Source: Yinghuangia soli | Lineage (GTDB): Bacteria > Actinomycetota > Actinomycetes > Streptomycetales > Streptomycetaceae | Reading direction: 5' to 3' | Length of the DNA stretch: 64,000 bases | NCBI RefSeq assembly: GCF_021502675.1 | Contig: NZ_JAKFHA010000005.1 | Coordinates: 269,346 to 333,345 of the forward strand | Shown here: piece after piece, positions 1 to 64,000 of the stretch | Numbering within the stretch: position 1 is the first letter of the stretch | Layout of the letters: each line of letters opens with the position of its first letter | The notes under the pieces: generated by a model | The model's database searches: none | The model's input: the letters and a program-made list of their open reading frames with translations, nothing else | What the model was told of the DNA's origin: nothing | Position numbers and translations under genes: made by a program

Positions 1-114
1 GCGGAGCCGACCCCCCCGCCGCGCACCAGGGGCGCCCCCGGGGGCCGCCCCCCCCGGGCGGCCCGCGACCGCAGTCGCGCCGCTTCCCGCAGGACGGGGA
101 GCGGCGCGCGTACG

Positions 115-1350
115 TCAGCGCCCCAGGCTTGCGTCCAGTTCGCTCGCGCTCCGGCTGCGGATCAGGTCGTTGGCCGCGAGGCCCTTGCCGACCGTCTCGA
201 ACAGCGACGGCGGGTAGAACGTCACGTACATCGTGCGCCGCCCGCCGGTCCCGGTCGGCGGCGGCGAGGCGTGCAGGACGTCCGCGATGTGCACGGTGAC
301 GTCGCCGGGGTCGGTCGGCACCGACATGTGCGGCAGTCCGGCCAGGTCGTCCTTCTCCGGCGCCGGGCAGGTCTTGCCGTGCGTGCCCGCGATCGCCTCC
401 AGGCAGCCGTTCTCCGGCGACGAGCCGGTCAGCTGGATGCCGACCGCGACCGCCGGGCAGCGCAGTTGGTGCCCGCCGAGGCCGCAGTCGGTGTGCCACG
501 GGATGTTCGCCAGTCCCTTGAGCCGCCCCGGGGGCTTGAGCAGGACCGAGATGCCCTCCATGCGGTCCGTGCAGGCGGCCAGGTCCGGGTGCAGCAGTCC
601 GGACAGCCGCAGCAGCCGGGGGTCGCGCGCCAGGCCGGCGATGAGCGGCGAGTGGTCGTTCGCGTAGACCATGCGGCACAGGATGTCGGTGCCGTCCTCG
701 GCGGCCGCCCACCACGACCGCCCGTCGTCGGTCCGGGCCAGGTCCGCCAGCCGGTCGACCTCGGCGTTGAATGCGGCGATCTCCTCGGCGGTGAACACGC
801 CGCGGACCCGCATCACGCCGGTCGCCTCGAAGAACGCGGCCAGGTCGGCATCCGTGTCGCCGAGCGTCCACGCCCGCTCCAGATCCACCGGCCGGCCCGC
901 GCCGTCGGTGACGGTCGGGCCCGTCGACCGGTAGATCGGAATGCCCTGGTAGAGCGCGCGCAGCGCGGGCTCCCAGGCGAACAGGTCGAGCACCGTGCCG
1001 CGCCGCACCTCGACGTCCCCGGCGATGGCCAGGGCCGCGGCGGTCCGCAACTGCGTGACGAAGTCCGTCCAGGCGTCGGGGGACAGCACGCAGACCGACC
1101 CCTTCCCGGCGTCCGGCGAGGCCGCGGTCCCGGTTCCGGTGTCGCGCGCACCGCTCTCGCCGTCGGCCGGCTCGACGCGCAGCCGCCCGTCGTCGGCGCG
1201 GTACGTCCATGCGGCGTCGCCGACCACGAGGGTCAGCGGGTCGAGCCCCGCGAGTCCGGCCGCGGCCAGCGTGCCGCGGGTGCCGGCGAGCAGGCCCGGC
1301 ACGATGTCCCGGTGGTACGTCTCTGCGTCGATCCGGTCGGTCGCGTGCAT
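115..1350 (-). CDS. phytanoyl-CoA dioxygenase (PhyH) family protein
   Basis: Probable Fe(II)/2-oxoglutarate-dependent oxygenase of the PhyH family, 411 aa, cytosolic, substrate unknown. The C-terminal half (about residues 170-400) carries the double-stranded beta-helix signature: an HTD iron motif near residue 286 in a context typical of the family (WHTDCGLGG), a distal His near residue 360 (VLHASPPP) and an Arg near 371 that would bind the co-substrate. The N-terminal 150 residues match nothing I recognise and include a Gly/Thr/Ala-rich linker. I chose the ATG at 1350 because GGGGAGGGG lies about 7 nt upstream; an in-frame ATG at 1377 would add nine residues without a better ribosome site. 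The gene stands alone and diverges from the peptidoglycan-binding protein at 1676. Confidence 0.8.
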   Translation of the reverse strand: MHATDRIDAETYHRDIVPGLLAGTRGTLAAAGLAGLDPLTLVVGDAAWTYRADDGRLRVEPADGESGARDTGTGTAASPDAGKGSVCVLSPDAWTDFVTQLRTAAALAIAGDVEVRRGTVLDLFAWEPALRALYQGIPIYRSTGPTVTDGAGRPVDLERAWTLGDTDADLAAFFEATGVMRVRGVFTAEEIAAFNAEVDRLADLARTDDGRSWWAAAEDGTDILCRMVYANDHSPLIAGLARDPRLLRLSGLLHPDLAACTDRMEGISVLLKPPGRLKGLANIPWHTDCGLGGHQLRCPAVAVGIQLTGSSPENGCLEAIAGTHGKTCPAPEKDDLAGLPHMSVPTDPGDVTVHIADVLHASPPPTGTGGRRTMYVTFYPPSLFETVGKGLAANDLIRSRSASELDASLGR

Positions 1351-1377
1351 GGCGGCGCCCCTCCCCGCAGGTGACAT

Positions 1378-1675
1378 CGGCCGCAGTATGCCGTGCCTGA
1401 CGAGCCGTCACCAGGCCTGCGCAGCCCGGCGGGTACATCGCCCCGCGCGCCGCACCCGGAAGCGTCCCAATGGGTGACCTGAGGTTTATGAGGCTCTAGT
1501 GAATTAATGACCGAATTGGACCGAATGGGCGTGACTTGTGTGATTAATGGTGTTCAATCGTCTTGATCGTTCCATCCTCGGTACTCCGATGTCCGGCCCT
1601 CCCGCGGGCCGGCGAGCAGTGAGCAGACACAAGCGCAGACCAGCGCCCACAAGCGCAACGGCGAGGCAGGTGCAC
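1378..1675. promoter_or_regulatory. divergent intergenic region, AT-richer core
   Basis: Spacer between the leftward PhyH gene and the rightward secreted amidase-like gene. Positions about 1480-1570 are clearly richer in A/T than anything around them and contain a repeated GACCGAAT (two copies about 12 nt apart near 1509-1528), as expected for a promoter or operator. I looked for a c-di-AMP (ydaO) riboswitch, which often precedes actinomycete cell-wall hydrolase genes, and did not find its conserved core. In-frame ATGs at 1589 and 1547 upstream of the chosen start lack ribosome sites. Confidence 0.35.
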
Positions 1676-3127
1676 ATGGAAGCCCCCGTATTCGACGACG
1701 TCGCCGACCCCTCTTGCACGTGCCTCGCGTGCGTATCGGCGCGCCGCCTGGAGTCGCTCGCCCTGCGCAGCGGCGGCAGTCCCGTCCGCCGCGCCCGCCG
1801 TACCGCGGCCACGGTCGTGACCGCCGGGTTCGTCGCGGCGGGGGTCGCCCCCGCGTTGGCCCGCGCCCTCGACCCCGACACCACGCTCGACGACGCGGGC
1901 CCGCGCCGGCCGCTGGCGGACGGCACCCAGGAGCAGGAGCAGGTCCAGGAGCAGCACCCCCCGGCCGCGGGACCCGACTTCGCGGCCTGGGACGACGGCA
2001 CGCCCGGCAGCCCGCAGGGCGAACCCGGCCCGCTGCGCCTCGGATCGAGCGGCGGCAAGACCGTCACCCCCGCGGTGGCACCCGGCCTGAACGCGCTCAC
2101 CACGGTCACCCGCCAGCAGATACTCGAGCGGGCCCGCACGTGGTCCGACATCGTGGTGCCCTACAGCCAGTCCGCCTACCGCGGCGGCTACCGCACCGAC
2201 TGCTCCGGCTTCGTGTCGATGGCCTGGGGACTGAGCGAGAACGCCTGGACCGGCAACCTCGCCAACTACGCCTACCCGATCGCCAAGAGCGACCTCAAGC
2301 CCGGCGACATCCTGCTCTTCCACAACTACGCCAACCCGGTCCGCGGGTCGCACGTCGTCATCTTCGAGCGGTGGACCGACTCCTCGCGCACCGGCTACGT
2401 CGGCTACGAGCAGACCCAGCCCGGCACCAAGCACCGCACCATCCCGTACGCGTACTTCAACTACGCGTCGAGCTACAAGCCGTACCGCTACAAGAACATC
2501 AGCGAAGGCGGCAGCGCCGGCAACAACGGCGGCACCCCGGGCGGCGGCACGACCGCCCCCGGCGTCACCCCGTTCCCCGGCACCCAGTACTTCGGGCCGG
2601 GCAAGTCGAACGCCTACATCACGCAGCTCGGCCAGGCCCTCGTGCGCAAGGGATACGGCAGCTACTACCGCGAAGGCCCCGGCCCGACCTGGGGCGCCGC
2701 CGACCAGCAGGCCACCGCCGCGTTCCAGCGCGCGCAGGGCTGGACCGGCGACGACGCCGACGGCATCCCCGGCAAGGAGACCTGGAGCCGCCTGATGGCC
2801 GGCGCCACCACCGGCGGCGGAACCGGCGGAACCAGCGGTGCGAATCCCGGCACGCCCCCGCAGACCACGCCGCCCACCACGCCCGGTGCCACGCCCTTCC
2901 CGGGTGCGCAGTACTTCGGGCCGGGCAAGTCGAACGCGTACATCACGCAGCTCGGCCAAGCGCTGGTCCGCAAGGGGTACGGCGGCTTCTACCGGCAGGG
3001 CCCCGGCCCGACCTGGGGCGCCGCCGACCAGCAGGCCACCGCGGCCTTCCAGCGCGCGCAAGGCTGGCGCGGCGACGAGGCCGACGGAATACCGGGCAAG
3101 GACACCTGGGCCCTGCTCATGCGCTGA
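1676..3127 (+). CDS. secreted NlpC/P60-like amidase with two peptidoglycan-binding domains
   Basis: Likely extracytoplasmic cell-wall hydrolase or amidase-like protein, 483 aa. A short N-terminal segment with a CTCLAC cysteine cluster precedes an RR-containing charged stretch and a hydrophobic signal/anchor ending near residue 58. The catalytic-type domain (about 145-290) has Cys in TDCSGF, an SDLKPGDILLF strand and His in GSHVVIFE, the order seen in NlpC/P60-like and CHAP-like amidases. Two near-identical peptidoglycan-binding type 1 domains follow (about 305-375 and 415-482), each starting with FGPGKSNAYITQLGQALV and containing QQATAAFQRAQGW, joined by Gly/Thr/Pro linkers. Their similarity suggests a recent internal duplication. 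ATG 1676 was chosen for the GAGGCAGG upstream and because the signal peptide then begins near the N terminus. Confidence 0.82.
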   Translation: MEAPVFDDVADPSCTCLACVSARRLESLALRSGGSPVRRARRTAATVVTAGFVAAGVAPALARALDPDTTLDDAGPRRPLADGTQEQEQVQEQHPPAAGPDFAAWDDGTPGSPQGEPGPLRLGSSGGKTVTPAVAPGLNALTTVTRQQILERARTWSDIVVPYSQSAYRGGYRTDCSGFVSMAWGLSENAWTGNLANYAYPIAKSDLKPGDILLFHNYANPVRGSHVVIFERWTDSSRTGYVGYEQTQPGTKHRTIPYAYFNYASSYKPYRYKNISEGGSAGNNGGTPGGGTTAPGVTPFPGTQYFGPGKSNAYITQLGQALVRKGYGSYYREGPGPTWGAADQQATAAFQRAQGWTGDDADGIPGKETWSRLMAGATTGGGTGGTSGANPGTPPQTTPPTTPGATPFPGAQYFGPGKSNAYITQLGQALVRKGYGGFYRQGPGPTWGAADQQATAAFQRAQGWRGDEADGIPGKDTWALLMR

Positions 3128-3357
3128 CTTGGGATCACCCCCGATCGCCACGGATCACCGCGGACCCCGCGGGGTACCCCGACCTTCCGACCCGCCGGCC
3201 GCGTGCCCGGCGGCCACAAGCACCGCACGGCGTACCGGAAGACGCGCCGCGGCGGCGCCGGACCACCGGCGCAGCAGAAGCACAGGACCAGGAACCACCC
3301 CGGCGGCAGGTCCTCCGCCGCAGACCGGCGCCGGCGACGGCGCGTGAGGAGCACAGG

Positions 3358-4650
3358 TTGACACGCGAAGAGCCGATGGGCGGTGCGGCCGGGCCGGGGG
3401 GCCGCCCGCAGCCGGGCGGCGCGGACGGGCCGGTGATCGTCACCGTCCTGGACCGCGACGCCGCGGCCGGCCCGGCGGTCGCGGACCGCGCGATCGACGG
3501 GCGGGTGCTGGACACCGCCGAAGTCCGGGCGCTCACCGCGTCCGGACTCGGCACCGCCGCCCCGGCGGCGCACCTGGCGGACCCGGGCTCCCTGGAACGA
3601 GGCGACCACATGGCGAACCGCATCGACGGCACGGCGGACCGGACCGCCCTCCAGCCCGTCACCCACGACGACGCACCGCACGGCACCGGACCCGGCGGCG
3701 AGCCGTCGACCACCGTGGTCCGCGCCCGGTTCCCGCGCGCCGACCAGGACCTGCGCGAACGCCGCGCCCTCACCCTCCCCGGCTGGCTGGCCGGCGCCGT
3801 CCTGCTGGCCGCGGTGGCCACCGCTGCCTGGGCGGCCGCCGCCTCCGGGCGCATCGACGGCCGGCTCCCCGGACAATTGCGCGGCAGCGCCCTCCTGGAC
3901 GTCTCGCCGCAGGTCGCGGTCGGCATCGGCGCGGCCGCCGCGGCGCTCGCCCTGGTCCTGCTGCTGGGCCTGACCGTCGTGCCGGCCGGCAGCGTGCGCG
4001 TGCTCAGCCGCTTCGGCCGCTACCACGGCACGGTCCGCCGCACCGGCCTCGTCTGGGCGGCACCGTTCAACCGGCGCCGCCGGATCGACGTGCGGCTGCG
4101 GCACTGGCGCAGCCGCCCGATGGACCTGACCGACCGTCAGGGCACTCCGCTCCAGGTCATGGTGCTGGTCGTCTGGCAGATCCGGGACAGCGCCCGGGCG
4201 CGCTTCGCGGTCCGCGACCACGAGCAGTACCTGCGCCAGCAGATCGAGGCCGCGGTCAGCGCGGTCACCGCGTCCTTCCCGTGCGACAGCTTCACGCGCG
4301 GCGCCCCCTCGCTGCGCGACACCGAGCACATCGGCGAGGAGATGACCCGGCGGCTGGCCGGTGCCATGACCGCGGCCGGCGTGCAGGTCTACTCCGTCCA
4401 GGCCCTGCACATCGACTACGCGCCGCAGGTCGCCGAGTCGATGCTGCGCCGCCGTATCGCCAGCCTGGACGCCGCCACCCGCACCGCGGTCCTCGACGAC
4501 GTCGTCGACACCGTGTCGCAGGCCGTCGACCAGTTCACCCGGCGGGCGCTCGTACGCCTGGACGAGGACGGCCGCACCGAGTTCGTCCGCGACCTGACCG
4601 TGGCGATGTACACCGCCCGCGGCACTGCGGGCCCGGCCGCGCGCGACTGA
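3358..4650 (+). CDS. SPFH/Band 7 domain membrane protein
   Basis: Membrane-anchored SPFH (stomatin/prohibitin/flotillin/HflK) protein, 430 aa, probably a scaffold of membrane microdomains. A polar, disordered N-terminal segment of about 130 residues precedes two hydrophobic helices (about 142-165 and 180-205). The SPFH core follows, with VVPAGSVRVLSRFGRY, the strand-rich segment RSRPMDLTDRQGTPLQVMVLV, and an Ala/Arg-rich C-terminal helix. The start is a TTG at 3358 with GAGGA seven nucleotides upstream; the next ATG (3376) has no ribosome site. It is monocistronic, closed by the hairpin at 4681. A second, shorter SPFH protein lies at 36769-37710. Confidence 0.82.
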   Translation: MTREEPMGGAAGPGGRPQPGGADGPVIVTVLDRDAAAGPAVADRAIDGRVLDTAEVRALTASGLGTAAPAAHLADPGSLERGDHMANRIDGTADRTALQPVTHDDAPHGTGPGGEPSTTVVRARFPRADQDLRERRALTLPGWLAGAVLLAAVATAAWAAAASGRIDGRLPGQLRGSALLDVSPQVAVGIGAAAAALALVLLLGLTVVPAGSVRVLSRFGRYHGTVRRTGLVWAAPFNRRRRIDVRLRHWRSRPMDLTDRQGTPLQVMVLVVWQIRDSARARFAVRDHEQYLRQQIEAAVSAVTASFPCDSFTRGAPSLRDTEHIGEEMTRRLAGAMTAAGVQVYSVQALHIDYAPQVAESMLRRRIASLDAATRTAVLDDVVDTVSQAVDQFTRRALVRLDEDGRTEFVRDLTVAMYTARGTAGPAARD

Positions 4651-4680
4651 TCCGGGCCGCGCGACCGGTCGGTACGCAGA

Positions 4681-4723
4681 GGCCCCGGGACCCGCCCGCA
4701 TCACGCGGGCGAGCCCCGGGGCC
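4681..4723. terminator. bidirectional hairpin terminator
   Basis: GGCCCCGGG pairs with CCCGGGGCC, and the inner CGCCCGC pairs with GCGGGCG, giving a long GC-rich stem between the stops of the convergent SPFH and HxlR-type genes. It could end transcription from both sides. Confidence 0.8.
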
Positions 4724-4746
4724 TCGCCGCTTCCGGCCGACTTGGC

Positions 4747-5811
4747 CTAGGCGTCGGCGGTGAACTCGGCGCCGTCCAAAGGCTCGTTGCACGCGTTGCA
4801 GGTCCAGCGCGGGACGAGCGGCTGCCCGCACGCGCGGTGCACGATCGCCACCCCGGGCCGTCCGTCGTCCTGGAACCGGCGCCCCGACCAGGCGATCAGG
4901 AATGCGAACGTCGGGAAGAAGTCGTGGCCCTTGGGGGTCAGCCGGTAGCCGTGCCGCCGGCCGCCCTCGCGCAGCGGCGTCTTCGCCAGGATCGCCTGCT
5001 CGGTGAGCAGGCCCAGGCGCGCGGTCAGGGTCTGCGGCGCGGTGTCGTGCAGCAGCGCCTGGAAGTCCCCGAACCGGTGGTTCCCCAGGAACGCCGCGGC
5101 CAGCAGGGATGTGGACGTCCGGTCCGCCAGGACCGCGGCGCTCGCCGTACCTGCTGCCGCACCCGCGGACGCAGCCGCCGCCGCCCCGGCACCCGTACCC
5201 GTACTTGCGGACGGGTCGCCTGCCGCGCCCGCGGCGCTCGCCGAACGGTGGTAGCGCCGCCGCGGGTTGGCCGACGCGAACGGGATCGAGGTGTCCACCT
5301 CGGCGGCCGTGTCGCGGGCGCTCAGCCCGATCGCCCCGCACGCGCCGCATCCGAACACCGGGTCGGTCCGGCGCCCGCACTTCGCGTGCCGCAGCGCCGC
5401 ATGCAGGCGCAGCGGCGATGCCGGCGCCCAGCGCCGGTCCCACACGTGCAGCGCGACGTACACCGGCCACAGGTCCGCACCCGTCCCGGTCAGCCGGTAC
5501 TCGAGGCGCGGCGGCGACGCGGTGTACTCCTCCCCGGCGATCACGCCGTCCGCGGCCAGGTCGCGCAGCCGGCGGCTCAGCACCGGGTCCGAGATCCCCA
5601 GCGCGGCCTTCAGGTCGAGGAAGCGGGCCGGTCCGCCGGTCAGCAGGCTGCGTACCAGCAGCAGGTTCCACAGATCGCCCATGACCAGCAGCCCGTGGCC
5701 CAGCGACGTCGGGCGCGGCTGCGCCGCCGGCGCCGCGGAGGGCGCGGCGGGCGCGGACGCGCCGGGCGTCGTGGGCGGTGCGGGCGGCCGGGCCGCGGCG
5801 GGCGATGTCAT
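4747..5811 (-). CDS. internally duplicated HxlR-family regulator with two Cys ribbons
   Basis: Transcription factor, 354 aa, about three times the usual HxlR length. Two winged-helix HxlR units are visible: residues about 35-125 (LLVMGDLWNLLLVRSLLTGG, FLDLKAALGISDPVLSRRLRDL) and about 215-310 (FLGNHRFGDFQALL, TLTARLGLLTEQAIL). Each is followed by a Cys cluster of identical spacing, C-G-x8-C-x-A-C, so the gene looks like a tandem duplication of an HTH plus zinc-ribbon unit. The halves are separated by an Ala/Gly/Ser-rich linker. ATG 5811 is chosen because homology to the fold begins shortly after; no clear ribosome site is present, so the message may be leaderless. It diverges from the carotenoid-oxygenase operon and is its likely regulator. 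Confidence 0.8.
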   Translation of the reverse strand: MTSPAAARPPAPPTTPGASAPAAPSAAPAAQPRPTSLGHGLLVMGDLWNLLLVRSLLTGGPARFLDLKAALGISDPVLSRRLRDLAADGVIAGEEYTASPPRLEYRLTGTGADLWPVYVALHVWDRRWAPASPLRLHAALRHAKCGRRTDPVFGCGACGAIGLSARDTAAEVDTSIPFASANPRRRYHRSASAAGAAGDPSASTGTGAGAAAAASAGAAAGTASAAVLADRTSTSLLAAAFLGNHRFGDFQALLHDTAPQTLTARLGLLTEQAILAKTPLREGGRRHGYRLTPKGHDFFPTFAFLIAWSGRRFQDDGRPGVAIVHRACGQPLVPRWTCNACNEPLDGAEFTADA

Positions 5812-5920
5812 CACGCGCAGTATCCAGGGTCCGGCCCCCGCGCCGCGACCGTGCCCGCCCCGGCGCACTCGAAAGCCTGCCGCGGCGTGCTCCGAAGCCC
5901 GCCGGAGCATCGATCGAGTC

Positions 5921-5937
5921 ACTTCGTCTCTGGAAGT
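5921..5937. promoter_or_regulatory. candidate HxlR operator (ACTTC-N7-GAAGT)
   Basis: A perfect five-base inverted repeat, ACTTC at 5921-5925 and GAAGT at 5933-5937, lies in the 217-nt spacer between the divergent regulator (start 5811) and the catabolic operon (start 6029). It is followed by an AT-richer stretch to about 5960. Position and symmetry suit a dimeric winged-helix regulator; the assignment is inference. Confidence 0.4.
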
Positions 5938-6028
5938 ATTCACCGAGTGGCAGTAACGTCCGGGGCAGTACCACGCACGACGCACCACACCGGAACCGGC
6001 CAGGATCTTGTGCTCGGCGGAGGCGTTG

Positions 6029-7492
6029 ATGAGCGAAACCCGAAACGGCGTACCGGCTTCCCAGGCGGTCGCGGACGGTGAGGAGAACCCGTACCTGCTG
6101 GGCGTGTACGCCCCGGTCGGGACCGAGATCGTCGCAGACGATCTGGAAGTGATCGGCGAGGTCCCGCGCGACCTCAACGGCGTCTACCTGCGCAACGGGC
6201 CCAACCGGCGGTTCGCCGTGCCGGGCCGCTACCACTGGTTCGACGGCGACGGCATGATCCACGCCCTGCACTTCGAGAACGGCCGGGCGCGCTACACCAA
6301 CAAGTGGGTCCGCACCGCCGCCTTCGACGCCGAGACCGCCGCCGGGCACGGCCTGTGGAGCGGCGTCATGGAGGACCCCGCCGGCAACCCGTTCGGCAAC
6401 GGGCACGGCCTCGGCCTCAAGGACTCGGCCAACACCGACGTGGTGTTCTTCAACGGCCGCCTGCTGTCCACTTGGTACCTGTGCGGCACCCCGATGAGCA
6501 TGGACCCGCTCTCGCTGCGCACCCTCGGCCCGGAGAACTTCCTCGGCACCCTGACCGGCGACTTCATGGCCCACCCCAAGGTCGACGAGGCCACCGGCGA
6601 GCTGTTCTGGTTCGACTACGGGCCCGAACCGCCGTACCTGCGCTACGGCGTGGTCAGCCCGGACGGCAAGGTCGTGCACACCACCGAGATCGACATCCCC
6701 GGCCCCCGCCTGCCGCACGACATGGCCATCACCGAGAACCACGCCGTGCTCATGGACCTGCCGCTGATCCAGGACCAGGAAGCCCGCCGCCGGGGCCGCT
6801 ACCGCATCCACTTCGACCGGGAACTCCCCTCCCGGTTCGCGGTCCTGCCGCGCAAGGGCGACGGCTCCCAGGTCCGCTGGTTCGAGGCCGCGCCCGGCTA
6901 CATCTACCACGTGGTCAACGCGTGGGAAGAAGGCCACGAGATCGTGATGGATGTCTGCCGGGTCAAGGACCCGCAGCACCAGCCCCGCATCACGCACCCG
7001 CTCGCCCGCATGCTGGCGTACCTGCGGCTCGACGCCCAACTGTGGCGCTACCGGTTCGACTTGCGCACCGGGACCACCCGGGAAGGCCCGCGGGACGATG
7101 ACAACACCGAGTTCCCGATGGTCGACTCGCGCGTCGTCGGCCGCCGCAACCAGTACGGGTACGCCGTGCACATCGCCCGCGAGGACACCCTGCTCTTCGA
7201 CGGCCTGGTGCGCTACGACCTGCACACCGGCGCCCGCCAGGACCACCGCTTCGGCCCGGGCCGCTGGGGTTCCGAGGCGCCCTTCGCGCCGCGCGACGGC
7301 GGCACCGCCGAAGACGACGGCTACCTGGTCACCTTCGTGCACGACGAACGCGAGAACCGCTCCGAGGTCGTCGTCCTGGACGCCGCCGACCTCGCCGCCG
7401 GACCGGTGTGCCGCATCCTGCTCCCGCAGCGCGTGCCGACCGGCTTCCACTCCTGCTGGGTCCGCGCCGACCAACTGGAGCAGGCCCGGTGA
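6029..7492 (+). CDS. carotenoid oxygenase family protein
   Basis: Non-haem iron dioxygenase of the carotenoid cleavage/RPE65/lignostilbene dioxygenase family, 487 aa, cytosolic; it cleaves a C=C bond of a carotenoid, apocarotenoid or stilbene. Four His iron ligands expected for this seven-bladed propeller are visible: FMAHPK near residue 182, PHDMAIT near 230, YHVVNAWEEG near 293 and the C-terminal GFHSCW near 473. Family motifs YLRNGPN, HWFDGDGMIH and PRKGDG are also present. ATG 6029 follows CGGAGG at good spacing; a GTG/ATG-rich extension to 6008 is unlikely. It is the first gene of five joined by 4-nt overlaps and probably sets the substrate of the pathway. Confidence 0.9.
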   Translation: MSETRNGVPASQAVADGEENPYLLGVYAPVGTEIVADDLEVIGEVPRDLNGVYLRNGPNRRFAVPGRYHWFDGDGMIHALHFENGRARYTNKWVRTAAFDAETAAGHGLWSGVMEDPAGNPFGNGHGLGLKDSANTDVVFFNGRLLSTWYLCGTPMSMDPLSLRTLGPENFLGTLTGDFMAHPKVDEATGELFWFDYGPEPPYLRYGVVSPDGKVVHTTEIDIPGPRLPHDMAITENHAVLMDLPLIQDQEARRRGRYRIHFDRELPSRFAVLPRKGDGSQVRWFEAAPGYIYHVVNAWEEGHEIVMDVCRVKDPQHQPRITHPLARMLAYLRLDAQLWRYRFDLRTGTTREGPRDDDNTEFPMVDSRVVGRRNQYGYAVHIAREDTLLFDGLVRYDLHTGARQDHRFGPGRWGSEAPFAPRDGGTAEDDGYLVTFVHDERENRSEVVVLDAADLAAGPVCRILLPQRVPTGFHSCWVRADQLEQAR

Positions 7493-9315
7493 GACTCCAC
7501 CCCGAAGCACGCACCGCCGCCTACACCGAGGCCGGCTGGTGGGGCGCTCCGACCTGGGACGAGATGTTCCGCGCCCGGGCCGCCGAACGCCCGGACGCCA
7601 CCGCGGTCGTCGACCCGCCCGACCGCGAAGTCCACCTCGACGGCCCGCCCCGCCGCCTCACCTGGGCCGAACTCGACGCGTACGTCGACCGGTTGGCGCG
7701 CGTCCTGCTCGCCCGAGGGGTCGGCGTCGACACCATGGTCGGCGTCCAACTCCCCAACTGCACCGACCTCGTGGCCGCCTACCTCGCGGTCGGACGGCTC
7801 GGCGGCATCGTGACGCCGTTCCCCGTGCAGCACCGCGAGCACGAACTGGGCACCCTCGGCAGCCTGGCCGGCGTCACGCACTTCCTGACCTCGCGGCGCA
7901 TCGGGCAACGTCCCGCGGCGCAGAACGCCCGTGACATCTACCCGGCCGACGTCACTGTGCTGGCCTTCGGGGACGCAGCAGGCGCGGCCGGGGCAGCGGG
8001 GGACGCCGGGGCAGCCGAGGCCGACGGCACCACGGGCATCCCGGCCTTCCCGCACGGCGTGGTCGGCCTCGACGCCGCACTCGCCGCCGCGGCGGACGAC
8101 CCCGACGACAGCGCGCTGGCCGCCCACCTCAAGTCGTTCACCCGCCACCCCGGCGACTGCGTGACCGTGTGCTGGACCTCCGGCACCGAAGCCGTCCCCA
8201 AGGGCGTGCCGCGCTGCGCCGACGACTGGCATCCGATGGCGCTCGGCAGCGTCGACGAGGCCGCGCTGACCGCCGCCGACGTCCTGCTCAATCCGTTCCC
8301 GATGGTCAACATGGCCGGGCTGGGCGGCATGTTCGTGCCCTGGCTCATGACCGGCGCGGTGCTGGTGCAGCACCACCCGTTCGACCCGGCGGTGTTCTTC
8401 GGCCAGATCGCCGCCGAGCAGGTCACCTACACCGTGGTGCCGCCCGCGCTGCTGGCCATGGTCCTCGGCACCGCCGGACTCCCGGAGGGGGCGCTGGCCT
8501 CGCTGCGCGTCGTCGGCTCCGGCGCGGCCCCGCTCACCGAGGCGATGACCACCGGCTGGGCCGACCGGTTCGGCATCGAGGTGCTCAACTTCTTCGGCTC
8601 CAACGAGGGGGCGAGCCTGGTCTCCGGACCGCGGACCGTGCCGGACCACCGGGACCGGGCCCGGTACTTCCCGCGCTTCGGCGCCCCCGGCCGCACCTGG
8701 GCCAACCGCGCCGCCCAGGGCATGCAGACCCGCCTGGTCGACCTGGCCACCGGCGAGGAGGTGACCGAGGCCGACCGGCCCGGCGAGCTGCGCATCAAGG
8801 GGCCGGGGGTCTTCGCCGGCTACCTCGGCCGCGAACCGGGCGACGCCTTCGATGCGGAAGGGTGGTTCCGGACCGGCGACATCTTCGCGTACGCCACGGG
8901 GGAGGAGCCCTCGGCTTCCGCCGCCGCGGGGGAGCCGCGCTATCTGCGCTACGTCGACCGCGCCAAGGACATCGTGGTCCGCGGCGGCATGAACATCTCG
9001 GCCGCCGAACTCGAAGGCCACATCCTCGCCCACCCGGAGATCACCGACGCCGCGGTCGTCGCGGTACCCGACCCCGTCCTGGGCGAACGCGCCTGCGCCG
9101 TGGTCGTGACCACCCCCGGCTCGGCACTCGGCCTCGGCGGCCTCGTGGACTTCCTGCGCGACCGCCGCATCGCCACCTACAAGCTGCCCGAACGCCTGGA
9201 GACCGTCGACGTGCTGCCCCGCAACCCCGTCGGCAAGGTCCTCAAGACCGAGCTGCGCGCCCGCTACCGCGACGCAGCCCCCACCGCCCCGGACCGGACC
9301 GAGGAGGGACCGTGA
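7489..9315 (+). CDS. AMP-dependent acyl-CoA synthetase/ligase
   Basis: Class I adenylate-forming enzyme, 608 aa, which would activate a carboxylic acid with ATP and load it on CoA. Motifs: P-loop-like CWTSGTEAVPKGVPR near residue 230, FFGSNEG near 365, the hinge YLRYVDRAKDIVVRGGMNIS near 490 and a C-terminal NPVGKVLKTEL with the catalytic Lys. An insertion near residue 165 is rich in Ala/Gly and acidic residues and looks disordered. The GTG start at 7489 overlaps the upstream TGA (GTGA), implying translational coupling. In context it probably activates the acid made after oxidation of the cleavage product; the exact substrate cannot be read from the sequence. Confidence 0.88.
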   Translation: MRLHPEARTAAYTEAGWWGAPTWDEMFRARAAERPDATAVVDPPDREVHLDGPPRRLTWAELDAYVDRLARVLLARGVGVDTMVGVQLPNCTDLVAAYLAVGRLGGIVTPFPVQHREHELGTLGSLAGVTHFLTSRRIGQRPAAQNARDIYPADVTVLAFGDAAGAAGAAGDAGAAEADGTTGIPAFPHGVVGLDAALAAAADDPDDSALAAHLKSFTRHPGDCVTVCWTSGTEAVPKGVPRCADDWHPMALGSVDEAALTAADVLLNPFPMVNMAGLGGMFVPWLMTGAVLVQHHPFDPAVFFGQIAAEQVTYTVVPPALLAMVLGTAGLPEGALASLRVVGSGAAPLTEAMTTGWADRFGIEVLNFFGSNEGASLVSGPRTVPDHRDRARYFPRFGAPGRTWANRAAQGMQTRLVDLATGEEVTEADRPGELRIKGPGVFAGYLGREPGDAFDAEGWFRTGDIFAYATGEEPSASAAAGEPRYLRYVDRAKDIVVRGGMNISAAELEGHILAHPEITDAAVVAVPDPVLGERACAVVVTTPGSALGLGGLVDFLRDRRIATYKLPERLETVDVLPRNPVGKVLKTELRARYRDAAPTAPDRTEEGP

Positions 9316-10553
9316 CCGCGTACATCCTGGGCGGCGCCCAGACCGACTTCGCCCGCAACTGGGCCAAGGAAGGCCTCGGCCTCGTGGACATGATCCGCGA
9401 GTCCGCGGAAGGGGCCCTGGCCGACGCGATGGTCGACGTGGCCGACGTCGACGTCGTGCACGTCGGCAACCACGCCGGCGAACTCTTCGCCGGGCAGTCC
9501 CACTTGGGCGGACTCACTGCCTCGGCACTGCCCGACCTCGCCGGACTCCCGGCAAGCCGGCACGAAGCCGCCTGCGCGTCGGGCAGCATCGCCCTGCTCG
9601 CTGCGGACGCCGAAATCGCGGCCGGACGCTACGACTTGGCCCTGGTCGTCGGCGTCGAGCTGATGCGCAACGTGCCCGCCGACCAGGCCGCCGCCAATCT
9701 CGGCAGCGCCGCCTGGGCCGGCCGCGAGGCCGTCGGCGCCACCTTCCCGTGGCCCGCGCTGTTCGCCGACGTCGCGGAGGCGTACGACCAGCGCTGGGGC
9801 CTCGACGCGGAGCACCTCGGTGCCATCGCCCGCAGCGCCTTCGCGAACGCCCGCCGCAATCCCCAGGCCCAGGCCCGCGACTGGAACTTCGAACCCGCCG
9901 CATTCACCGCCGACGACACCGCCAACCCGCTCGTCGAAGGGCGCCTGCGCCGCACCGACTGCGGCCGCATCACCGACGGCGCGGCCGCCGTGCTGCTCGC
10001 CTCGCCCCGCTACGCCGCGGCCTGGGCCACCGCGCACCGCCGCACCCTCGGCGACGTCCCGCGGCTCGCCGGGTTCGGGCACACCACGGACACCCTGCTG
10101 CTGTCCGACAAGCTGGCCCGCCGCACGCCCGACGGCACGATGTTCCCGCACCTGGCCGGCGCGGTCGCGGACGCGTACCGGCGGGCCGGACTGCGCGGCG
10201 CGGCCGGCGTCGACGTCGCCGAACTCCACGACTGCTTCACCATCTCGGCCCTGGTGGCCTACGAACACCTCGGGCTGCCCGGCATCGGCCCCGGCCAGGG
10301 CGGCCGCCTGGTCGAAGCGGCGGAGGCCGGCGAACCCGTCCCGTTCCCGATCAACCCCGGCGGCGGCCTGCTCGGCCTCGGCCACCCGGTCGGCGCCACC
10401 GGCGTGCGCATGCTCCACGACGCCGCCCGCCAGGTCGCCGGCACCGCGGGCGCCGCCCAGGTCGACGGTGCCCGCACCGCCCTGACGCTCAACATCGGCG
10501 GCTCGTTCACCACCGCGGTCGCCACCGTGGTCACCCGAGGAGGAGATGCGTGA
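9312..10553 (+). CDS. SCP2-type thiolase family protein
   Basis: Thiolase-superfamily protein of the SCP2/SCP-x type, 413 aa. The nucleophilic Cys is in HEAACASGS near residue 93, the HDCF loop characteristic of SCP2-thiolases is present (AELHDCF, near residue 300), and the C-terminal NPGGGLLGLGHPVGATG supplies the catalytic His. It would cleave or form a beta-keto acyl-CoA. It starts with GTG at 9312, overlapping the ligase stop by four nucleotides, and its own stop overlaps the next start. The catalytic set looks complete, unlike the thiolase encoded immediately downstream. Confidence 0.87.
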   Translation: MTAYILGGAQTDFARNWAKEGLGLVDMIRESAEGALADAMVDVADVDVVHVGNHAGELFAGQSHLGGLTASALPDLAGLPASRHEAACASGSIALLAADAEIAAGRYDLALVVGVELMRNVPADQAAANLGSAAWAGREAVGATFPWPALFADVAEAYDQRWGLDAEHLGAIARSAFANARRNPQAQARDWNFEPAAFTADDTANPLVEGRLRRTDCGRITDGAAAVLLASPRYAAAWATAHRRTLGDVPRLAGFGHTTDTLLLSDKLARRTPDGTMFPHLAGAVADAYRRAGLRGAAGVDVAELHDCFTISALVAYEHLGLPGIGPGQGGRLVEAAEAGEPVPFPINPGGGLLGLGHPVGATGVRMLHDAARQVAGTAGAAQVDGARTALTLNIGGSFTTAVATVVTRGGDA

Positions 10554-11770
10554 CGGTCCGCAATCCGGACGCCCACCTGCTGGCGTACGTCCGCACCCCC
10601 CGCGGCAAGGCGTCCGCCCGGGGAGGGCTCGCCGCGGTGCCTCCGCTCGACCTGGTCCGCGGACTCCTCGACGCCCTCGTCGCGCGCACCGGCCTGGACC
10701 CCGCGCACGTCGACGACGTGATCCTGGGGTGCGCGGGCCAGGTCCGCGACCAGGGCGCCAACCTCGCCCGCACCGCCGTCCTGGTGGCCGGATGGCCGCA
10801 CGCCATCCCCGGGCAGACCGTCAACCGGTTCTGCGCCTCCGGCATCGACGCGGTCGCCGCCGCGGCCGCACTGGTCCGGTCCGGGCAGGCCGACCTGGTC
10901 GTCGCGGGCGGCGTCGAATCAAGCTCCCGCGTGCCGATGTTCGCCGACGAAGGACCGCTGTGGACCGACCCTGCGGTGGTCCGGGGCGTCGGCAGCGTGC
11001 ACATGGGCATCGCCGCCGACGTCGTCGCCACCGAAGACGGCCGGGAGCGCCCCGAGTTGGACGAGTACGGCGTGCGCACCCAGCAGCGGGCCGCAGCCGC
11101 CTGGGAGCAAGGCCGGTTCACTCCGGCCGTGGTCCCGGTCGCGGCCGCCGACGGCACCGTCCTGCTCGCCCACGACGAACACGTCCGGCCCGGCACGACG
11201 TACGACCAACTCGCCGCACTCGAACCGGCATTTACCGAGCTCGGCGCCGACGGGCAGGACGCTCTCGCCCTGCACCACCTGCCGCACCTCAAGGAGATCC
11301 GCCACCTCCACACCCGCGGCACCTCTCCGTCGGTCGCGGACGCGGCCTGCCTGATGCTGATCGGGACCGCGGACGCCGCGGAACGGCTCGGCCTGGCGCC
11401 GCGGGCCCGTATCGCCGCCACGGCCTCGGCCGGCGCCGACCCCGTCCGCATGCTCGTCGCCGGGCAGACCGCCCTGGTCCGGGCGCTCGAACGCGCCGGA
11501 CAGCAACCCGGCGACCTCGACGTGATCGAATACGCCGAGGCGTTCGCCGCGCTGTGCCTGAAGATCCAGGACGAACTCGGCTTCGGCGACGACCGGTTCA
11601 ACGTCAACGGCGGCACCATCGCGATGGGCCATGCCTTCGGCGCCACCGGGGCCATCCTCATCGGCGCCTGCGCCGACGAACTCGCCCGGTCGGGAGGTAG
11701 GTTCGGAGCCGCCGCGGTCAGCGGCGCGGCCGGTCTGGGCAGTGCGGTGATCCTGGAGGCAGCATCATGA
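10550..11770 (+). CDS. thiolase-like protein with altered active site
   Basis: Resembles FadA/acetyl-CoA acyltransferases over its full 406 aa. The nucleophile Cys (VNRFCASGID, near residue 91) is present and a His is kept in GHAFGATG. Two other conserved elements are changed: the NEAF motif reads AEAF, and the C-terminal catalytic Cys (normally in C-x-GGG-x-G) is replaced, reading VSGAAGLG. The protein may therefore have a modified or weak thiolase activity, or act with the SCP2-type partner. The GTG start at 10550 overlaps the upstream stop and is preceded by CGAGGAGGAG. Full length argues that it is a functional gene, not a decaying one. Confidence 0.82.
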   Translation: MTVRNPDAHLLAYVRTPRGKASARGGLAAVPPLDLVRGLLDALVARTGLDPAHVDDVILGCAGQVRDQGANLARTAVLVAGWPHAIPGQTVNRFCASGIDAVAAAAALVRSGQADLVVAGGVESSSRVPMFADEGPLWTDPAVVRGVGSVHMGIAADVVATEDGRERPELDEYGVRTQQRAAAAWEQGRFTPAVVPVAAADGTVLLAHDEHVRPGTTYDQLAALEPAFTELGADGQDALALHHLPHLKEIRHLHTRGTSPSVADAACLMLIGTADAAERLGLAPRARIAATASAGADPVRMLVAGQTALVRALERAGQQPGDLDVIEYAEAFAALCLKIQDELGFGDDRFNVNGGTIAMGHAFGATGAILIGACADELARSGGRFGAAAVSGAAGLGSAVILEAAS

Positions 11771-12846
11771 CGGCGACGCCGGATTCCGAAGTGGGTGCCG
11801 ACACGGCGCGCGCCGTCCCGGGCGGAGCGCCCGGGGCCAAGCTGTCCGTGTCCCTCGGACTCTGGCAGGACCGGCCGCCCGGCGAGGCCCTGGCCACCGC
11901 GGAAGCCGCCGACCGCCTCGGCTACGACGAGCTGTGGATCGGCGAGATGGCCACCTACGACGCCTTCGCACTGGCCGTCGCCGCCGCAGCGCGGACCACG
12001 CGTATCCCGCTGACCATCGGACCGCTCGCGGTGACCGTGCGCGACCCCGCGACCATCGCCATGGGCGCCGCCTCCGTCGCCGACTTCACCGGCCGCCCGG
12101 TCGGCGTCGCGCTGGGCACGTCCTCGACCGTGGTGGTCGAGGACTGGCACGGCCGCTCACGCGCCCGCGCCGCCCGCGCCCTCGACGAATCCGCGGGCGC
12201 AGTACGCACCTTGCTGGCCGGCGGGCGCGCCGACCTGGACGGCGAGGTGCTGCGCTGCCGCGGCTTCCGGCTGCGGCTGCCCGCGGTGCCCGGACCGCTC
12301 ACCATCGCCGCATTCGGCCCCGCGGCACTGCGTACCGCGGCCCGGCACGCGGACCGCCTCGTCCTCAACCTCGTCTCGCCCGAGACCGCCGCCGACCTGA
12401 TCGCCGACCTGGAAAAGGCCGCCCGCCAAGTCGGACGCCCCCGCCCCGCGGTCGCCGTCTGGGTGTGCGCCGCACTCGAAGGCGCGGCGGCACAGCCCGC
12501 CCCGGACACCGGCGCCGGCGACGTGCCGCCGGGCGTGGAGCAACTGCGCCGCGGCCTCGTGCCCTACCTGGCCGCCCCCGGCTACGCCGACATGTTCACC
12601 CGGGCCGGCTTCGGCGAAGTGGTCGCCTACGCCCGCACCGCGCCCCACCCGCGCGACCTCCTGGCTGCCGTACCCCGCGAACTCGTCGACGTCGTCGCGG
12701 TCACCGCGGACCCGGCCGCCCGCGTCGCCGAGTACACCGCCGCAGGCGTCGACGAGTTCGTCGTCGTCCCGGCCGCGACGGAAGCGGACCCGGGCGGCAC
12801 TCGGACCCTCACCGAACTGCGCACGGCAGTGAGGCCTCCCGCCTAG
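11767..12846 (+). CDS. LLM-class, probably F420-dependent oxidoreductase
   Basis: Luciferase-like monooxygenase fold (TIM barrel), 359 aa. Typical elements: LSVSLGLWQDRPPGEALATAEAADRLGYDELWIGEM at the N terminus, an ITRIPLTIGP-like strand (TRIPLTIGPLAVTVRDP), the LDESAGAVRTLLAG helix and a C-terminal VAEYTAAGVDEFVVVP. Actinobacterial members usually use coenzyme F420; F420 versus FMN cannot be decided here. ATG 11767 overlaps the thiolase stop (ATGA). It is the last gene of the operon and lies 25 nt from the convergent serine-hydrolase gene, with no obvious terminator between them. It probably oxidises or reduces an intermediate of the same pathway. Confidence 0.85.
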   Translation: MTATPDSEVGADTARAVPGGAPGAKLSVSLGLWQDRPPGEALATAEAADRLGYDELWIGEMATYDAFALAVAAAARTTRIPLTIGPLAVTVRDPATIAMGAASVADFTGRPVGVALGTSSTVVVEDWHGRSRARAARALDESAGAVRTLLAGGRADLDGEVLRCRGFRLRLPAVPGPLTIAAFGPAALRTAARHADRLVLNLVSPETAADLIADLEKAARQVGRPRPAVAVWVCAALEGAAAQPAPDTGAGDVPPGVEQLRRGLVPYLAAPGYADMFTRAGFGEVVAYARTAPHPRDLLAAVPRELVDVVAVTADPAARVAEYTAAGVDEFVVVPAATEADPGGTRTLTELRTAVRPPA

Positions 12847-12871
12847 ACCGAGTCCGACCTGTTCCGGCCGC

Positions 12872-13756
12872 TCACCCGGCGGCGCGCAAGTACTGCACGG
12901 CCAAGCGCGCCGCCGTCCCGATGGCCGCGTCCGCTCGCGGCGCCACCGCCGCAAGCGCGTGCGACCGCGTGAACACGGCCACTGCGTACCGCCCGCCGTC
13001 CGGATACTCCACGACGCCCGCCTCGTTGCGGATGGTCGGCAGTGTCCCGGTCTTGCCGCTCACCATGACGTCGTCGTACGGGAATCCGGACGCCAGGCGG
13101 TGCGGCCACACCTGAAGCCCCATCAGCCTGCGCATCTGCGCGCACTCTTCGGGCGGCGCGGCCTCGTCACGCCAGATCGCCGCGGCCAGTCTCGTCATGT
13201 CGCGGCAGGTCGTCGCACTCGTCCGCAGCGGGTCGAGTGCGCGCACCCGGGACAGCACACCCGGCGTGCCCAGGCGTTCCCACAGCTCAGCGGCTCCGGC
13301 GGCGCCGCTGTCGTCGAGCAGCGAGTCGTGGACGGTCCGGCTGTCGCCGACCACCCGCGTGCCGCGCAGCTCCAACTCCTGCAGCGTACGGGCGACCGCA
13401 TCGGCACCGACGTGCGCGAACACCTCGTCGGCGGCGGCATTGTCGCTCACCGTCATCATCATCGCGGCGAGGTCGCGCAGCGACATCGTCACCGGGTCGG
13501 CCAGGATCGAGATACCGGTCGGCCCGGCATACCGCTCGTCCGGCAGCAGCGTGACCGGACTCCGCGGATCGAGCACGCCCGCCGCGACCTCCCGGTGGAA
13601 CGCCACCAGCAGCGGCAGCTTGAACACCGAGGCGAGCACCACCGGTTCGTCCGCTCCCACGCCGAACTCCCGCCCGCGGTCGATGTCGACGGCATGCAGG
13701 CAGCCGACGACACCCGCATCCCGGAAGACCGCCTCGACGGCCTGGCGCGGGCTCAT
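12872..13756 (-). CDS. class A beta-lactamase-fold serine hydrolase, no signal peptide
   Basis: 294 aa protein of the beta-lactamase/DD-peptidase fold. SVFK (SxxK), VSDN (SxN) and SGKTG (KTG) are all in order. A Glu166 equivalent in an ExxLN omega loop is not found between SDN and KTG, so classical class A lactamase activity is doubtful; a DD-peptidase or esterase role is possible. It has no signal peptide from the ATG at 13756, which is odd for this fold. That ATG overlaps the LysR stop (ATGA), so the two are co-translated. The divergent neighbour is a penicillin-binding lipoprotein, which suggests a cell-wall or beta-lactam-response locus. Confidence 0.78.
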   Translation of the reverse strand: MSPRQAVEAVFRDAGVVGCLHAVDIDRGREFGVGADEPVVLASVFKLPLLVAFHREVAAGVLDPRSPVTLLPDERYAGPTGISILADPVTMSLRDLAAMMMTVSDNAAADEVFAHVGADAVARTLQELELRGTRVVGDSRTVHDSLLDDSGAAGAAELWERLGTPGVLSRVRALDPLRTSATTCRDMTRLAAAIWRDEAAPPEECAQMRRLMGLQVWPHRLASGFPYDDVMVSGKTGTLPTIRNEAGVVEYPDGGRYAVAVFTRSHALAAVAPRADAAIGTAARLAVQYLRAAG

Positions 13757-14736
13757 GCGAAGAACCCCGATGCGGGACGCACGACCACGCGGCGCGGCGC
13801 GGCCGCGTCCAGCCGACTCATGCCCGCTTCACGGCACAGCACCTCAGCGGCCACCGCCGCGAAGTCCTCCACTCCGGGCGGGGATTCGTCACCGTGCCGC
13901 CAGACGCAAGAAGTACGCAGCGCAAGCGACGCACCGGCCACCGTCCGCCACACCGTCCCCGGTGCCTCCGCACCGCGGGGCACGAGCGCGAGCGCCGTCC
14001 CGGCAAGGACCAGGCCGAGCGCGAACTGCGGGCTCGGCGCCTCGTGGACGACGCCCGGCGCGAACCCGTGCAGCCGGCACGCGGCCATCAACTCGTCGTA
14101 GGCCCCTGGTGCCTCGTCGCGCGGGAACACCACCGCCGCACGGCCGTTCAGGTCCGGGAGATGGAGCTCGGGACCACCGCCGGACGGCCCGTCCGCGGCA
14201 GCACCCGACCTGCCCTCCTCGTCCCTTGCGTCCGCCGGAAGGAGCACGCCGAGCGGCTGCGCCAGCATCGGCCCGAACGCCAGCCCCGGCGCCTCGCACG
14301 GATGGCGCACGATCCCGACGTCGAGCGCACCCGCGACGATCCGCCGTGCCTGCTCCGGCGTGGCCAGCGGGACGAGGTCGAGCAGCAGGTCCGGCCGCCG
14401 GGCCCGGAACGCGGCGATCAGCGCCGCGACCACCGACCCGTCGAGGTCGCCGGGAATGCCGGCCCGCAGGCCCCCGCCCGCCTCCGACCCCAGCGCGTAT
14501 ATCCGCTGCACGCGGGCGAGGATGTCGTACGCCTCGTCCACCAGCGCACGCCCCGCGGGGGTCAGCGCCACATGCCGGCTGGAACGCGCGAACAGCCGCA
14601 CGCCGAGCTCCGCCTCCAGCCGCCGGATGCGCTGGCTCAACGGCGGCTGCGCCATCCCGAGCCGCGCCGCGGCCCGGCCGAAGTGGAGTTCCTCGGCGAC
14701 CGCGACGAAGCACGTCAGGTGCGCCACGAGGTTCAT
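13753..14736 (-). CDS. LysR-family transcriptional regulator
   Basis: LysR-type regulator, 327 aa. The N-terminal winged helix is canonical (FVAVAEELHFGRAAARLGMAQPPLSQ, then RRLEAELGVRLFARSSRHVALTPAG), followed by a periplasmic-binding-like effector domain (about 90-300). ATG 14736 is the first start in a frame that stays open far upstream only as a shadow. Its stop overlaps the serine hydrolase start by four nucleotides. The 87-nt gap to the divergent penicillin-binding gene holds two interlocked palindromes that are good operator candidates, so it probably regulates itself, the hydrolase and the divergent gene. Confidence 0.88.
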   Translation of the reverse strand: MNLVAHLTCFVAVAEELHFGRAAARLGMAQPPLSQRIRRLEAELGVRLFARSSRHVALTPAGRALVDEAYDILARVQRIYALGSEAGGGLRAGIPGDLDGSVVAALIAAFRARRPDLLLDLVPLATPEQARRIVAGALDVGIVRHPCEAPGLAFGPMLAQPLGVLLPADARDEEGRSGAAADGPSGGGPELHLPDLNGRAAVVFPRDEAPGAYDELMAACRLHGFAPGVVHEAPSPQFALGLVLAGTALALVPRGAEAPGTVWRTVAGASLALRTSCVWRHGDESPPGVEDFAAVAAEVLCREAGMSRLDAAAPRRVVVRPASGFFA

Positions 14737-14745
14737 GAGCAGCAA

Positions 14746-14780
14746 TGATATCGATCCGCATATCAATTGTTCATTGATAT
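14746..14780. promoter_or_regulatory. overlapping LysR-type palindromes
   Basis: Two inverted repeats share one arm: TGATAT (14746-14751)-N8-ATATCA (14760-14765), and ATATCAAT (14760-14767)-N5-ATTGATAT (14773-14780). The second contains ATC-N11-GAT, close to LysR operator architecture. The block is strikingly AT-rich against its surroundings and lies 9 nt from the LysR start and 43 nt before the penicillin-binding protein start. Confidence 0.7.
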
Positions 14781-14823
14781 TGGTCTTGGACATGCCGGAC
14801 GGGCGTCTGATCTTGTGGCCGGT

Positions 14824-15975
14824 ATGACCGTTCACACCGAACGCCGTCGCGCCGCGCGCGGCGGCGGCATATCCGGGCGCGCCCCCTTCCGTGCCGTGCT
14901 GGCCGCCTGGGCCTGCATGGCCGCGGCCGGATGCGGCCTGGGGACCGGCGACGGCGGCGCCTCGGCAGCGGGCAGTACGACTCCGCCGGCCGCCGCAAGC
15001 TCCTCCGCGGCCCCGCCGTCCGGCCCGACGGCATCCGCGTCGGCCTCGCCCTCGGCCAAGCCGTCCAGCAAGGCACCCGCCACCGGACCGGGCTCCTCGA
15101 CCCTGGTACCCGCCCTGCAGACCGCCGCCGAGCGGGCCGTCGGCCAGAACACGGCCGCCGCGCTGATCGCCCTCGACATGCGCAACGGCGAGATCGCCGC
15201 GACGGTGCACCGGCAGGCCGGGATGTCCGGCGCGGTCGCGCCCGGTTCCACATTCAAGATCGTCACGTCCGCGCTGCTGCTGAACAAGGGCGTGGTGACC
15301 CCGGACGGCCGCGTGCCCTGCCCGGCGACCAGCACCGTGAACGGGCAGGCGTTCGGCAACATCAAGGGCATGGCGATGCCCGCCGCCACCTTCCGCCAGG
15401 ACTTCGCGCACTCCTGCAATACCGCGCTGATCGACCTGCGCGGCCGCATCGGCGACCGCGAACTCTCCGAGTTCTCGACCAAGTACTTCGGCCTCAACAG
15501 CGACGCCTGGAAGGTGGCCACCGGCCAGGGCTCGGTCGACGGCGTCGTGCCGCCCGCCACCAGCGAGAACGACAAGGCCGCCCAGATGATCGGCCAGGGC
15601 GCCCTCAAGATGAACCCGCTGACCATGGCCTCGGTCGTCGCGACGGCCGTCACCGGCCAGTTCCACCAGCCGGTCCTGGAACGCGGCATGCCCGTCCACA
15701 CGACGTCCGCGAAGCTGCCCGCGAACGTCAGCAAGGCGATCAAGAGCATGATGATCGAATGCGCCACCACCGGCAGCGCCAAGGACGTCTTCCGCGGCAT
15801 GCCGGGCGTCGGCGCCAAGACCGGCACCGCCGAGGTCGGCGACGCCACCAACGGCTGGATGGTCGCCTTCCGCGGCAACATCGCCGTCGCGGTCTACGTC
15901 GAAGGCGGCGCCTCGGGCTCCTCGGCCGCGGGGCCGATCATCCGCGAGTTCCTCACCGCGGTCCCGGCGGCCTGA
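14824..15975 (+). CDS. penicillin-binding transpeptidase lipoprotein
   Basis: Membrane-anchored transpeptidase-domain protein, 383 aa. The N terminus has a lipoprotein signal with lipobox AAAGC near residue 41, followed by a Ser/Ala/Pro-rich linker. The transpeptidase domain (about 105-380) has STFK (active Ser), SCN (SxN) and KTGTAE, as in class B penicillin-binding proteins, but the usual N-terminal dimerisation domain is missing, so this is a minimal form. ATG 14824 gives an intact signal peptide; an upstream in-frame start at 14767 would bury it. It diverges from LysR plus serine hydrolase and ends at a strong terminator. It could make cross-links or act as a beta-lactam-sensing or resistant transpeptidase. 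Confidence 0.85.
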   Translation: MTVHTERRRAARGGGISGRAPFRAVLAAWACMAAAGCGLGTGDGGASAAGSTTPPAAASSSAAPPSGPTASASASPSAKPSSKAPATGPGSSTLVPALQTAAERAVGQNTAAALIALDMRNGEIAATVHRQAGMSGAVAPGSTFKIVTSALLLNKGVVTPDGRVPCPATSTVNGQAFGNIKGMAMPAATFRQDFAHSCNTALIDLRGRIGDRELSEFSTKYFGLNSDAWKVATGQGSVDGVVPPATSENDKAAQMIGQGALKMNPLTMASVVATAVTGQFHQPVLERGMPVHTTSAKLPANVSKAIKSMMIECATTGSAKDVFRGMPGVGAKTGTAEVGDATNGWMVAFRGNIAVAVYVEGGASGSSAAGPIIREFLTAVPAA

Positions 15976-15995
15976 CACCCGCCGGCCTCGGAACG

Positions 15996-16048
15996 CGGCA
16001 GGGCCCGGGCATCCCCTGGAATTCCAGGAGGACACCCGGGCCCTGCCG
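15996..16048. terminator. convergent hairpin terminator
   Basis: A perfect 14-bp stem, CGGCAGGGCCCGGG (15996-16009) with CCCGGGCCCTGCCG (16035-16048), encloses a second palindrome CCTGGAATTCCAGG (16015-16028). It separates the convergent penicillin-binding gene and the PLD-like gene. Confidence 0.85.
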
Positions 16049-16058
16049 CGTGCGGCTG

Positions 16059-18071
16059 TCAGGCGTACAGCAGGTCCAGCAGCTCCGTGTACTCCAGGCC
16101 GGCGGCCTCGAGGATGCGGGCCAGCGCGGGCGGAGCGCCCTTCGCCCGCGGACTCTTCAGGCTCGGCGCACCGGCGATGTCGCCGCTCGCGAAGCTGTTC
16201 GCCGGCGACGAGGGCGCGGCGAACGTGTACGAACGCCAGATCTGCTGGTTCGACAGCAGCATCGCCAGATCCGGCGCGTCCCACGCCAGGAAGACCCAGG
16301 TGCTCTTGCCCTGCGCCCGGAGCAGCGTGCTGCCCGGGACGATCCGGCCGATCTGCTCGGCCGCCCGCGCCGCCACCGGCACCGGGTTCGTCCACGTCCC
16401 GGAGAGCTCCCACAGCCCGTCGTCGTAGGCGACCGACCAGCCGGACGAGCGGAACGAGTCGAGCAGTTCCTCGAGTTCGGCATGCTCGACGAGGAGTTCG
16501 AGCAGCGCCTCGCTCGGCTCCGCGTCGTCGTCCCCGATCAGGCTGTCCGTGCCGGACGAGGCGTACGCCGACACCGGGCGCACCGGCTCGGGCGCCGCCA
16601 CCGGCCGCGGCGCAACTGCCGGGGCGATAGCCGCGGGCGTGACCGAGGCCGACGACACCGGCGCGGCAGCGGCCGCAGCGGCCGTCGCACTCGTCGCGGG
16701 CGCAACGGCGGCCGGGGCCGGAGTGGCAACAGGTGCAGCAGGTGCAACCGGAGCGACAGGTGCAACGGGAGCGACAGGCGTCACCGGAACCGCCGGAGCA
16801 GCGGCAACCCGGGCAGCCGCAGCCCCTGCGGACGCCGCACGCTGCGCCGCCTGAGCCGCTCCGTACGCGTATACGACCGCCGAGTCCGCAGACCCGCCGT
16901 CCGCCCGCGGGCTCGACGCCCGCACCGCAGTCCCGGGCGCGACCTCGGCAGCGAGGACGTGCTCCGCCCGCCCGGCCGGAACGGTCCCGACCGTCCGCCA
17001 CGACCCGGCCGAGGCGTCGGGGGAGACCGCAATGGTGACCGCGGCAGTCCCGGCGCCGGCCAGGGCCACCCGCAGCGACCCGCCCTCGGCGGCGGCACCG
17101 AGCAGCACCGGCGCGGCAGCGTCGCGGACCGGCAGGGGCTCGGCGACCGCGTCCGCGGCCAGACCTTCTTGCGCCAACGTGGAGGCCTTCGCCCCCGGCA
17201 GCACCACGGCAAGTTCGCAGTTGCCGCCGTCGGCGACCGACCGCGTCAGCGCCGCCTCGGTCAGCTCGGCACTGCCGGTCAGCGAGAACCACCGGTCGCC
17301 GATCCGCCACTGCGCGACCTGCCCGCGGCGCAGCTCGCCCGGAGCGAGGTAACGCACCGCGCTGGTACGCCCGGTGAGCGCGGCAAGCGCCGCGTCGCGC
17401 TGGTCCGCGGGCCACTGCGGACGCAGCCCGAGCACCACGTGCGCAGGGTCGAGCCGCGCGACGAGCGCGCGCAGCGCGGCCGCGCCCGGCTCGATGACGC
17501 CTGCGTACACGTGGAGTTCGTCCACCGGACCGGACGGCAGCCCGTCGATGAGCGGCCCGCCGAGGTTGTGCAGCAGCCGCGCCTCGGGGCCCGCGCCGGT
17601 CGGCGCGGTGATGTGGCGCTCGGTCAACTGCAGGGCCAGTTCCCGGAGATGGTCCGCGGCCCAGGGGGCGAGGCGGACCGCGTCGGGCAGCGCGTCCAGC
17701 CAGTCGGCGAAGTCCGCGAGCAGCGCGTGCGACGCGCCGCCCTCGCACTCGACGACCGTCCAGGCAGCGTCGTCCGGGGCCCGGTCCGCGGCAGCCGCGG
17801 AGGCGGGCCCGCCTGGGCCGATGGCCAGGCGGCTGCTGTGCCCGCCGAGCAGCAGGACGGCGGCGGGGCGGAAGGGAGTGTCGCTCGCGGCCAGCGCGTA
17901 CAGGTAGTCGCGCCCCGCGAGGCTGACGTCGGCCGGGTCGAATCCCGCGTGCGCGGCATCGCCGATCACCGCGGTACGGGCGCCGCGCATGCCGCGGACC
18001 GCGGACACCGCGGTCTTCTCCAGCAGGGGGAGGTCTCCGGCCGTACCGAGCACCAACGCGTCGTGCAACAC
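16059..18071 (-). CDS. protein with degenerate phospholipase-D-like region, end of caspase operon
   Basis: 670 aa from GTG 18071, probably cytosolic. Two segments resemble the halves of an HKD/PLD-like nuclease: PFRPAAVLLLG...SRLAIGPGGP (near 70-95) and VAQWRIGDRWFSLTGSAELTEAAL (near 260-285) ending GGNCELAVV. In both, the catalytic His and Lys are replaced (FRP/A and QWR), so the fold would be inactive and perhaps a binding module. A long Ala/Pro/Val linker (about 440-505) precedes a C-terminal domain of unknown type. The frame is open and protein-like for 26 more codons upstream, to an ATC at 18149 behind GAGGAG, so the true N terminus may be longer. It is the last gene of the caspase operon. 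The PLD relation is my inference. Confidence 0.6.
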   Translation of the reverse strand: MLHDALVLGTAGDLPLLEKTAVSAVRGMRGARTAVIGDAAHAGFDPADVSLAGRDYLYALAASDTPFRPAAVLLLGGHSSRLAIGPGGPASAAAADRAPDDAAWTVVECEGGASHALLADFADWLDALPDAVRLAPWAADHLRELALQLTERHITAPTGAGPEARLLHNLGGPLIDGLPSGPVDELHVYAGVIEPGAAALRALVARLDPAHVVLGLRPQWPADQRDAALAALTGRTSAVRYLAPGELRRGQVAQWRIGDRWFSLTGSAELTEAALTRSVADGGNCELAVVLPGAKASTLAQEGLAADAVAEPLPVRDAAAPVLLGAAAEGGSLRVALAGAGTAAVTIAVSPDASAGSWRTVGTVPAGRAEHVLAAEVAPGTAVRASSPRADGGSADSAVVYAYGAAQAAQRAASAGAAAARVAAAPAVPVTPVAPVAPVAPVAPAAPVATPAPAAVAPATSATAAAAAAAPVSSASVTPAAIAPAVAPRPVAAPEPVRPVSAYASSGTDSLIGDDDAEPSEALLELLVEHAELEELLDSFRSSGWSVAYDDGLWELSGTWTNPVPVAARAAEQIGRIVPGSTLLRAQGKSTWVFLAWDAPDLAMLLSNQQIWRSYTFAAPSSPANSFASGDIAGAPSLKSPRAKGAPPALARILEAAGLEYTELLDLLYA

Positions 18072-18255
18072 GTCCTCACGCTGCGACCACTCGTCCAGGA
18101 GGGTCAGCGGAGAGATGAACCGGGTGTGCTGTTCCGTGCCGATCTTGATTTCTCCTCACATCCGCGGTGAGGCCATCGTACGAGGCGCCCCGGCGTGCGG
18201 CACCGCCGGGACGAGATATGGCCCGCGCCGGATGCGACAACCGCAGGGGAGCGGC

Positions 18256-20238
18256 TCACATTCCGGGCACGTCCCAGATGCGGAGGGTGTTGTCGTGCGT
18301 GACGGTGGCGAGCTGCCGGCCGTCGTGGCTGAACGTCACGGAAGGTACAGGAGAGTGCGTCGTGTACATCCTGTCCACGACGTACTCCGGTCCGGAGGTG
18401 TCCCACAGGACCAGGAGCCCATCCTGGTCCGTGGTCGCCAGCATGCGGCCATCGGGTCGGAAGGCAGCCGACAGGATCTGGGTCGTGTGGGGAGTACGGA
18501 GATCGAGGCCTTCGTCGGTCATCCAGTTCCGGACGTGGAGTCGGGCATCGGCACCGACGGCCACGATCGTGCCACTGCCCCTCGGATCGAACGCCACGCT
18601 GTGGAAAGCTCCCTCGGCCTCGGTCAGCGGGGCGGCGATCGGCTCGAGCGTCAGGATGTCCCACAAGACCACGATGCCGTCCGCGCCGGCGCTGGCGAGG
18701 AGTGAGCCGCTGCGGTCGAACGCGAGACCGAGGACGGTGTCCGTGTGCCGCGAAAGGGCGTGCAGTTTGCCGACCTGACGGCCGAACAACTGGATGTCGC
18801 TGCTTTGTCCGGCTGCTGCCACGAAGCTGACGTCGCGGCTGCAGGCCAGTGCATGAACCGGCCCGGCCGCGTGGCCGATGTGCGTGACCGTGCTTCCGGA
18901 CGCCGCATCCCAGACCTGGATGACCCCGGCCATGTCGGCCACCACGAGCTGGTGCCCCTCGGTCGGCTCGAAGTCAAAGCTCAGAGTGGAAGACCCGTAG
19001 CCGATGCTCATCGTCCGGGCCACCTCGCCGTTCCGGAGCTTGTGGACGACAACAGGCACGTCATGCCCGCCTTCGACGAGGTACCTGCCGGAAGGGCTGA
19101 TGGCGACGGTTCGCAAATGGCCCGATTCGCGGCGAAGCCTTTTCAGGACGCGGGGCTCGTCGAGGCGTGGTCCAGGCTGCGGCATTACGGGCTTGCCAGG
19201 CTGCACCGCCGTCGGGGGCAACCAGGGCACAGGTGTGCTGGTGGACTCGGACACGGATTCGGACACGGATTCGGCCGCCGGCCGCCCGTCGAGCAGACCC
19301 CGGGCGACCTTGGCCACCAGCGGGGCATCATGCTGCGCGACCTCCTCCAGGCGCCGCCGCGTCGATGAGCGCTCGGCAGGAGTGCCTACGGTCAGCTGAC
19401 TTCCCAGGTGCAGGACGGCCCCGATGCGCAGGTACGGGCGGCGGCTTTCCAGGGCCTGCCGGACGTCCTCCTCCAGCGGAATCAGCGGCATCTCGGACGG
19501 GTTCCGGGCCAGCGGGATCTCGCCCTCGCTGCCGTACAGCCACAACTGCGGGGTCTGCTCCGTCCCGCTCTTCCGCACGTGCTCGAAGGCGTACTGGTAC
19601 GCGTCCCGCACCGAGATGATCCCGTCGGCGTCGGTATCAGCCGCGCCCGTGCGCAGGCCCTCGACGAGACCCGTCGTGAACACCGAGCCGACCGGGGAGG
19701 CCTCCGACAGAGTCTCGCCCTCGAAGGAGTACTCGGTGCCGCGCGAGGCGGTCAGGATCGCGCGCCCGCGGGAGTTTCCGACCAGTTGTCCGCGCACGTC
19801 CACCTCGGTGTCGCCTTTGGCTCCGTGCGCGAACGCGCCACTGAAGCAGCAGTCGAGGATGACGATCTGCTGCCGGGCCCGGCAGTCGTCCAACTGGTGC
19901 AGCAGCCAAGAGGATTCGAGGCCGGTGGAGGCCAGCCGGTCCTTGCGGGTGTTCGTCGTCGCGAAGAACAGATTGCCCCGCGCGTTCCGCAGCCCGTGGC
20001 AGGTCAGGTAGACGACGAGGACGTCGTCAGGCTTCCGGCCGGACAGGAAGTCCTCGAAGTCTTCCTTGAGTTCCTGGGTGTTCCGGTCGGTGCTGCGGCT
20101 GACCTCGAAGCCGCCGATATTGGGATCGGCAAGGACGCGTTCGAGCGCGTCGGCATCCTGCGCGGGCGCGCGGAGCCTGCTCAGCGATTCGTCGGTATAG
20201 ACGGTCGTGGCCACGATGAGGGCGGCGCGGGCGGACAT
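18256..20238 (-). CDS. caspase-like (C14) peptidase with C-terminal WD40 propeller, copy B
   Basis: 660 aa. The N-terminal peptidase C14/caspase domain (about 1-230) has the catalytic His in VVYLTCHGLR (near 81) and Cys in IVILDCCFSGAF (near 129), plus an EF-hand-like loop DTDADGIISVRD near 200 that could bind calcium. A linker with a Ser/Glu/Val repeat (SVSESVSESTS) leads to seven WD40 blades from about residue 345 to the end (for example IQVWD, VVLWD, LLVLWD, LRIWD), enough for a closed propeller. Its ATG (20238) lies 3 nt after the stop of copy A, so the two are co-transcribed. Bacterial caspase homologues act in regulated proteolysis or cell suicide; the propeller may sense or hold a target. 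Confidence 0.9.
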   Translation of the reverse strand: MSARAALIVATTVYTDESLSRLRAPAQDADALERVLADPNIGGFEVSRSTDRNTQELKEDFEDFLSGRKPDDVLVVYLTCHGLRNARGNLFFATTNTRKDRLASTGLESSWLLHQLDDCRARQQIVILDCCFSGAFAHGAKGDTEVDVRGQLVGNSRGRAILTASRGTEYSFEGETLSEASPVGSVFTTGLVEGLRTGAADTDADGIISVRDAYQYAFEHVRKSGTEQTPQLWLYGSEGEIPLARNPSEMPLIPLEEDVRQALESRRPYLRIGAVLHLGSQLTVGTPAERSSTRRRLEEVAQHDAPLVAKVARGLLDGRPAAESVSESVSESTSTPVPWLPPTAVQPGKPVMPQPGPRLDEPRVLKRLRRESGHLRTVAISPSGRYLVEGGHDVPVVVHKLRNGEVARTMSIGYGSSTLSFDFEPTEGHQLVVADMAGVIQVWDAASGSTVTHIGHAAGPVHALACSRDVSFVAAAGQSSDIQLFGRQVGKLHALSRHTDTVLGLAFDRSGSLLASAGADGIVVLWDILTLEPIAAPLTEAEGAFHSVAFDPRGSGTIVAVGADARLHVRNWMTDEGLDLRTPHTTQILSAAFRPDGRMLATTDQDGLLVLWDTSGPEYVVDRMYTTHSPVPSVTFSHDGRQLATVTHDNTLRIWDVPGM

Positions 20239-20241
20239 CGC

Positions 20242-22428
20242 TCAGGAATCCTCTGGGTGCACGGTCCAGACAACCAGCGCGCCGTGCGTGGTCCGCCCGG
20301 CGAGCAAGGTGCCGGTCGGGTCGAAGGCCAGACTGGTGAACCCCTCGTCGGGGCCGGTCGCCGTGCCGAGATGCGTTCCGGCGTACGAATCCCAGATCTT
20401 GACGCTGCGATCGGCTCCGGCCGTGGCCAGGAAGTTGCCTGCCACGTCGAGCGCGAGTGCGGTGATCCCGCCCTGCCCGGTGTCGGTCAGCCGCTGCAGG
20501 GCACCGGCGGCGCCGACCTTGTGGTACCTGAGCTTGGAGTGCTGGTCCGCGGTGAGCAGCAGGCGCGGATCGCGAGGGTGGAAGGCGATCGCCGTCACGC
20601 CGCGCACGGAGAGCGGCATGAACCCGCTGGGCCGGTACGAGCCGTCCAGCCGCTGGCACACCACGTTCCCCACGAAGGAGAGCGCCGCGAGCGCACGGCC
20701 GTCGCCGGCGAGCGCGACGGCCCGGACACGCCCGGGCCGCTGGCCGCCGGACACCGGTCTGACCGGCTGATCCGTACGCAGGACCTCCCAGCGGCCGTCG
20801 TCCCGGCCCACCACTGCCACGCCTTTCCCGAGCGCACAGGCGAGCACGGTCACGTCTGCACCGTCGGAGGACCGGTCGGGAACGACGAACAGCCGCACGT
20901 CCTCCTCGGGATCCATCACCACGACCCGGCCGTCCGTGTCCCCGACCACCATGATGTTGTCCACCGGATCGGACGCCAGCGCGCCGACCATGCCCATGGC
21001 CGGACTCAGGGCGTCCAGCTCGAGTCCCGATGCACTGTCCCAGCGCAGGACTTGGCCGTAAGGCCCCGGGACCGCCACGGCGCTGCCGTTGGGCGTGAAG
21101 GCCACCGCGCCGGGAGAGAAGGAGAGGGCACTCGTCGAGTCGACGGTCCAGGCGACGCGCACGTCCACCCGCCGGACATATCGGAATGTGTTGTCGGGGA
21201 TGGTCAAGCGCTGACGGACCCTTGGTGCCGGTGCCGGTGCCGGTGTCGGTGCGGGGACGGGCAACCGAGCTTCCAAGCCGTCCCATTCAGTTCTGGAATC
21301 GTCGTCCGCAAACTCCTCGATCGTCCGTCCCACCACCGTCTTCACGAAAGCCGTGGCGAGTTTCTCGTGGAGTACCGGATCGGGCGCCGCCGCCGTTGCC
21401 GCCACGGCCGCCTCGTTCGCCGGTGCGTGTGCCGCAAGGATCTCCCGGGCGACCGCAGCGACCTTGGCGGCGTCGTTCTCCACGACCTCCCGGAGCTCGA
21501 GCAGGGCCGTGTGCACCTTGTTCGGGTCGTCCGAGGTCAGCCATTCCGCCAACTGCTGGACGGAACCGATCCGGATCGTGGGATGCGGGCTGTCCAGCGG
21601 CAGGCGCAGGGACTCCGGCAGTTCGAGGCGCTGGAGCGGCACTCCGGCCGGGTTGCGGGCCAGGATGATCTGGCCTTCTCCCGCGGTCAGCCAGCGCTGC
21701 GGGGTCTGCTTGCGGTCCGTCGCCTTGACCGAAGCCGCGGCGTACTCGAAGGCTTCGTCGACGGTCACCAGGCCCCGGTGGTTGCGGTCCGCGGCACCCG
21801 TCCGAAGGCCTTCGACCAGGCCGTTCGTGAACACCGAGCCGGTCGGCGACAGGTCGGGCAGCGGTTCGCCCTCGAACGAGTACTCGCCGGCCCGCGAGGC
21901 GGTGAGGATCACACGCCCGCGCGCCTCGGTGAAGTGCTCGGCCAGGTCGAGCTTGCCGTCGCCCTTCGAGTTGGCGGCGAACGCCCCGCTGAAGCAGCAG
22001 TCCAGGATCACGACCTGCTGCCGGGCCTTGCACCACTCCAACTGGTCGACCAGCCAGGACGCTTCGACGCCGGTCGCGGCCAGCCGGTCCTTGCGGGTGT
22101 CGGACGCGGCGAAGTAGAGCCGCCCGCGGGCGTCGCGTACGCCATGGCAGCTCAAGTACACGACGGCGAGGTCGGCACGCTTGCGCGCCACGAAGAAGTC
22201 CTCCATGGCGAGCTTGAGTTCGTGCGCCTTGCGGTCGAGTTCCGTGCGCACCTCGAAGCCGCCCACTGCCGGATCGCCGAGCACCTCGGCCAGGCCTGCC
22301 GCATCCTGCGTGGGTGCCCGCAGCCTGCTCAGCCCGGGGTCGGCGTACGCCGCGGTGGCGACGATCAGGGCCGCGCGCGGCCCCGCCGGAAGGTCAGGCG
22401 CCGGAACCGTGGCGGGCAAGCCAGACAT
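20242..22428 (-). CDS. caspase-like (C14) peptidase with C-terminal WD40 propeller, copy A
   Basis: 728 aa paralogue of the next gene. The caspase domain (about 17-250) keeps the His (VVYLSCHGVR) and Cys (VVILDCCFSGAF) dyad. The position of the EF-hand-like loop reads DRNHRGLVTVDE, which loses an acidic calcium ligand, so the two copies may be regulated differently. A helical spacer and a Pro/Ala stretch (about 270-400) lead to seven divergent propeller blades (about 430-728; LRWD, VVVMD, VKIWD and VVWT mark several). ATG 22428 lies inside the upstream EACC1-like gene (35-nt overlap), which indicates translational coupling. Intact catalytic residues argue against decay. Confidence 0.9.
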   Translation of the reverse strand: MSGLPATVPAPDLPAGPRAALIVATAAYADPGLSRLRAPTQDAAGLAEVLGDPAVGGFEVRTELDRKAHELKLAMEDFFVARKRADLAVVYLSCHGVRDARGRLYFAASDTRKDRLAATGVEASWLVDQLEWCKARQQVVILDCCFSGAFAANSKGDGKLDLAEHFTEARGRVILTASRAGEYSFEGEPLPDLSPTGSVFTNGLVEGLRTGAADRNHRGLVTVDEAFEYAAASVKATDRKQTPQRWLTAGEGQIILARNPAGVPLQRLELPESLRLPLDSPHPTIRIGSVQQLAEWLTSDDPNKVHTALLELREVVENDAAKVAAVAREILAAHAPANEAAVAATAAAPDPVLHEKLATAFVKTVVGRTIEEFADDDSRTEWDGLEARLPVPAPTPAPAPAPRVRQRLTIPDNTFRYVRRVDVRVAWTVDSTSALSFSPGAVAFTPNGSAVAVPGPYGQVLRWDSASGLELDALSPAMGMVGALASDPVDNIMVVGDTDGRVVVMDPEEDVRLFVVPDRSSDGADVTVLACALGKGVAVVGRDDGRWEVLRTDQPVRPVSGGQRPGRVRAVALAGDGRALAALSFVGNVVCQRLDGSYRPSGFMPLSVRGVTAIAFHPRDPRLLLTADQHSKLRYHKVGAAGALQRLTDTGQGGITALALDVAGNFLATAGADRSVKIWDSYAGTHLGTATGPDEGFTSLAFDPTGTLLAGRTTHGALVVWTVHPEDS

Positions 22429-22762
22429 TGATGAGCTGCTCCTGCTGTTCCTCGGTGGCGCCGGTCAGTTTGAGGGTGTCGCCGTCGATGGTGATCTCCA
22501 CCGAACGTTCGGTACGCGCCGCCCACTTGCGGATCCGGGCGACCAGCGCCCGCAGTGCGGTCGTCGCGGCGATGCGGACCGCCAGCGAACCGGCCACGAC
22601 GCCCAAGCCCTTGGACAGGTCGGGGGCGGACTCCTCGGAGAGCGGCTCAGCCGACTCGACGTCCTCCTCCAGCAGGTCGTCCTGGAGCAGCCGGGCGAGT
22701 TGCTCCAACTCGTCGGCTTCTTCGTCCGCTGCGGCGACGACACTGACCACGAACGCGTCCAT
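22394..22762 (-). CDS. EACC1-like small effector-associated component
   Basis: 122 aa acidic then basic small protein. An acidic helical N-terminal half (DEEADELEQLARLLQDDLLEED) is followed by a hydrophobic helix (LGVVAGSLAVRIAATTALRALVARIRKWA) and a C-terminal strand-rich tail (VEITIDGDTLKLTG) ending in a helix. This layout matches the EACC1 (effector-associated constant component 1) family, described by comparative genomics as a constant partner of variable effectors in bacterial conflict systems. ATG 22762 has GGGGAGGA eight nucleotides upstream; the frame upstream of it is not protein-like. It is the first gene of the operon and overlaps the first caspase gene. Confidence 0.75.
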   Translation of the reverse strand: MDAFVVSVVAAADEEADELEQLARLLQDDLLEEDVESAEPLSEESAPDLSKGLGVVAGSLAVRIAATTALRALVARIRKWAARTERSVEITIDGDTLKLTGATEEQQEQLINVWLARHGSGA

Positions 22763-22867
22763 GCCGATCCTCCCCCAAGCGCGGCAGCAGGCCGCAGTGA
22801 CCGGAAAACTCCCAGGCCAGCGTAGGCGATGCGGCCTGCGCAAGGGGATCGAAACCGCCAACGGAAC

Positions 22868-22913
22868 GGCCCCCGCCCGCCGGAGCCCGTTGCCGGGCCG
22901 GCGGGCGGGGGCC
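22868..22913. terminator. hairpin terminator of the egt operon
   Basis: A perfect 16-bp stem, GGCCCCCGCCCGCCGG (22868-22883) with its complement at 22898-22913, lies just downstream of the leftward egtD stop and upstream of the leftward EACC1-caspase operon, so it insulates the two units. The promoter of the caspase operon must lie between this hairpin and 22762. Confidence 0.8.
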
Positions 22914-22940
22914 GGTGGTCCCAAAGGCGGCCCGCCGTCG

Positions 22941-23930
22941 CTAGAACGGCATTGCCAGTGCCACCCCGAAGCGGTTCTCCCGGTCCGTCCACCAGCGGCT
23001 CACCACGAAGCCCGCCCGCTCCAGCTCCATGGTCAGTCCGGACACCCGGAACTTCGCCGAGATCTCGGTGCGCAGCTCCTCGCCGTCCGCGAACTCCACG
23101 GCCAGGTCGAGGTCGCGCAGCTTGACCGCCTGGTCGCCGCGCGAGCGCAGCCGCATTTCGATCCACTCCTGCTCGGAGTTCCACAGCGCCACATGCTCGA
23201 AGCGCTCGACGTCGAAGTCCCCGTCGAGTTCGCGGTTGAGGACCCGCAGCACGTTGCGGTTGAAGTCGGCGGTGACGCCCTGCGCGTCGTCGTACGCGCG
23301 GACCAGCACCTCGGGGTCCTTCACCAGGTCGGCCCCGAGCAGCAGCCCGTCGCCCGTGCGCAGCTTCGCGCGCACCGCGGCCAGGAACGCCGCGCGTTCG
23401 TCCGGGTTCAGGTTGCCGAGCGTGCCGCCCAGGAACGCGACCAGTTTGGGGCCGGGTTCGTCCGGGATGCCGAGTTCGGCGTCGAAGTCCGAGACGACCG
23501 CGTCGACGGCCAGCCCCGGGTATTCGCGCAGCAGCGCCTCGGCGGCCTCGACCAGCGCGGGTTCGCTGACGTCCACCGGGACGTACCGCTCCAGCGTGCC
23601 GGCGGCGCGCAGCGCGTCGAGGAGCAGCCGGGTCTTCTCCGAGGAGCCCGAGCCGAGTTCGATCAGGGTGTGGGCGGGCAGGGTGGCCGCGACATCGGCC
23701 GCGTGCCGTTCGAGGATCTCGCGCTCGGCCCGGGTCGGGTAGTACTCGGGAAGGCGGGTGATCTCCTCGAACAGCGTGCTGCCGCGGGCGTCGTAGAACC
23801 ACTTGGGCGGCAGCCACTTGGGGGCGGAGGTCAGGCCGAACGCGGCGTCGCGCCGCAGCGCGTCGGCCAAGTAGCCCTCGGGCAGGTGTCCGTGCACCTT
23901 GAGCCTGGTGGTACGAGCGGTTCGAGACAC
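22941..23930 (-). CDS. egtD: L-histidine N-alpha-methyltransferase EgtD
   Basis: SAM-dependent methyltransferase that converts histidine to hercynine, the first committed step of ergothioneine synthesis; 329 aa, the usual length. Diagnostic segments: PPKWFYDARGSTLFEEITRLPEYYPTRAE at the N terminus, the SAM-binding LIELGSGSSEKTRLLL near residue 90, FLGGTLGNLNP near 165 and the C-terminal SRWWTDRENRFGVALA. It is the last gene of a leftward egtA-egtB-egtC-egtD operon, 9 nt after egtC, and is followed by a strong terminator. Identification is secure from family motifs and neighbours. Confidence 0.97.
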   Translation of the reverse strand: MSRTARTTRLKVHGHLPEGYLADALRRDAAFGLTSAPKWLPPKWFYDARGSTLFEEITRLPEYYPTRAEREILERHAADVAATLPAHTLIELGSGSSEKTRLLLDALRAAGTLERYVPVDVSEPALVEAAEALLREYPGLAVDAVVSDFDAELGIPDEPGPKLVAFLGGTLGNLNPDERAAFLAAVRAKLRTGDGLLLGADLVKDPEVLVRAYDDAQGVTADFNRNVLRVLNRELDGDFDVERFEHVALWNSEQEWIEMRLRSRGDQAVKLRDLDLAVEFADGEELRTEISAKFRVSGLTMELERAGFVVSRWWTDRENRFGVALAMPF

Positions 23931-23939
23931 GGGTATTCC

Positions 23940-24683
23940 TCAGCTCCTGTCCGGCAACGGGTGGAGGTGGACGGCCTCCCGAGTGGCCGTCACGAGCGTG
24001 CGGTCGGGCACCTCGGTCCAGACGCCGTCGGCGTCCGGTTCCGAGGCGACGCGCACACTGTCGGGGGTTTCGCGGATGAAGAGGGTGTCGCCGAAGGCGG
24101 TCGCGGTGATGGTGCGGCCGTCGGTGAGGAGCAGGTTGAACCGGCCCTCGGTGGCGGCCGCGGCTGCTGCGACGACCGCGGCCATCGCGTCCCCGGCGGG
24201 TTCGCCCGCGGTGAGGCGGCGGCGCAGCAGCGCCCACAGCAGCGCCGAGTCGCAGCGCGATTCGAGCCGCAGCAGTTCGGCGGGGGGCAGCAGTGCGGCG
24301 AGCGCGCCGACGCCGTCCGGCCAGGCGTCCAGGCGCCCGTTGTGGCTGAACAGCCAGGGCCCGTCCGCATACGGGGCGGCGGCGTCCTCGCCCTGGCTGG
24401 TGCCTTCCGTCGCGGACCGCACCGCGGCGAGCAGTGCCCGGGTGCGGGTCACGCGGGCCACGTCGGCGAACGACGCGTCCGCCCAGATGGGCACTGCCCG
24501 GCGGTAGCGGGCCGGTTGCGGGTCGCCGTCGGCGTACCAGCCCACGCCGAAGCCGTCCGCGTTGACCGTGCCGTACTTCTGCATGCGCGGCTGCCAGGAC
24601 TGCTCGTACAGCCCCTGCGGCGGCACCACGACGACGTCGCGCAGCGTGGTCTCCGCGCCCAGGTACGCCAGATGGCGGCACAT
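23940..24683 (-). CDS. egtC: gamma-glutamyl hercynylcysteine S-oxide hydrolase EgtC
   Basis: Class II (Ntn-type) glutamine amidotransferase-like hydrolase that removes the glutamate from gamma-glutamyl-hercynylcysteine sulfoxide; 247 aa. The processed N terminus exposes the nucleophile Cys2 in MCRHLAYLG. Other family segments are NADGFGVGWYADG, the conserved FSHNGRLDAWP and SRCDSALLWALL. ATG 24683 shares one base with the egtB stop (TGATG), so translation is coupled. Confidence 0.95.
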   Translation of the reverse strand: MCRHLAYLGAETTLRDVVVVPPQGLYEQSWQPRMQKYGTVNADGFGVGWYADGDPQPARYRRAVPIWADASFADVARVTRTRALLAAVRSATEGTSQGEDAAAPYADGPWLFSHNGRLDAWPDGVGALAALLPPAELLRLESRCDSALLWALLRRRLTAGEPAGDAMAAVVAAAAAATEGRFNLLLTDGRTITATAFGDTLFIRETPDSVRVASEPDADGVWTEVPDRTLVTATREAVHLHPLPDRS

Positions 24684-26053
24684 CAGTGCGGCCCCGCGTC
24701 GCGGGCGGTGCGGAATCCCGCGAAGATCTGGCGGCGCTGCGGGTAGTCCCAGTTGCGGAACGTGCCGCGGCAGGCCACCGCGTCCGCCCCGAACGAACCG
24801 CCGCGCAGCACCTTGTAGTCGCCGCCGAAGAACACCTCGGAGTACTCGCGGTACGGCCACGCGGCGAAGCCCGGATAGCCGGCGAAGTCGGACGACGTCC
24901 ACTCCCACACGTCGCCGAGCATCTGCCGCGCCCCGTACGCCGACGCACCTGCCGGGTACGCCCCGGCAGCCGCAGGGCGTAGGTGCCGCTGCCCGAGGTT
25001 GGCGTGCTCGGCGGTCGGCTCCTCCTCGCCCCACGGGTACGTGCGCGACGTATCGGTCGCCGGGTCGTGCCGGGCGGCCTTCTCCCACTCCGCCTCGGTC
25101 GGCAGCCGGCGGCCCGCCCAGCGCGCGAACGCGTCGGCCTCGTACCAGGACACGTGCACCACCGGCTCGCCGGCCGGCACCGGCTCCAGCACGCCGAAGC
25201 GCCGCCGCAGCCAGTCGCGGCCGTCGCGGATCCAGAAGCCCGGGGCCTCCAGGCCCTCGCGCTCGCGGTGCGCCCAGCCTTCCGCGGTCCACAGCCGCGG
25301 GTCGTCGTAGCCGCCGTCGTCCATGAAGCGCAGGTACGCGCCGCAGGTGACCGGCGTCGTGTCGAGGGCGAACGCGGCCACCTCGACCCGGTGCGCCGGG
25401 CGCTCGTTGTCCAGCGCCCACGGGTGCGTCGAGGTGCCCATCGTGAACGCGCCTGCCGGGACCACTACTTCGTCGGGCAGGAGGTCCACGGCCGCGGGCG
25501 GGTCCGGCGCATCGATCACCGGCGCCCCCGCGCGCAGCTGATGGGTCGCCAGCATCGTCTCGTCGTGCTGCTGTTCGTGCTGCGCGATCATCCCGAACGC
25601 GAACGCGTCGCGGGTCAGCGGATCGTCCCCGGGCGCCTGGTCGAGCAGGTCCAGCACCCGCCCTCGGACGTCGCGGGCGTACGTGCGGGCCTCGGCCGGT
25701 CCCAGCAGCGGCAGTTGCGGACGCGACGCGCGCGGATGCCGGAACGCGTCGTACAGGTCGTCGATCTCCGGTCGCAGCGGTTCGTGGCCGCCCACCCCGC
25801 GAAGCAGCCAGATCTCCTCCTGGCTGGCGATATGCGCGAGATCCCATACCAGGGGCGACATCAACGGCGAGTGCTGGCGCGTCAGATCGGCGTCGTCGAC
25901 CGCGTCGGTGAGCAGCTGCGTGCGGCGCCGGGCGCGGTCGAGGGCGCGCCACGCGTCCTCGGTGCCTCCCGCCCCTTCGGCGGCGCCGGCCCCGCCGCCG
26001 GAAGCACTGCTCCCGGCGGCGCCGGCGCGCCGGTCAGTGTGCGGATGCGGCAT
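24683..26053 (-). CDS. egtB: ergothioneine sulfoxide synthase EgtB
   Basis: Non-haem iron enzyme that joins hercynine and gamma-glutamylcysteine with O2 to form the sulfoxide; 456 aa. An N-terminal DinB-like bundle supplies the iron His residues (LAHIASQEE near 73 and the HEQQH of IAQHEQQHDET near 160), and a C-terminal formylglycine-generating-enzyme-like domain follows (PAGAFTMGT, RLPTEAEWEKAA, LGDVWEWTSS, VLRGGSF). An Ala/Gly/Ser-rich tail of about 30 residues precedes the fold. Its start overlaps the egtA end by 20 nt. Confidence 0.96.
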   Translation of the reverse strand: MPHPHTDRRAGAAGSSASGGGAGAAEGAGGTEDAWRALDRARRRTQLLTDAVDDADLTRQHSPLMSPLVWDLAHIASQEEIWLLRGVGGHEPLRPEIDDLYDAFRHPRASRPQLPLLGPAEARTYARDVRGRVLDLLDQAPGDDPLTRDAFAFGMIAQHEQQHDETMLATHQLRAGAPVIDAPDPPAAVDLLPDEVVVPAGAFTMGTSTHPWALDNERPAHRVEVAAFALDTTPVTCGAYLRFMDDGGYDDPRLWTAEGWAHREREGLEAPGFWIRDGRDWLRRRFGVLEPVPAGEPVVHVSWYEADAFARWAGRRLPTEAEWEKAARHDPATDTSRTYPWGEEEPTAEHANLGQRHLRPAAAGAYPAGASAYGARQMLGDVWEWTSSDFAGYPGFAAWPYREYSEVFFGGDYKVLRGGSFGADAVACRGTFRNWDYPQRRQIFAGFRTARDAGPH

Positions 26054-27383
26054 GCCGGGCCCCCTCGCGGAAGTCCCCGGCGCGGACGACCGGCGTCAGG
26101 TCGTCGCCGGGGGCGCGGCCCCGATCGGTGTAGCGGTAGGAGAACTCCACGGCGTCGCTGAACACTTCCGCGGACACCCCCATTCCCGGCAAGGCGTCCA
26201 AAGCGGCCGCCATCAGCGCCCGGGCGGTGGTCCGCAGCAGCGGCTCCGCCAGCCCGAACCGGGCGGCCCGCAGCCACCACGCGTACGGCGGCGCGGCCGC
26301 GGCCGAGCGGGCCAGCTGCTCGGTGTGCTCCCAGGCCCGGGCCGAGGCCACCGGGTCGTCCAGGAGCGCGGTGGCCACCGCGAGGGCGATCGTCCATCCG
26401 TCGTCCGGCTGCGCGTCGATCATGCGCAGCTCCAGGTGCGTGCCGTGCGCGCGGACCGGCGGGAACAGCGTGGACATGTGCAGTTCCAGGTCCGCGGTGG
26501 TCGGCGCCGGGTCCAGCGCGCCGCGCGTCCAGTCCCGGAACGTCATGCCGTCGGGCACCGTCCACTCGTCCGGCTCGGGCCGGCTCACGCACATCACCGG
26601 CGTGTCCAGCACATACGCGGCCCAGGCCGCGCGCGGATCGGCATCGGGGTCGTGCGCGGGCGGCCGGGTGCGGGTTGCGTCCAGCCGCGACCAGGCCAGC
26701 TGCCGGGTCGACGCCCAGCCGGTCGAGCGGCCGCCGTGGTGCGGCGAGTTCGCGAACGCGGCGAGCAGCACCGGGCCGATCCGGTGGGCCAGCGCCCAGC
26801 GGTGCCGCATCCCGGCCGAGCTCGACGAGTCGTCCCCGGGGTCCAGGCACACCTGCACGGATGCGGTGCTGCACATCATCACCCGGCCCCAGTGCCCGGA
26901 CCGGTCGAAATAGCGCTCCATCGCGACGTAGCGCGGATGCTGCAGGGTGCGGTGCGGGGCCCGGTAGGCGTCCACGCCCGCGCCGGCCAGGACCAGGCCG
27001 GCCTCGGCGGCCGTGTCGCGCAGCAGCGCGACGTCCAGGGACGCCGCCTCGATACATCGGGCCAGGGACGGCTGCGCCGACGAGCTCAGCTCCAACTGGC
27101 CGCCGGGCTCCAGGCTGACGCGTCCGCCGCCCGGCAGCGGGCTGCCGTCCAGCGCGGCGCTGATCCGCTCGCCGGTGACCGGCCACGCGGCATCGGCCTC
27201 GTCCCGGACCAGCCACTCGATCTCCACGCCCACCCGGTGCGGCGGGCCGGTCCGGAAGCATGTCTCGGCCGCATGGCTCTCGGCCTGCGACTCGGTCAGG
27301 GGTGCGGGGTCGCCGACCGGGTCGCGGGTCGATATCCGCCCGGCGCCGTTGCCGCTGCGCGCGTCGAGGTAAGCCTGGGACAT
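26034..27383 (-). CDS. egtA: glutamate-cysteine ligase EgtA
   Basis: ATP-dependent ligase that makes gamma-glutamylcysteine for the EgtB reaction; 449 aa. Family motifs are GVEIEWLV, SLEPGGQLELSS, MMCSTASVQVCLD, TGWASTRQLAW and the late HLELRMIDAQP. ATG 27383 has AGGAGG six nucleotides upstream and is the first gene of the operon. No egtE (the PLP C-S lyase of the last step) is present in this window; in streptomycetes it is usually encoded elsewhere. Confidence 0.95.
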   Translation of the reverse strand: MSQAYLDARSGNGAGRISTRDPVGDPAPLTESQAESHAAETCFRTGPPHRVGVEIEWLVRDEADAAWPVTGERISAALDGSPLPGGGRVSLEPGGQLELSSSAQPSLARCIEAASLDVALLRDTAAEAGLVLAGAGVDAYRAPHRTLQHPRYVAMERYFDRSGHWGRVMMCSTASVQVCLDPGDDSSSSAGMRHRWALAHRIGPVLLAAFANSPHHGGRSTGWASTRQLAWSRLDATRTRPPAHDPDADPRAAWAAYVLDTPVMCVSRPEPDEWTVPDGMTFRDWTRGALDPAPTTADLELHMSTLFPPVRAHGTHLELRMIDAQPDDGWTIALAVATALLDDPVASARAWEHTEQLARSAAAAPPYAWWLRAARFGLAEPLLRTTARALMAAALDALPGMGVSAEVFSDAVEFSYRYTDRGRAPGDDLTPVVRAGDFREGARHAASAH

Positions 27384-27469
27384 CTGACGCCTCCTGGGAG
27401 GAATGAGCCGATCGGAAGACGATCCAGGAGCCGCCTACCCGTTCGCCGGAGTCCGCATGCTTACGACAA

Positions 27470-27485
27470 TCGGACGTATGTCCGA
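27470..27485. promoter_or_regulatory. inverted repeat upstream of egtA
   Basis: TCGGAC (27470-27475) and GTCCGA (27480-27485) form a perfect 6-bp inverted repeat with a 4-nt centre in the 167-nt gap upstream of egtA. It is a candidate operator or part of the egt promoter; no regulator can be assigned. Confidence 0.4.
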
Positions 27486-27550
27486 ACGACAGGCGAATTG
27501 CGCGGTACGACGGGTTCCGCTTCCGGCGCGCCGCCGGGCGGCGTCCGGCG

Positions 27551-28108
27551 TCAGGCCTCGTACGTCTCGCCGAGCGGCGGATGGTCGTTCCAGGTGACGA
27601 AAATCGACGACGTCCGGTCCCCGCGCGTGAAGTCCACCCGGATCCAGCGGTCTCCGGGCCACACCTTGACCGCCCACCCCGAATTCGGGGTGGCCGCGAT
27701 CAGCGACGCGGAATCCGGCGCGAACGAGAACGACGCCCGCCCGCCCTTGACCTCGAAACTGCGCGTCGAACCGGACCCCTGGTCAGGCGGCGCGGCCGCA
27801 TCCGAGGACGCCGGAGCCGCGGTCGTCGCGGCGGCCGTCGGGGACGCCGCCCGGGTCGCGGCCGCGGGGGTGGTGCCGGACGGCCGGGGGCTCGGCGTCC
27901 GGGACGCGAACGAGGTGGCCGAGATCGTCGCCGGGGCCGACACCAGGACCGGCCCCCGGCCCTCCACGGCCTGGGCGCCCAGCGCGGGCGCCCGCGGCGC
28001 CTCGAAGACCGTGTCGCGCAGCACCGTCCGCACCGCAAACCAGGACAGCGCCACAGCGGCGGCCGTCACCGCCACCCACACCCCGACCCTCGCCACCCCG
28101 CGCTGCAC
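27551..28108 (-). CDS. membrane-anchored or secreted protein of unknown function
   Basis: 185 aa from a GTG at 28108 preceded by AGGA at 7 nt. An N-terminal hydrophobic segment (VAVTAAAVALSWFAVRTVL, residues about 9-27) would be a signal anchor. A Pro/Thr/Ala-rich linker of about 75 residues follows, then a compact C-terminal domain of about 75 residues with alternating hydrophobic and polar residues and several Trp (GWAVKVWPGDRWIRVDFTRGD, FVTWNDHPP), suggesting a small beta-sandwich outside the membrane. I do not recognise the family. It diverges by 99 nt from the two-component pair and lies upstream of egtA on the same strand with its own spacer. Confidence 0.7.
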   Translation of the reverse strand: MQRGVARVGVWVAVTAAAVALSWFAVRTVLRDTVFEAPRAPALGAQAVEGRGPVLVSAPATISATSFASRTPSPRPSGTTPAAATRAASPTAAATTAAPASSDAAAPPDQGSGSTRSFEVKGGRASFSFAPDSASLIAATPNSGWAVKVWPGDRWIRVDFTRGDRTSSIFVTWNDHPPLGETYEA

Positions 28109-28207
28109 GCGCCCATCCTGCCCTGCCGCCCCCGGCGGCCGGGGGCGAGGTGGTGATTCGGACGTACGTGCCCGTCCGCCGCGGGCCGAACGGTACGGTT
28201 TCGGGCC

Positions 28208-28888
28208 ATGGCACAGGTGCTCGTGGTGGAAGACGACCAGTTCGTCCGTTCGGCGCTGATCCGCTACCTCTCCCAGGAAGCACACGGGGTCCGCAGCGTC
28301 GGCACCGCGCTGGAGGCGCTGCGCGAGGTCGCCCAGTACCGGTTCGACGTCGTCATCCTCGACCTCGGGCTCCCCGACCTCGACGGGTCCGAGGCGCTCA
28401 AGATGCTGCGCGGCATATCCGACGTCCCCGTCATCATCGCGACCGCCCGCGACGACGAGGCCGAGGTCGTCCGGCTGCTCAACGCGGGCGCCGACGACTA
28501 CGTCACCAAGCCGTTCTCCGGCGAGCACCTCGGCGCCCGCATGTCGGCCGTGCTGCGCCGCTCGCGCGGCCGCGCCACCGGCGGCGACGCCCTGCAGACC
28601 GGCGGCCTGCGCATCGACGTGCGCCGCCGCGAGGCCGAACTCGACGGCACCGTCCTCAACCTCACCCGCCGCGAATTCGACCTGCTGGCCTTCCTCGCCT
28701 CGCGGGCCGGCACCGTCGTCCCGCGCCGCGAGATCCTCGCCGAGGTGTGGGGCCAGGCGTACGGCGACGACCAGACCATCGACGTCCACCTGTCCTGGCT
28801 GCGCCGCAAGCTCGGCGAGACCGCCCGCCAGCCCCGCTACCTGCACACCGTGCGCGGCGTGGGGGTCAAGCTGGAGGCCCCCGCGTGA
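28208..28888 (+). CDS. OmpR-family response regulator
   Basis: 226 aa two-component response regulator. The receiver domain (1-118) has the acidic pair (VVEDD), the phospho-acceptor Asp in VVILDLGLPDLDG (near 53), Thr in IIATARDD and Lys in DDYVTKPFSG. The C-terminal OmpR/PhoB winged helix (about 130-222) has NLTRREFDLLAFLASRAG and IDVHLSWLRRKLGE. Its stop overlaps the kinase start by four nucleotides (GTGA), so the pair is coupled. The target genes are unknown; the divergent secreted protein at 27551 is a reasonable candidate. Confidence 0.95.
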   Translation: MAQVLVVEDDQFVRSALIRYLSQEAHGVRSVGTALEALREVAQYRFDVVILDLGLPDLDGSEALKMLRGISDVPVIIATARDDEAEVVRLLNAGADDYVTKPFSGEHLGARMSAVLRRSRGRATGGDALQTGGLRIDVRRREAELDGTVLNLTRREFDLLAFLASRAGTVVPRREILAEVWGQAYGDDQTIDVHLSWLRRKLGETARQPRYLHTVRGVGVKLEAPA

Positions 28889-30258
28889 GAGGGACGCTGG
28901 TCCGGGTCGCCCTCGCGGTGACCACGATGGTCGCCCTCGCCTTCCTGATACCCCTCGGCCTGGTGGTCCGCGAGATCGCCCGCGACCGGGCCTTCGCGGA
29001 CGCCGAACGGCAGGCCGCGGCCCTGCAGCCCGCCCTCGTCATCACCACCGACCGGGCCGCCCTGGAGCGCGCCCTGGGCAGCGTCCCGGCGGGCGCCGAC
29101 GGCCGGGTGGCCGTCCACCTGCCGGACGGCGGCGTCCTGGGCGCCCCGCACGTCGCCGCATCCGCCCTGGCCAAGGCCAAGGAGCGGGCCCAGGCCTTCC
29201 GGGTGCGCACCGGCGGCGGCTGGTCGCTGCTCCAGCCGGTGGTGCTGGACGAGGGCCGCATCACCGTCATCGAGGTCCACATCCCCGAGGGCGACACCTC
29301 GCGCGGCGTGGGCACCGCCTGGCTGGTCCTCACGGGCGTCGCGGTCGCCCTGGTCGGCGGCTCGCTGGTGGTCGCCGACCGGCTCGGCGCCCGCGTGGTC
29401 CGCTCCGCCAAGGGCCTGGCCGGCGCCGCCCGCACCCTCGGCGGCGGCGACCTGTCGGTCCGCATCGCCCCCGAAGGGCCCACCGAGCTGCGCGAAGCCG
29501 CGGCGGCGTTCAACAGCATGGCGGACCGCGTCGAGAAGCTCATGGCGGCCGAACGCGAACGCGCCGCCGACCTCTCGCACCGGCTGCGCACCCCGCTGAC
29601 CGCACTGCGCCTCAACGCCGCCTCGCTGGGCGACACCGCGGTCGCCGACCAGACCCGGCACGCCGTCGCGCAGCTCGAACGCGAGGTCGACCAGATCATC
29701 CTCACCGCCCGGCGCCAGTCCGCCGCCGCCGAACCGGTCGGCAGCGACCTCGCCGAGGTCGTCCGCGACCGCATCGCCTTCTGGTCCGCCCTCGCCGAGG
29801 ACGAGGACCGCGACTGGCGGCTGGACGGCGCCGCCGAGGCGGACGGGCCGGTCCGCATCCCCGTACCGCGCGCCGAACTGGCCGCCGCGGTCGACGCGAT
29901 GCTCGGCAACGTCTTCCGGCACACCGCGGAGGGCACCCCGTTCGCGGTCACCCTGCACGTCGGCGGGCCGGGTGCCGGGGACACCGTCATCCTGCTGGTC
30001 GCGGACGGCGGCCCCGGCATCGCCGACCCGGAGGCCGCACTGCGCCGCGGGCACGGCCAAGGCGGCGAGGGCTCCACGGGCCTCGGGCTGGACATCGTGC
30101 GCCGCGTCGCGGAGTCCACCGGCGGCGAAGTGCGCGTGGAGCGCTCGGTGCTGGGCGGCGCGCAGGTCTCGGTCCGGTTCGCCGCGGGCGGCCGCCAGGT
30201 GCCGGCCGCACGGCGCGGCCGCCGGGCCCGGAAGCGGCGTACCGGGCAGAACGCCTGA
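28885..30258 (+). CDS. sensor histidine kinase
   Basis: 457 aa membrane sensor kinase. Two transmembrane helices (about 7-28 and 148-168) flank an extracytoplasmic sensor region of about 120 residues. A HAMP segment (DRLGARVVRSAKGLAGAARTLGGGDLSV), a dimerisation/phospho-acceptor helix with His in ADLSHRLRTPLTAL (near 232) and a GHKL ATPase domain (NVFRHTAEGTPF, VADGGPGIAD, GSTGLGLDIVRRV) follow. The start is GTG 28885, overlapping the regulator stop. The C terminus is a strongly basic tail (RRGRRARKRR). Confidence 0.94.
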   Translation: MRGTLVRVALAVTTMVALAFLIPLGLVVREIARDRAFADAERQAAALQPALVITTDRAALERALGSVPAGADGRVAVHLPDGGVLGAPHVAASALAKAKERAQAFRVRTGGGWSLLQPVVLDEGRITVIEVHIPEGDTSRGVGTAWLVLTGVAVALVGGSLVVADRLGARVVRSAKGLAGAARTLGGGDLSVRIAPEGPTELREAAAAFNSMADRVEKLMAAERERAADLSHRLRTPLTALRLNAASLGDTAVADQTRHAVAQLEREVDQIILTARRQSAAAEPVGSDLAEVVRDRIAFWSALAEDEDRDWRLDGAAEADGPVRIPVPRAELAAAVDAMLGNVFRHTAEGTPFAVTLHVGGPGAGDTVILLVADGGPGIADPEAALRRGHGQGGEGSTGLGLDIVRRVAESTGGEVRVERSVLGGAQVSVRFAAGGRQVPAARRGRRARKRRTGQNA

Positions 30259-30590
30259 AACTCCCCGAACTCCAAGCCGGGCACGGCGAATTCGCCCGCG
30301 CGAGGGGCATGCAAAAGGGGTGGGCGCACAAAAAGGGGCGCGGACGCACCGGGTGGGGGTGGGTGCGTCCGCGCCAAGGGGAGTGCATCCCCTTTAATGG
30401 CACAGACCCTGGGGGGTTGGGTCGAGCCTCGGCCGCCCGGAGGGGGGGAGCCCCGTGAATTCCGGGTCGGCCTGCGCAGCTACGTTAACGACTGGCAACC
30501 CGCTTGAACACCTGAACCGGCCGATTTAAGGAAGGCTTAAGTCGGATCGGGTGACGAATCGGCGCACTATGCCCCACCTGTGACGGATCG
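30259..30590. terminator. convergent spacer with two hairpins (30337-30375, 30376-30394)
   Basis: The spacer between the convergent kinase and OsmC genes holds a perfect 14-bp stem, GGCGCGGACGCACC (30337-30350) with GGTGCGTCCGCGCC (30362-30375), loop GGGTGGGGGTG. It is immediately followed by a second hairpin, AAGGGG (30376-30381) with CCCCTT (30389-30394), and a T run. Further on, TTAAG-GAAGG-CTTAA near 30526-30540 is a third small palindrome in a rare AT-rich patch. No gene is seen. Confidence 0.7.
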
Positions 30591-31085
30591 TCAGCCCAGG
30601 TCGCGGGCCTCCGCGGCCGTCGCCGGCTCGACCCGCACCGGGAAGTTCACCGACCGGGCGATGAAGCACTTGGCGTGCGCGGTGGCGTGCAGCGCCTCGG
30701 CCTTGTCCGCGGTCGACGGATCGGCCACGGTCACGCGCGGCCGCAGCACGACCTCGGTGAACTGGCCCGCACCGCCCGGCTCGGTGACCATCAGGCCCTC
30801 CGCGTCGTCGGTGTACGCGGTCACCACCACGCCGGCCTGCGCGGCCAGCGCGAGGAACCAGAGCATGTGGCACTCGCTCAGCGAGGCGACCAGCAGGTCC
30901 TCCGGGTTCCAGCGCGCCGCGTCGCCGCGGAACCCCGGGTCGGCGGAGCCCAGAAGCGTCGGCTTGCCGGGAATGCGCACGTCGTGGTCGCGGCTGTAGG
31001 AACGGAAGTCGGCCGTACCGTCCCCGGTGTTCCCGGTCCACTCGACCTGGACGGCGTAGCGGTGTTCGGGGGAGCGCGCTGCCAT
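30591..31085 (-). CDS. OsmC family protein
   Basis: 164 aa OsmC/Ohr-fold protein, expected to reduce organic hydroperoxides or to bind related ligands in the cytosol. The two Cys of the fold are visible: SLSECHMLWFLALA (near 69) and HAKCFIARSVNFPV (near 140). The N-terminal strand HRYAVQVEWTGNTGDGT and IPGKPTLLGSADPGFRGD are typical of a subgroup often annotated as OsmC-like. ATG 31085 has AGGAGG at ideal spacing, preferable to an upstream in-frame start at 31118. Single gene, ending at the convergent hairpins. Confidence 0.9.
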   Translation of the reverse strand: MAARSPEHRYAVQVEWTGNTGDGTADFRSYSRDHDVRIPGKPTLLGSADPGFRGDAARWNPEDLLVASLSECHMLWFLALAAQAGVVVTAYTDDAEGLMVTEPGGAGQFTEVVLRPRVTVADPSTADKAEALHATAHAKCFIARSVNFPVRVEPATAAEARDLG

Positions 31086-31252
31086 CGGTGTCCTCCTGGC
31101 TCGTGTTCGCGCAGACAAGCCGCGCGGTAGGCGGTTATGCGTGAACCACGCCGGACACGGATGTATGCCGCGGTTGCAGGCCGCGGTCCGCGCGAGCGGG
31201 ACGGGACGGTGCGTGCCACGCTGGGACCAGGGATTCAGGAGCGTCGAGACAT

Positions 31253-31957
31253 ATGTGCTGGAGTGCCACTGCCGATCTAGTCGCCGGAACCGCCGTCAGC
31301 GCGGTCGGCGCCGCGACACTTGCCTCGGTACGCCGACCGCGCGACATCGCGCTGGCGTCACTGCCGCTCGTGCTCGGCTTCCACCAGCTCGTCGAGGCGG
31401 TGGTGTGGCGCGGCGAAGAGGGCAAAGCCACCGAAGACGCCGCAGAACTGGCGCGCTTCATATGGGCCTTCATAGCCTTCCCGCTGCTGCCCTTCCTCGT
31501 CCCCCTCGGCGTGCTCCTCGCGATGTGGCCGACCGTGTCCCGCAACCGGCGCGCCGTCCTCGCCGGATTCTTCGGCCTCGGCCTCGTCACCGCCGCAGGC
31601 CTCGGCTACGCCCTCGCCGACGGTCCGGTGCGCGCCACGATCCGCGGCCACACGGTCCAGTACGCCATCGGCATCCCCGAACCCGAGATCCTCATCATCG
31701 GCGGCTACCTGGCCGCCACCCTCGGCGCGCTGATCGCGTCCGGCGACAAGATGCTCGTCCGGTTCGGCGCCGTCGGCCTGGTGGGCGCGGCGATCTGTGC
31801 CTGGATCTGGACCCGCGAATTCGCCTCCACCTGGTGCGCCCTGGCCGCGGTCACCTCCGTGATGCTGCTCGCCTGGGTACGCGGCCGGCCCGCCGACGGA
31901 CCCGACGCGGACCGTCGCACCCCCGAGGCCCGCGACACCGCCGCCCGCGTCGCCTGA
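31253..31957 (+). CDS. multi-pass membrane protein (DUF6629-like)
   Basis: 234 aa integral membrane protein with about seven hydrophobic segments. The N terminus MCWSATADLVAGTAVSAVGA and the FHQLVEAVVWRGEEG motif recall the DUF6629 family of actinomycetes; the function of that family is not known. A polar C-terminal tail rich in Asp/Arg follows the last helix. It diverges from the OsmC gene. The family name is from memory and not verified. Confidence 0.75.
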   Translation: MCWSATADLVAGTAVSAVGAATLASVRRPRDIALASLPLVLGFHQLVEAVVWRGEEGKATEDAAELARFIWAFIAFPLLPFLVPLGVLLAMWPTVSRNRRAVLAGFFGLGLVTAAGLGYALADGPVRATIRGHTVQYAIGIPEPEILIIGGYLAATLGALIASGDKMLVRFGAVGLVGAAICAWIWTREFASTWCALAAVTSVMLLAWVRGRPADGPDADRRTPEARDTAARVA

Positions 31958-32081
31958 CCCACCGTCAGACGGCTTGCCGGGTACGCCCGGGGGCGCACCG
32001 GGCCGCCCGGACCCGGGCGAAGGCGTTCGACCGGTGATCCACCCGGGCGTACGCCGGGGCGGACGTCGTACCGTGGAGTGC

Positions 32082-32876
32082 ATGCGCGTCCTGAATGGCA
32101 AAGTCGAGCCGATCACCCAGGTCAGATACCTGCGGGCCCGCCGCGGCGGGGGCACCGAGAGCGCCCTGCTCACGGTCGAGCAGCTGCGCGTCGACAGCCT
32201 TCCCGACGGCGTGGACGCGGTCGTGCTCACCGGCGACCTCCAGGGCATCGCCCCGTCCCCCTACGGCGGCGAGGACGTCCTCCTCGGCATCGCCCTCGCC
32301 GACCACATGGCCGTGTGGGCGGCCAGCGGCATGCTGCCGCCCCTCGACCGGGTCGGCGTCGTCCTCGCCGGCGACCTGTACGCCGCGCCGCGCGCCAACC
32401 GCCGCGGCGCGTCCGGCGAGGTCCTGGACGTGTGGCTGGCCTTCGCCGCCACCGGCTGCGCATGGATCGTCGGCGTGGCCGGAAACCACGACCTGCTCAC
32501 CGCCGAGGAGGTCGCCGGCCTGGGCAGCGACGCCACCCTCCTGGACGGCGACACGGTCGAGTACGGCGGCGTGCGCTTCGGCGGCGTCAGCGGCGTCATA
32601 GGGGACCCGCGCCGCACCGACCGGCGCGCCGAGGAGGAGTTCCTGGCGCTGCTCGCCGAGGTCGGCAAGGCCGCCCCCGAGGTGCTCGTCCTGCACGAGG
32701 GCCCGCACGGCGCCCGCCGCGAGCAGTACGGCAACCCGGTCATCAGCGCCCGGCTCGCGGACGGCTCCGCGGCACTGACGGTGTGCGGGCACGTGCACTG
32801 GGACCGGCCGCTGGCCCGCCTCGGCGGCGGCCACGTGGTCAACGTCGACGGCCGCGTGGTGATCCTGACCCGGTGA
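32082..32876 (+). CDS. metallophosphoesterase family protein
   Basis: 264 aa calcineurin-like phosphoesterase. Metal-binding motifs: VVLTGDLQG (a GDxxG variant), GVAGNHDLLT (GNHD), a late His in VLVLHEGPHG and GHVHWDRP (GHxH). The substrate is unknown. ATG 32082 follows GGAG at short spacing; an ORF extension to 31974 is Gly/Pro-rich and unlikely. The next gene, a helicase, begins about 100 nt downstream on the same strand, so the two may share a transcript. Confidence 0.87.
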   Translation: MRVLNGKVEPITQVRYLRARRGGGTESALLTVEQLRVDSLPDGVDAVVLTGDLQGIAPSPYGGEDVLLGIALADHMAVWAASGMLPPLDRVGVVLAGDLYAAPRANRRGASGEVLDVWLAFAATGCAWIVGVAGNHDLLTAEEVAGLGSDATLLDGDTVEYGGVRFGGVSGVIGDPRRTDRRAEEEFLALLAEVGKAAPEVLVLHEGPHGARREQYGNPVISARLADGSAALTVCGHVHWDRPLARLGGGHVVNVDGRVVILTR

Positions 32877-32980
32877 CCCGCGGGGCCTCCGCGGCCCCGT
32901 CCGGCCCGTCCGGCCCGGATTCCCGGGCCGAGCCGCGCCCCGCGGCCCCGGACACCCGGGCGAGCAGGCAGGATGGTGGG

Positions 32981-35485
32981 GTGAACCTCATCGACCGGCT
33001 CCCCTCCGACACCGATCCCGACAGCCTCTTCGAGGCCTTCTCCGCGTGGACCGAAGAGCGCGGGATCAGCCTGTACCCGGCTCAGGAGGAAGCCCTCATC
33101 GAGGTCGTCTCCGGGGCGAACGTCATCCTCAGCACCCCGACCGGCTCGGGCAAGTCGATGGTCGCCCTGGGCGCGCACTACTACGCGCTGGCCCGCGGCA
33201 AACGCACGTTCTACACCGCGCCCATCAAGGCGCTGGTCTCCGAGAAGTTCTTCGACCTGGTCAAGGTCTTCGGCACCTCCAACGTCGGCATGATGACCGG
33301 CGACGCCAGCGTCAACGCCACTGCGCCGATCATCTGCTGCACCGCCGAGGTGCTCGCCCAGATCGCGCTGCGGGACGGCGACGAGGCCGACGTCGGCCAG
33401 GTCGTCATGGACGAGTTCCACTTCTACGCCGAGCCCGACCGCGGCTGGGCCTGGCAGATCCCGATCATCGAGCTGCCGCACGCGCAGTTCGTGCTCATGT
33501 CCGCCACCCTCGGCGACGTCACCCGCTTCGAAGAGGACCTCACCCGCCGCACCGGCCGCGCCACCGCCGTCGTGCGCTCCGCGGTCCGGCCCGTGCCGCT
33601 CACGTACGAGTACGTCACCACGCCGATCCACGAGACCCTCGAAGAGCTGATGCGCGTCGGCCAGGCGCCGGTGTACGTCGTGCACTTCACGCAGGCCGCC
33701 GCCGTCGAGCGCGCCGCGTCCCTGATGAGCATCAACCTGGCGAGCAAGGAGGAGAAGAAGGCGATCGCCGACCTGATCGGCCATTTCCGCTTCACCACCA
33801 AGTTCGGCCGCAACCTGGAGCGCTGGGTCAAGCACGGCATCGGCGTGCACCACGCCGGCATGCTGCCCAAGTACCGGCGCCTGGTCGAACGCCTGGCCCA
33901 GGCCGGGCTCCTCAAGGTCATCTGCGGCACCGACACCCTCGGCGTCGGCGTCAACGTGCCCATCCGCACGGTGCTGTTCACCGCCCTGTCCAAGTACGAC
34001 GGGGTGCGGGTGCGCAGGCTCCGGGCCCGCGAGTTCCACCAGATCGCCGGGCGTGCGGGCCGCGCCGGCTTCGACACCGTCGGCCACGTCGTCGTGCAGG
34101 CCCCCGAACACGAGATCGAGAACCTCCGCGCCCTCGCGAAGGCCGGCGACGACCCCAAGAAGCGCCGCAAGGTGGTCCGCAAGAAGGCCCCCGAGGGCTT
34201 CGTGTCGTGGAGCGGCGACACGTTCGACCGCCTGCAGACCGCCGAACCCGAGCCGCTGACCTCGCGCTTCAAGGTCAGCCACGCGATGCTCCTGTCCGTC
34301 ATCGGCCGCCCCGGCAACGCCTTCCACGCCATGCGCCGGCTGCTCACCGACAACCACGAGGACAAGCCCGCGCAGCGCCGCCACATCCGCGACGCCATCG
34401 CCATCTACCGCTCGCTCCTCGACGGCGCGATCGTGGAGCGCCTCGAAGCCCCGGACGCCGAAGGCCGCGTGGTCCGGCTGACCGTCGACCTGCAGGACAA
34501 CTTCGCGCTCAACCAGCCGCTGTCCACGTTCGCGCTGGCCGCGTTCGAACTCCTCGACCGCGAATCCCCGTCGTACGCACTCGACCTCGTCTCGGTCGTC
34601 GAGGCCACCCTCGACGACCCGCGCCAGATCCTGGCCGCGCAGCTGAACAAGGCGCGCGGCGAAGCGGTGTGGCAGATGAAGGCGGACGGCATCGAGTACG
34701 AGGAGCGCATGGAGCTGCTCCAGGACATCACGTACGAGAAGCCGCTCGAGGACCTCCTCGAGCACGCCTACGAGGTCTACCGCACCGGCCACCCGTGGGT
34801 CGGCGACCACGAGCTGAGCCCCAAGTCGATCGTCCGGACCATGTACGAACAGGCCATGACGTTCGTGGAGTTCACCAACCACTACGAACTCGCCCGGGCC
34901 GAGGGCATCGTGCTGCGCTACCTGGCGAGCGCGTACAAGGCCCTGCAGCAGACCGTGCCGGACGACCTGAAGACCGACGACCTGCTCGACCTCATCGAAT
35001 GGCTCGGCGAGATCGTCCGGCAGGTCGACTCCAGCCTCCTGGACGAATGGGAGCAGCTCGCCAACCCGGAGGCCGCCGAGGCCGGTCCGGACGTGCTGGA
35101 CGAGAAGACCCGCCCGGTCACCTCCAACGCCCGCGCGTTCCGCGTGCTGGTCCGCAACGCGCTCTTCCGGCGCGTCGAACTCGCGGCCCTGCGCAAGTAC
35201 TTCGACCTCGGCGAACTGGACACCGAGACAGGCTGGAACGCGGACCGCTGGGCCGAGGCGATGGCCGGCTACTACGCCGAGCACGACGACCTGGGCACCG
35301 GACCGAACGCGCGCGGCCCCAAGATGCTCCTCGTCGAGGAGGAGGAGTGGAGCTGGCAGGTCCGGCAGATCTTCGACGACCCCGAGGGCGACCACGACTG
35401 GGGCATCAGCGCGGAGGTCGACCTCGCCGCATCCGACGAGGAGGGCCGCGCGGTGGTCCGGGTCACCGGCGTCGACCGGCTCTGA
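32981..35485 (+). CDS. DEAD/DEAH-box helicase with DUF3516-type C-terminal region
   Basis: 834 aa superfamily 2 helicase, Ski2-like in its core. Motifs in order: LYPAQEEAL (Q-motif region), Walker A STPTGSGKS near residue 48, TAPIKALVSEKF, motif II DEFH near 145, motif III MSATLG, VHHAGMLPKYRRLVE, LKVICGTDTLGVGVNVP and motif VI HQIAGRAGRAGF near 352. The C-terminal 450 residues lack other helicase motifs and match the actinobacterial arrangement annotated DUF3516. The likely role is RNA or DNA unwinding in RNA processing or repair. GTG 32981 has AGGA about 8 nt upstream and gives the expected short N terminus. Confidence 0.9.
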   Translation: MNLIDRLPSDTDPDSLFEAFSAWTEERGISLYPAQEEALIEVVSGANVILSTPTGSGKSMVALGAHYYALARGKRTFYTAPIKALVSEKFFDLVKVFGTSNVGMMTGDASVNATAPIICCTAEVLAQIALRDGDEADVGQVVMDEFHFYAEPDRGWAWQIPIIELPHAQFVLMSATLGDVTRFEEDLTRRTGRATAVVRSAVRPVPLTYEYVTTPIHETLEELMRVGQAPVYVVHFTQAAAVERAASLMSINLASKEEKKAIADLIGHFRFTTKFGRNLERWVKHGIGVHHAGMLPKYRRLVERLAQAGLLKVICGTDTLGVGVNVPIRTVLFTALSKYDGVRVRRLRAREFHQIAGRAGRAGFDTVGHVVVQAPEHEIENLRALAKAGDDPKKRRKVVRKKAPEGFVSWSGDTFDRLQTAEPEPLTSRFKVSHAMLLSVIGRPGNAFHAMRRLLTDNHEDKPAQRRHIRDAIAIYRSLLDGAIVERLEAPDAEGRVVRLTVDLQDNFALNQPLSTFALAAFELLDRESPSYALDLVSVVEATLDDPRQILAAQLNKARGEAVWQMKADGIEYEERMELLQDITYEKPLEDLLEHAYEVYRTGHPWVGDHELSPKSIVRTMYEQAMTFVEFTNHYELARAEGIVLRYLASAYKALQQTVPDDLKTDDLLDLIEWLGEIVRQVDSSLLDEWEQLANPEAAEAGPDVLDEKTRPVTSNARAFRVLVRNALFRRVELAALRKYFDLGELDTETGWNADRWAEAMAGYYAEHDDLGTGPNARGPKMLLVEEEEWSWQVRQIFDDPEGDHDWGISAEVDLAASDEEGRAVVRVTGVDRL

Positions 35486-35838
35486 GCTGCTCCGGGGCCG
35501 CCGCTCGGCGGCCCTGAGCCGCTTCCGTGCAGGGTTCGAGCCGACCGGTCCGGCCGCTTCCGGGCCTGCACCCGTCCCTTCCCGAACCGGCTCCGGACCG
35601 GCTCGGCACCGGCTCCCGGACCGGTTCAGGAGCGGCCCCGGACCCATTCTGGGCGGCCGCGCACCGGGCGGCACCCTGTCGGAGGCCTCCGCGCTGGGCC
35701 GTTCGGCTGATGATGCGCCCTGGCGTACATCAGTCCGGGTGACTCCGCGGCGGTGTTGGTTGATCGCGGCGCGGCGGCGGCCCGACCTTGGTCTCGGAGC
35801 CGCCGCACGGCGGTTCCGCATCGTCCAAGGGAGAACAC
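35486..35838. promoter_or_regulatory. chaplin upstream region with ACCGG repeats
   Basis: Non-coding spacer of about 350 nt. Positions about 35580-35635 hold five spaced copies of ACCGG within GAACCGGCTCCGGACCGGCT-like units, partly inverted; they could form a strong hairpin ending helicase transcription. The last 130 nt before the chaplin presumably hold its promoter. No gene is seen. Confidence 0.4.
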
Positions 35839-36081
35839 GTGACCAGCTGGGTCAAGAAGACTGCCGTCACCATCGCCGCCGCCGGTGCCGTCCTGGCGCT
35901 CGGTGCGGGCACCGCGCAGGCCGACGCCTGGGCGCACGGTGTGGCCGCCGGATCGCCTGGTGTCCTGTCGGGCAACCTGGTCCAGGTCCCGGTCCACATC
36001 CCGGTGAACGTCTGCGGCAACTCGGTCAACGTCATCGGCGCCCTGAACCCGGCGTTCGGCAACTTCTGCTACAACGGCTGA
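35839..36081 (+). CDS. short chaplin (secreted amyloid-forming surface protein)
   Basis: 80 aa. A signal peptide (residues about 1-29, cleavage after AQA) is followed by one chaplin domain: DAWAHGVAAGSPGVLSGNLVQVPVHIPVNVCGNSVNVIG ending with AFGNFCYNG. The two Cys of the domain are present. Short chaplins are secreted, assemble into amyloid-like fibres at air-water interfaces and coat aerial hyphae and spores of streptomycetes. GTG 35839 has AAGGGAG five nucleotides upstream. It is a single gene and the clearest developmental marker in the window. Confidence 0.95.
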   Translation: MTSWVKKTAVTIAAAGAVLALGAGTAQADAWAHGVAAGSPGVLSGNLVQVPVHIPVNVCGNSVNVIGALNPAFGNFCYNG

Positions 36082-36270
36082 CGCATCACCTGATGCCCAG
36101 GGTCCTCCGGGGCCCGCGCCGTGGCCCCCGTGTCTCCTTCCGTGGACGCGGGGGCCCTCGCGCGTCCGGGCCCGGCCGCGGCAGCGCGAGGCTGCTCGGC
36201 GGGCCGGCCCCGGCCGCGGCAAGGGCCGCGGATCCGGGCATTCGCCGCACCGGTACGGCACCATGGCGTC

Positions 36271-36789
36271 ATGGAAGACGCCATGACCGCCTCCGTGCCC
36301 CGCTACACCCGTTCCGCCCGTCCGGTCCGGGCCGGCCGCGCCGCCCGTCCGGCCTGCCCGCCCCGGTATGACGCGGGCTGCTGTGCGACCTCGAAGTGGT
36401 CGGTGGGGTCGGAGCGTTCGGTGCTGTCGCTGTGGTCGCGCGGCTCGGTCCTGTCGATCGGATCGGAAGGCTCGGTGCTCTCCATCGGGTCGGTCGGCTC
36501 GGCCGGTTCGGTGGCCTCGGTCGGCTCCGCACTGTCCGCGCTGTCGGTCGGCTCCTGGCTCAGCGTCGGTTCGGCGCTGTCCGCCTGCTCGCGCTGGTCG
36601 GTGCTGTCGTGGCGGTCCTCGGGCGGCCGCATGGAGGCGAACGCCGAGCACCTGCGCGGCTCGGGCGGATCCCGGATGCGCGCCGCGGCCACCGCACTCG
36701 TGGTGGCCGGGCTCGTCGCCGGCGCGCTCGGCGCGGTCCGGCCGGGCAGCGCGGAGAGCCCCGGGTCGTCAGGGCGCTCCGTCGGCTGA
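36271..36789 (+). CDS. Ser-x-x tripeptide-repeat protein
   Basis: 172 aa. After a Pro/Arg-rich start and a CCATSKWS motif, Ser occurs at every third position for about 70 residues (units such as SVLSIGSEGS and SALSALSVGS), with small or hydrophobic residues between. A hydrophobic segment (AAATALVVAGLVAGALGA) near the C terminus may be a membrane helix. I remember similar unannotated proteins from Streptomyces, which supports this strand over the long opposite-strand frame. The perfect period of three suggests a beta-solenoid or another regular fold. A stem-loop around 36263-36284 surrounds the two possible ATGs (36271, 36283). Its end overlaps the convergent slipin end by 21 nt. Confidence 0.65.
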   Translation: MEDAMTASVPRYTRSARPVRAGRAARPACPPRYDAGCCATSKWSVGSERSVLSLWSRGSVLSIGSEGSVLSIGSVGSAGSVASVGSALSALSVGSWLSVGSALSACSRWSVLSWRSSGGRMEANAEHLRGSGGSRMRAAATALVVAGLVAGALGAVRPGSAESPGSSGRSVG

Positions 36790-37710
36790 CACCGCGCGGG
36801 CACCGGCGGCGTCGGCCGCGCCGTCCGCAGGGGCCGGGAGAGCAGGCGCGGCCGGCTCGGCGGATTCGATCGGCGCAGCCCCCTCGGCGGGTTCGACCGG
36901 CGCAGCCGGCGAGGCTGTCGGGGACGTCGGGGCAGTCGCCGCGCGGCGGGCCAAATCCTCGGCCGCATTGTCGAGATAGCGCAGCAGTTCGACCGGGAAC
37001 GGCAGGATCAGCGTCGAGTTCTTCTCCGCCGACACCTCCACGATCGTCTGCAGCAGCCGCAGTTGCAGCGCGCTGGGGTTCTCCGACATGCGCTTCGCGG
37101 CCTGCGCGAGCTTCTCGGAGGCCTGGAGTTCGCCGTCCGCCGTGATGATCCGGGAGCGCCGCTCGCGCTCCGCCTCGGCCTGCCGGGACATGGACCGCTT
37201 CATCGACTCCGGCAGGGCGACGTCCTTGAGTTCGACCCGGTCGATCTCGATGCCCCAGCCGACCGCGGGGGAGTCGAGCATGAGCGCGAGGCCCTGGTTG
37301 AGCGGTTCGCGGTTGGTGAGCAGATCGTCCAGGTCGCTCTTGCCGATGATGGACCGCAGCGAGGTCTGCGCGACCTGGGACATCGCGTACACGTAGTCCT
37401 GGACCTCGACGACCGCGCGGACCGGGTCGCGGACCCGGAAGTACACCACGGCGTCCACCCGCACGGTCACGTTGTCGCGCGTGATGCCCTCCTGGGCGGG
37501 CACCGGCATCGTGACGATCTGCACGTTGACCTTGCGCACCCGGTCCACGACCGGGACGACCATGGTCAGCCCGGGCGGCCGGGTCTCCGCCTGGACGCGG
37601 CCCAGCCGGAACACCACGCCCCGCTCGTACTGCTGGATGACGCGCGCGCCGCGGGCCGCGGTCAGCAGCCCGATCAGGGCCACGATTGCGATGACGAGCA
37701 GAACGGCCAT
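36769..37710 (-). CDS. slipin (stomatin-like SPFH) protein
   Basis: 313 aa. One N-terminal transmembrane helix (AVLLVIAIVALIGLLTAA) is followed by a canonical SPFH core (YERGVVFRLGR, PGLTMVVPVVDRVRKV, TRDNVTVRVDAVVYFRVRDP, VAQTSLRSIIGKSDLDDLL) and a C-terminal coiled region (SMSRQAEAERERRSRIITADGELQASEKLAQAA). An Ala/Pro/Glu-rich tail of about 60 residues is added. These proteins form oligomeric rings at the membrane and often partner with an NfeD protease subunit; no nfeD is adjacent. ATG 37710 has GGAG six nucleotides upstream. It diverges from the phosphatase at 37958. Confidence 0.92.
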   Translation of the reverse strand: MAVLLVIAIVALIGLLTAARGARVIQQYERGVVFRLGRVQAETRPPGLTMVVPVVDRVRKVNVQIVTMPVPAQEGITRDNVTVRVDAVVYFRVRDPVRAVVEVQDYVYAMSQVAQTSLRSIIGKSDLDDLLTNREPLNQGLALMLDSPAVGWGIEIDRVELKDVALPESMKRSMSRQAEAERERRSRIITADGELQASEKLAQAAKRMSENPSALQLRLLQTIVEVSAEKNSTLILPFPVELLRYLDNAAEDLARRAATAPTSPTASPAAPVEPAEGAAPIESAEPAAPALPAPADGAADAAGARAVSADGAP

Positions 37711-37957
37711 GGCAGGCTCCGATTGCCTTGTGGCGTGGGCGCCCGACCGGTCCGGCCGGGGCCCTGGAACTGTCCGTTTCCCTCCGGTCCCCTCCAGAGT
37801 AGGCGGCCCGGGGCCCGGTTCGGGACCTTCGGCCCTGGGCGGAAGGCGGATCGCCGGTGAACCTGGGAGGCGACGACATGCCGCCCGGCGGGCCGCGACC
37901 CGGCCGGGCGGACACCGACCGAGGCCCCGGCAGAGCAGAGGAAGCGGGAGGCATGCA

Positions 37958-39238
37958 ATGCCGCGACCACCCCGGACGTCACGCAAGGTGCTGGCGCTGA
38001 CCGCGCTGTACGCGTGCGGTGTGATGGCGGCGGACCTCTACGGTCCGTACGACGTGCACCTGCACTCCGCGCTGATCGCCGTCCCGGCGATGGTCGCGCT
38101 CACCTACCGGGCCGTGCTGACGGTGGTGGCCGGGGTGTTCGCCCTGGGCCTGGTCTTCGCCGTGCACGCCGCCGAGGAGACGGCGCACGACGTCCGCATG
38201 ATCGGCATCGTGTGCGCGACCATCGTGGTCACCGCGGTCGGCTGCTGGGCGGCCCGCGACCGGAGCCGGTACGACGCCAAGCTCGTCCAGGTCCGGTCGG
38301 TGGCCGAGGTCGCCCAGCGCGCCGTGCTGCGGCCGGTCCCGGACCGGCTCGCGGGCCTGCGCCTGCAGGTCCGCTACCAGGCCGCGGCCGCCGAGGCGCG
38401 GATCGGCGGAGACCTGTACGAAGTCCTCGACACGCCCTACGGGGTGCGCCTGCTGCTCGGCGACGTGCGCGGCAAGGGGCTGGGCGCGGTCGAGACCGCC
38501 GCGGTCGTCCTCGGCGCGTTCCGCGAGGCCGCGTTCGACCAGGTCCGGCTGCCCGCCGTGGCGGAGCGCATCGAGACCAGCCTGGCCCGGCATCTGGGCG
38601 CCGAGGACTTCGTGACCGCGGTCCTGGCCGAGTTCCCGCCCGGCGGGGGCGTGCGGGTCCTCGCGTACGGCCACGAACCGCCGCTGCTCGCACACGCCGG
38701 CACCGTCGCCCCGGTACGCCTGGGCGCCCCGCGGCTCCCGCTGGGCCTGCACGGCTTCGCGGCGCACCCCGGCTTCGCCGCGGCCGACCCGGAGGAACTC
38801 CCGTTCGGGCCCGGCGACCAGTTGCTCTTCTACACCGACGGCGCGGGCGAGGCGCGCGACGCGGCCGGGGAGTTCTTCCCGGTCGCCGACCGCTTCGCCC
38901 GGCACCACCGGCGCGCCGCGCCCGAGCAGGTCCTCGACGGCATCGATGCGGACCTGCTCCGGCACGTCGGCGGCCACCTGCACGACGACACCGCGTTGCT
39001 GCTGGTCACCGCCGAACCGGTCGCCGAACCGCGCAGCGGTCCCCGCGCCGAGCCGGCCACCGAGTCGGCCACTGAGCCGGGCACTGAGCCGGCCACTGAG
39101 CCGCCCGCCGGGTCGGTCCCGGTCCCGGCTCCGGCCGCGGGGCCGGGTGCCGATCCGGTCCGCGAGCCGGTCGCGGGGATGTCCGCCGAGCCGGGTGATC
39201 CGGTGGTCCACCCGGTCGCCCGACCGTTCGCCCGGTAG
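37958..39238 (+). CDS. membrane PP2C/SpoIIE-type protein phosphatase
   Basis: 426 aa. Three or four N-terminal transmembrane helices (about 10-100) precede a SpoIIE-like PP2C domain (about 125-345) with GGDLYEV, LLLGDVRGKGLGA, LLFYTDGAGEARDAAGEFF and HDDTALLLV, which hold the metal-binding Asp residues. Such enzymes dephosphorylate anti-anti-sigma factors in partner-switching pathways. The last 75 residues are a Pro/Glu/Thr/Ala tail with TEP/ATE repeats, reflected in the DNA near 39055-39100. ATG 37958 follows GGGAGG at six nucleotides. No kinase or anti-sigma partner lies next to it. Confidence 0.9.
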   Translation: MPRPPRTSRKVLALTALYACGVMAADLYGPYDVHLHSALIAVPAMVALTYRAVLTVVAGVFALGLVFAVHAAEETAHDVRMIGIVCATIVVTAVGCWAARDRSRYDAKLVQVRSVAEVAQRAVLRPVPDRLAGLRLQVRYQAAAAEARIGGDLYEVLDTPYGVRLLLGDVRGKGLGAVETAAVVLGAFREAAFDQVRLPAVAERIETSLARHLGAEDFVTAVLAEFPPGGGVRVLAYGHEPPLLAHAGTVAPVRLGAPRLPLGLHGFAAHPGFAAADPEELPFGPGDQLLFYTDGAGEARDAAGEFFPVADRFARHHRRAAPEQVLDGIDADLLRHVGGHLHDDTALLLVTAEPVAEPRSGPRAEPATESATEPGTEPATEPPAGSVPVPAPAAGPGADPVREPVAGMSAEPGDPVVHPVARPFAR

Positions 39239-39355
39239 GGCGGGCGGCCGCGCTCCCCGGGCGGTCGCTCACCAGGCAGGCGGCGTCCGGTCGGGCGCCG
39301 GCCCGGGTGCCCCCCGAACCGGCGCCGCCGCGATCGCCGCGACCGGCGTACCCGC

Positions 39356-40387
39356 TCAGCCGGCCTGCGGCAGCGACTCCAGGCCGCCCCGGGTCTCCAG
39401 ATACGGTGCCGGCCCGGATATCTGCGCGTGGCCGCCTACTTCGTAGCGGCCGCTGTCGAGCCCCCATTCGTAGTTGCCGCGGATCCAGTTCCCGGTGCCT
39501 TCCACGGCCCGGTCGACCGAGGTCCGCTCGGCCTCGGTGAGCTGGAGTTCGTCGCACATGCCGGGGATCCGGCCGTGCAGTCCGACGACCTCGTCGAGCA
39601 GGTCGTAGGTCATGCGGATCGCCTCGTCCAGCGCCCCGCTGCGTGAGCACTTGAGGTGCCGCTGCAGCACGGTGACGAGGTTGTGCTGGTCGCCGCGCTC
39701 CTCTTCGCGGTCCAGCGAGTGCACGTCGTTCATGTACGCGATGCAGTCCGTGGTGGCGTGCCGCAGCCGGCGCATCACCGGATGCGCCTGGACCTGCGGC
39801 GGTACCTCGAACCGGCCGATCCGCTCGACCGCGTCGAGCGAGTGCTGCAGCCCCACGGTGTGCTGGCGCAGCGCCGCGTAGCCCTCGAGGTCGAGCACCT
39901 CGCGGTGCGCGGCGAGATGGATCTCGCACACGGCGGCGGCCATGAACCGGGCCCAGTTGCTGGCAAACCGGTTCTGCCACGTTTCGGACATGCCCTCGCA
40001 CATTTGCGGCCAGATTTCGACCCAGGCCAGCGTCACCGGGCACACGATGTCCGGTGCGGTGCCCAGCGGCCGGAACGGAATCGCGATCATCTCGCGCGCC
40101 ACCGCCGACACCTGCGCCGGGCGGTCGCCCGAGGCGTCGAACTGGTCGTCGAACAAGAACGCGAACCCGAACCAGTTGACGAGCATGTCCAGGTCGTCGG
40201 CCAGTGCGTACGGGTATGTGCGTGCGGCGGCCTGGGCGAGGTCCCACGAGGCGTACTCGCGCAGACCCGCCTCTCCGCGCACCAGACCGTGCCTCCACGT
40301 CCAGTCGAGATTGCGGACCCGCGCCCGATCCAGGTCCGGGCTGACCCGCGAGGCGAAGGGGATCGTGAAATGAACTGATTGCGGCAT
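39356..40387 (-). CDS. class I terpene synthase
   Basis: 343 aa bacterial sesquiterpene-cyclase-like enzyme. The Asp-rich metal motif is DDQFD (residues 80-84), the NSE triad is NDVHSLDREEE (from residue 220) and a C-terminal RGNYEW/RY region closes the site. A W-rich N terminus (DWTWRHGLV) is typical. It would cyclise farnesyl or geranyl diphosphate; the product cannot be predicted. ATG 40387 follows GGAG at seven nucleotides. It diverges from a GMC-type oxidoreductase, which could act on the terpene, although this pairing is only inferred. No prenyl diphosphate synthase or P450 is nearby. Confidence 0.92.
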   Translation of the reverse strand: MPQSVHFTIPFASRVSPDLDRARVRNLDWTWRHGLVRGEAGLREYASWDLAQAAARTYPYALADDLDMLVNWFGFAFLFDDQFDASGDRPAQVSAVAREMIAIPFRPLGTAPDIVCPVTLAWVEIWPQMCEGMSETWQNRFASNWARFMAAAVCEIHLAAHREVLDLEGYAALRQHTVGLQHSLDAVERIGRFEVPPQVQAHPVMRRLRHATTDCIAYMNDVHSLDREEERGDQHNLVTVLQRHLKCSRSGALDEAIRMTYDLLDEVVGLHGRIPGMCDELQLTEAERTSVDRAVEGTGNWIRGNYEWGLDSGRYEVGGHAQISGPAPYLETRGGLESLPQAG

Positions 40388-40711
40388 TGGAAGTCTCCGT
40401 CCGACTCAGCCGGCGACGCGATGCCCCGGCTCCCACCCGAGCCGTTCGAACCATGGTTCCCACGGCTCGCCCAACCTCTACCCCTGGGGGGAAGGCCCCG
40501 CAAGGTTCCTATACCGCCGAATTACCGTGGGTGTCCCCACTGTGACCTGATCGGCAATTCACAGGCAATTGTCGCCAGTTGCTACCCCTTTGCGGAGGCA
40601 GAAACCGATCGGATGCCGACAGGCCGAGGTTAGGGGCGCACTGCCGGGTGCGCGTCGCGAGGGTCCCTCGAAGGGGTTCCGCACACGGTTACCGGGAAGT
40701 AATGTGCGCGC
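40388..40711. promoter_or_regulatory. divergent promoter region, terpene synthase/GMC oxidoreductase
   Basis: This 324-nt spacer is AT-richer than its flanks between about 40500 and 40620. It contains two direct GGCAATT copies (40553-40559 and 40564-40570) and an inverted pair TGTGA (40541-40545)-N13-TCACA (40559-40563). The TATAGG sequence on the leftward strand near 40512 could be part of a -10 box for the synthase. No gene or RNA is seen. Confidence 0.45.
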
Positions 40712-42508
40712 ATGACGAGCGAGCAGCGCACCGGCGAGAACTCCGCGGACCGCACGTTCACCCCGCCGCGGACGTCCCGGCACCACTACGACGTTTTGGT
40801 TGTCGGCTCGGGATTCGGCGGATCGGTCAGCGCGTTGCGGCTGACCGAGAAGGGATACCGGGTCGGTGTCCTGGAAGCGGGCCGCCGCTATTCCGATGCC
40901 GACCTCCCGCGCACCTCATGGGACCTGCGCAATTACCTGTGGGCGCCCTGGCTCGGGATGTTCGGAATCCAGCGCATCCATGTGCTCAAGGACGTCGTGG
41001 TGCTGGCCGGTGCGGGTGTCGGCGGTGGCTCGCTCAACTACGCCAACACGCTCTACGAACCGCCCGCGCCGTTCTTCCGCGACCGGCAGTGGGGGCATAT
41101 CACCGACTGGCAAGAGGAATTGTCGCCCTTCTACGCCCAGGCCCGGCGGATGCTCGGCGTCGTCGTCAATCCGCACATGACGCCCGCCGACGAGCACATG
41201 AAGGCGGTCGCCGAGGAGATGGGCAAGGGGGATACCTTCCACCTCGCCCCGGTCGCCGTGCTGTTCCCGCGGGAGGGAGAACGCCCAGGTCAGCAGGTCG
41301 ACGACCCGTTCTTCGGCGGCGCCGGACCGCGGCGTACCACCTGCACGCAGTGCGGCTCGTGCATGACCGGGTGCCGTGTCGGAGCCAAGAACACCCTGTT
41401 GAAGAACTACCTCCACCTCGCGGAGCGCGCGGGCGCGGAAGTGCACGCCGAGCGCACGGTCCGGCGCGTACGTCCGCTCGCAGGCGGGGGGTACGCCGTC
41501 GAGACTGTGCACACCGGCGCGCGGACAGGGCGCACTGCGCGGCGCACACTGCGGACCTGGACCGCCGACCAGGTCGTGTTCGCGGCCGGCACTCTCGGCA
41601 CCCAGCGGCTCCTGCACCGGATGGCCGACGAGGGCACCCTGCCGCGGCTCTCCGGCCGCCTCGGCGAACTCACCCGCACCAACTCCGAGGCCCTCATCGG
41701 CGCCGCGGCGCTGAAGACGGGCGTCGTGGACGCCACCGCGGGGGTGGCCATCACCTCGTCCTGGCACCCGGACGAGAACACCCACATCGAGCCGGTCCGC
41801 TACGGCAAGGGCTCCAACGCGATGGGCCTGCTGCAGACCCTCCTGACGGACGGCGACCGCCCGCGGCTGCGCCAGTTCTTCGGCCAGTTGGCCCGCGACC
41901 CGCGCAAGGCCCGCATGCTCAGCGTCCGCAACTGGTCCGAGCGCACGATCATCGCGCTCGTCATGCAGTCGCTGGACAACTCGCTGACCGTCTACCGCAA
42001 GAAGGGCCTGCTCGGCCGTACCAAGATCACCACCCGGCAGGGCCACGGCGAGCCGAACCCGAACTGGATCCCGGTCGGCCACGAGGCCATGGAACGCCTG
42101 GCCAAGCGCATCGACGGCATCCCGGGCGGGACTTTGGGCGATCTGTTCAACGTGCCGATGACCGCGCACATCCTGGGCGGGTGCGTGATCGGCGACTCGC
42201 CGGAGACAGGTGTGGTCGACCCGTACCACCGGGTGTACGGCCACCCGGGGCTGCACGTTCTCGATGGCGCCGCGGTGAGTGCGAACCTGGGGGTGAACCC
42301 GTCGCTGACCATCACCGCGCAGGCCGAGCGCGCTGTCGCGCTGTGGCCCAACAAGGGCGAGCTGGACATGCGGCCGGACCTCGGGGAGCCGTACCGGCGT
42401 ATCGCGTACGTCGAGCCGAGGACTCCGGCGGTCCCGGCCGATGCGCCGGGGGCGCTGCGGCTGCCGATCGTGGAGATCAAGGGAGGCCGGCCGAGCGGCA
42501 CGGCGTGA
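40712..42508 (+). CDS. FAD-dependent GMC oxidoreductase with Fe-S cysteine motif
   Basis: 598 aa flavoprotein of the GMC/cholesterol-oxidase-like group. The N-terminal FAD motif is VLVVGSGFGGSVSALRLTEKG, followed by GAGVGGGSLNYANTLYEP; the C-terminal HILGGCVIGDS...LDGAAVSANLGVNPSLTI completes the FAD site. A CxxCxxCxxxC motif (CTQCGSCMTGCRVGAKNTLLKNYL, near residue 211) is a [4Fe-4S]-type ligand set known in this subgroup. It would oxidise an alcohol or sterol-like substrate. The ATG at 40712 lacks a strong ribosome site. It diverges from the terpene synthase and is followed by lnt after 88 nt. Confidence 0.9.
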   Translation: MTSEQRTGENSADRTFTPPRTSRHHYDVLVVGSGFGGSVSALRLTEKGYRVGVLEAGRRYSDADLPRTSWDLRNYLWAPWLGMFGIQRIHVLKDVVVLAGAGVGGGSLNYANTLYEPPAPFFRDRQWGHITDWQEELSPFYAQARRMLGVVVNPHMTPADEHMKAVAEEMGKGDTFHLAPVAVLFPREGERPGQQVDDPFFGGAGPRRTTCTQCGSCMTGCRVGAKNTLLKNYLHLAERAGAEVHAERTVRRVRPLAGGGYAVETVHTGARTGRTARRTLRTWTADQVVFAAGTLGTQRLLHRMADEGTLPRLSGRLGELTRTNSEALIGAAALKTGVVDATAGVAITSSWHPDENTHIEPVRYGKGSNAMGLLQTLLTDGDRPRLRQFFGQLARDPRKARMLSVRNWSERTIIALVMQSLDNSLTVYRKKGLLGRTKITTRQGHGEPNPNWIPVGHEAMERLAKRIDGIPGGTLGDLFNVPMTAHILGGCVIGDSPETGVVDPYHRVYGHPGLHVLDGAAVSANLGVNPSLTITAQAERAVALWPNKGELDMRPDLGEPYRRIAYVEPRTPAVPADAPGALRLPIVEIKGGRPSGTA

Positions 42509-42596
42509 CGGGTGGCGCGCGGCGGGCGCCTGCCCTCGCGCGGGGCCGGTCAGGGGACAGTGGAGTGCGCCGCGGGCGGTGTGGTGAGATACCCCG

Positions 42597-44237
42597 ATGA
42601 GTACTAAGGGTGTTAGTGAGGCGGCGGCCGCGGACGGCGAGGCCGACGCGGCGGAGACCCCCGCCGCTCCTGCCGCGGGCGGCGTCCCCGCGCCCTTCGT
42701 GCCCGGCCGCTGGGGCCTCCTGCTCGCGCTGCTCGGCGGCGTCCTGCTCTTCGCCTCGTTCGAGCCGGTCGACCTGTGGCCGCTCGCGTTCGTCGGCCCC
42801 GCCCTGCTGATCGTGGCCCTCAAGGGACGCCGTCCCGCGGTCGCCTTCCGCTACGGCTTCGTCTTCGGCCTCGCCCTCTTCGCCCCGCTCGTGCTGTGGC
42901 TCGCGAACCTGGGGTGGCTGCCGTGGGTGGCCCTCACCCTCGCCGAGTCCGCCCTCTTCGGCCTGCTCACCATGCCCGTCCCCGCCCTCCTGCGCCGCAA
43001 GGCGTGGCCGGTGTGGATCGCCGCGTGGTGGATCGCCGTCGAGGCGATCCGCGGCCGCGAGCCGCTCGGCGGCTTCCCCTGGGGACGCCTCGCCTTCAGC
43101 CAGGCCGACTCGCCCGCCCTCGGCTGGGCGACCGTCGCCGGGGCACCCGGCCTCAGCCTGGTCGTCGTGCTCGTCCCGGTCGCCCTCGCGTGGCTGGTCC
43201 TCACCGCCCGCAAGAGCCCGCTGCCCGCGGTCGCGGCCCTGGTCGGCTCGCTCGCCGTGGTCGGCGCCGGCCCGCTGCTCCTGCCCGACGCCACCGGCGG
43301 CGGCCCGACCACCACCGTCGCCGCCGTCCAGGGCAACGTCCCGCGCGCCCGCAACCTCGAAGAGCAGACCCGGGTCCGCAACGTCACCGAGAACCACGTC
43401 AAGGCCACCCTGCAGCTGGCCGCCGACATCAAGGCCGGCAAGGTCCCCAAGCCCGAGCTGGTCATGTGGCCGGAGAACGCCACCGACTCCGACCCGCGCG
43501 AGGACCCGTACCTCGGCGCCCTCGTCCGCCAGGCCGTCGACGCGGTCGGCGTCCCGGTCCTGGTCGGCGCGATCCTGGACGGCGGCCCCGACGGCCGTCC
43601 GTACAACGCGGGTCTGATGTGGCGGCCGAGCACCGACCCGCAGCCGGGCCCGGGGGAGTGGTACGCCAAGCGCCACCTCGTGCCGTTCGGCGAGTACATC
43701 CCGATGCGCGACGTCCTCGGCGGCCTGGGCGACCTGCAGCTCATCCCGCGCGACTTCGAGCCCGGCCAGGACGACCCGGTCCTGTTCCGCACCGGCCCGA
43801 TCGTGCTCGCCGACACCATTTGCTACGAGGTCGGGTACGACGGCAACGTCCGCAGCACGGTCACCCCGGGCGCCAACCTCATGGTCATCCAGACCAACAA
43901 CGCGACGTACGAGCGAGGCGTGAGCTTCGGCCAGTCCGAGCAGCAGCTCGACATGGCCCGCATCCGCGCCGTCGAGCACAACCGCGCCACCGTCGTCGTC
44001 TCCACGGTCGGCATCAGCGCGGTCGTCGCCCCGGACGGCGCGATCATGTCGCGCACCGGCTTGTGGGAACCCGGCGTCCTGGTCGAGACCGTCCCACTGC
44101 GCGCCGGCACCACCCTCGCCGACCGGGTCGGCTACTGGCCCGAGCTGGCCGTCTGCCTGATCGCCCTGTACGGCGTGCTCGCCTGCGTCGACTGGCAGCG
44201 CACCGCAGCCCGGCTGCGCCGCCGCAAGGCCTCCTGA
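42597..44237 (+). CDS. lnt: apolipoprotein N-acyltransferase
   Basis: Integral membrane enzyme that adds the third acyl chain to lipoproteins; 546 aa. About seven hydrophobic segments lie in residues 38-225 and at the C terminus, with the nitrilase-like domain between them. The catalytic Glu is in LVMWPENATDSD (near 297), Lys in YAKRHLVPFGEYIP (near 360) and Cys in ADTICYEVGYDG (near 408). The window also encodes a probable lgt (49826) and at least one lipoprotein (14824). An Ala/Asp/Glu-rich N-terminal extension of about 35 residues precedes the first helix. Confidence 0.93.
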   Translation: MSTKGVSEAAAADGEADAAETPAAPAAGGVPAPFVPGRWGLLLALLGGVLLFASFEPVDLWPLAFVGPALLIVALKGRRPAVAFRYGFVFGLALFAPLVLWLANLGWLPWVALTLAESALFGLLTMPVPALLRRKAWPVWIAAWWIAVEAIRGREPLGGFPWGRLAFSQADSPALGWATVAGAPGLSLVVVLVPVALAWLVLTARKSPLPAVAALVGSLAVVGAGPLLLPDATGGGPTTTVAAVQGNVPRARNLEEQTRVRNVTENHVKATLQLAADIKAGKVPKPELVMWPENATDSDPREDPYLGALVRQAVDAVGVPVLVGAILDGGPDGRPYNAGLMWRPSTDPQPGPGEWYAKRHLVPFGEYIPMRDVLGGLGDLQLIPRDFEPGQDDPVLFRTGPIVLADTICYEVGYDGNVRSTVTPGANLMVIQTNNATYERGVSFGQSEQQLDMARIRAVEHNRATVVVSTVGISAVVAPDGAIMSRTGLWEPGVLVETVPLRAGTTLADRVGYWPELAVCLIALYGVLACVDWQRTAARLRRRKAS

Positions 44238-44386
44238 CCTGGCCCGCCCCTTCGAGGGGTACGGCAGCAACGGGCCCGAACTCCGTTACGGAACTGCCTC
44301 GGTCCTGCGTGTCGGCGCGGGCGGATAGCGTCCCGCCCCATCGATCAAGAACGACCGCCGACAGCCGGCGACGGAAGGACGAGCAC

Positions 44387-44803
44387 ATGGGCGCCTGGGG
44401 CTTCGGACCCTTCGAGAACGACAGCGCACTCGACTTCGCCGGCGACCTCGGCGACCTGCCGCCGGAGAGCGTCGTCCCGGCCCTGGCCGCCGCCATGCGC
44501 GACGCCGCCACGTCCGACGAGTACCTCGAAGTGGACGACATCGGCAACGCACTCGCCGCCGCCTGCCTCGTGGCCGGCCGCGTCGACCCCTCGGTCATGA
44601 CCGACCCCAACGGCAAGGACCACCTGGAGACGCTCGCATTCGAAGCCGACCCGGAACTGCGCCGCCTCGCCCGCGCCGCCTTCGCCCGCGCCTTCATGCC
44701 GCACGACAACGAGTGGTACGACCTCTGGGACGAGGCCGAGGCTCTGGACAAGGTCCGCGCAGCCCACGAGCCCTACCTCCTCGCCCTCGGCCCCGCAGAC
44801 TGA
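44387..44803 (+). CDS. DUF4259 domain protein
   Basis: 138 aa soluble, acidic protein. The N-terminal MGAWGFGPFENDSALDFAGDL is the hallmark of DUF4259, a family of unknown function found across actinobacteria. The rest is helical, with the pattern EYLEVDDIGNALAAACLVAGR and a C-terminal SNEWYDLWDEAEA-like segment (DNEWYDLWDEAEALDKV). ATG 44387 has AAGGA seven nucleotides upstream. It is separated from lnt by 149 nt and likely has its own promoter. Confidence 0.85.
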   Translation: MGAWGFGPFENDSALDFAGDLGDLPPESVVPALAAAMRDAATSDEYLEVDDIGNALAAACLVAGRVDPSVMTDPNGKDHLETLAFEADPELRRLARAAFARAFMPHDNEWYDLWDEAEALDKVRAAHEPYLLALGPAD

Positions 44804-44898
44804 CCGCAGCGCGCCCGGGTCTGGTATTCGCGCCACTCCGGCGGGACGCTGGAACTCGTCAGCTCCGTCCACGAGTTCGTGTCTCCAGGAGGCGCGCC

Positions 44899-45249
44899 GT
44901 GTTCGTCGCCACCGTGCTTGTCTCGGCACTCCTCGCCGCCGCACTCACCGCCTCCGCGCTGCTCAAGATGAGCCACAAGCGCGACATCGTGCAGCAGTAC
45001 GCCGCCCTCGGCGTCCCCGAGGACAAGCTCGACTACCTGGCCGTCCTCCTCCTCGCGGGCGCGGGCGGCCTCGTCATCGGCCTGTTCTGGTGGCCCCTGG
45101 GAGTAGCCGCCGCGATCGGCGTGATCCTGTACTTCCTGGGCGCCGTCGCGTTCCACGTCCGCGCCCGCGAACTCAAGACCGCCCCGGCGCCCGTCGTGCT
45201 GGCCCTGGTGGCCCTTGCCGCCCTCATCCTGCGGCTGACGACCCGCTGA
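44899..45249 (+). CDS. DoxX-like small membrane protein
   Basis: 116 aa with four hydrophobic helices (FVATVLVSALLAAALTASALL, LDYLAVLLLAGAGGLVIGLFW, LGVAAAIGVILYFLGAVAFHV, PVVLALVALAALILRL). The topology and the ALGVPEDKLDYLAVLLLAGA segment match the DoxX/DoxX-like family of small four-helix membrane proteins, some of which are linked to redox or stress functions. GTG 44899 has AGGAGG six nucleotides upstream. It lies convergent to the oxygenase pair with only 18 nt between stops. Confidence 0.82.
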   Translation: MFVATVLVSALLAAALTASALLKMSHKRDIVQQYAALGVPEDKLDYLAVLLLAGAGGLVIGLFWWPLGVAAAIGVILYFLGAVAFHVRARELKTAPAPVVLALVALAALILRLTTR

Positions 45250-45267
45250 GCGACCGCAGCCGCGGCG

Positions 45268-46047
45268 TCAGGGCCACGAAACCGGGGGCACCAGATCGGT
45301 ATCGCTCACCGTGTACGTCAGCTCGGGGTAGACGAAGTCCGCCTCGTCGTTCTCCCGGCGGCGCAGCCGGTAGAACTCCCGCTGCTGCTCCTCATCGGCC
45401 GATACCAGGGGCGCGCCCTGGGGAAGATACGGCTGCCCGTCGCGGAACCGGACGACGGTCTTCGAGGTCCGGAACGTCACGCCCAGCCAAGGGTTGTCCG
45501 CCGTATCGAGCGCCGACGCGTCGAACAGAATCCTGTGTGTCATACGGCGATTCGCGTCCACCGAGAACGCGACGACGCTGTTGTGCGCGAGCGGCACTTC
45601 GAGCTTCTCGCCCGACTCTTTCGCGGCGAAGACCAGCTTCCGCGACGGGCCCGCGTCGGCGTCCTGGTAGCAGGAGAAGACGGCGACGTACGACCCGTCG
45701 GCCAGATCGAGTGCCTGGTCGGAATGGCCGCCCATGGTCCGGTAGGCGTTCGTGTAGCCCTCGATCAGCGCATTGTCGAAGGCGGCCGAAATCCCCGCCC
45801 GTTCTTGGACCTTCCGCGCAAGGCGCTCATGCACCGCGCGGAAGCACTGTGCGGGATTGCCGTACCGGGTGGTGGTCCGGACGAGGGGGACGCCGCCCGC
45901 CTCGTCGACCTTGGTCAGCACGGCCCCGCGCCGCCCTTTTCCCAAGTCCTCCCAGCGCACCGACGCGGACAGTTCCGCGTACAGATCGTCCTCGGCCGGC
46001 ACCCCAGCCAGGATGATCTCGTCCGCGAGCCTAGCCCCGGGGCGCAA
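45268..46047 (-). CDS. 2-oxoglutarate/Fe(II) oxygenase-like protein, second of pair
   Basis: 259 aa, AlkB-like fold by motif. The HxD is in YRTMGGHSDQALDLADGSYVAVFSCY (near residue 108), the distal His in RRMTHRILFD (near 170), and a co-substrate Arg is plausible in WLGVTFRTSKT. C-terminal residues are polar. It overlaps the upstream oxygenase gene by 17 nt, so the two are translated together. Whether it repairs nucleic acid or hydroxylates protein or small molecules is unknown. It shows more A/T in third positions than core genes nearby. Confidence 0.72.
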   Translation of the reverse strand: MRPGARLADEIILAGVPAEDDLYAELSASVRWEDLGKGRRGAVLTKVDEAGGVPLVRTTTRYGNPAQCFRAVHERLARKVQERAGISAAFDNALIEGYTNAYRTMGGHSDQALDLADGSYVAVFSCYQDADAGPSRKLVFAAKESGEKLEVPLAHNSVVAFSVDANRRMTHRILFDASALDTADNPWLGVTFRTSKTVVRFRDGQPYLPQGAPLVSADEEQQREFYRLRRRENDEADFVYPELTYTVSDTDLVPPVSWP

Positions 46048-47260
46048 CGTAGTCCCCGGAGTTCATGCTGAAGCGAAATCTGTCGCCGTAGTCGATGAAC
46101 GACGCGGTCCTGTTCTCCTCGGCGTACAGCCGGCGCAGCTCGTCCATGCCGGCTTCCGTGGGCGGCTCCAACGCCACCAGGCCCGAGGCCGCCTTGAGGA
46201 ACGTACGACCGTCCCTGTGGACGGCCTCTGTGCTCGAACAACGTACGACGTAGCCCAGGCGGGTCGGGAGGGCCTCGGGATCCAGTCCCGAGGGCCGGAC
46301 TTCGTGCGTGTACAGGCGGTTGGTGGACAGCGGCATGAAGAACACAGAGCCAGGATGGAGCGTCACACCGAACTGCTCAGGAAGCCCGCGCACATCCTGC
46401 CCCTCTGCCGACTCCTTGAGCCGAAAGCGCAGCCGCGTCAGCGCACTGGCACCCTTCAAGCCAAGGTCGAACGGGCCCTCAGCCAACGGCTGCAGATGGT
46501 CGAGCCGGTCGTAGAACGTACAGAAGGCCATGATCCCGTCGGCGGGCATGTCCTTGGTCTTGTCGGCGTGGGCCGAGATCCGCGCCTTGGACTGCTTGCG
46601 CTCAGCCGTGGCAAGGGTGTTGTGGTAGATCTGCGCAAGGACATGGTTCAGCGGCGCCTGCCCCTGGAACACGGCCGCGGCCTCACGATTGAGCGCCCCG
46701 ACGATGTCCGCATCGGTTGCTCCGAAGCCCTCGGTCGGCCCTGAGAGATTCGTCGAACACCGAAGCAGCCGGAAGTGCAGCTCGTCGCCGTTCCTGCTGA
46801 CCGGTGTCAGATAGATCCCGCTGCGATGTGCCGTACCCGGCTTCGTGGACTCCGTCAGAGCCTGGAACACGTGCTCCGCACGAATCCGCCCGAAGTGGTC
46901 ATCGGCGGGTTCGAAGAAGCGGGGGTAGTACACCCCGACACCGTGGACGCGCAGAGGAACCCGGCCGCGACCGACGACAGCCCAAGGCTCACCGCCGTCC
47001 TCGCGATAGCCATCCGACAACTCGCGGACCACGAATACCCGGGCGGCGCCGTGCAGTCGGCTGCGGTCGATCGCAGAAACGTCGCCGCACAGGTACACGG
47101 TCTTCTGCGTCAGGTCATACGCACCCGAGGCAAGATCCTCCGGCGTGATCACCGATCCGAAGAAGTCTGCCGCCAGGCCGTCGCCGTGCACTGCCGACGG
47201 TGCCACCAGGACGTGGCAGGCATCCTCGATACGGGCCTCGGCCGTTTCCGGCACAGACAT
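46031..47260 (-). CDS. 2-oxoglutarate/Fe(II) oxygenase-like protein, first of pair
   Basis: 409 aa from ATG 47260; a TTG at 47293 is an alternative and neither has a strong ribosome site. The C-terminal half carries an AlkB-like site: ARISAHADKTKDMPADGIMAFCTFYD (HxD near 236), FFMPLSTNRLYTHEVRPS (distal His near 320) and LPTRLGYVVRCSSTEAVH (Arg). The N-terminal half (about 1-180) has no motif I recognise. Both genes of the pair keep a full iron set, so they may act in sequence or as a heteromer. They lie in a patch with a GntR regulator and a pseudogene that looks accessory. Confidence 0.7.
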   Translation of the reverse strand: MSVPETAEARIEDACHVLVAPSAVHGDGLAADFFGSVITPEDLASGAYDLTQKTVYLCGDVSAIDRSRLHGAARVFVVRELSDGYREDGGEPWAVVGRGRVPLRVHGVGVYYPRFFEPADDHFGRIRAEHVFQALTESTKPGTAHRSGIYLTPVSRNGDELHFRLLRCSTNLSGPTEGFGATDADIVGALNREAAAVFQGQAPLNHVLAQIYHNTLATAERKQSKARISAHADKTKDMPADGIMAFCTFYDRLDHLQPLAEGPFDLGLKGASALTRLRFRLKESAEGQDVRGLPEQFGVTLHPGSVFFMPLSTNRLYTHEVRPSGLDPEALPTRLGYVVRCSSTEAVHRDGRTFLKAASGLVALEPPTEAGMDELRRLYAEENRTASFIDYGDRFRFSMNSGDYVAPRG

Positions 47261-47377
47261 ATTCGGACGGTACCTTGCGCCCCGCATATTCAAGGGCCCT
47301 GCGGGGGCCTGCGCCCAGACGGTCGTCAGATCGGCCCGATGCTCACACGGCCTCCGAATACCCGACGACGGCGCACC

Positions 47378-47827
47378 TCAGTAGCCATGCGGCGGCGCCG
47401 TATCCCGGGGTGCGGGCTCGCACCGCCTGCAATAGCAAGGCGGGTACGCCATGGTCGTCAGCAAGGGAAGTTCGCCGGCCCGGGTCAACCTCCTTTCCAC
47501 GAGAGGGACTTCCTCGCCGCTCTCGGCGTCGACCCGGTACACCCGCATCGTCATCTCGCGTGGCGACGGCCTCGCATTGCGACGGCTCGGCCGTCGCGGA
47601 GCAGTTTCGCTCGGCCCATCGTGCTCGACGGGCCGTTCGGAGACTGCTTTCCCAAGTTCGGCCGTGAGGGCGAGCATCACGGTGCGAGCCTGCGTCCGAG
47701 TGAGATGGAAGCAGTCCCAGCCGGCTTCGGCGACAGAGCCGTGATGACCGTCGAGCGCGATCTCGATTGGTCGGTCCGGGTCTCCGGTGGGTTTGACGCG
47801 CACAGCCTGAGGCCGCTTCTTGTGCAT
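47378..47827 (-). CDS. small protein of unknown function with CxCxxC
   Basis: 149 aa, not recognised. ATG 47827 is chosen for the GGGAG five nucleotides upstream; an in-frame start at 47869 is weaker. The sequence is basic at the start (MHKKRPQAVRVK), has a helix-forming middle (LTRTQARTVMLALTAELGKAV), a basic Pro/Arg-rich linker and a C-terminal CYCRRC motif that could bind metal. It diverges from the GntR regulator across the GTTCT-type operator, so it is a likely target of that regulator. Confidence 0.6.
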   Translation of the reverse strand: MHKKRPQAVRVKPTGDPDRPIEIALDGHHGSVAEAGWDCFHLTRTQARTVMLALTAELGKAVSERPVEHDGPSETAPRRPSRRNARPSPREMTMRVYRVDAESGEEVPLVERRLTRAGELPLLTTMAYPPCYCRRCEPAPRDTAPPHGY

Positions 47828-47903
47828 CGCAGCTCCCGATGTCGGGCATGGCCAATCGCCGAAAGTCACCTCTTGTGGCAGTGGGTGACCACCGATTTAT
47901 AGT

Positions 47904-47954
47904 GTTCTAGAGCAGTGAGCATCGTCAAGGCATTGTTCTGAAGTGCTCTAGAAC
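47904..47954. promoter_or_regulatory. GntR operator: 11-bp inverted repeat
   Basis: GTTCTAGAGCA (47904-47914) and TGCTCTAGAAC (47944-47954) are perfect inverted copies; each arm is itself centred on CTAG, so two dimer sites are possible. A third half site, GTTCT, lies at 47934-47938. The right arm ends 10 nt before the GntR start and abuts its CAGGAG ribosome site, which predicts autorepression. Confidence 0.75.
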
Positions 47955-47964
47955 AGGAGTTGCT

Positions 47965-48699
47965 GTGATCAGCCCCGAAGCCCTGCCGCCGTATCAGCGC
48001 ATCGCCGCCGGAATCCGTGCGCGCATCGACCGCGGTGAACTCCGGCCCGGCGACCGCATTCCGTCGGTGCGCGAGATCATGGCCGACGAAGGCGTCTCGA
48101 CAGCCACCGCGACGCGGGTCGCGGCCGTACTTCGCGCTGACGGCTACGCCCACTCCATCCCTGGCGTCGGCACCATCGTTGCCGTCCCCAAGAAGTCGAC
48201 CAGCGGCCCCGACCGGCTGGCCCTGCTGCGCGCCACGGGCTCCGGATTCAGGTCCGGCGAGAACGTCGAGATCGTCGGCGCCGAACTCGCCGCAGCGCCG
48301 GCCGATGTCGCCGACGCGCTCGGTATGGACGAAGGCGCCGAAGTCGTACGGCGGCAAAGGCTCTACCGGGACGACGAGGGCGTCGTCACCGTCTCCACGT
48401 CATGGCTGCCGGGCGCCTTCGCCGACGCCGCTCCGGAACTACTCGTTGCCCAGCCACTACCGGCCATGACCTTCGGCCTCGTCGAAGAACGAACCGGCCG
48501 CCGCGCTGCGCGCCGACGTGATGTCGTGGCAGTCCGCCCCGCCCCCGATGACGCGGCAGCCATCCTCGGCATCGCCCCGGGCGCAGCCGCTTTGACGATG
48601 ACCAACCTCTACTGGGACCAACACGGCGACGCCACTGAGTACGCCGTCGACGTACTCGCTCCTGGGCGTGAACTCTCCGCCCATTACGACCTCGAGTAG
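47965..48699 (+). CDS. GntR/HutC-family transcriptional regulator
   Basis: 244 aa. The N-terminal winged helix is canonical (PPYQRIAAGIRARIDRGELRPGDRIPSVREIMADEGVSTATATRVAAVLRADGY, residues 6-60) and the C-terminal effector domain (about 90-240) is of the UTRA/HutC type, with FGLVEERTG and a late LTMTNLYWDQHGDATEYAVDVL. GTG 47965 has CAGGAG upstream. The operator between it and the divergent small protein supports autoregulation. KorSA-like regulators of integrative elements also belong to this family, but no other element genes are present. Confidence 0.9.
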   Translation: MISPEALPPYQRIAAGIRARIDRGELRPGDRIPSVREIMADEGVSTATATRVAAVLRADGYAHSIPGVGTIVAVPKKSTSGPDRLALLRATGSGFRSGENVEIVGAELAAAPADVADALGMDEGAEVVRRQRLYRDDEGVVTVSTSWLPGAFADAAPELLVAQPLPAMTFGLVEERTGRRAARRRDVVAVRPAPDDAAAILGIAPGAAALTMTNLYWDQHGDATEYAVDVLAPGRELSAHYDLE

Positions 48700-48808
48700 G
48701 CCGCCCCGCCCGAGAATGAACCGTGGCGATGGTTCCCGCGGGGGACTGGCGTCCCTGTGAGCGCGGATGCACGGCCATCAACGTCTCGGCATGCCACGGG
48801 AGCTGGTC

Positions 48809-49902
48809 GTGACCGCATTCATCGGGCGGGTGTGGCAGCTGGCGCAGCTTGATCGCCAGCTGAGTGCGGTGCGGCGCCGGATAGGCCCGGGAGAGCGTCC
48901 GGGGCGGGCGATCCTCGTGCGTGGTCGACGCCAGGTGGGGAAGTCGCGCTTGGCCGAGGAGTTTGTCGAGCGCGCCGGCGTTCCCGCAGTGTTCTTCACG
49001 GCGTCGACCGGCTGTACGGCCGAGCAACTGGAACTGTTCGCACGCACAGCCGCGGCTTCGAATCTCCATGCTGCGTACCTGTTCGACGACCTGCGGCCTG
49101 ACAGTTGGGAGTCCGCGCTCGAACTGTTCGCCACTGCGGCGGTCGGCGATGCTCCCTGCATTCTGGTGTTGGACGGGCTGCCGGAGCTGGTCGCCGCTGA
49201 TCCGGCGCTCGAAGCCACCTTGCAGAAGGTCTTCGATCGCGTGCTGTCGCGGTTGCCTGTCTTGGTGATCGGCTCGGGGAGCGGAGCTTCACCAACATCG
49301 GCCAGGCGGCCGGCGGCATTACGAACGCAGCTGTGGGGCGTGGGCTCGGCACGCTGACCGACAAGCGCATCGTCGCGGGGGAGCATCCGCTGTCCACCAA
49401 ACCGTCGAGGGAGACCCGTTACCGCGTCGCGGACCCGCATCTCCGGCTGTGGCTCGCCCATGTCGGCCCGTACCTTCCGGAGATCGAGCGAGGCCGCGGC
49501 GACCGGGTCGTCGAGCGCCTGCGGCGGGCCTGGCCGTCGTGGCGCGGCCGTGCCGTCGAGCCGATCGTCCGGGAGGCTCTGGCGCGGCTTCCGGAGAATG
49601 AACTCCCGCCCGGATGCCAGGTCTTCGGGGGGTACTGGACGCGCACCAACGACCCCGAGATCGACCTGGTGGCTGCGGACCGCGAGCCGGTGGCCAAGCA
49701 CGTTGCCGCAGTCGGGTCGATCAAATGGCTGGAGAACAGCCCGTTCGACGGCCGTGACCTGTCCCGGCTACTGGTGCATCGGACACAACTTCCCGGTGCG
49801 ACGGACGACACCCCGCCTCTCGTCGTCAGCCGTTCGGGGGTGTCGTTGCCGGGGCTTCCGTACGTGTACGACCCGGCGCGTCTGCTGGGTGCTTGGGAGT
49901 GA
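48809..49902 (+). pseudogene. deleted, frameshifted DUF234-type AAA ATPase
   Basis: The N-terminal part (from GTG 48809, with GGGAG upstream) is an ATPase: VTAFIGR start, Walker A RGRRQVGKSRLAEEF, FFTAST and a Walker-B-like CILVLDGLPELVAADP. The frame then runs into nonsense after VLVIGS near 49272 and stops at 49357. The continuation is in another frame, GERSFTNIGQAAGGITNAAVGRGLGTLTDKR from about 49276, and goes on through a DUF234-type C-terminal region to 49902. The central lid region of this family, roughly 150 residues, is missing, so an internal deletion joined the two halves out of frame. The intact relative in this window is at 59478-60995. The 3' end overlaps the convergent lgt. Confidence 0.8.
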
Positions 49903-50737
49903 AGGCACCGGTAGGAGCGGCGAGTTCGTCGGCAGTCTCGCGGCCGGGGTGGCGGCGGGTGGAGTAGGCGATGTAGGCGACGGCGGCGGTGAAGAGGAGT
50001 AGGGACGTCCAGTCGTTGAGGCGGATGCCGAACAGGCGATGCGCGTCGTCGATGCGGAGGGCTTCGATCCAGGCGCGGCCCAGGGTGTAGAGCGCGACGT
50101 ACAGGGCGAAGGCGCGGCCGTGGCCCAGGGTGAAGCGGCGGTCGGCCCAGATGACTGCGGCGGCGACGCCTGCGCACCAGAGGAACTCGTACAGGAACGT
50201 CGGGTGGTACGTGGCCACGCCCGGGATGGTGTCCGGGCGGTCGGGAGAGATCTCGACGGCCCAGGGCAGCGTCGAGGGCTTGCCGAAGAGTTCCTGGTTG
50301 AACCAGTTGCCCCAGCGGCCGATCGCCTGGGCGAGGGCGATGCCCGGGGCGACGGCGTCGGCGAAGGGCGGCAGGGCGATGCCGAGGCGGCGGGCGCCGA
50401 GCCAGGCGCCCAAGGCGCCGAGGGCGATGGCGCCCCAGACGCCGAGGCCGCCCTCCCAGATGTAGAGCGCCTTGACGGGGTCGCCGTCGGCGCCGAAGTA
50501 CGGGCCCGGCGTGGTCACCACGTGGTAGAGCCGGCCGCCGACCAGGCCGAACGGCACGGCCCAGACGGCGATGTCGGCCACGTCGCCGGCCCGGCCGCCG
50601 CGGGCGATCCACCGGCGGTTGCCCAGCCAGATGGCGACCGCCACGCCGAGGATGATGCAGAAGGCGTACGCCCGCAGCGGGAGCGGCCCGAGTTCGAGGA
50701 CACCGGTCGAGGGGCTGGGGAGGGAAGCGAGCGGCAC
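49826..50737 (-). CDS. lgt: prolipoprotein diacylglyceryl transferase
   Basis: Membrane enzyme that transfers diacylglyceryl to the lipobox Cys of prolipoproteins; 303 aa. It has seven hydrophobic segments, and the Lgt signature GRWGNWFNQELFG (near residue 143) with upstream VGGRLYHVVTTP and YIWEGGLGVWGA. The C-terminal tail is long, polar and Pro/Thr-rich. GTG 50737 follows AAAGG at seven nucleotides and gives a normal N terminus. Its last 77 nt overlap the convergent ATPase pseudogene. It diverges from the BlaI/M56 pair across a perfect inverted repeat, so that regulator may also control lgt. Confidence 0.95.
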   Translation of the reverse strand: MPLASLPSPSTGVLELGPLPLRAYAFCIILGVAVAIWLGNRRWIARGGRAGDVADIAVWAVPFGLVGGRLYHVVTTPGPYFGADGDPVKALYIWEGGLGVWGAIALGALGAWLGARRLGIALPPFADAVAPGIALAQAIGRWGNWFNQELFGKPSTLPWAVEISPDRPDTIPGVATYHPTFLYEFLWCAGVAAAVIWADRRFTLGHGRAFALYVALYTLGRAWIEALRIDDAHRLFGIRLNDWTSLLLFTAAVAYIAYSTRRHPGRETADELAAPTGAFTPKHPADAPGRTRTEAPATTPPNG

Positions 50738-50783
50738 GGGCGGGCCTTTCGGTGGCAGCCGATCGGATGCGGGTCCGAATGTG

Positions 50784-50800
50784 AATCTACTAAGTAGATT
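50784..50800. promoter_or_regulatory. BlaI-type operator (AATCTAC-TAA-GTAGATT)
   Basis: A perfect 7-bp inverted repeat with a 3-nt centre (50784-50790 and 50794-50800) lies between the divergent lgt (start 50737) and the BlaI-like gene (start 50876). It resembles TAC/GTA-type operators of the BlaI/MecI/CopY family and sits in the only AT-rich patch of the spacer. Confidence 0.7.
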
Positions 50801-50875
50801 AGTGTGAGGTGCCGCAGAGCCTACCCCTACGATGGAGCTTCGTAGCAAGGGTGCCGGGACCGGAAGGCGGACGAG

Positions 50876-51286
50876 GTGCGCAGTTTCGGGAACCTGGAAG
50901 CGGCGATCATGGACCGCCTGTGGACCTGGGACCGCCCCGCCACCGTCCGCGAAGTCGTCGACGACATCGCCCGCGAGCGCGACATCGCCTACACCACGGT
51001 GATGACCGTCATGGACATCCTCTTCCGCAAGGGCTGGCTCACCCGCGAGAAGGACGGCCGGGCCTGGCGTTACTGCCCGACCGCCGGTCGCGAGGAGTAC
51101 ACCGCCGGCCTCATGCGCGACGCCCTCGGCGAGAGCCGCGACCGGGCCGCCGCCCTGCAGCACTTCGTCGAGCGCATGAGCGACGAGGAGGCCGAGGCCC
51201 TGCGGACCGCGCTGCAGCGGATCGGCGGCGTGCCGGGGGCGGCCGCCGACGCGTCCGGTCCGGCCGACGCCGCCGCGCCGCGATGA
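50876..51286 (+). CDS. BlaI/MecI/CopY-family transcriptional repressor
   Basis: 136 aa winged-helix repressor. Family motifs: NLEAAIMDRLWTWDRPATVREVVDDIARERDIAYTTVMTVMDILFRKGWLTREKDGRAWRYCPT, then a C-terminal dimerisation helix where the partner protease would cut. GTG 50876 overlaps no other gene; its stop overlaps the next start (ATGA). With an M56 peptidase downstream this is the standard repressor/sensor-protease pair, in actinobacteria often linked to cell-envelope or respiratory stress, not to beta-lactams only. Confidence 0.93.
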   Translation: MRSFGNLEAAIMDRLWTWDRPATVREVVDDIARERDIAYTTVMTVMDILFRKGWLTREKDGRAWRYCPTAGREEYTAGLMRDALGESRDRAAALQHFVERMSDEEAEALRTALQRIGGVPGAAADASGPADAAAPR

Positions 51287-52173
51287 CCGCGGCCATCCTG
51301 CTCGTCGCGTACGCGACCGCGGTGGCCTGCTCCGGCCCCCGCCTGATGCGGTACGCCGACTGGACGCACCGCACCCCGCGCGTCGGCCTCGCCCTGTGGG
51401 GCGCGCTTGCGCTGTCGTTCGTGCTGGCCGTCGTGTCCGTGCTGGTCCATCTGGCCGCGCCCACCGGCTGGTTCGCGGACTGCGCGGGTGTGGTCGCGGC
51501 CGCGCTCGCCGAGCCGGGCGGAGCCGACCTGCGGGTCGCCGCGCCGGTCGCCGCGGCAGTAGGGCTGCTCGCCCATGTGGCCGCAGAGGTCGGCGCGGCC
51601 TTCGTCGGCGCCGCCCGCGAGCGCCGCCGCCACGCGGACACCCTCACGCTGGTCGGCGACACCCGGATCCGCCCCGGACTCACCGTCCTCACCCATGCGT
51701 CCCCGGCCGTCTACTGCCTCCCCGGCCGTACGCGCCGCATCGTCGTCACGAGCGGGGCTCTCGAACTGCTCGACGCGCAGGCCCTCGCCGCCGTCGTCGC
51801 GCACGAGCACGCGCACCTGTGCGGCCGGCACCACGTGCTCCTCGGCCTGGCGGAGGCGTTCGGCCGGGCGTTCCCGCGCGTGCCGCTGGCCGCCGGGTTC
51901 GCCGCCGACGCCCCACTGCTGGTCGAGATGACCGCCGACGACAAGGCCGCCCGCGCGCACGGCCGCCACATCCTGGCCGCCGCGCTGTACACCGTCGCCG
52001 CAGGCAACGCCCCGCGCGCCGCGCTTGCCGCGGGCCGCGACGACGTTCTGCTGCGCATCACCCGGCTGCTGCGTCCCGCCGAACCGGTCGGACGCGGCCG
52101 CCGCACTGCCGTGCTCACCCTCGCCGGGATGCTGGTCCTGCTGCCCGTGGTGTCCGCCTGCGGCGTGCGCTGA
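51283..52173 (+). CDS. M56-family membrane metallopeptidase (BlaR1/MecR1-like)
   Basis: 296 aa. Three or four hydrophobic segments (about 3-22, 40-60, 78-110 and the C-terminal VLTLAGMLVLLPVVSAC) surround a zinc-peptidase domain with HEHAH (near 180) in AALAAVVAHEHAHLCGRHH. Unlike BlaR1 it has no penicillin-binding sensor domain, so the signal must be something else. ATG 51283 overlaps the repressor stop (ATGA). It likely cleaves the repressor on activation. A GC repeat block and a terminator follow. Confidence 0.9.
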   Translation: MTAAILLVAYATAVACSGPRLMRYADWTHRTPRVGLALWGALALSFVLAVVSVLVHLAAPTGWFADCAGVVAAALAEPGGADLRVAAPVAAAVGLLAHVAAEVGAAFVGAARERRRHADTLTLVGDTRIRPGLTVLTHASPAVYCLPGRTRRIVVTSGALELLDAQALAAVVAHEHAHLCGRHHVLLGLAEAFGRAFPRVPLAAGFAADAPLLVEMTADDKAARAHGRHILAAALYTVAAGNAPRAALAAGRDDVLLRITRLLRPAEPVGRGRRTAVLTLAGMLVLLPVVSACGVR

Positions 52174-52175
52174 AG

Positions 52176-52227
52176 CGACGCGACACGACGCGACACGACG
52201 CGACACGGCGCGGCGCGGCGCGGCGCC
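52176..52227. repeat. short tandem repeat CGACACGACG and CGGCG
   Basis: The 3' flank of the M56 gene holds three consecutive 10-nt CGACACGACG-like units (52181-52210) followed by CGGCG repeats. It is non-coding on either strand and directly precedes the terminator. Confidence 0.7.
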
Positions 52228-52266
52228 AAGCGACGCAGGGACCGTACGGAAACCCCCTGCTCAGAC

Positions 52267-52302
52267 GTGTGGCCCGCGGGACGGTCGGTCCGCGGGCCAC
52301 AC
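52267..52302. terminator. convergent hairpin terminator
   Basis: GTGTGGCCCGCGG (52267-52279) pairs with CCGCGGGCCACAC (52290-52302), a perfect 13-bp stem between the convergent M56 peptidase and VOC genes. Confidence 0.8.
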
Positions 52303-52342
52303 ATCTGCGCAGGCCCGTACAGGGCGGACCCGCATTGCGCCG

Positions 52343-52987
52343 TCAGTCGATGCGGACGGTTCCCTCGTCGGTCTCGAAGTACACCGCGGTCAGACCCGCG
52401 TCGTCCTCGTCGCCCGGCGGGCTCCAGTCCACGTCCACATCGTCCAGCGGGTGGTTCTCCGGCTCGCCCAGCCATTCCGACACGGCCGCCGGGGTGCCCG
52501 CGATCGCCAGCTTGCGGATCCGCACCGCGGTGCGGACGTCCGCGGACGGGTGCTGCGCCATGTCCAGCCACTGGATGATGTACGGCAGCTGCGGGTCGTC
52601 CATGAGGTCCAGGACCCCGATCTGACGCCACTTAAGGTCGTAGCGGTCCGGCCGCACCCGGTGGCCGTCGACCGCGGCCCGCCCCAGCCGCTCCTCGACC
52701 GGCGCGATGTCGTCGACCCGCGCCACCCAGCCCAGCCAGCCGCCGCCGAGCTCGGCGCGCCGCTTCACCGCCCGCCCGAACGGCGCCCGGTCGGTCGCCG
52801 GGTGGTCCAGCGGCGTGACCACCTCCAGATACGTGCCGCCCGCCAGCGGCAGGATGAAGTTGCGGGTGCCGAAGCGGGGGTGCACACCGCCGTCCTGGAA
52901 GGGCGCGCCGAGCATCGAGCCGAGCCGCCCGACGGTCGAGACGAACTCCCCGGGGGAGACGGCGTAGGAGACGTGGTCGAGTCGCAT
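52343..52987 (-). CDS. VOC/glyoxalase-like domain protein
   Basis: 214 aa protein with the glyoxalase-like (PF13468-type) fold: MRLDHVSYAVSPGEF at the start, then FGTRNFILPLAGGTYLEVVTPLDHPA and a second half ending in a VYFETDEGT segment. No metal-binding set is obvious, so the reaction is unknown. ATG 52987 has AAGGAG seven nucleotides upstream. It is a single gene convergent with the M56 peptidase and diverges from the DUF485/symporter operon. Confidence 0.85.
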   Translation of the reverse strand: MRLDHVSYAVSPGEFVSTVGRLGSMLGAPFQDGGVHPRFGTRNFILPLAGGTYLEVVTPLDHPATDRAPFGRAVKRRAELGGGWLGWVARVDDIAPVEERLGRAAVDGHRVRPDRYDLKWRQIGVLDLMDDPQLPYIIQWLDMAQHPSADVRTAVRIRKLAIAGTPAAVSEWLGEPENHPLDDVDVDWSPPGDEDDAGLTAVYFETDEGTVRID

Positions 52988-53363
52988 GCCGCGGCTCCTT
53001 CCCTGGTCCGGAACCCCCAACCGCCCGGCCGGACGGTTCCCACGAAGGGGTGACACGGCCCCCGCGGGCGCGGCTCGGCGGTCCGGGCCGAGGACGCCCG
53101 AGGACGGCCGAGGACGGCCGGGGGAGCACCGGGCACCGGGCCGCCCGGCCGCACGCCCCCGCTTCCTGAGCGAGCGCCCCGCCCCGCTTCCCGGGCGAGC
53201 GCCACGCCCCGCAATGCCCCCGAGTCAGCCGTCCGGCGGTTCCCGGCGCATGCCCTGCAGCCGTTCAATGCGTGTTTATCACCGGCCGCGATCGTTGGGC
53301 TGTCCGGCTGAAAAAAGCCGAAATCCTCCGCTTGTCACGCCTGCAACAGGAGTACGACTCACC
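52988..53363. promoter_or_regulatory. divergent spacer with a 25-bp duplication (53160-53209)
   Basis: A 376-nt spacer upstream of the DUF485/symporter operon. It holds three GAGGACG-type units near 53091-53118 and an imperfect tandem 25-bp duplication, CGCTTCCTGAGCGAGCGCC-type at 53160-53184 and again at 53185-53209 with four changes. The AT-richer stretch at 53268-53330 presumably holds the promoter. No gene is seen. Confidence 0.5.
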
Positions 53364-53405
53364 ATGAACACCCCCGTCCGCACCGCCTCGGAGAGGCGCG
53401 GATGA
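53364..53405 (+). CDS. 13-aa leader peptide coupled to DUF485 gene
   Basis: A short reading frame, MNTPVRTASERRG, preceded by CAGGAG at good spacing. Its stop TGA overlaps the ATG of the DUF485 gene (ATGA), so it would deliver ribosomes to that start; the GGAGAGG inside it is also the downstream ribosome site. Too short for normal gene calls. Whether it is only a coupling device or an attenuator is unknown. Confidence 0.55.
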   Translation: MNTPVRTASERRG

Positions 53406-53788
53406 CCGCCCAGACCGACGCCGCCGCGCCGCCCGCCGGCCCGGTGCCGTCCGCGGCCGCCCTGCACAACGACCCCCGGTTCCGCGAACTCCGCCGCCGG
53501 TTCCGCTGGTTCGTCTTCCCGGTCACTGCCATCTTCCTGGCCTGGTACCTGCTGTACGTGCTGCTGTGCGCGTACGCCCGCGACTTCATGGCCCACAAGG
53601 TGGCGGGCAACGTCAACGTCGCCCTGGTGTTCGGTCTCGGCCAGTTCGCCGCCACGTTCCTGACCGCGTGGATCTACTCGCGCTTCGCCGCCCGCCGCCT
53701 CGACCCGCTGTCCGCGCAGCTGCGCGCGCAGGCTGCGGGCGCCCCGGCCGCCCGGTCCACCGACCCGATGGCGGGGGCAGCCGCGTGA
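53402..53788 (+). CDS. DUF485 small membrane protein (YjcH-like)
   Basis: 128 aa with two transmembrane helices (FVFPVTAIFLAWYLLYVLLCAYA and VNVALVFGLGQFAATFLTAWIYS) and the motif FRELRRRFRWFVFPV typical of DUF485. In many bacteria the gene precedes a sodium:solute symporter for acetate or other monocarboxylates, as here, and its product is thought to help the transporter. ATG 53402 overlaps the leader stop, and its own stop overlaps the symporter start (GTGA). A short Ala-rich tail ends the protein. Confidence 0.92.
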   Translation: MTAQTDAAAPPAGPVPSAAALHNDPRFRELRRRFRWFVFPVTAIFLAWYLLYVLLCAYARDFMAHKVAGNVNVALVFGLGQFAATFLTAWIYSRFAARRLDPLSAQLRAQAAGAPAARSTDPMAGAAA

Positions 53789-55473
53789 CCGACCACAAGA
53801 CGCTCACCGTCGCGCTGTTCACGGTCTTCATCGTCGCGACCCTCGCCATCACCGTGGTGGCCGGCCGCCGCACCCGCAGCGCCGCCGACTTCTACGCGGG
53901 CGGCCGGTCGTTCTCCCCGCTGCAGAACGGCGTGGCCATCGGCGGCGACTACATGTCCGCCGCGTCCTTCCTGGGCATCGCCGGCATCCTCGCGCTCTCC
54001 GGGTACGACGGCTTCCTGTACTCCATCGGCTTCCTGGTGGCCTGGATCGTCGCGCTGCTCCTGGTCGCCGAACCGCTGCGCAACAGCGGCCGGTTCACCA
54101 TGGCCGACGCCATCTCGGAGCGGCTGCGCTCGCCGCAGGTCCGGGTCGCCGCGGGCATCTCGACGATCGTCGTCTCGATCTTCTACCTGCTGGCCCAGAT
54201 GGTCGGCGCAGCCTCGGTCATTTCGCTGCTGCTCGGGGTGTCCTCGGACGCGTCCCGGATCTGGACGATCGTCGCGGTCGGCGCGCTCATGATCTTCTAC
54301 GTCACGGTCGGCGGCATGAAGGGCACCACCTGGGTGCAGATCGTCAAGGCCGTCCTGCTGATGATCGGCGCCTGCGTCATGACCGTGTGGGTGCTGGCGA
54401 AGTTCGACTTCGACATCTCCCACCTGCTCGGCGCCGCCGCCGACCAGTCCGGCAAGGGCGACGGCTTCCTGCAGCCCGGCCTCAAGTACGGCGCCACCGA
54501 CGGCTGGTCCCGGCTCGACCTGATCAGCCTCGGCATCGCGCTCGTCCTCGGCACCGCCGCACTGCCGCACATCCTGGTCCGCTTCTACACCGTGCCGGAC
54601 GCCAAGGCCGCCCGGAAGTCGGTCAACTGGGCGATCGGCATCATCGGCAGCTTCTACCTGATGACGCTGGTCATCGGCTTCGGCGCGGCGGCGCTGGTGG
54701 GCAGCAAGGCCATCAAGACCGCCGACCCGTCCGGCAACACCGCGGCCACCCGCCTCGCCGAGCACCTCGGCGGCGGACCGGGCAGCAACGGCGGCGCCGT
54801 CATGCTCGCCTTCATCGCCGCGGTCGCCTTCGCCACCATCCTCGCGGTGGTCGCCGGGCTCACCCTGGCCTCGTCGTCCTCCTTCGCCCACGACCTGTAC
54901 GCCGGGGTCTTCCGGCGCGGCCGGACCACGGACGCCGGCGAGGTCAGGGTCGCCAAGATCGCCGCGATCGTCATCGGCGCGGTCGCCATCGCCCTGTCGG
55001 TGTTCGCCCGCGAGCTCAACGTCGCGTTCCTGGTCGCGCTGGCCTTCGCGATCGCCGCCTCGGCCAACCTCCCGGCGATCGTCTTCTCGCTCTTCTGGCG
55101 GCGCTTCACCAAGACCGGCGCGATCGCGGGCGTCTTCGGCGGCCTGATCTCGGCGATCGTCGTGGTCGCTCTGTCGCCGATCGTGTGGGGCGGCGCGAGC
55201 AGCACCAAGCCCGCGGTCACCCTCACCGCGGCCCAGGCCGACAAGTGCGGAGTGCCGGCCGCGTCCACGTCCGTCGGCAACGCCACCGCGCTCGTCTCGT
55301 GCACCAAGGTCGCCCCGATCCCGCTGGAGAACCCCGGCCTGATCTCCATCCCGGTCGGATTCGTGTGCGCGGCGGCCGGCACCTGGCTCAGCAGCCGGCG
55401 CCGCACCGACGAGGACGACGTGGCCTTCGAGGAACTGGAGGTACGGTCGCTCACCGGCGTGGGCGCCCACTGA
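53785..55473 (+). CDS. actP: sodium/solute symporter, acetate-type (ActP/MctC-like)
   Basis: 562 aa SSS-family transporter with 13 or so hydrophobic helices. Motifs: GGRSFSPLQNGVAIGGDYMSAASFLGIAGILALSGYDG at the N terminus, LVRFYTVPDAKAARKSVNWA near the middle and IAASANLPAIVFSLFWRRFTKTGAIAGVFGGL near the C terminus. These match cation/acetate or monocarboxylate symporters. A loop near residue 480 carries two Cys and is unlike the core. Start GTG 53785 overlaps the DUF485 stop by four nucleotides. Substrate by family is acetate, pyruvate or propionate; not proved here. Confidence 0.9.
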   Translation: MTDHKTLTVALFTVFIVATLAITVVAGRRTRSAADFYAGGRSFSPLQNGVAIGGDYMSAASFLGIAGILALSGYDGFLYSIGFLVAWIVALLLVAEPLRNSGRFTMADAISERLRSPQVRVAAGISTIVVSIFYLLAQMVGAASVISLLLGVSSDASRIWTIVAVGALMIFYVTVGGMKGTTWVQIVKAVLLMIGACVMTVWVLAKFDFDISHLLGAAADQSGKGDGFLQPGLKYGATDGWSRLDLISLGIALVLGTAALPHILVRFYTVPDAKAARKSVNWAIGIIGSFYLMTLVIGFGAAALVGSKAIKTADPSGNTAATRLAEHLGGGPGSNGGAVMLAFIAAVAFATILAVVAGLTLASSSSFAHDLYAGVFRRGRTTDAGEVRVAKIAAIVIGAVAIALSVFARELNVAFLVALAFAIAASANLPAIVFSLFWRRFTKTGAIAGVFGGLISAIVVVALSPIVWGGASSTKPAVTLTAAQADKCGVPAASTSVGNATALVSCTKVAPIPLENPGLISIPVGFVCAAAGTWLSSRRRTDEDDVAFEELEVRSLTGVGAH

Positions 55474-55505
55474 CCCGGCCGTACGCCGGCTCATATCCGT
55501 ACGAG

Positions 55506-55544
55506 AGCTCTGCGGCCGGTCGCCCGTCGACCGGCCGCGGAGCT
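55506..55544. terminator. hairpin terminator of symporter operon
   Basis: AGCTCT plus GCGGCCGGTCG pairs with CGACCGGCCGC plus GGAGCT (loop CCCGT), one T-G wobble in the stem. Four CGGCTC units follow at 55545-55571. It lies just downstream of the symporter stop. Confidence 0.75.
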
Positions 55545-55665
55545 GCGGCTCCGGCTCCGGCTCCGGCTCCGTTGTCCACCCGGACCGGCCTATATCACCG
55601 GAACGGGCGACACCACCACCCCCTGAAGCGACCCGGTGCAGGGCCTCCGGGCGCCGTAGGTCACA

Positions 55666-56940
55666 GTGGATGCCATGGCTCCATCTCCTCGCACTCCAGG
55701 ACGCGCCCCGGGCCCGGGCGCTTTCCGGGTCGTCGCGCTGGTCGCGCTGGGCATCGCGCTCTTCCTCGGCGCGATCATGACCGGCGACAGCATGTCGGAC
55801 CTGCACGGCTCCGGCTCGGCCCACGACGGGCACGGCACGATGAGCGGCATGGCCGGGATGGCCGCCGCACTCGGCGAGCCGACTCTGGACCGGATGTTCG
55901 GCTGGTACCCCGAGCCGCTGTTCGTCGCGGGCAGCATCGCCGCCGTCCTGATCTACGGTGCGGGGATCGCGCGGCTCCGCAGACGCGGGGACAAATGGCC
56001 CATCGGCCGTACGCTCGCCTGGCTCGCCGGCGTGGCCTCGGTGCTTCTCTCCACCTCCAGCGGACTCGCCGCCTACGGCACCGCGCTGTTCAGCGTGCAC
56101 ATGATCCAGCACATGATCCTGAGCATGCTCTCGCCGATCCTGCTGCTGCTCGGCGCGCCGATCACCCTGGCCCTGCGGTCCCTCAAGCCGGCCGGCCGGG
56201 ACCAGGACGGCAACGCCAAGCGCGGCCCGCGCGAGATCCTGCTTGCCGTGCTGCACAGCCGCTTCGCGGCGGTCATGTCGTCGCCTGCGGTCACCCTCCC
56301 GCTGTTCATCGCCAGCCTCTACGTGCTCTACTTCACGCCGCTGTTCGACCTGGCGATGGGCAACATGTGGGGCCACCGCTGGATGATGATCCACTTCCTC
56401 GCGGTCGGCCTGCTGTTCTTCTGGCCGATCATGGGCATCGACCCGGCGCCGCGGAAGCACGGCTATGTGATGAAGATGCTCGAACTGTTCGCGGGGATGC
56501 CGTTCCACGCGTTCTTCGGCGTCGCGGTCATGATGTCGTCGTCGCTGATCGTCGACTCGTTCGCCAAGCCGCCCGCCGCGTGGGGCACGGACGTCCTGGC
56601 CGACCAGCAGATGGGCGGCGGCATCGCGTGGGCGTTCGGCGAGGTGCCGACGGTCATCGTGCTGCTGGTGATCTTCTCGCAGTGGATGCGCTCCGAGGAG
56701 CGCCTGGCCCGCCGCAAGGACCGCGCCGCGGACCGCGACGGCGACGCCGAACTCGACGCGTACAACGCCTACCTGGCCCGGCTGGGCGGCAGCGCTTCGG
56801 CAGCCGGCAAGGCAGCTGACGAGGCGGCCGACAGCGCCACCGACAGCGCGGCGGACAACGCGATCGACGAGGACGCGGCGAAGGCCGATGCGGCCGCGCC
56901 GACCGCTGATGCAGCAGCGGCGGCGGAGCCTGCCAAGTAG
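55666..56940 (+). CDS. CtaG-like cytochrome c oxidase assembly membrane protein
   Basis: 424 aa from GTG 55666 (ATG 55675 is an alternative; both have weak ribosome sites). Nine or so hydrophobic segments match the Caa3_CtaG family: HMIQHMILSMLSPILLLLGAP near 145, LFDLAMGNMWGHRWMMIHFLAVGLLFFWPIMGIDP, and GMPFHAFFGVAVMMSSS. A His/Met-rich loop (HGSGSAHDGHGTMSGMAGM) near residue 50 may bind copper. The C-terminal 70 residues are an acidic Ala/Asp tail. It may supply copper to the oxidase. A strong terminator follows. Confidence 0.88.
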   Translation: MDAMAPSPRTPGRAPGPGAFRVVALVALGIALFLGAIMTGDSMSDLHGSGSAHDGHGTMSGMAGMAAALGEPTLDRMFGWYPEPLFVAGSIAAVLIYGAGIARLRRRGDKWPIGRTLAWLAGVASVLLSTSSGLAAYGTALFSVHMIQHMILSMLSPILLLLGAPITLALRSLKPAGRDQDGNAKRGPREILLAVLHSRFAAVMSSPAVTLPLFIASLYVLYFTPLFDLAMGNMWGHRWMMIHFLAVGLLFFWPIMGIDPAPRKHGYVMKMLELFAGMPFHAFFGVAVMMSSSLIVDSFAKPPAAWGTDVLADQQMGGGIAWAFGEVPTVIVLLVIFSQWMRSEERLARRKDRAADRDGDAELDAYNAYLARLGGSASAAGKAADEAADSATDSAADNAIDEDAAKADAAAPTADAAAAAEPAK

Positions 56941-56974
56941 CGCACGTACGACACACAGCACCCCGCAGGACCAC

Positions 56975-57008
56975 TACGGCCCCACCCCCGACCGGGGGTG
57001 GGGCCGTA
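56975..57008. terminator. hairpin terminator
   Basis: TACGGCCCCACCCCCG (56975-56990) pairs with its exact complement at 56993-57008 across a 2-nt centre, just downstream of the CtaG-like gene. Confidence 0.85.
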
Positions 57009-57259
57009 CGTCTATCCGGTCCCCGGCATCCGGGGAACCATCCCGGGCGCGGTTGCCGCTCCTTGTACTCGGGTCTGCCGCCCCAACGCCTGAGCGGCAG
57101 CTTTCGTTACACGAATGACCTGTCCGGGCAAGGGAATTCGCCGTACGGACAGTCCGCCGCGTGCAACTGCAAGCGGCTGCGCTGGTCGGTGCGTCCCGGC
57201 TTAGCATCCGAACGCGAGACAGGAACCATCCGAGGATCTCCCGACGGAAGGAACCCATC

Positions 57260-57862
57260 GTGGCGTACCTTGCCTCAGGCGGTCAGGAGGCGACCCCTTG
57301 CCTCCCGACGCAGGACCCGACGATCCCGTGCCCTCCGAAGCAAGAGCCCATGGACCCGCTGCTCCCGCCGCTGGACGAAATCGTCATCGGCGGCGTGGCG
57401 TTCCTGATCGTCTTCTACTTCCTGGCCAAGGTCCTCCTCCCCAGGATCCGGCAGACGCTGGAGGACCGCACCGACGCCGTCGTAGGCGGCCTCGCCCGCG
57501 CGTCCGAGGCGCAGGCCGAAGCCCAGTCCGAACGAGCCCGCTGTCGCGACCTGTTGGCGGACGCCCGCCGCGAAGCCGCGCGCCTCACCGAAGACGGCCG
57601 CGCACAGGGCGCCGCGGTGTACGCCGAGATGCGCGCCGAGGCTGCCCGCACCAAGGACGAGATCATTGCGTCCGGCCATGCCCAGATCGAGGCCGACCGC
57701 AAGCAGGCTTCGGCTGCTCTGCGTCAGGACATCGGCGGGCTGGCCGCCGACCTGGCCGGTCGCATCGTCGGTGAATCACTGCGGGACGCCGCACTTCAAC
57801 GCCGCATCGTCGACCGGTTCCTCGACGAACTGGAGGCGTACGACCCGGTCGGCAGCGCCTGA
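57260..57862 (+). CDS. orphan ATP synthase subunit b-like protein
   Basis: 200 aa from GTG 57260, which has GGAAGGAA six nucleotides upstream. After an unusual Pro/Thr/Cys-containing N-terminal 30 residues comes PLLPPLDEIVIGGVAFLIVFYFLAKVLLPRI, the membrane anchor and dimerisation start of F0F1 subunit b, then RQTLEDRTDAVVGGLARASEAQAEAQ and a long coiled coil (about 75-165) ending SLRDAALQRRIVDRFLDELEAYD. This is the full subunit-b plan, but no other atp gene lies nearby. ATG 57351 could be the start of a shorter form. A second copy outside the atp operon is unusual and may assemble differently. Confidence 0.82.
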   Translation: MAYLASGGQEATPCLPTQDPTIPCPPKQEPMDPLLPPLDEIVIGGVAFLIVFYFLAKVLLPRIRQTLEDRTDAVVGGLARASEAQAEAQSERARCRDLLADARREAARLTEDGRAQGAAVYAEMRAEAARTKDEIIASGHAQIEADRKQASAALRQDIGGLAADLAGRIVGESLRDAALQRRIVDRFLDELEAYDPVGSA

Positions 57863-57918
57863 CCGGCCACCGGCGGCGGGCAGGTCCGTCGACGCCCTCC
57901 TGACCTTAGGTGGACGGG

Positions 57919-58437
57919 TCAGGCGTAGGGGTCGGCGATCTCCCTCAGGCGGATGAGCGCGGTGCGCAGCTGGCTGCTGGAACGCTTGCCCAGATGCTTC
58001 GTCCAGGCCGCCTCGGTCTCCGCCTCCGCGACCCGCGCGACGGCGACCGCAGCCTCGCCGCGCGGTGCGATCTGCACCAGGCGGGCCCGCGCGTCGGCCG
58101 GGTCCGGGACGCGCCGCACGTACCCCGCCCGCTCCAACTGGTCGACGAGGAACCCCGCGGTCTGCTTGGTGACCCGGGCCTGCTCGGCCAGTTCCGATAT
58201 CCGCGTCCCGCCCGGACCGATCCGGGCGAACAGGCGGCCCTGGGCCACCGTGAGATCGCCGTACCCGGCCGCCGCCAGGGCGTCGACCACGCTCGTCTCC
58301 ATCGCCCGGTACGCGATGAAGCACAGCAGCCCGAGGTTCATACCGTCCGACTCCGCGCCCACTGCCGCAGAGTCGTCGTTCTCACCATCCACGCCGTCCA
58401 CGCTGTCCATCTCGCCTATGCCGTCCCCAACGCTCAT
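57919..58437 (-). CDS. MarR-family transcriptional regulator
   Basis: 172 aa winged-helix regulator. Core motifs: YRAMETSVVDALAAAGYGDLTVAQGRLFARIGPGG, ISELAEQARVTKQTAGFLVDQLERAGYVRRVPDPADARARLVQI and a C-terminal dimerisation helix. ATG 58437 is used; an ATG at 58341 (MNLGLLC) is also possible. It diverges from the mycothiol-type enzyme across a 46-bp near-perfect palindrome that is almost certainly its operator. Confidence 0.88.
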   Translation of the reverse strand: MSVGDGIGEMDSVDGVDGENDDSAAVGAESDGMNLGLLCFIAYRAMETSVVDALAAAGYGDLTVAQGRLFARIGPGGTRISELAEQARVTKQTAGFLVDQLERAGYVRRVPDPADARARLVQIAPRGEAAVAVARVAEAETEAAWTKHLGKRSSSQLRTALIRLREIADPYA

Positions 58438-58462
58438 GTCGCTGTGCCGTTCATCCCTTGAC

Positions 58463-58508
58463 TTTAGTACGAGCCTCTGACCAATATTAGTCAGAGGCTC
58501 GTACTAAA
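58463..58508. promoter_or_regulatory. 46-bp near-perfect palindrome, MarR operator
   Basis: TTTAGTACGAGCCTCTGAC (58463-58481) and its exact complement (58490-58508) flank CAATATTA; only one base pair of the whole element is mismatched. It lies 25 nt from the MarR start and ends immediately before an in-frame ATG at 58509, 30 nt before the chosen start of the divergent gene. It could also form a very stable cruciform or hairpin. Confidence 0.8.
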
Positions 58509-58538
58509 ATGAACCGCGCCGAGGGTGAGGAGCCGGCC

Positions 58539-59195
58539 ATGGCGGACCATGACGAGGTCTGGCGCGCGGTCGACGCGCAGCGGGCGGCGATCGCCGATCT
58601 GCTCGACGACCTGGCCCCGGACGAATGGGATGTCCCGTCGCTGTGCAGCGCCTGGCGCGTCCGCGACGTCGCCGCGCACCTGACACTCGCACACATGCCC
58701 GCCGGACGCGCCACGCTGGCCGTCCTGCGCGCCCGCGGCAGCTTCCACCGGATGATCCGCGACACCGCGGTACGCCAAGCCCGGCTACCCGCCGAGCAGT
58801 TCGCCCCCATGCTGCGCGCCATGGTCGGCTCGCGCCGTACCGCCCCGCTCATCACCCCGCTGGAACCGCTCATCGACAGCCTCGTGCACGGCCAGGACAT
58901 CGCCATCCCCCTGGCCCGCGACCTCCCGATGCCCACCGCCGCGGCAGCCACCGCGGCCACGCGCGTCTGGTCGGCTCAGTGGCTGTTCCGCCCACGCCGC
59001 AAGCTGGGCCCGGTACGCCTGGTAGCCACCGACCACACCTGGGCCGAAGGCGAGGGCCCCACGGTCGAAGGCCCCATGTCGGCGATCCTTCTCCTCCTCG
59101 CCGGCCGCACCCCCGCAGCCCTACCCCGACTCACCGGCCCCGGCCTACCCACCATCGAATCCCGCGCAGCAGCCGCATCCCGTCCGGCAGCCTGA
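58539..59195 (+). CDS. maleylpyruvate isomerase-family, mycothiol-dependent-type protein
   Basis: 218 aa protein of the DinB/MDMPI-like fold. Typical features are DEVWRAVDAQRAAIADLLDDLAPDEWDVPSLCSAWRVRDVAAHLTLAH at the N terminus, where the His would be a metal ligand, and LVHGQDIAIPL in the middle with the next metal His. The C-terminal half is the usual small domain. The substrate is unknown. ATG 58539 has GGTGAGGAG six nucleotides upstream and is preferred over 58509, which directly abuts the palindrome. Probably repressed by the divergent MarR protein. Confidence 0.85.
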   Translation: MADHDEVWRAVDAQRAAIADLLDDLAPDEWDVPSLCSAWRVRDVAAHLTLAHMPAGRATLAVLRARGSFHRMIRDTAVRQARLPAEQFAPMLRAMVGSRRTAPLITPLEPLIDSLVHGQDIAIPLARDLPMPTAAAATAATRVWSAQWLFRPRRKLGPVRLVATDHTWAEGEGPTVEGPMSAILLLLAGRTPAALPRLTGPGLPTIESRAAAASRPAA

Positions 59196-59419
59196 TCTAC
59201 CCGCTATGCCGGCAACCTGACCCTCCCGCTCTATCGGGGTCGCCAAGATTTGCCGGCGCCGGCCCCTGTCTCTTCCGGTCCTGCCCTCATCGGCGGACGC
59301 GGCAGCAGCCTGGCTATCTGCCCAACCCCGGGGGCGGAGCTGGCCGAGGGCCTCTCGTTCCGTTGTTGGAGTCAGGGTTGTGCGCACGCGCGTCGGATCC
59401 GGCGTTGCCCCTGAATCTT

Positions 59420-59487
59420 GTTAAGGTTGACCTTAACGGAATCCGTATAGGTTGAACTGAACGGAAACGGTTTAGGTGTGACTGAAC
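59420..59487. repeat. 25-nt direct repeats overlapping an ATPase start
   Basis: Three units begin at 59424, 59449 and 59474 (AGGTTGA-CT-AACGGAA-C-G-T, two full copies and one partial), with exact 25-nt spacing. The third copy contains the GTG start (59478) of the ATPase. An inverted repeat GTTAAGGT-TG-ACCTTAAC (59420-59437) overlaps the first unit. The block is AT-rich and likely regulatory. Confidence 0.75.
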
Positions 59488-60995
59488 TACTGGGCAAGCC
59501 GGCGCGCGTGCTGGACCGGGACCGGGAATGGGCTCTGCTGTCGGAGTTCGTGACGGACCCGGCGCCGCAGCTGAGGCTGGCGATCGTGTCGGGGCGCCGC
59601 CGCAATGGGAAGTCGTTCCTGTTGGAGGCGCTCACGGAGGCGGCGGGTGGGCTGTACCTGGCTGCGGTGCAGGAAGAGGGGAGGGTGCTGGCGCTCCAGC
59701 GGTTCAGTGAGGCGGTCGCCGAGCATGCCGGTGTGCCGGCGGGTGCGCTGCGCCTCGGTGGATGGGAGGAGGTGTTCTCCACTGCGCTGGATGTGGTCAA
59801 TCGCTCGCCCCGAGCTCCGCTGCTGGTGATCGACGAGCTGCCTTACCTGTTGCAGCATTCGCCGGAGATCCCCGGGCTGCTGCAACTGCTGTACGACCGT
59901 TCGCAGTCCGGGAAGGCACCCGGTGGCCGGATCGTCCTGTGCGGCTCGGCGATGAGCGTGATGAGCGAACTGTTGTCGGGCACCAAACCGCTGCGGGGCC
60001 GGGCCGTGCTGGATCTGCGTATGCCGGCGTTCGACTTCCGCACCGCTCGGACGCATTGGGGCGTCGCGAACCCCGAGACGGCACTGCTGGTGGACGCTTG
60101 TCTGGGCGGCGCGCCCGGGTACCGGCCGTTGGCGCTCGGAGCCGCCCCGCAGGACACGGCGGAGTTCGACGGTTGGGTCCAACGGACGTTGCTGGACCCC
60201 GGCCGTGCCCTGTACTCAAGGGTGGAAGCGGAGTTCCTGCTTCGCGAGGACCCGCGGATCACCCATCGCACCCTGTATTACGACCTGTTGTCCGCAGTCG
60301 CCCAGGGCGCCTCCTCTGCGGCGCGGATCGGAGCCCTACTCGAGCGTCAGCGTTCGGCGGTGGTGCCTCCTCTGGAGGTGCTGGAGTCCACCGGGTATCT
60401 GCGCAAGGAACAGGACCTCCTCAAGGCCCGCAATCCCGTGATCACGGTCGCCGATCCGGTGATCCGCTTCAATCAGCTGATCACGTTGCCGCTGGTGGAC
60501 ATGGTGGAGCACGGCCGAGCCGAACAGGCATGGCAGGAATCCCGGCCGACGTTCCACTCCAAGATCCTCGGCCCGCACTTCGAGGAAATTGCCCGCTGGT
60601 GGACCCGCGCCTTCGCTCCGGATGAGACCGCCGTGCGGGTCGGCACGGTCGGTGCGACAGAGGTGCCTGACCAGGTGGGCAGAACCAAGCACGAGGTGGA
60701 TGTGCTCGCCCTCGCGCCGGGGGAACGCCCTCAGTCGGCACACGCTCGGATCACCCTCATCGGTGAAGCCAAGGCCACCGTTCAACCGCGCGGCCTGCGC
60801 GACGTCGAGCGTCTCGAACACATCCGGGACCTGCTGGCCGGTCTGGGGCACCGCACCGAGGACGCGGCCTTGGCCCTGTACTCCCTCCACGGCTTCCACC
60901 CCGACGTGCAGAAGGCCGCTGCTCGACGCCCGGACCTGCTCTTGGTCGACCTCGCAGCCTTGTATGGGGACGGGCCGGTGGTAGGCGGCAGCTGA
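59478..60995 (+). CDS. AAA ATPase with DUF234-type C-terminal region
   Basis: 505 aa. Walker A is SGRRRNGKSFLLEAL (near residue 38), Walker B LLVIDELPYLL (near 117), with a sensor-like VLCGSAMSVMSELLSG. A winged-helix segment near 270-320 and a C-terminal nuclease-like or DUF234 segment (SRPTFHSKILGPHFEEIARWW, KHEVDVLALAPGE, ITLIGEAKA, near 420-460) follow. The E-x-K-like pattern of the last part recalls restriction-type nuclease folds. It has more A/T in wobble positions than neighbours. GTG 59478 lies inside the direct repeats, without a separate ribosome site. The related copy at 48809 is broken. The family is widespread in accessory DNA; function unknown. Confidence 0.82.
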   Translation: MTELLGKPARVLDRDREWALLSEFVTDPAPQLRLAIVSGRRRNGKSFLLEALTEAAGGLYLAAVQEEGRVLALQRFSEAVAEHAGVPAGALRLGGWEEVFSTALDVVNRSPRAPLLVIDELPYLLQHSPEIPGLLQLLYDRSQSGKAPGGRIVLCGSAMSVMSELLSGTKPLRGRAVLDLRMPAFDFRTARTHWGVANPETALLVDACLGGAPGYRPLALGAAPQDTAEFDGWVQRTLLDPGRALYSRVEAEFLLREDPRITHRTLYYDLLSAVAQGASSAARIGALLERQRSAVVPPLEVLESTGYLRKEQDLLKARNPVITVADPVIRFNQLITLPLVDMVEHGRAEQAWQESRPTFHSKILGPHFEEIARWWTRAFAPDETAVRVGTVGATEVPDQVGRTKHEVDVLALAPGERPQSAHARITLIGEAKATVQPRGLRDVERLEHIRDLLAGLGHRTEDAALALYSLHGFHPDVQKAAARRPDLLLVDLAALYGDGPVVGGS

Positions 60996-61113
60996 GCGTC
61001 GGGAGCGCGAAGCTGCCGGAAGATCCGTTGCGATACCTCGTGGGGAATTGTCGGCAGGTACAGCTCCGCAGCACGATCAAGGCCTCGCCAGTCGCCACCA
61101 CGGAGAGGTCATC

Positions 61114-62139
61114 ATGCAGAGCTACCACCTGGTCCGAAACGCTGACGGAACTGCCGAGTTGACGTTGCGGGAGCGCGAGATTCCGACTGCGGGGCCCGGG
61201 CAGGTGCTGGTTCGGATGCGGGCCAACTCGGTCGGATTCCGCGATGCGCTCGTGCAGGCGGGCGACTATCCGCTGCCGGTCCTCGATGACGTCGTGGCCG
61301 GCTGCGAAGGCGCGGGGGAGGTCGTGGCGATCGGTGCCGGGGTGACCCGCGCCAAGCCCGGTGACCGCGTTGCTCTCACCGTCTTCCCGGACTGGATCGA
61401 CGGGCCGTTCCGGTTCGAGTACGCCGCCCAGCTCGGCGGGACGCGCGACGGCGTACTGGCCGAGTACGCGGTGGTCTCGGAGCAGGCCGTTGTCCCCGTC
61501 CCCGAGTATCTGTCGTACGAGGAGGCGGCAGCTCTCCCGCTTACGGCCGTCACCGCGTGGAACGCCCTTACCGGCGGCCGGCGCATCCTGCCCGGCGAGA
61601 CGGTGCTCGTCCTCGGGTCGGGCGGAGTGGCCCTGGCCGCCCTGCAGTTCGCGGTCGTGTCCGGTGCGCAGGTCGTCGCCACGACCTCGAGTGGCGCCAA
61701 GGCCGCCCGTTTGCGCGAACTCGGCGCGCACCACGTCGTCGACCGCACCGAACACCCCGACTGGGCGACCGCGGTACGCGATCTCACCGGCGGCCGCGGC
61801 GCCGACCTCGTCGTCGACGTGGCCGGCACCGTCGCCGATTCCCTGCGTGCGGCCGCGCTCGGCGGCGAAATCGCGTACGTCGGCTACGGCGTCGGCGGCA
61901 CTGGCGCGGCGGCCCCGGTGGACGCCCGTACGCTGTTCGACTCCGGCGTCCGCATTCGCGGCGTCGCGGTAGGCAGCCGCGCCCAGTTCGACGAGGTCCT
62001 GCGTGCGATGAAGGTGCACCGCATGCGTCCGGTGCTCGATCCGAAGGGGTTCGCCTTCGCCGACGCCGCGGCAGCGTTTGCCCACCACCGCTCCGGCGCC
62101 GCCTTCGGCAAGGTCGTCATTACGCACGACACTCCGTGA
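61114..62139 (+). CDS. quinone oxidoreductase-like MDR protein
   Basis: 341 aa medium-chain reductase without structural or catalytic zinc Cys. Motifs: GQVLVRMRANSVGFRDALVQAGDYP, the NADPH-binding VLVLGSGGVALAALQFAVVSGAQVVATTSS near residue 170 and LGGEIAYVGYGVGGTG. Substrate unknown; family members reduce quinones or enones with NADPH. ATG 61114 has GAGAGG five nucleotides upstream; an extension to 61048 is unlikely. It is separated from the ATPase by 118 nt and followed by a RidA gene on the same strand. Confidence 0.9.
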   Translation: MQSYHLVRNADGTAELTLREREIPTAGPGQVLVRMRANSVGFRDALVQAGDYPLPVLDDVVAGCEGAGEVVAIGAGVTRAKPGDRVALTVFPDWIDGPFRFEYAAQLGGTRDGVLAEYAVVSEQAVVPVPEYLSYEEAAALPLTAVTAWNALTGGRRILPGETVLVLGSGGVALAALQFAVVSGAQVVATTSSGAKAARLRELGAHHVVDRTEHPDWATAVRDLTGGRGADLVVDVAGTVADSLRAAALGGEIAYVGYGVGGTGAAAPVDARTLFDSGVRIRGVAVGSRAQFDEVLRAMKVHRMRPVLDPKGFAFADAAAAFAHHRSGAAFGKVVITHDTP

Positions 62140-62256
62140 CCCGACTCGAGCGACCCGACGCGCCCCCACCCGTCCTGACCTGGCTGGAAGCGACCGGGGG
62201 CGGGCTGCCGCGAAATCCCGGTGCGGCTGCGGTTCCTGCGCAGCAGACTCGGTGCC

Positions 62257-62673
62257 ATGACCCCGCAGATCACCCGCATCAACCCCGGTGAACTCCACGA
62301 AACGGCCGGCTACCACCACATCACTGTCGTGGAAGCCGGCCGGACGGCGTTCCTGGCCGGGCAGTGCCCTCTCGACGCGTCCGGCGCCCTGGTCGGTCCC
62401 GGCGACCTCGACGCGCAGATCGACCAGGTGGCCGCCAATGCCCTGACCGCCCTGGCTGCGGTGGGGGCCGGGCCTGAGCACGTCGTCCGCTCGGTGATCT
62501 ACGTACGGAGCGACAGCAACCCGGTTCTGTCCGCCGCCTGGAGGCGCCTCGTCGCATCGCCCATCGGCGCCGCGTTCACGACCGCCAGCACGCTGCTGGG
62601 GGTCGCCCAACTCGGCTACACCGGGCAGCTCGTCGAGGTGGACCTCACCGCGGCACTTCCCGACGCCCGATAG
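62257..62673 (+). CDS. RidA/YjgF family protein, first copy
   Basis: 138 aa RidA-superfamily protein. The N-terminal HHITVVEAGRTAFLAGQCPLDASGALVGPGDLDAQIDQVAANALTALAAVGAGPEHVVRSVIYV is typical, but the canonical active-site Arg (position about 105 in RidA) is not clearly in place, so enamine or imine deaminase activity is uncertain. It may share a transcript with the upstream MDR gene. Its stop lies 17 nt from the convergent second RidA gene. Confidence 0.85.
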   Translation: MTPQITRINPGELHETAGYHHITVVEAGRTAFLAGQCPLDASGALVGPGDLDAQIDQVAANALTALAAVGAGPEHVVRSVIYVRSDSNPVLSAAWRRLVASPIGAAFTTASTLLGVAQLGYTGQLVEVDLTAALPDAR

Positions 62674-62689
62674 GACGGCGGCCGCGTCC

Positions 62690-63097
62690 TCAGGGGAGTA
62701 CGGCGATGGCTTCCACCTCGACCATCAAGTCCGGCTCGGCGAGGGTGGCGATGCCCAGCAGGGTGATCGGCTTGACCGGGTCGATGCCGGCCTTTGCCGC
62801 GGCCCGGCCGATGCCCTCGCCCAGCAGCGGCATCTTGTCGGCGGTCCAATCGACCACGTAGACCGTCAGCTTTGCGACGTCCTCGAACGTGCCGCCGATC
62901 GCGGTGATCGCGGTGTTCACGTTCAGGAACGCCTGCTCGACCTGCGCCGCGAAGTCGCCCTCGCCGACCTTGTTGCCGTCCGCGTCCCGGGCGACCTGGC
63001 CGGCCAGGAACACCATCCGCGACCCCGTCGCGATCGAGAGCTGGCGGTAGACCTCGGGCTGCGGAAGGCCTTCGGGGTTGATCAGCTGCACGCTCAT
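62690..63097 (-). CDS. RidA/YjgF family protein, second copy
   Basis: 135 aa RidA-superfamily protein with SIATGSRMVFLAGQVARDADGNKVGEGDFAAQVEQAFLNVNTAITAIGG and a C-terminal LLGIATLAEPDLMVEVEAIAV. It is convergent with the first copy, and the two are not close copies of each other. ATG 63097 has GAGGAG five nucleotides upstream. It diverges by 70 nt from the TetR gene, whose operator candidate lies between them, so repression by TetR is likely. Confidence 0.9.
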   Translation of the reverse strand: MSVQLINPEGLPQPEVYRQLSIATGSRMVFLAGQVARDADGNKVGEGDFAAQVEQAFLNVNTAITAIGGTFEDVAKLTVYVVDWTADKMPLLGEGIGRAAAKAGIDPVKPITLLGIATLAEPDLMVEVEAIAVLP

Positions 63098-63139
63098 GAC
63101 CACTCCTCTGCGATGTCCGGACAGGTCCGACGACGCTTA

Positions 63140-63156
63140 ACATAGCAACGTTATGT
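63140..63156. promoter_or_regulatory. TetR operator candidate (ACATA-N7-TATGT)
   Basis: ACATA (63140-63144) and TATGT (63152-63156) are inverted copies around an AACGTT core, in the 70-nt spacer between the divergent RidA and TetR genes. The site overlaps the likely -10 region of both. Confidence 0.6.
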
Positions 63157-63167
63157 ATTCTGGGGCC

Positions 63168-63803
63168 ATGGCAAGGAGCAAGGATCCGGCGGTACGCGCC
63201 CTGCTGCTGGAGCGCGCCGCGCACATGCTGCGCACCCGGCAGCCGGTCACCCTGCGCTCGCTGGTCGACGGCACCGGTGTGTCCACGATGGCGGTCTATA
63301 CGTACTTCGGTGGCATGGACGGCTTGTGGACCGCGCTGCGCCAGGAGGGCTTCCGGCGTCTGGCGGCACGGCTGGACACCGTGGACGCCACCGCGGACTC
63401 GGTGCGCGACCTGACCGCGCTGGGTGCCGCGTACATGTCCAATGCCCTTGCCGACCCGGATATCTACCGTGTCATGTTCGACGCCGGCTTCGACCTCGAG
63501 GACGCCGCGGCCGCCGACGCGACCCTGCACCGCCTGGTCGACGCGGTCGAACGCGCCAAGGGGGACGGGCGGTTCCGCCCCGACGTGGACGCTGTCGAGC
63601 TGGCCACCCGCAGCTGGGTGATCGGGCACGGTCTGGCCTCGCTCGTCGCCGGAGGTCCGCTGCCGGACGCCGCGCTGGCGCACGGAGTGCCGCTGCTCGC
63701 TGCGCTGTTCGCGAGTGCGGGGGACGATCCGGTACGCAGCCGCCGGTCGGTCGAGGCAGGGTGGGTGGTCGAGGTCCCGGAGAGCGGTGTGCTGGTCGGC
63801 TAG
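63168..63803 (+). CDS. TetR-family transcriptional regulator
   Basis: 211 aa. The N-terminal HTH is canonical (RALLLERAAHMLRTRQPVTLRSLVDGTGVSTMAVYTYFGGMDGLWTAL, residues about 10-57) and the ligand domain is helical (about 70-190), with the WVIGHGLASLVAGG segment known from WHG-type C-terminal domains. ATG 63168 follows GGGG at short spacing; the extension to 63153 lacks a ribosome site. It diverges from the RidA gene and is its probable repressor. Confidence 0.9.
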   Translation: MARSKDPAVRALLLERAAHMLRTRQPVTLRSLVDGTGVSTMAVYTYFGGMDGLWTALRQEGFRRLAARLDTVDATADSVRDLTALGAAYMSNALADPDIYRVMFDAGFDLEDAAAADATLHRLVDAVERAKGDGRFRPDVDAVELATRSWVIGHGLASLVAGGPLPDAALAHGVPLLAALFASAGDDPVRSRRSVEAGWVVEVPESGVLVG

Positions 63804-63846
63804 ATTGGGGCGGAATCCGTCCGATTCTGCGAGAAGTTGGTCGACA

Positions 63847-64000
63847 ATGGTCACATCTGGGAGCCGCTCGGAGAATCCCGGCGACCAAGCTCCGTCGGAC
63901 GCTGCGCCGGAGCCCGGGCCGGTCGTCGGCGCGGGCTACGCCGCAGCGGCCGGCGAAACCGAAGGTGTGCGACCTTCCGGGACCGCTGGAGCCGAACGCA
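63847..64000 (+). CDS. 5' fragment of a gene cut by the window end
   Basis: From ATG 63847 the frame stays open to the end (51 codons). The translation starts MVTSGSRSENPGDQ and continues as a Pro/Ala/Glu/Gly-rich, apparently disordered region with no recognisable motif. GAGAAG lies about 10 nt upstream. It could be the N terminus of a membrane or kinase-like protein, but nothing visible decides this. Confidence 0.45.
   Translation, partial: MVTSGSRSENPGDQAPSDAAPEPGPVVGAGYAAAAGETEGVRPSGTAGAER

Follow-up and report, generated by a model that had tools for sequence, protein, structure and literature searches.

A near-perfect 46-bp palindrome between divergent genes for a MarR-type repressor and a mycothiol-dependent enzyme is a probable double operator

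A near-perfect palindrome of 46 bp lies at positions 58463-58508 of the window, the 64-kb stretch of DNA analyzed here, between a marR-type repressor gene and a divergent gene for an enzyme of the mycothiol-dependent type. We consider it about 88% probable that the palindrome is a double operator on which the product of the divergent marR gene would sit as two side-by-side dimers and repress both genes. What the analysis shows is the two sites, how well their number, spacing and sequence are conserved, an enzyme promoter conserved in relatives, and how scarce such sites are elsewhere; MarR binding, repression, cooperativity and a ligand are inferred. This is a regulatory element of a known kind that is unusually clear and well conserved, and the copy in the window is unusual mainly in its near-perfect mirror symmetry.

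In the palindrome, 44 of the 46 bases are self-complementary. The earlier note on this DNA, made from the sequence alone, had described such a palindrome between MarR and mycothiol-type enzyme genes with perfect 19-bp arms around an AATATT core, and this description is correct in full, the single mismatched pair being C/A in the sequence TTTAGTACGAGCCTCTGAC-C-AATATT-A-GTCAGAGGCTCGTACTAAA. Ungapped extension lengthens the arms to 28 bp at 89%. With 22 of 23 pairs matched, it is the best 46-bp dyad of the 64-kb window, and the maxima in 30 first-order Markov simulations of the window were 16-18 of 23 pairs. The runner-up, at 52262-52307, is G+C-rich and matches 19 of 23 pairs.

The palindrome splits into two imperfect palindromes of 21 bp, centered on 58474 and 58497 and thus 23 bp apart. 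The MarR-side operator, TTAGTACGAGCCTCTGACCAA (58464-58484), has one mismatch to TTAGTNNGAGNCTCNNACTAA and a position weight matrix score of 23.0, and the enzyme-side operator, TTAGTCAGAGGCTCGTACTAA (58487-58507), has no mismatches to TTAGTNNGAGNCTCNNACTAA and scores 25.2. For comparison we used the best 80 of 107 MarR relatives from a scan of genome contigs, which are 55-76% identical to the window protein. To model the site, we started from a typed consensus and trained on the window and these 80 loci, which gave the symmetric consensus TTAGTCAGAGACTCTGACTAA. With this matrix, whose training loci are also the ones scored, 81/81 loci have a best single site above the 99% point of shuffled upstream sequence, and 80/81 have a pair score above it. 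When both sites were required to score above 3 bits, operator pairs were found in 77 of the 81 loci, that is, in 76 of 80 relatives, with a spacing of 22 bp (58 pairs), 23 bp (12 pairs) or 21 bp (7 pairs). The MarR gene has a palindromic operator beside it that is conserved with it, and the two neighboring sites keep a spacing of 21-23 bp, close to a whole number of helical turns. The suggestion in the earlier note of two stacked operators is therefore supported by conservation.

Four of the 80 relatives (L055, L075, L101, and L106) did not pass the two-site test. L055 lacks an enzyme hit and has a single site (13.4) above the cutoff, and the other three have one operator site each. Given that L101 and L106 keep the divergent enzyme gene despite the single site, two sites are not strictly required. 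In L075 the enzyme gene is downstream of marR and in line with it, so that in this one case lost divergence accompanies a lost second site. We then counted 22 more pairs in 30 further loci, three of which duplicate earlier loci, for a total of 99 pairs in 111 loci; 91 of the pairs are distinct, and all counts out of 99 given below take in eight pairs that duplicate the operators of another. The remaining eight of the 30 further loci fall below the pair cutoff. By eye, six of these have two sites with GTTCGA/GTACGA halves, and L144 and L146 have one site each. Upstream of marR in L132, L133, L134, L135, L138, L139, and L143, some half-sites are GTTCGA or GTACGA, not GTCAGA, while the spacing is kept, a possible case of operator drift in these variant lineages.

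The marR-type gene (57919-58437, reverse strand) was identified from its open reading frame, Pfam matches and conservation, and encodes 172 amino acids, although its start codon is uncertain; the conserved part of the protein starts near residue 34. Its winged-helix domain scores above the curated cutoffs of both Pfam MarR_2 (PF12802, E 1.8e-10, 41.3 bits, cutoff 27) and Pfam MarR (PF01047, E 3.8e-9, 36.7 bits, cutoff 24.6), which places it in the MarR family. Solved structures that resemble it are remote relatives only, the best being 9u7b (E 3.1e-10). In the recognition helix region, TKQTAGFLVDQL, residues T90-A94, L97, V98, Q100, and L101 are the same in 81/81 rows, and G95 (79/81), F96 (80/81), and D99 (77/81) are nearly invariant. 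We also examined 29 MarR paralogues, which are 34-52% identical and have other residues in the recognition helix. The window motif, allowing up to four mismatches, is absent from all 29 paralogue loci. Weaker related sites are present at at least 10 of the 29 (shuffled 99% point 3.85), with a best score of 16.0, whereas the best sites of the 81 loci have a median score of 28.6. Because paralogues with other helix residues bear related sites, helix and site are not strictly coupled. An LCFIAY stretch of the window protein resembles OhrR, whose conserved N-terminal sensing cysteine would correspond to position 39. This position is not conserved, with Leu in 52 of the 81 rows, Met in 21 and Cys in 8, and we rejected an OhrR-type redox MarR.

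The divergent gene most likely occupies 58539-59195 on the forward strand, as judged from TIGR03083, Pfam and alignment, and encodes a maleylpyruvate isomerase family mycothiol-dependent enzyme (MDMPI type). Like the mycothiol-dependent enzymes of TIGR03083/MDMPI, it scores above the family cutoff (NCBIfam TIGR03083, 83.6 bits versus 50), and it scores 30.0 bits against Pfam MDMPI_N (cutoff 24.2). A His/acid/His set of metal ligands is a mark of TIGR03083 enzymes, and H47, D113, and H117, the predicted ligands, are present in 79/79 rows. A search of solved structures gave no sequence match to the enzyme at E 0.001. The earlier note had the palindrome abutting the first in-frame ATG of the enzyme; 58509 is indeed the first in-frame ATG, but it is probably not where the enzyme starts. 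A likely ribosome-binding site, GAGGAG (58527-58532, forward strand), ends six bases upstream of the ATG at 58539, and the column adjoining this start has Met in 57 of 79 rows (the window and 78 relatives), in an alignment whose rows were translated from a fixed upstream stretch, so that the starts of the relatives are also inferred. With a start at 58539, the palindrome would sit in the promoter region and not against the coding sequence.

By tblastn, a relative of the enzyme is directly divergent from marR in 77 of 80 loci, the exceptions being L055 and L062, which have no enzyme hit, and L075 with its downstream enzyme. An MDMPI-type gene is also divergent in all 30 of the further loci, the three duplicates included. 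No third gene is conserved to this degree: beyond the two clusters of the pair itself, no cluster covers more than 23 of 80 loci under single linkage with spurious overlapping frames included. In 23 of 80 loci (L035-L114; single linkage), a putative ABC-transporter ATPase-like cluster, going by one example row, lies no more than 4.5 kb from marR.

The MarR protein is distributed in a patchy manner. Of 394 family genomes, 16, counting that of the window, gave a match at E up to 1e-42, and neither of the two other genomes of the genus that we examined did so. In a sample of the class it was detected in 18 of 394 genomes, including the window's genome and two of the family. Such a pattern could reflect either acquisition by transfer or loss.

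A conserved promoter for the enzyme gene appears to overlie the double operator. In the window, the predicted -35 box is TTGACT (58458-58463, forward strand), of which TTGAC is conserved in relatives, and promoter scoring places the -10 box, CAATAT, at 58482-58487, with the 18-bp spacer inside the MarR-side operator. In 51 of 77 pairs, GTCAA, which reads TTGAC on the enzyme strand, is located just outside the MarR-side operator, at a distance of 0-2 nt, and the -35 box matches at 5 or 6 of 6 positions in 72/99 pairs. The -10 box of the relatives falls at the junction of the two sites, the best one beginning 18 bases inside the operator edge in 89/99. The combined score reaches at least 8.5, the 95% point of shuffled flanks, in 67/99 pairs versus 6.9% of shuffled flanks, so conservation in relatives supports the predicted enzyme promoter. 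The window's own copy, TTGACT-N18-CAATAT, scores 8.0, below the 8.5 mark, and a strict consensus promoter scan of 58380-58620 reported none. On the reverse strand, a candidate marR promoter, TTCATT-N18-TAATAT, lies over the AATATT core and scores 7.5. It consists of a weak -35 box at 58508-58513 that is not conserved in relatives and a -10 box at 58484-58489, found by promoter scoring, that overlaps the enzyme -10. Scores of at least 8.5 in the marR direction occur in 12/99 pairs versus 4.7% of shuffled flanks (mean 6.80 versus 6.63), so this promoter is not conserved, and the case for autoregulation is one of position only.

Based on this arrangement, we picture one MarR dimer on 58464-58484 and a second on 58487-58507. 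Their separation of about two helical turns would put both on roughly one face of the DNA. Within the enzyme promoter, the MarR-side site would fill the spacer between the enzyme -35 (TTGACT) and -10 (CAATAT), and the enzyme-side site would cover the start region of the enzyme promoter and the candidate marR promoter. Since the operators overlie both promoter regions, bound repressor would shut the enzyme gene as well as its own gene. A small-molecule ligand, plausibly an electrophile or an aromatic compound related to the enzyme substrate, would release it.

The position of the AATATT core suggests a further possibility, which is that the core serves as a -10 both ways in a shared bidirectional promoter, where polymerase could bind in either orientation and the operators would arbitrate. 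We regard this as a tentative reading, at somewhat less than even odds, and it would add to the double-operator explanation and not replace it. In the window copy both -10 hexamers overlap the same bases and both have 18-bp spacers, and bidirectional promoters with a shared -10 have been described in bacteria (PMC12825309). The palindrome resembles the promoters presented there in its AT-rich symmetric core and in having -10-like hexamers on both strands, and differs in that its marR-direction promoter lacks the support of conservation. A full TAnnnT is found in the enzyme direction in 72/99 pairs, but in the marR direction in only 42/99, and for this reason we give the shared promoter less weight. 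The marR-direction scores given above, which hardly exceed those of shuffled flanks, also count against it, as does the finding that the best marR -10 is at the core position in only 38/99. Furthermore, the operator ends also fix the sequence of the junction, so its AT content proves no -10.

Two similar palindromic operators already make a quasi-palindrome, yet the mirror of the window goes further, with 20 of 21 positions matched versus at most 19 in 90 distinct relatives (19 in one). When operators were combined across loci, none of 8010 combinations reached 20 and 13 reached 19. Such a copy could be the product of quasi-palindrome correction, a mechanism known from E. coli (PMC7202029), if a template switch overwrote the MarR-side operator with an inverted copy of the enzyme-side one. 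It would account for origin, not function, and we think it possible, with the balance leaning against it. In its favor, the mirror count of 20 drops to 15.5 when operators are swapped with the nearest relative, the largest excess among the 99. In addition, among the 14 nearest relatives listed, no MarR-side outer half is GTACGA, as it is in the window, and four (L035, L042, L132, and L085) have GTACGA on the enzyme side, a pattern that suggests inverted copying of the enzyme-side arm. Among all 98 relatives, however, GTACGA is the MarR-side outer half in six, more distant ones, so point changes could have produced the arm of the window. One outlier in 91 could also be due to chance or selection, and the nearest relative is just 76% identical, with weak placement in the MarR tree (SH-aLRT 15). 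Over the 99 loci, operators match their own partners no better than swapped neighbors (mirror 14.24 versus 14.18, Wilcoxon p 0.40), and general concerted evolution of the two operators is not supported. Shuffling the weakly constrained positions, without regard to kinship, gave p 0.009 for the mirror, yet also 0.0074 for direct identity.

The two sites normally score unequally. Over the 77 pairs, including the window, enzyme-side sites average 22.5 and MarR-side sites 26.8, and the scores in the window are 25.2 and 23.0, respectively. One could combine these ideas into a two-dimer switch in which a shared -10 sets the direction of transcription and a template switch made the mirror and evened unequal operators, a combination that we find unlikely. 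A near-perfect mirror double operator (19/21, hairpin -21.5 kcal/mol) is also found upstream of marR in L128, from the same family, and its two sites share a TTCCCTG/CAGGGAA centre.

The earlier note had also offered a cruciform, and it is very improbable that extrusion of the 19-bp arms into a cruciform or hairpin is itself what regulates these genes. The hairpin of the window copy, at -20.9 kcal/mol with DNA parameters, is the second most stable of 99 after L128, but this stability is not conserved, and the median of -7.5 kcal/mol over the 99 pairs, far from the window value, argues against the hairpin being the selected feature. Mirror matches over the 21 positions range from 11 to 19 in the 90 distinct relatives, no terminator-like site was found in 58380-58620, and with transcription starting at the core, the whole palindrome would be present in neither mRNA.

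Searches for further copies point to a site dedicated to this locus. In its own genome, a search with the operator pattern yielded two more sites, each with 3 mismatches, versus 1 for the reversed control, and a shorter pattern gave one site at 2 mismatches (control: 5), which is chance level. A 62-base query against the 9.7-Mb genome matched only itself and its own reverse strand. Given that there is no other convincing operator copy in the genome, the repressor looks dedicated to this locus. In 23 whole genomes, a search for TNAGTCAGANNNTCTGACTNA with up to 2 mismatches found 20 sites in 15 of the genomes, compared to 7 for a reversed control pattern, and 18 of the 20 are at the marR-enzyme locus by coordinates, with two elsewhere. 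This search found no site in the other eight genomes, whose operators presumably deviate more. We can practically dismiss the idea that a mobile or dispersed repeat of the REP/MITE kind landed in the intergenic region, which the length of the dyad and the patchy presence of MarR might suggest and which the earlier note had named as a finding that would count against an operator, since the assembled genome holds a single copy and the two sites travel with the gene pair across many genera.

The double operator can be placed beside known MarR systems. MexR of Pseudomonas aeruginosa has two adjacent sites in the intergenic region between divergent regulator and target genes; it is gammaproteobacterial, its target is an efflux system, and its motif is other than that of the window. 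AesR of Corynebacterium glutamicum is described as a MarR regulator between divergent operons that is released by copper, nickel or zinc, and the authors speculate that one dimer and then a pair of dimers bind (PMC13413800). In layout, the likeness to the present element lies in a MarR regulator, divergent operons and proposed paired dimers. AesR differs in its operator sequence and in its divergent genes, ncgl0018-ncgl0017 (DsbA/CcdA), and its two repeats are unlike each other, whereas the two sites of the window are much more similar. In the open-access literature we found no report of the MarR/mycothiol-enzyme pair or of the motif, a motif search being little informative. For this pair, which is widespread in actinobacteria, the present analysis provides a target, a precise candidate operator and its spacing. 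The naturally graded operators, one of them mirror-perfect, also make the pair a ready system for studying repression by two dimers.

Several other features of the window were noted around the pair. An open frame at 54387 gave no match in a Pfam search. Adjoining marR, the segment 57161-57862 encodes a protein that resembles the b subunit of ATP synthase (PF00430, 75.7 bits). A G+C-rich dyad at 56977-57006, with 14 of 15 pairs matched, closely follows the open frame 55666-56940 and is perhaps a terminator.
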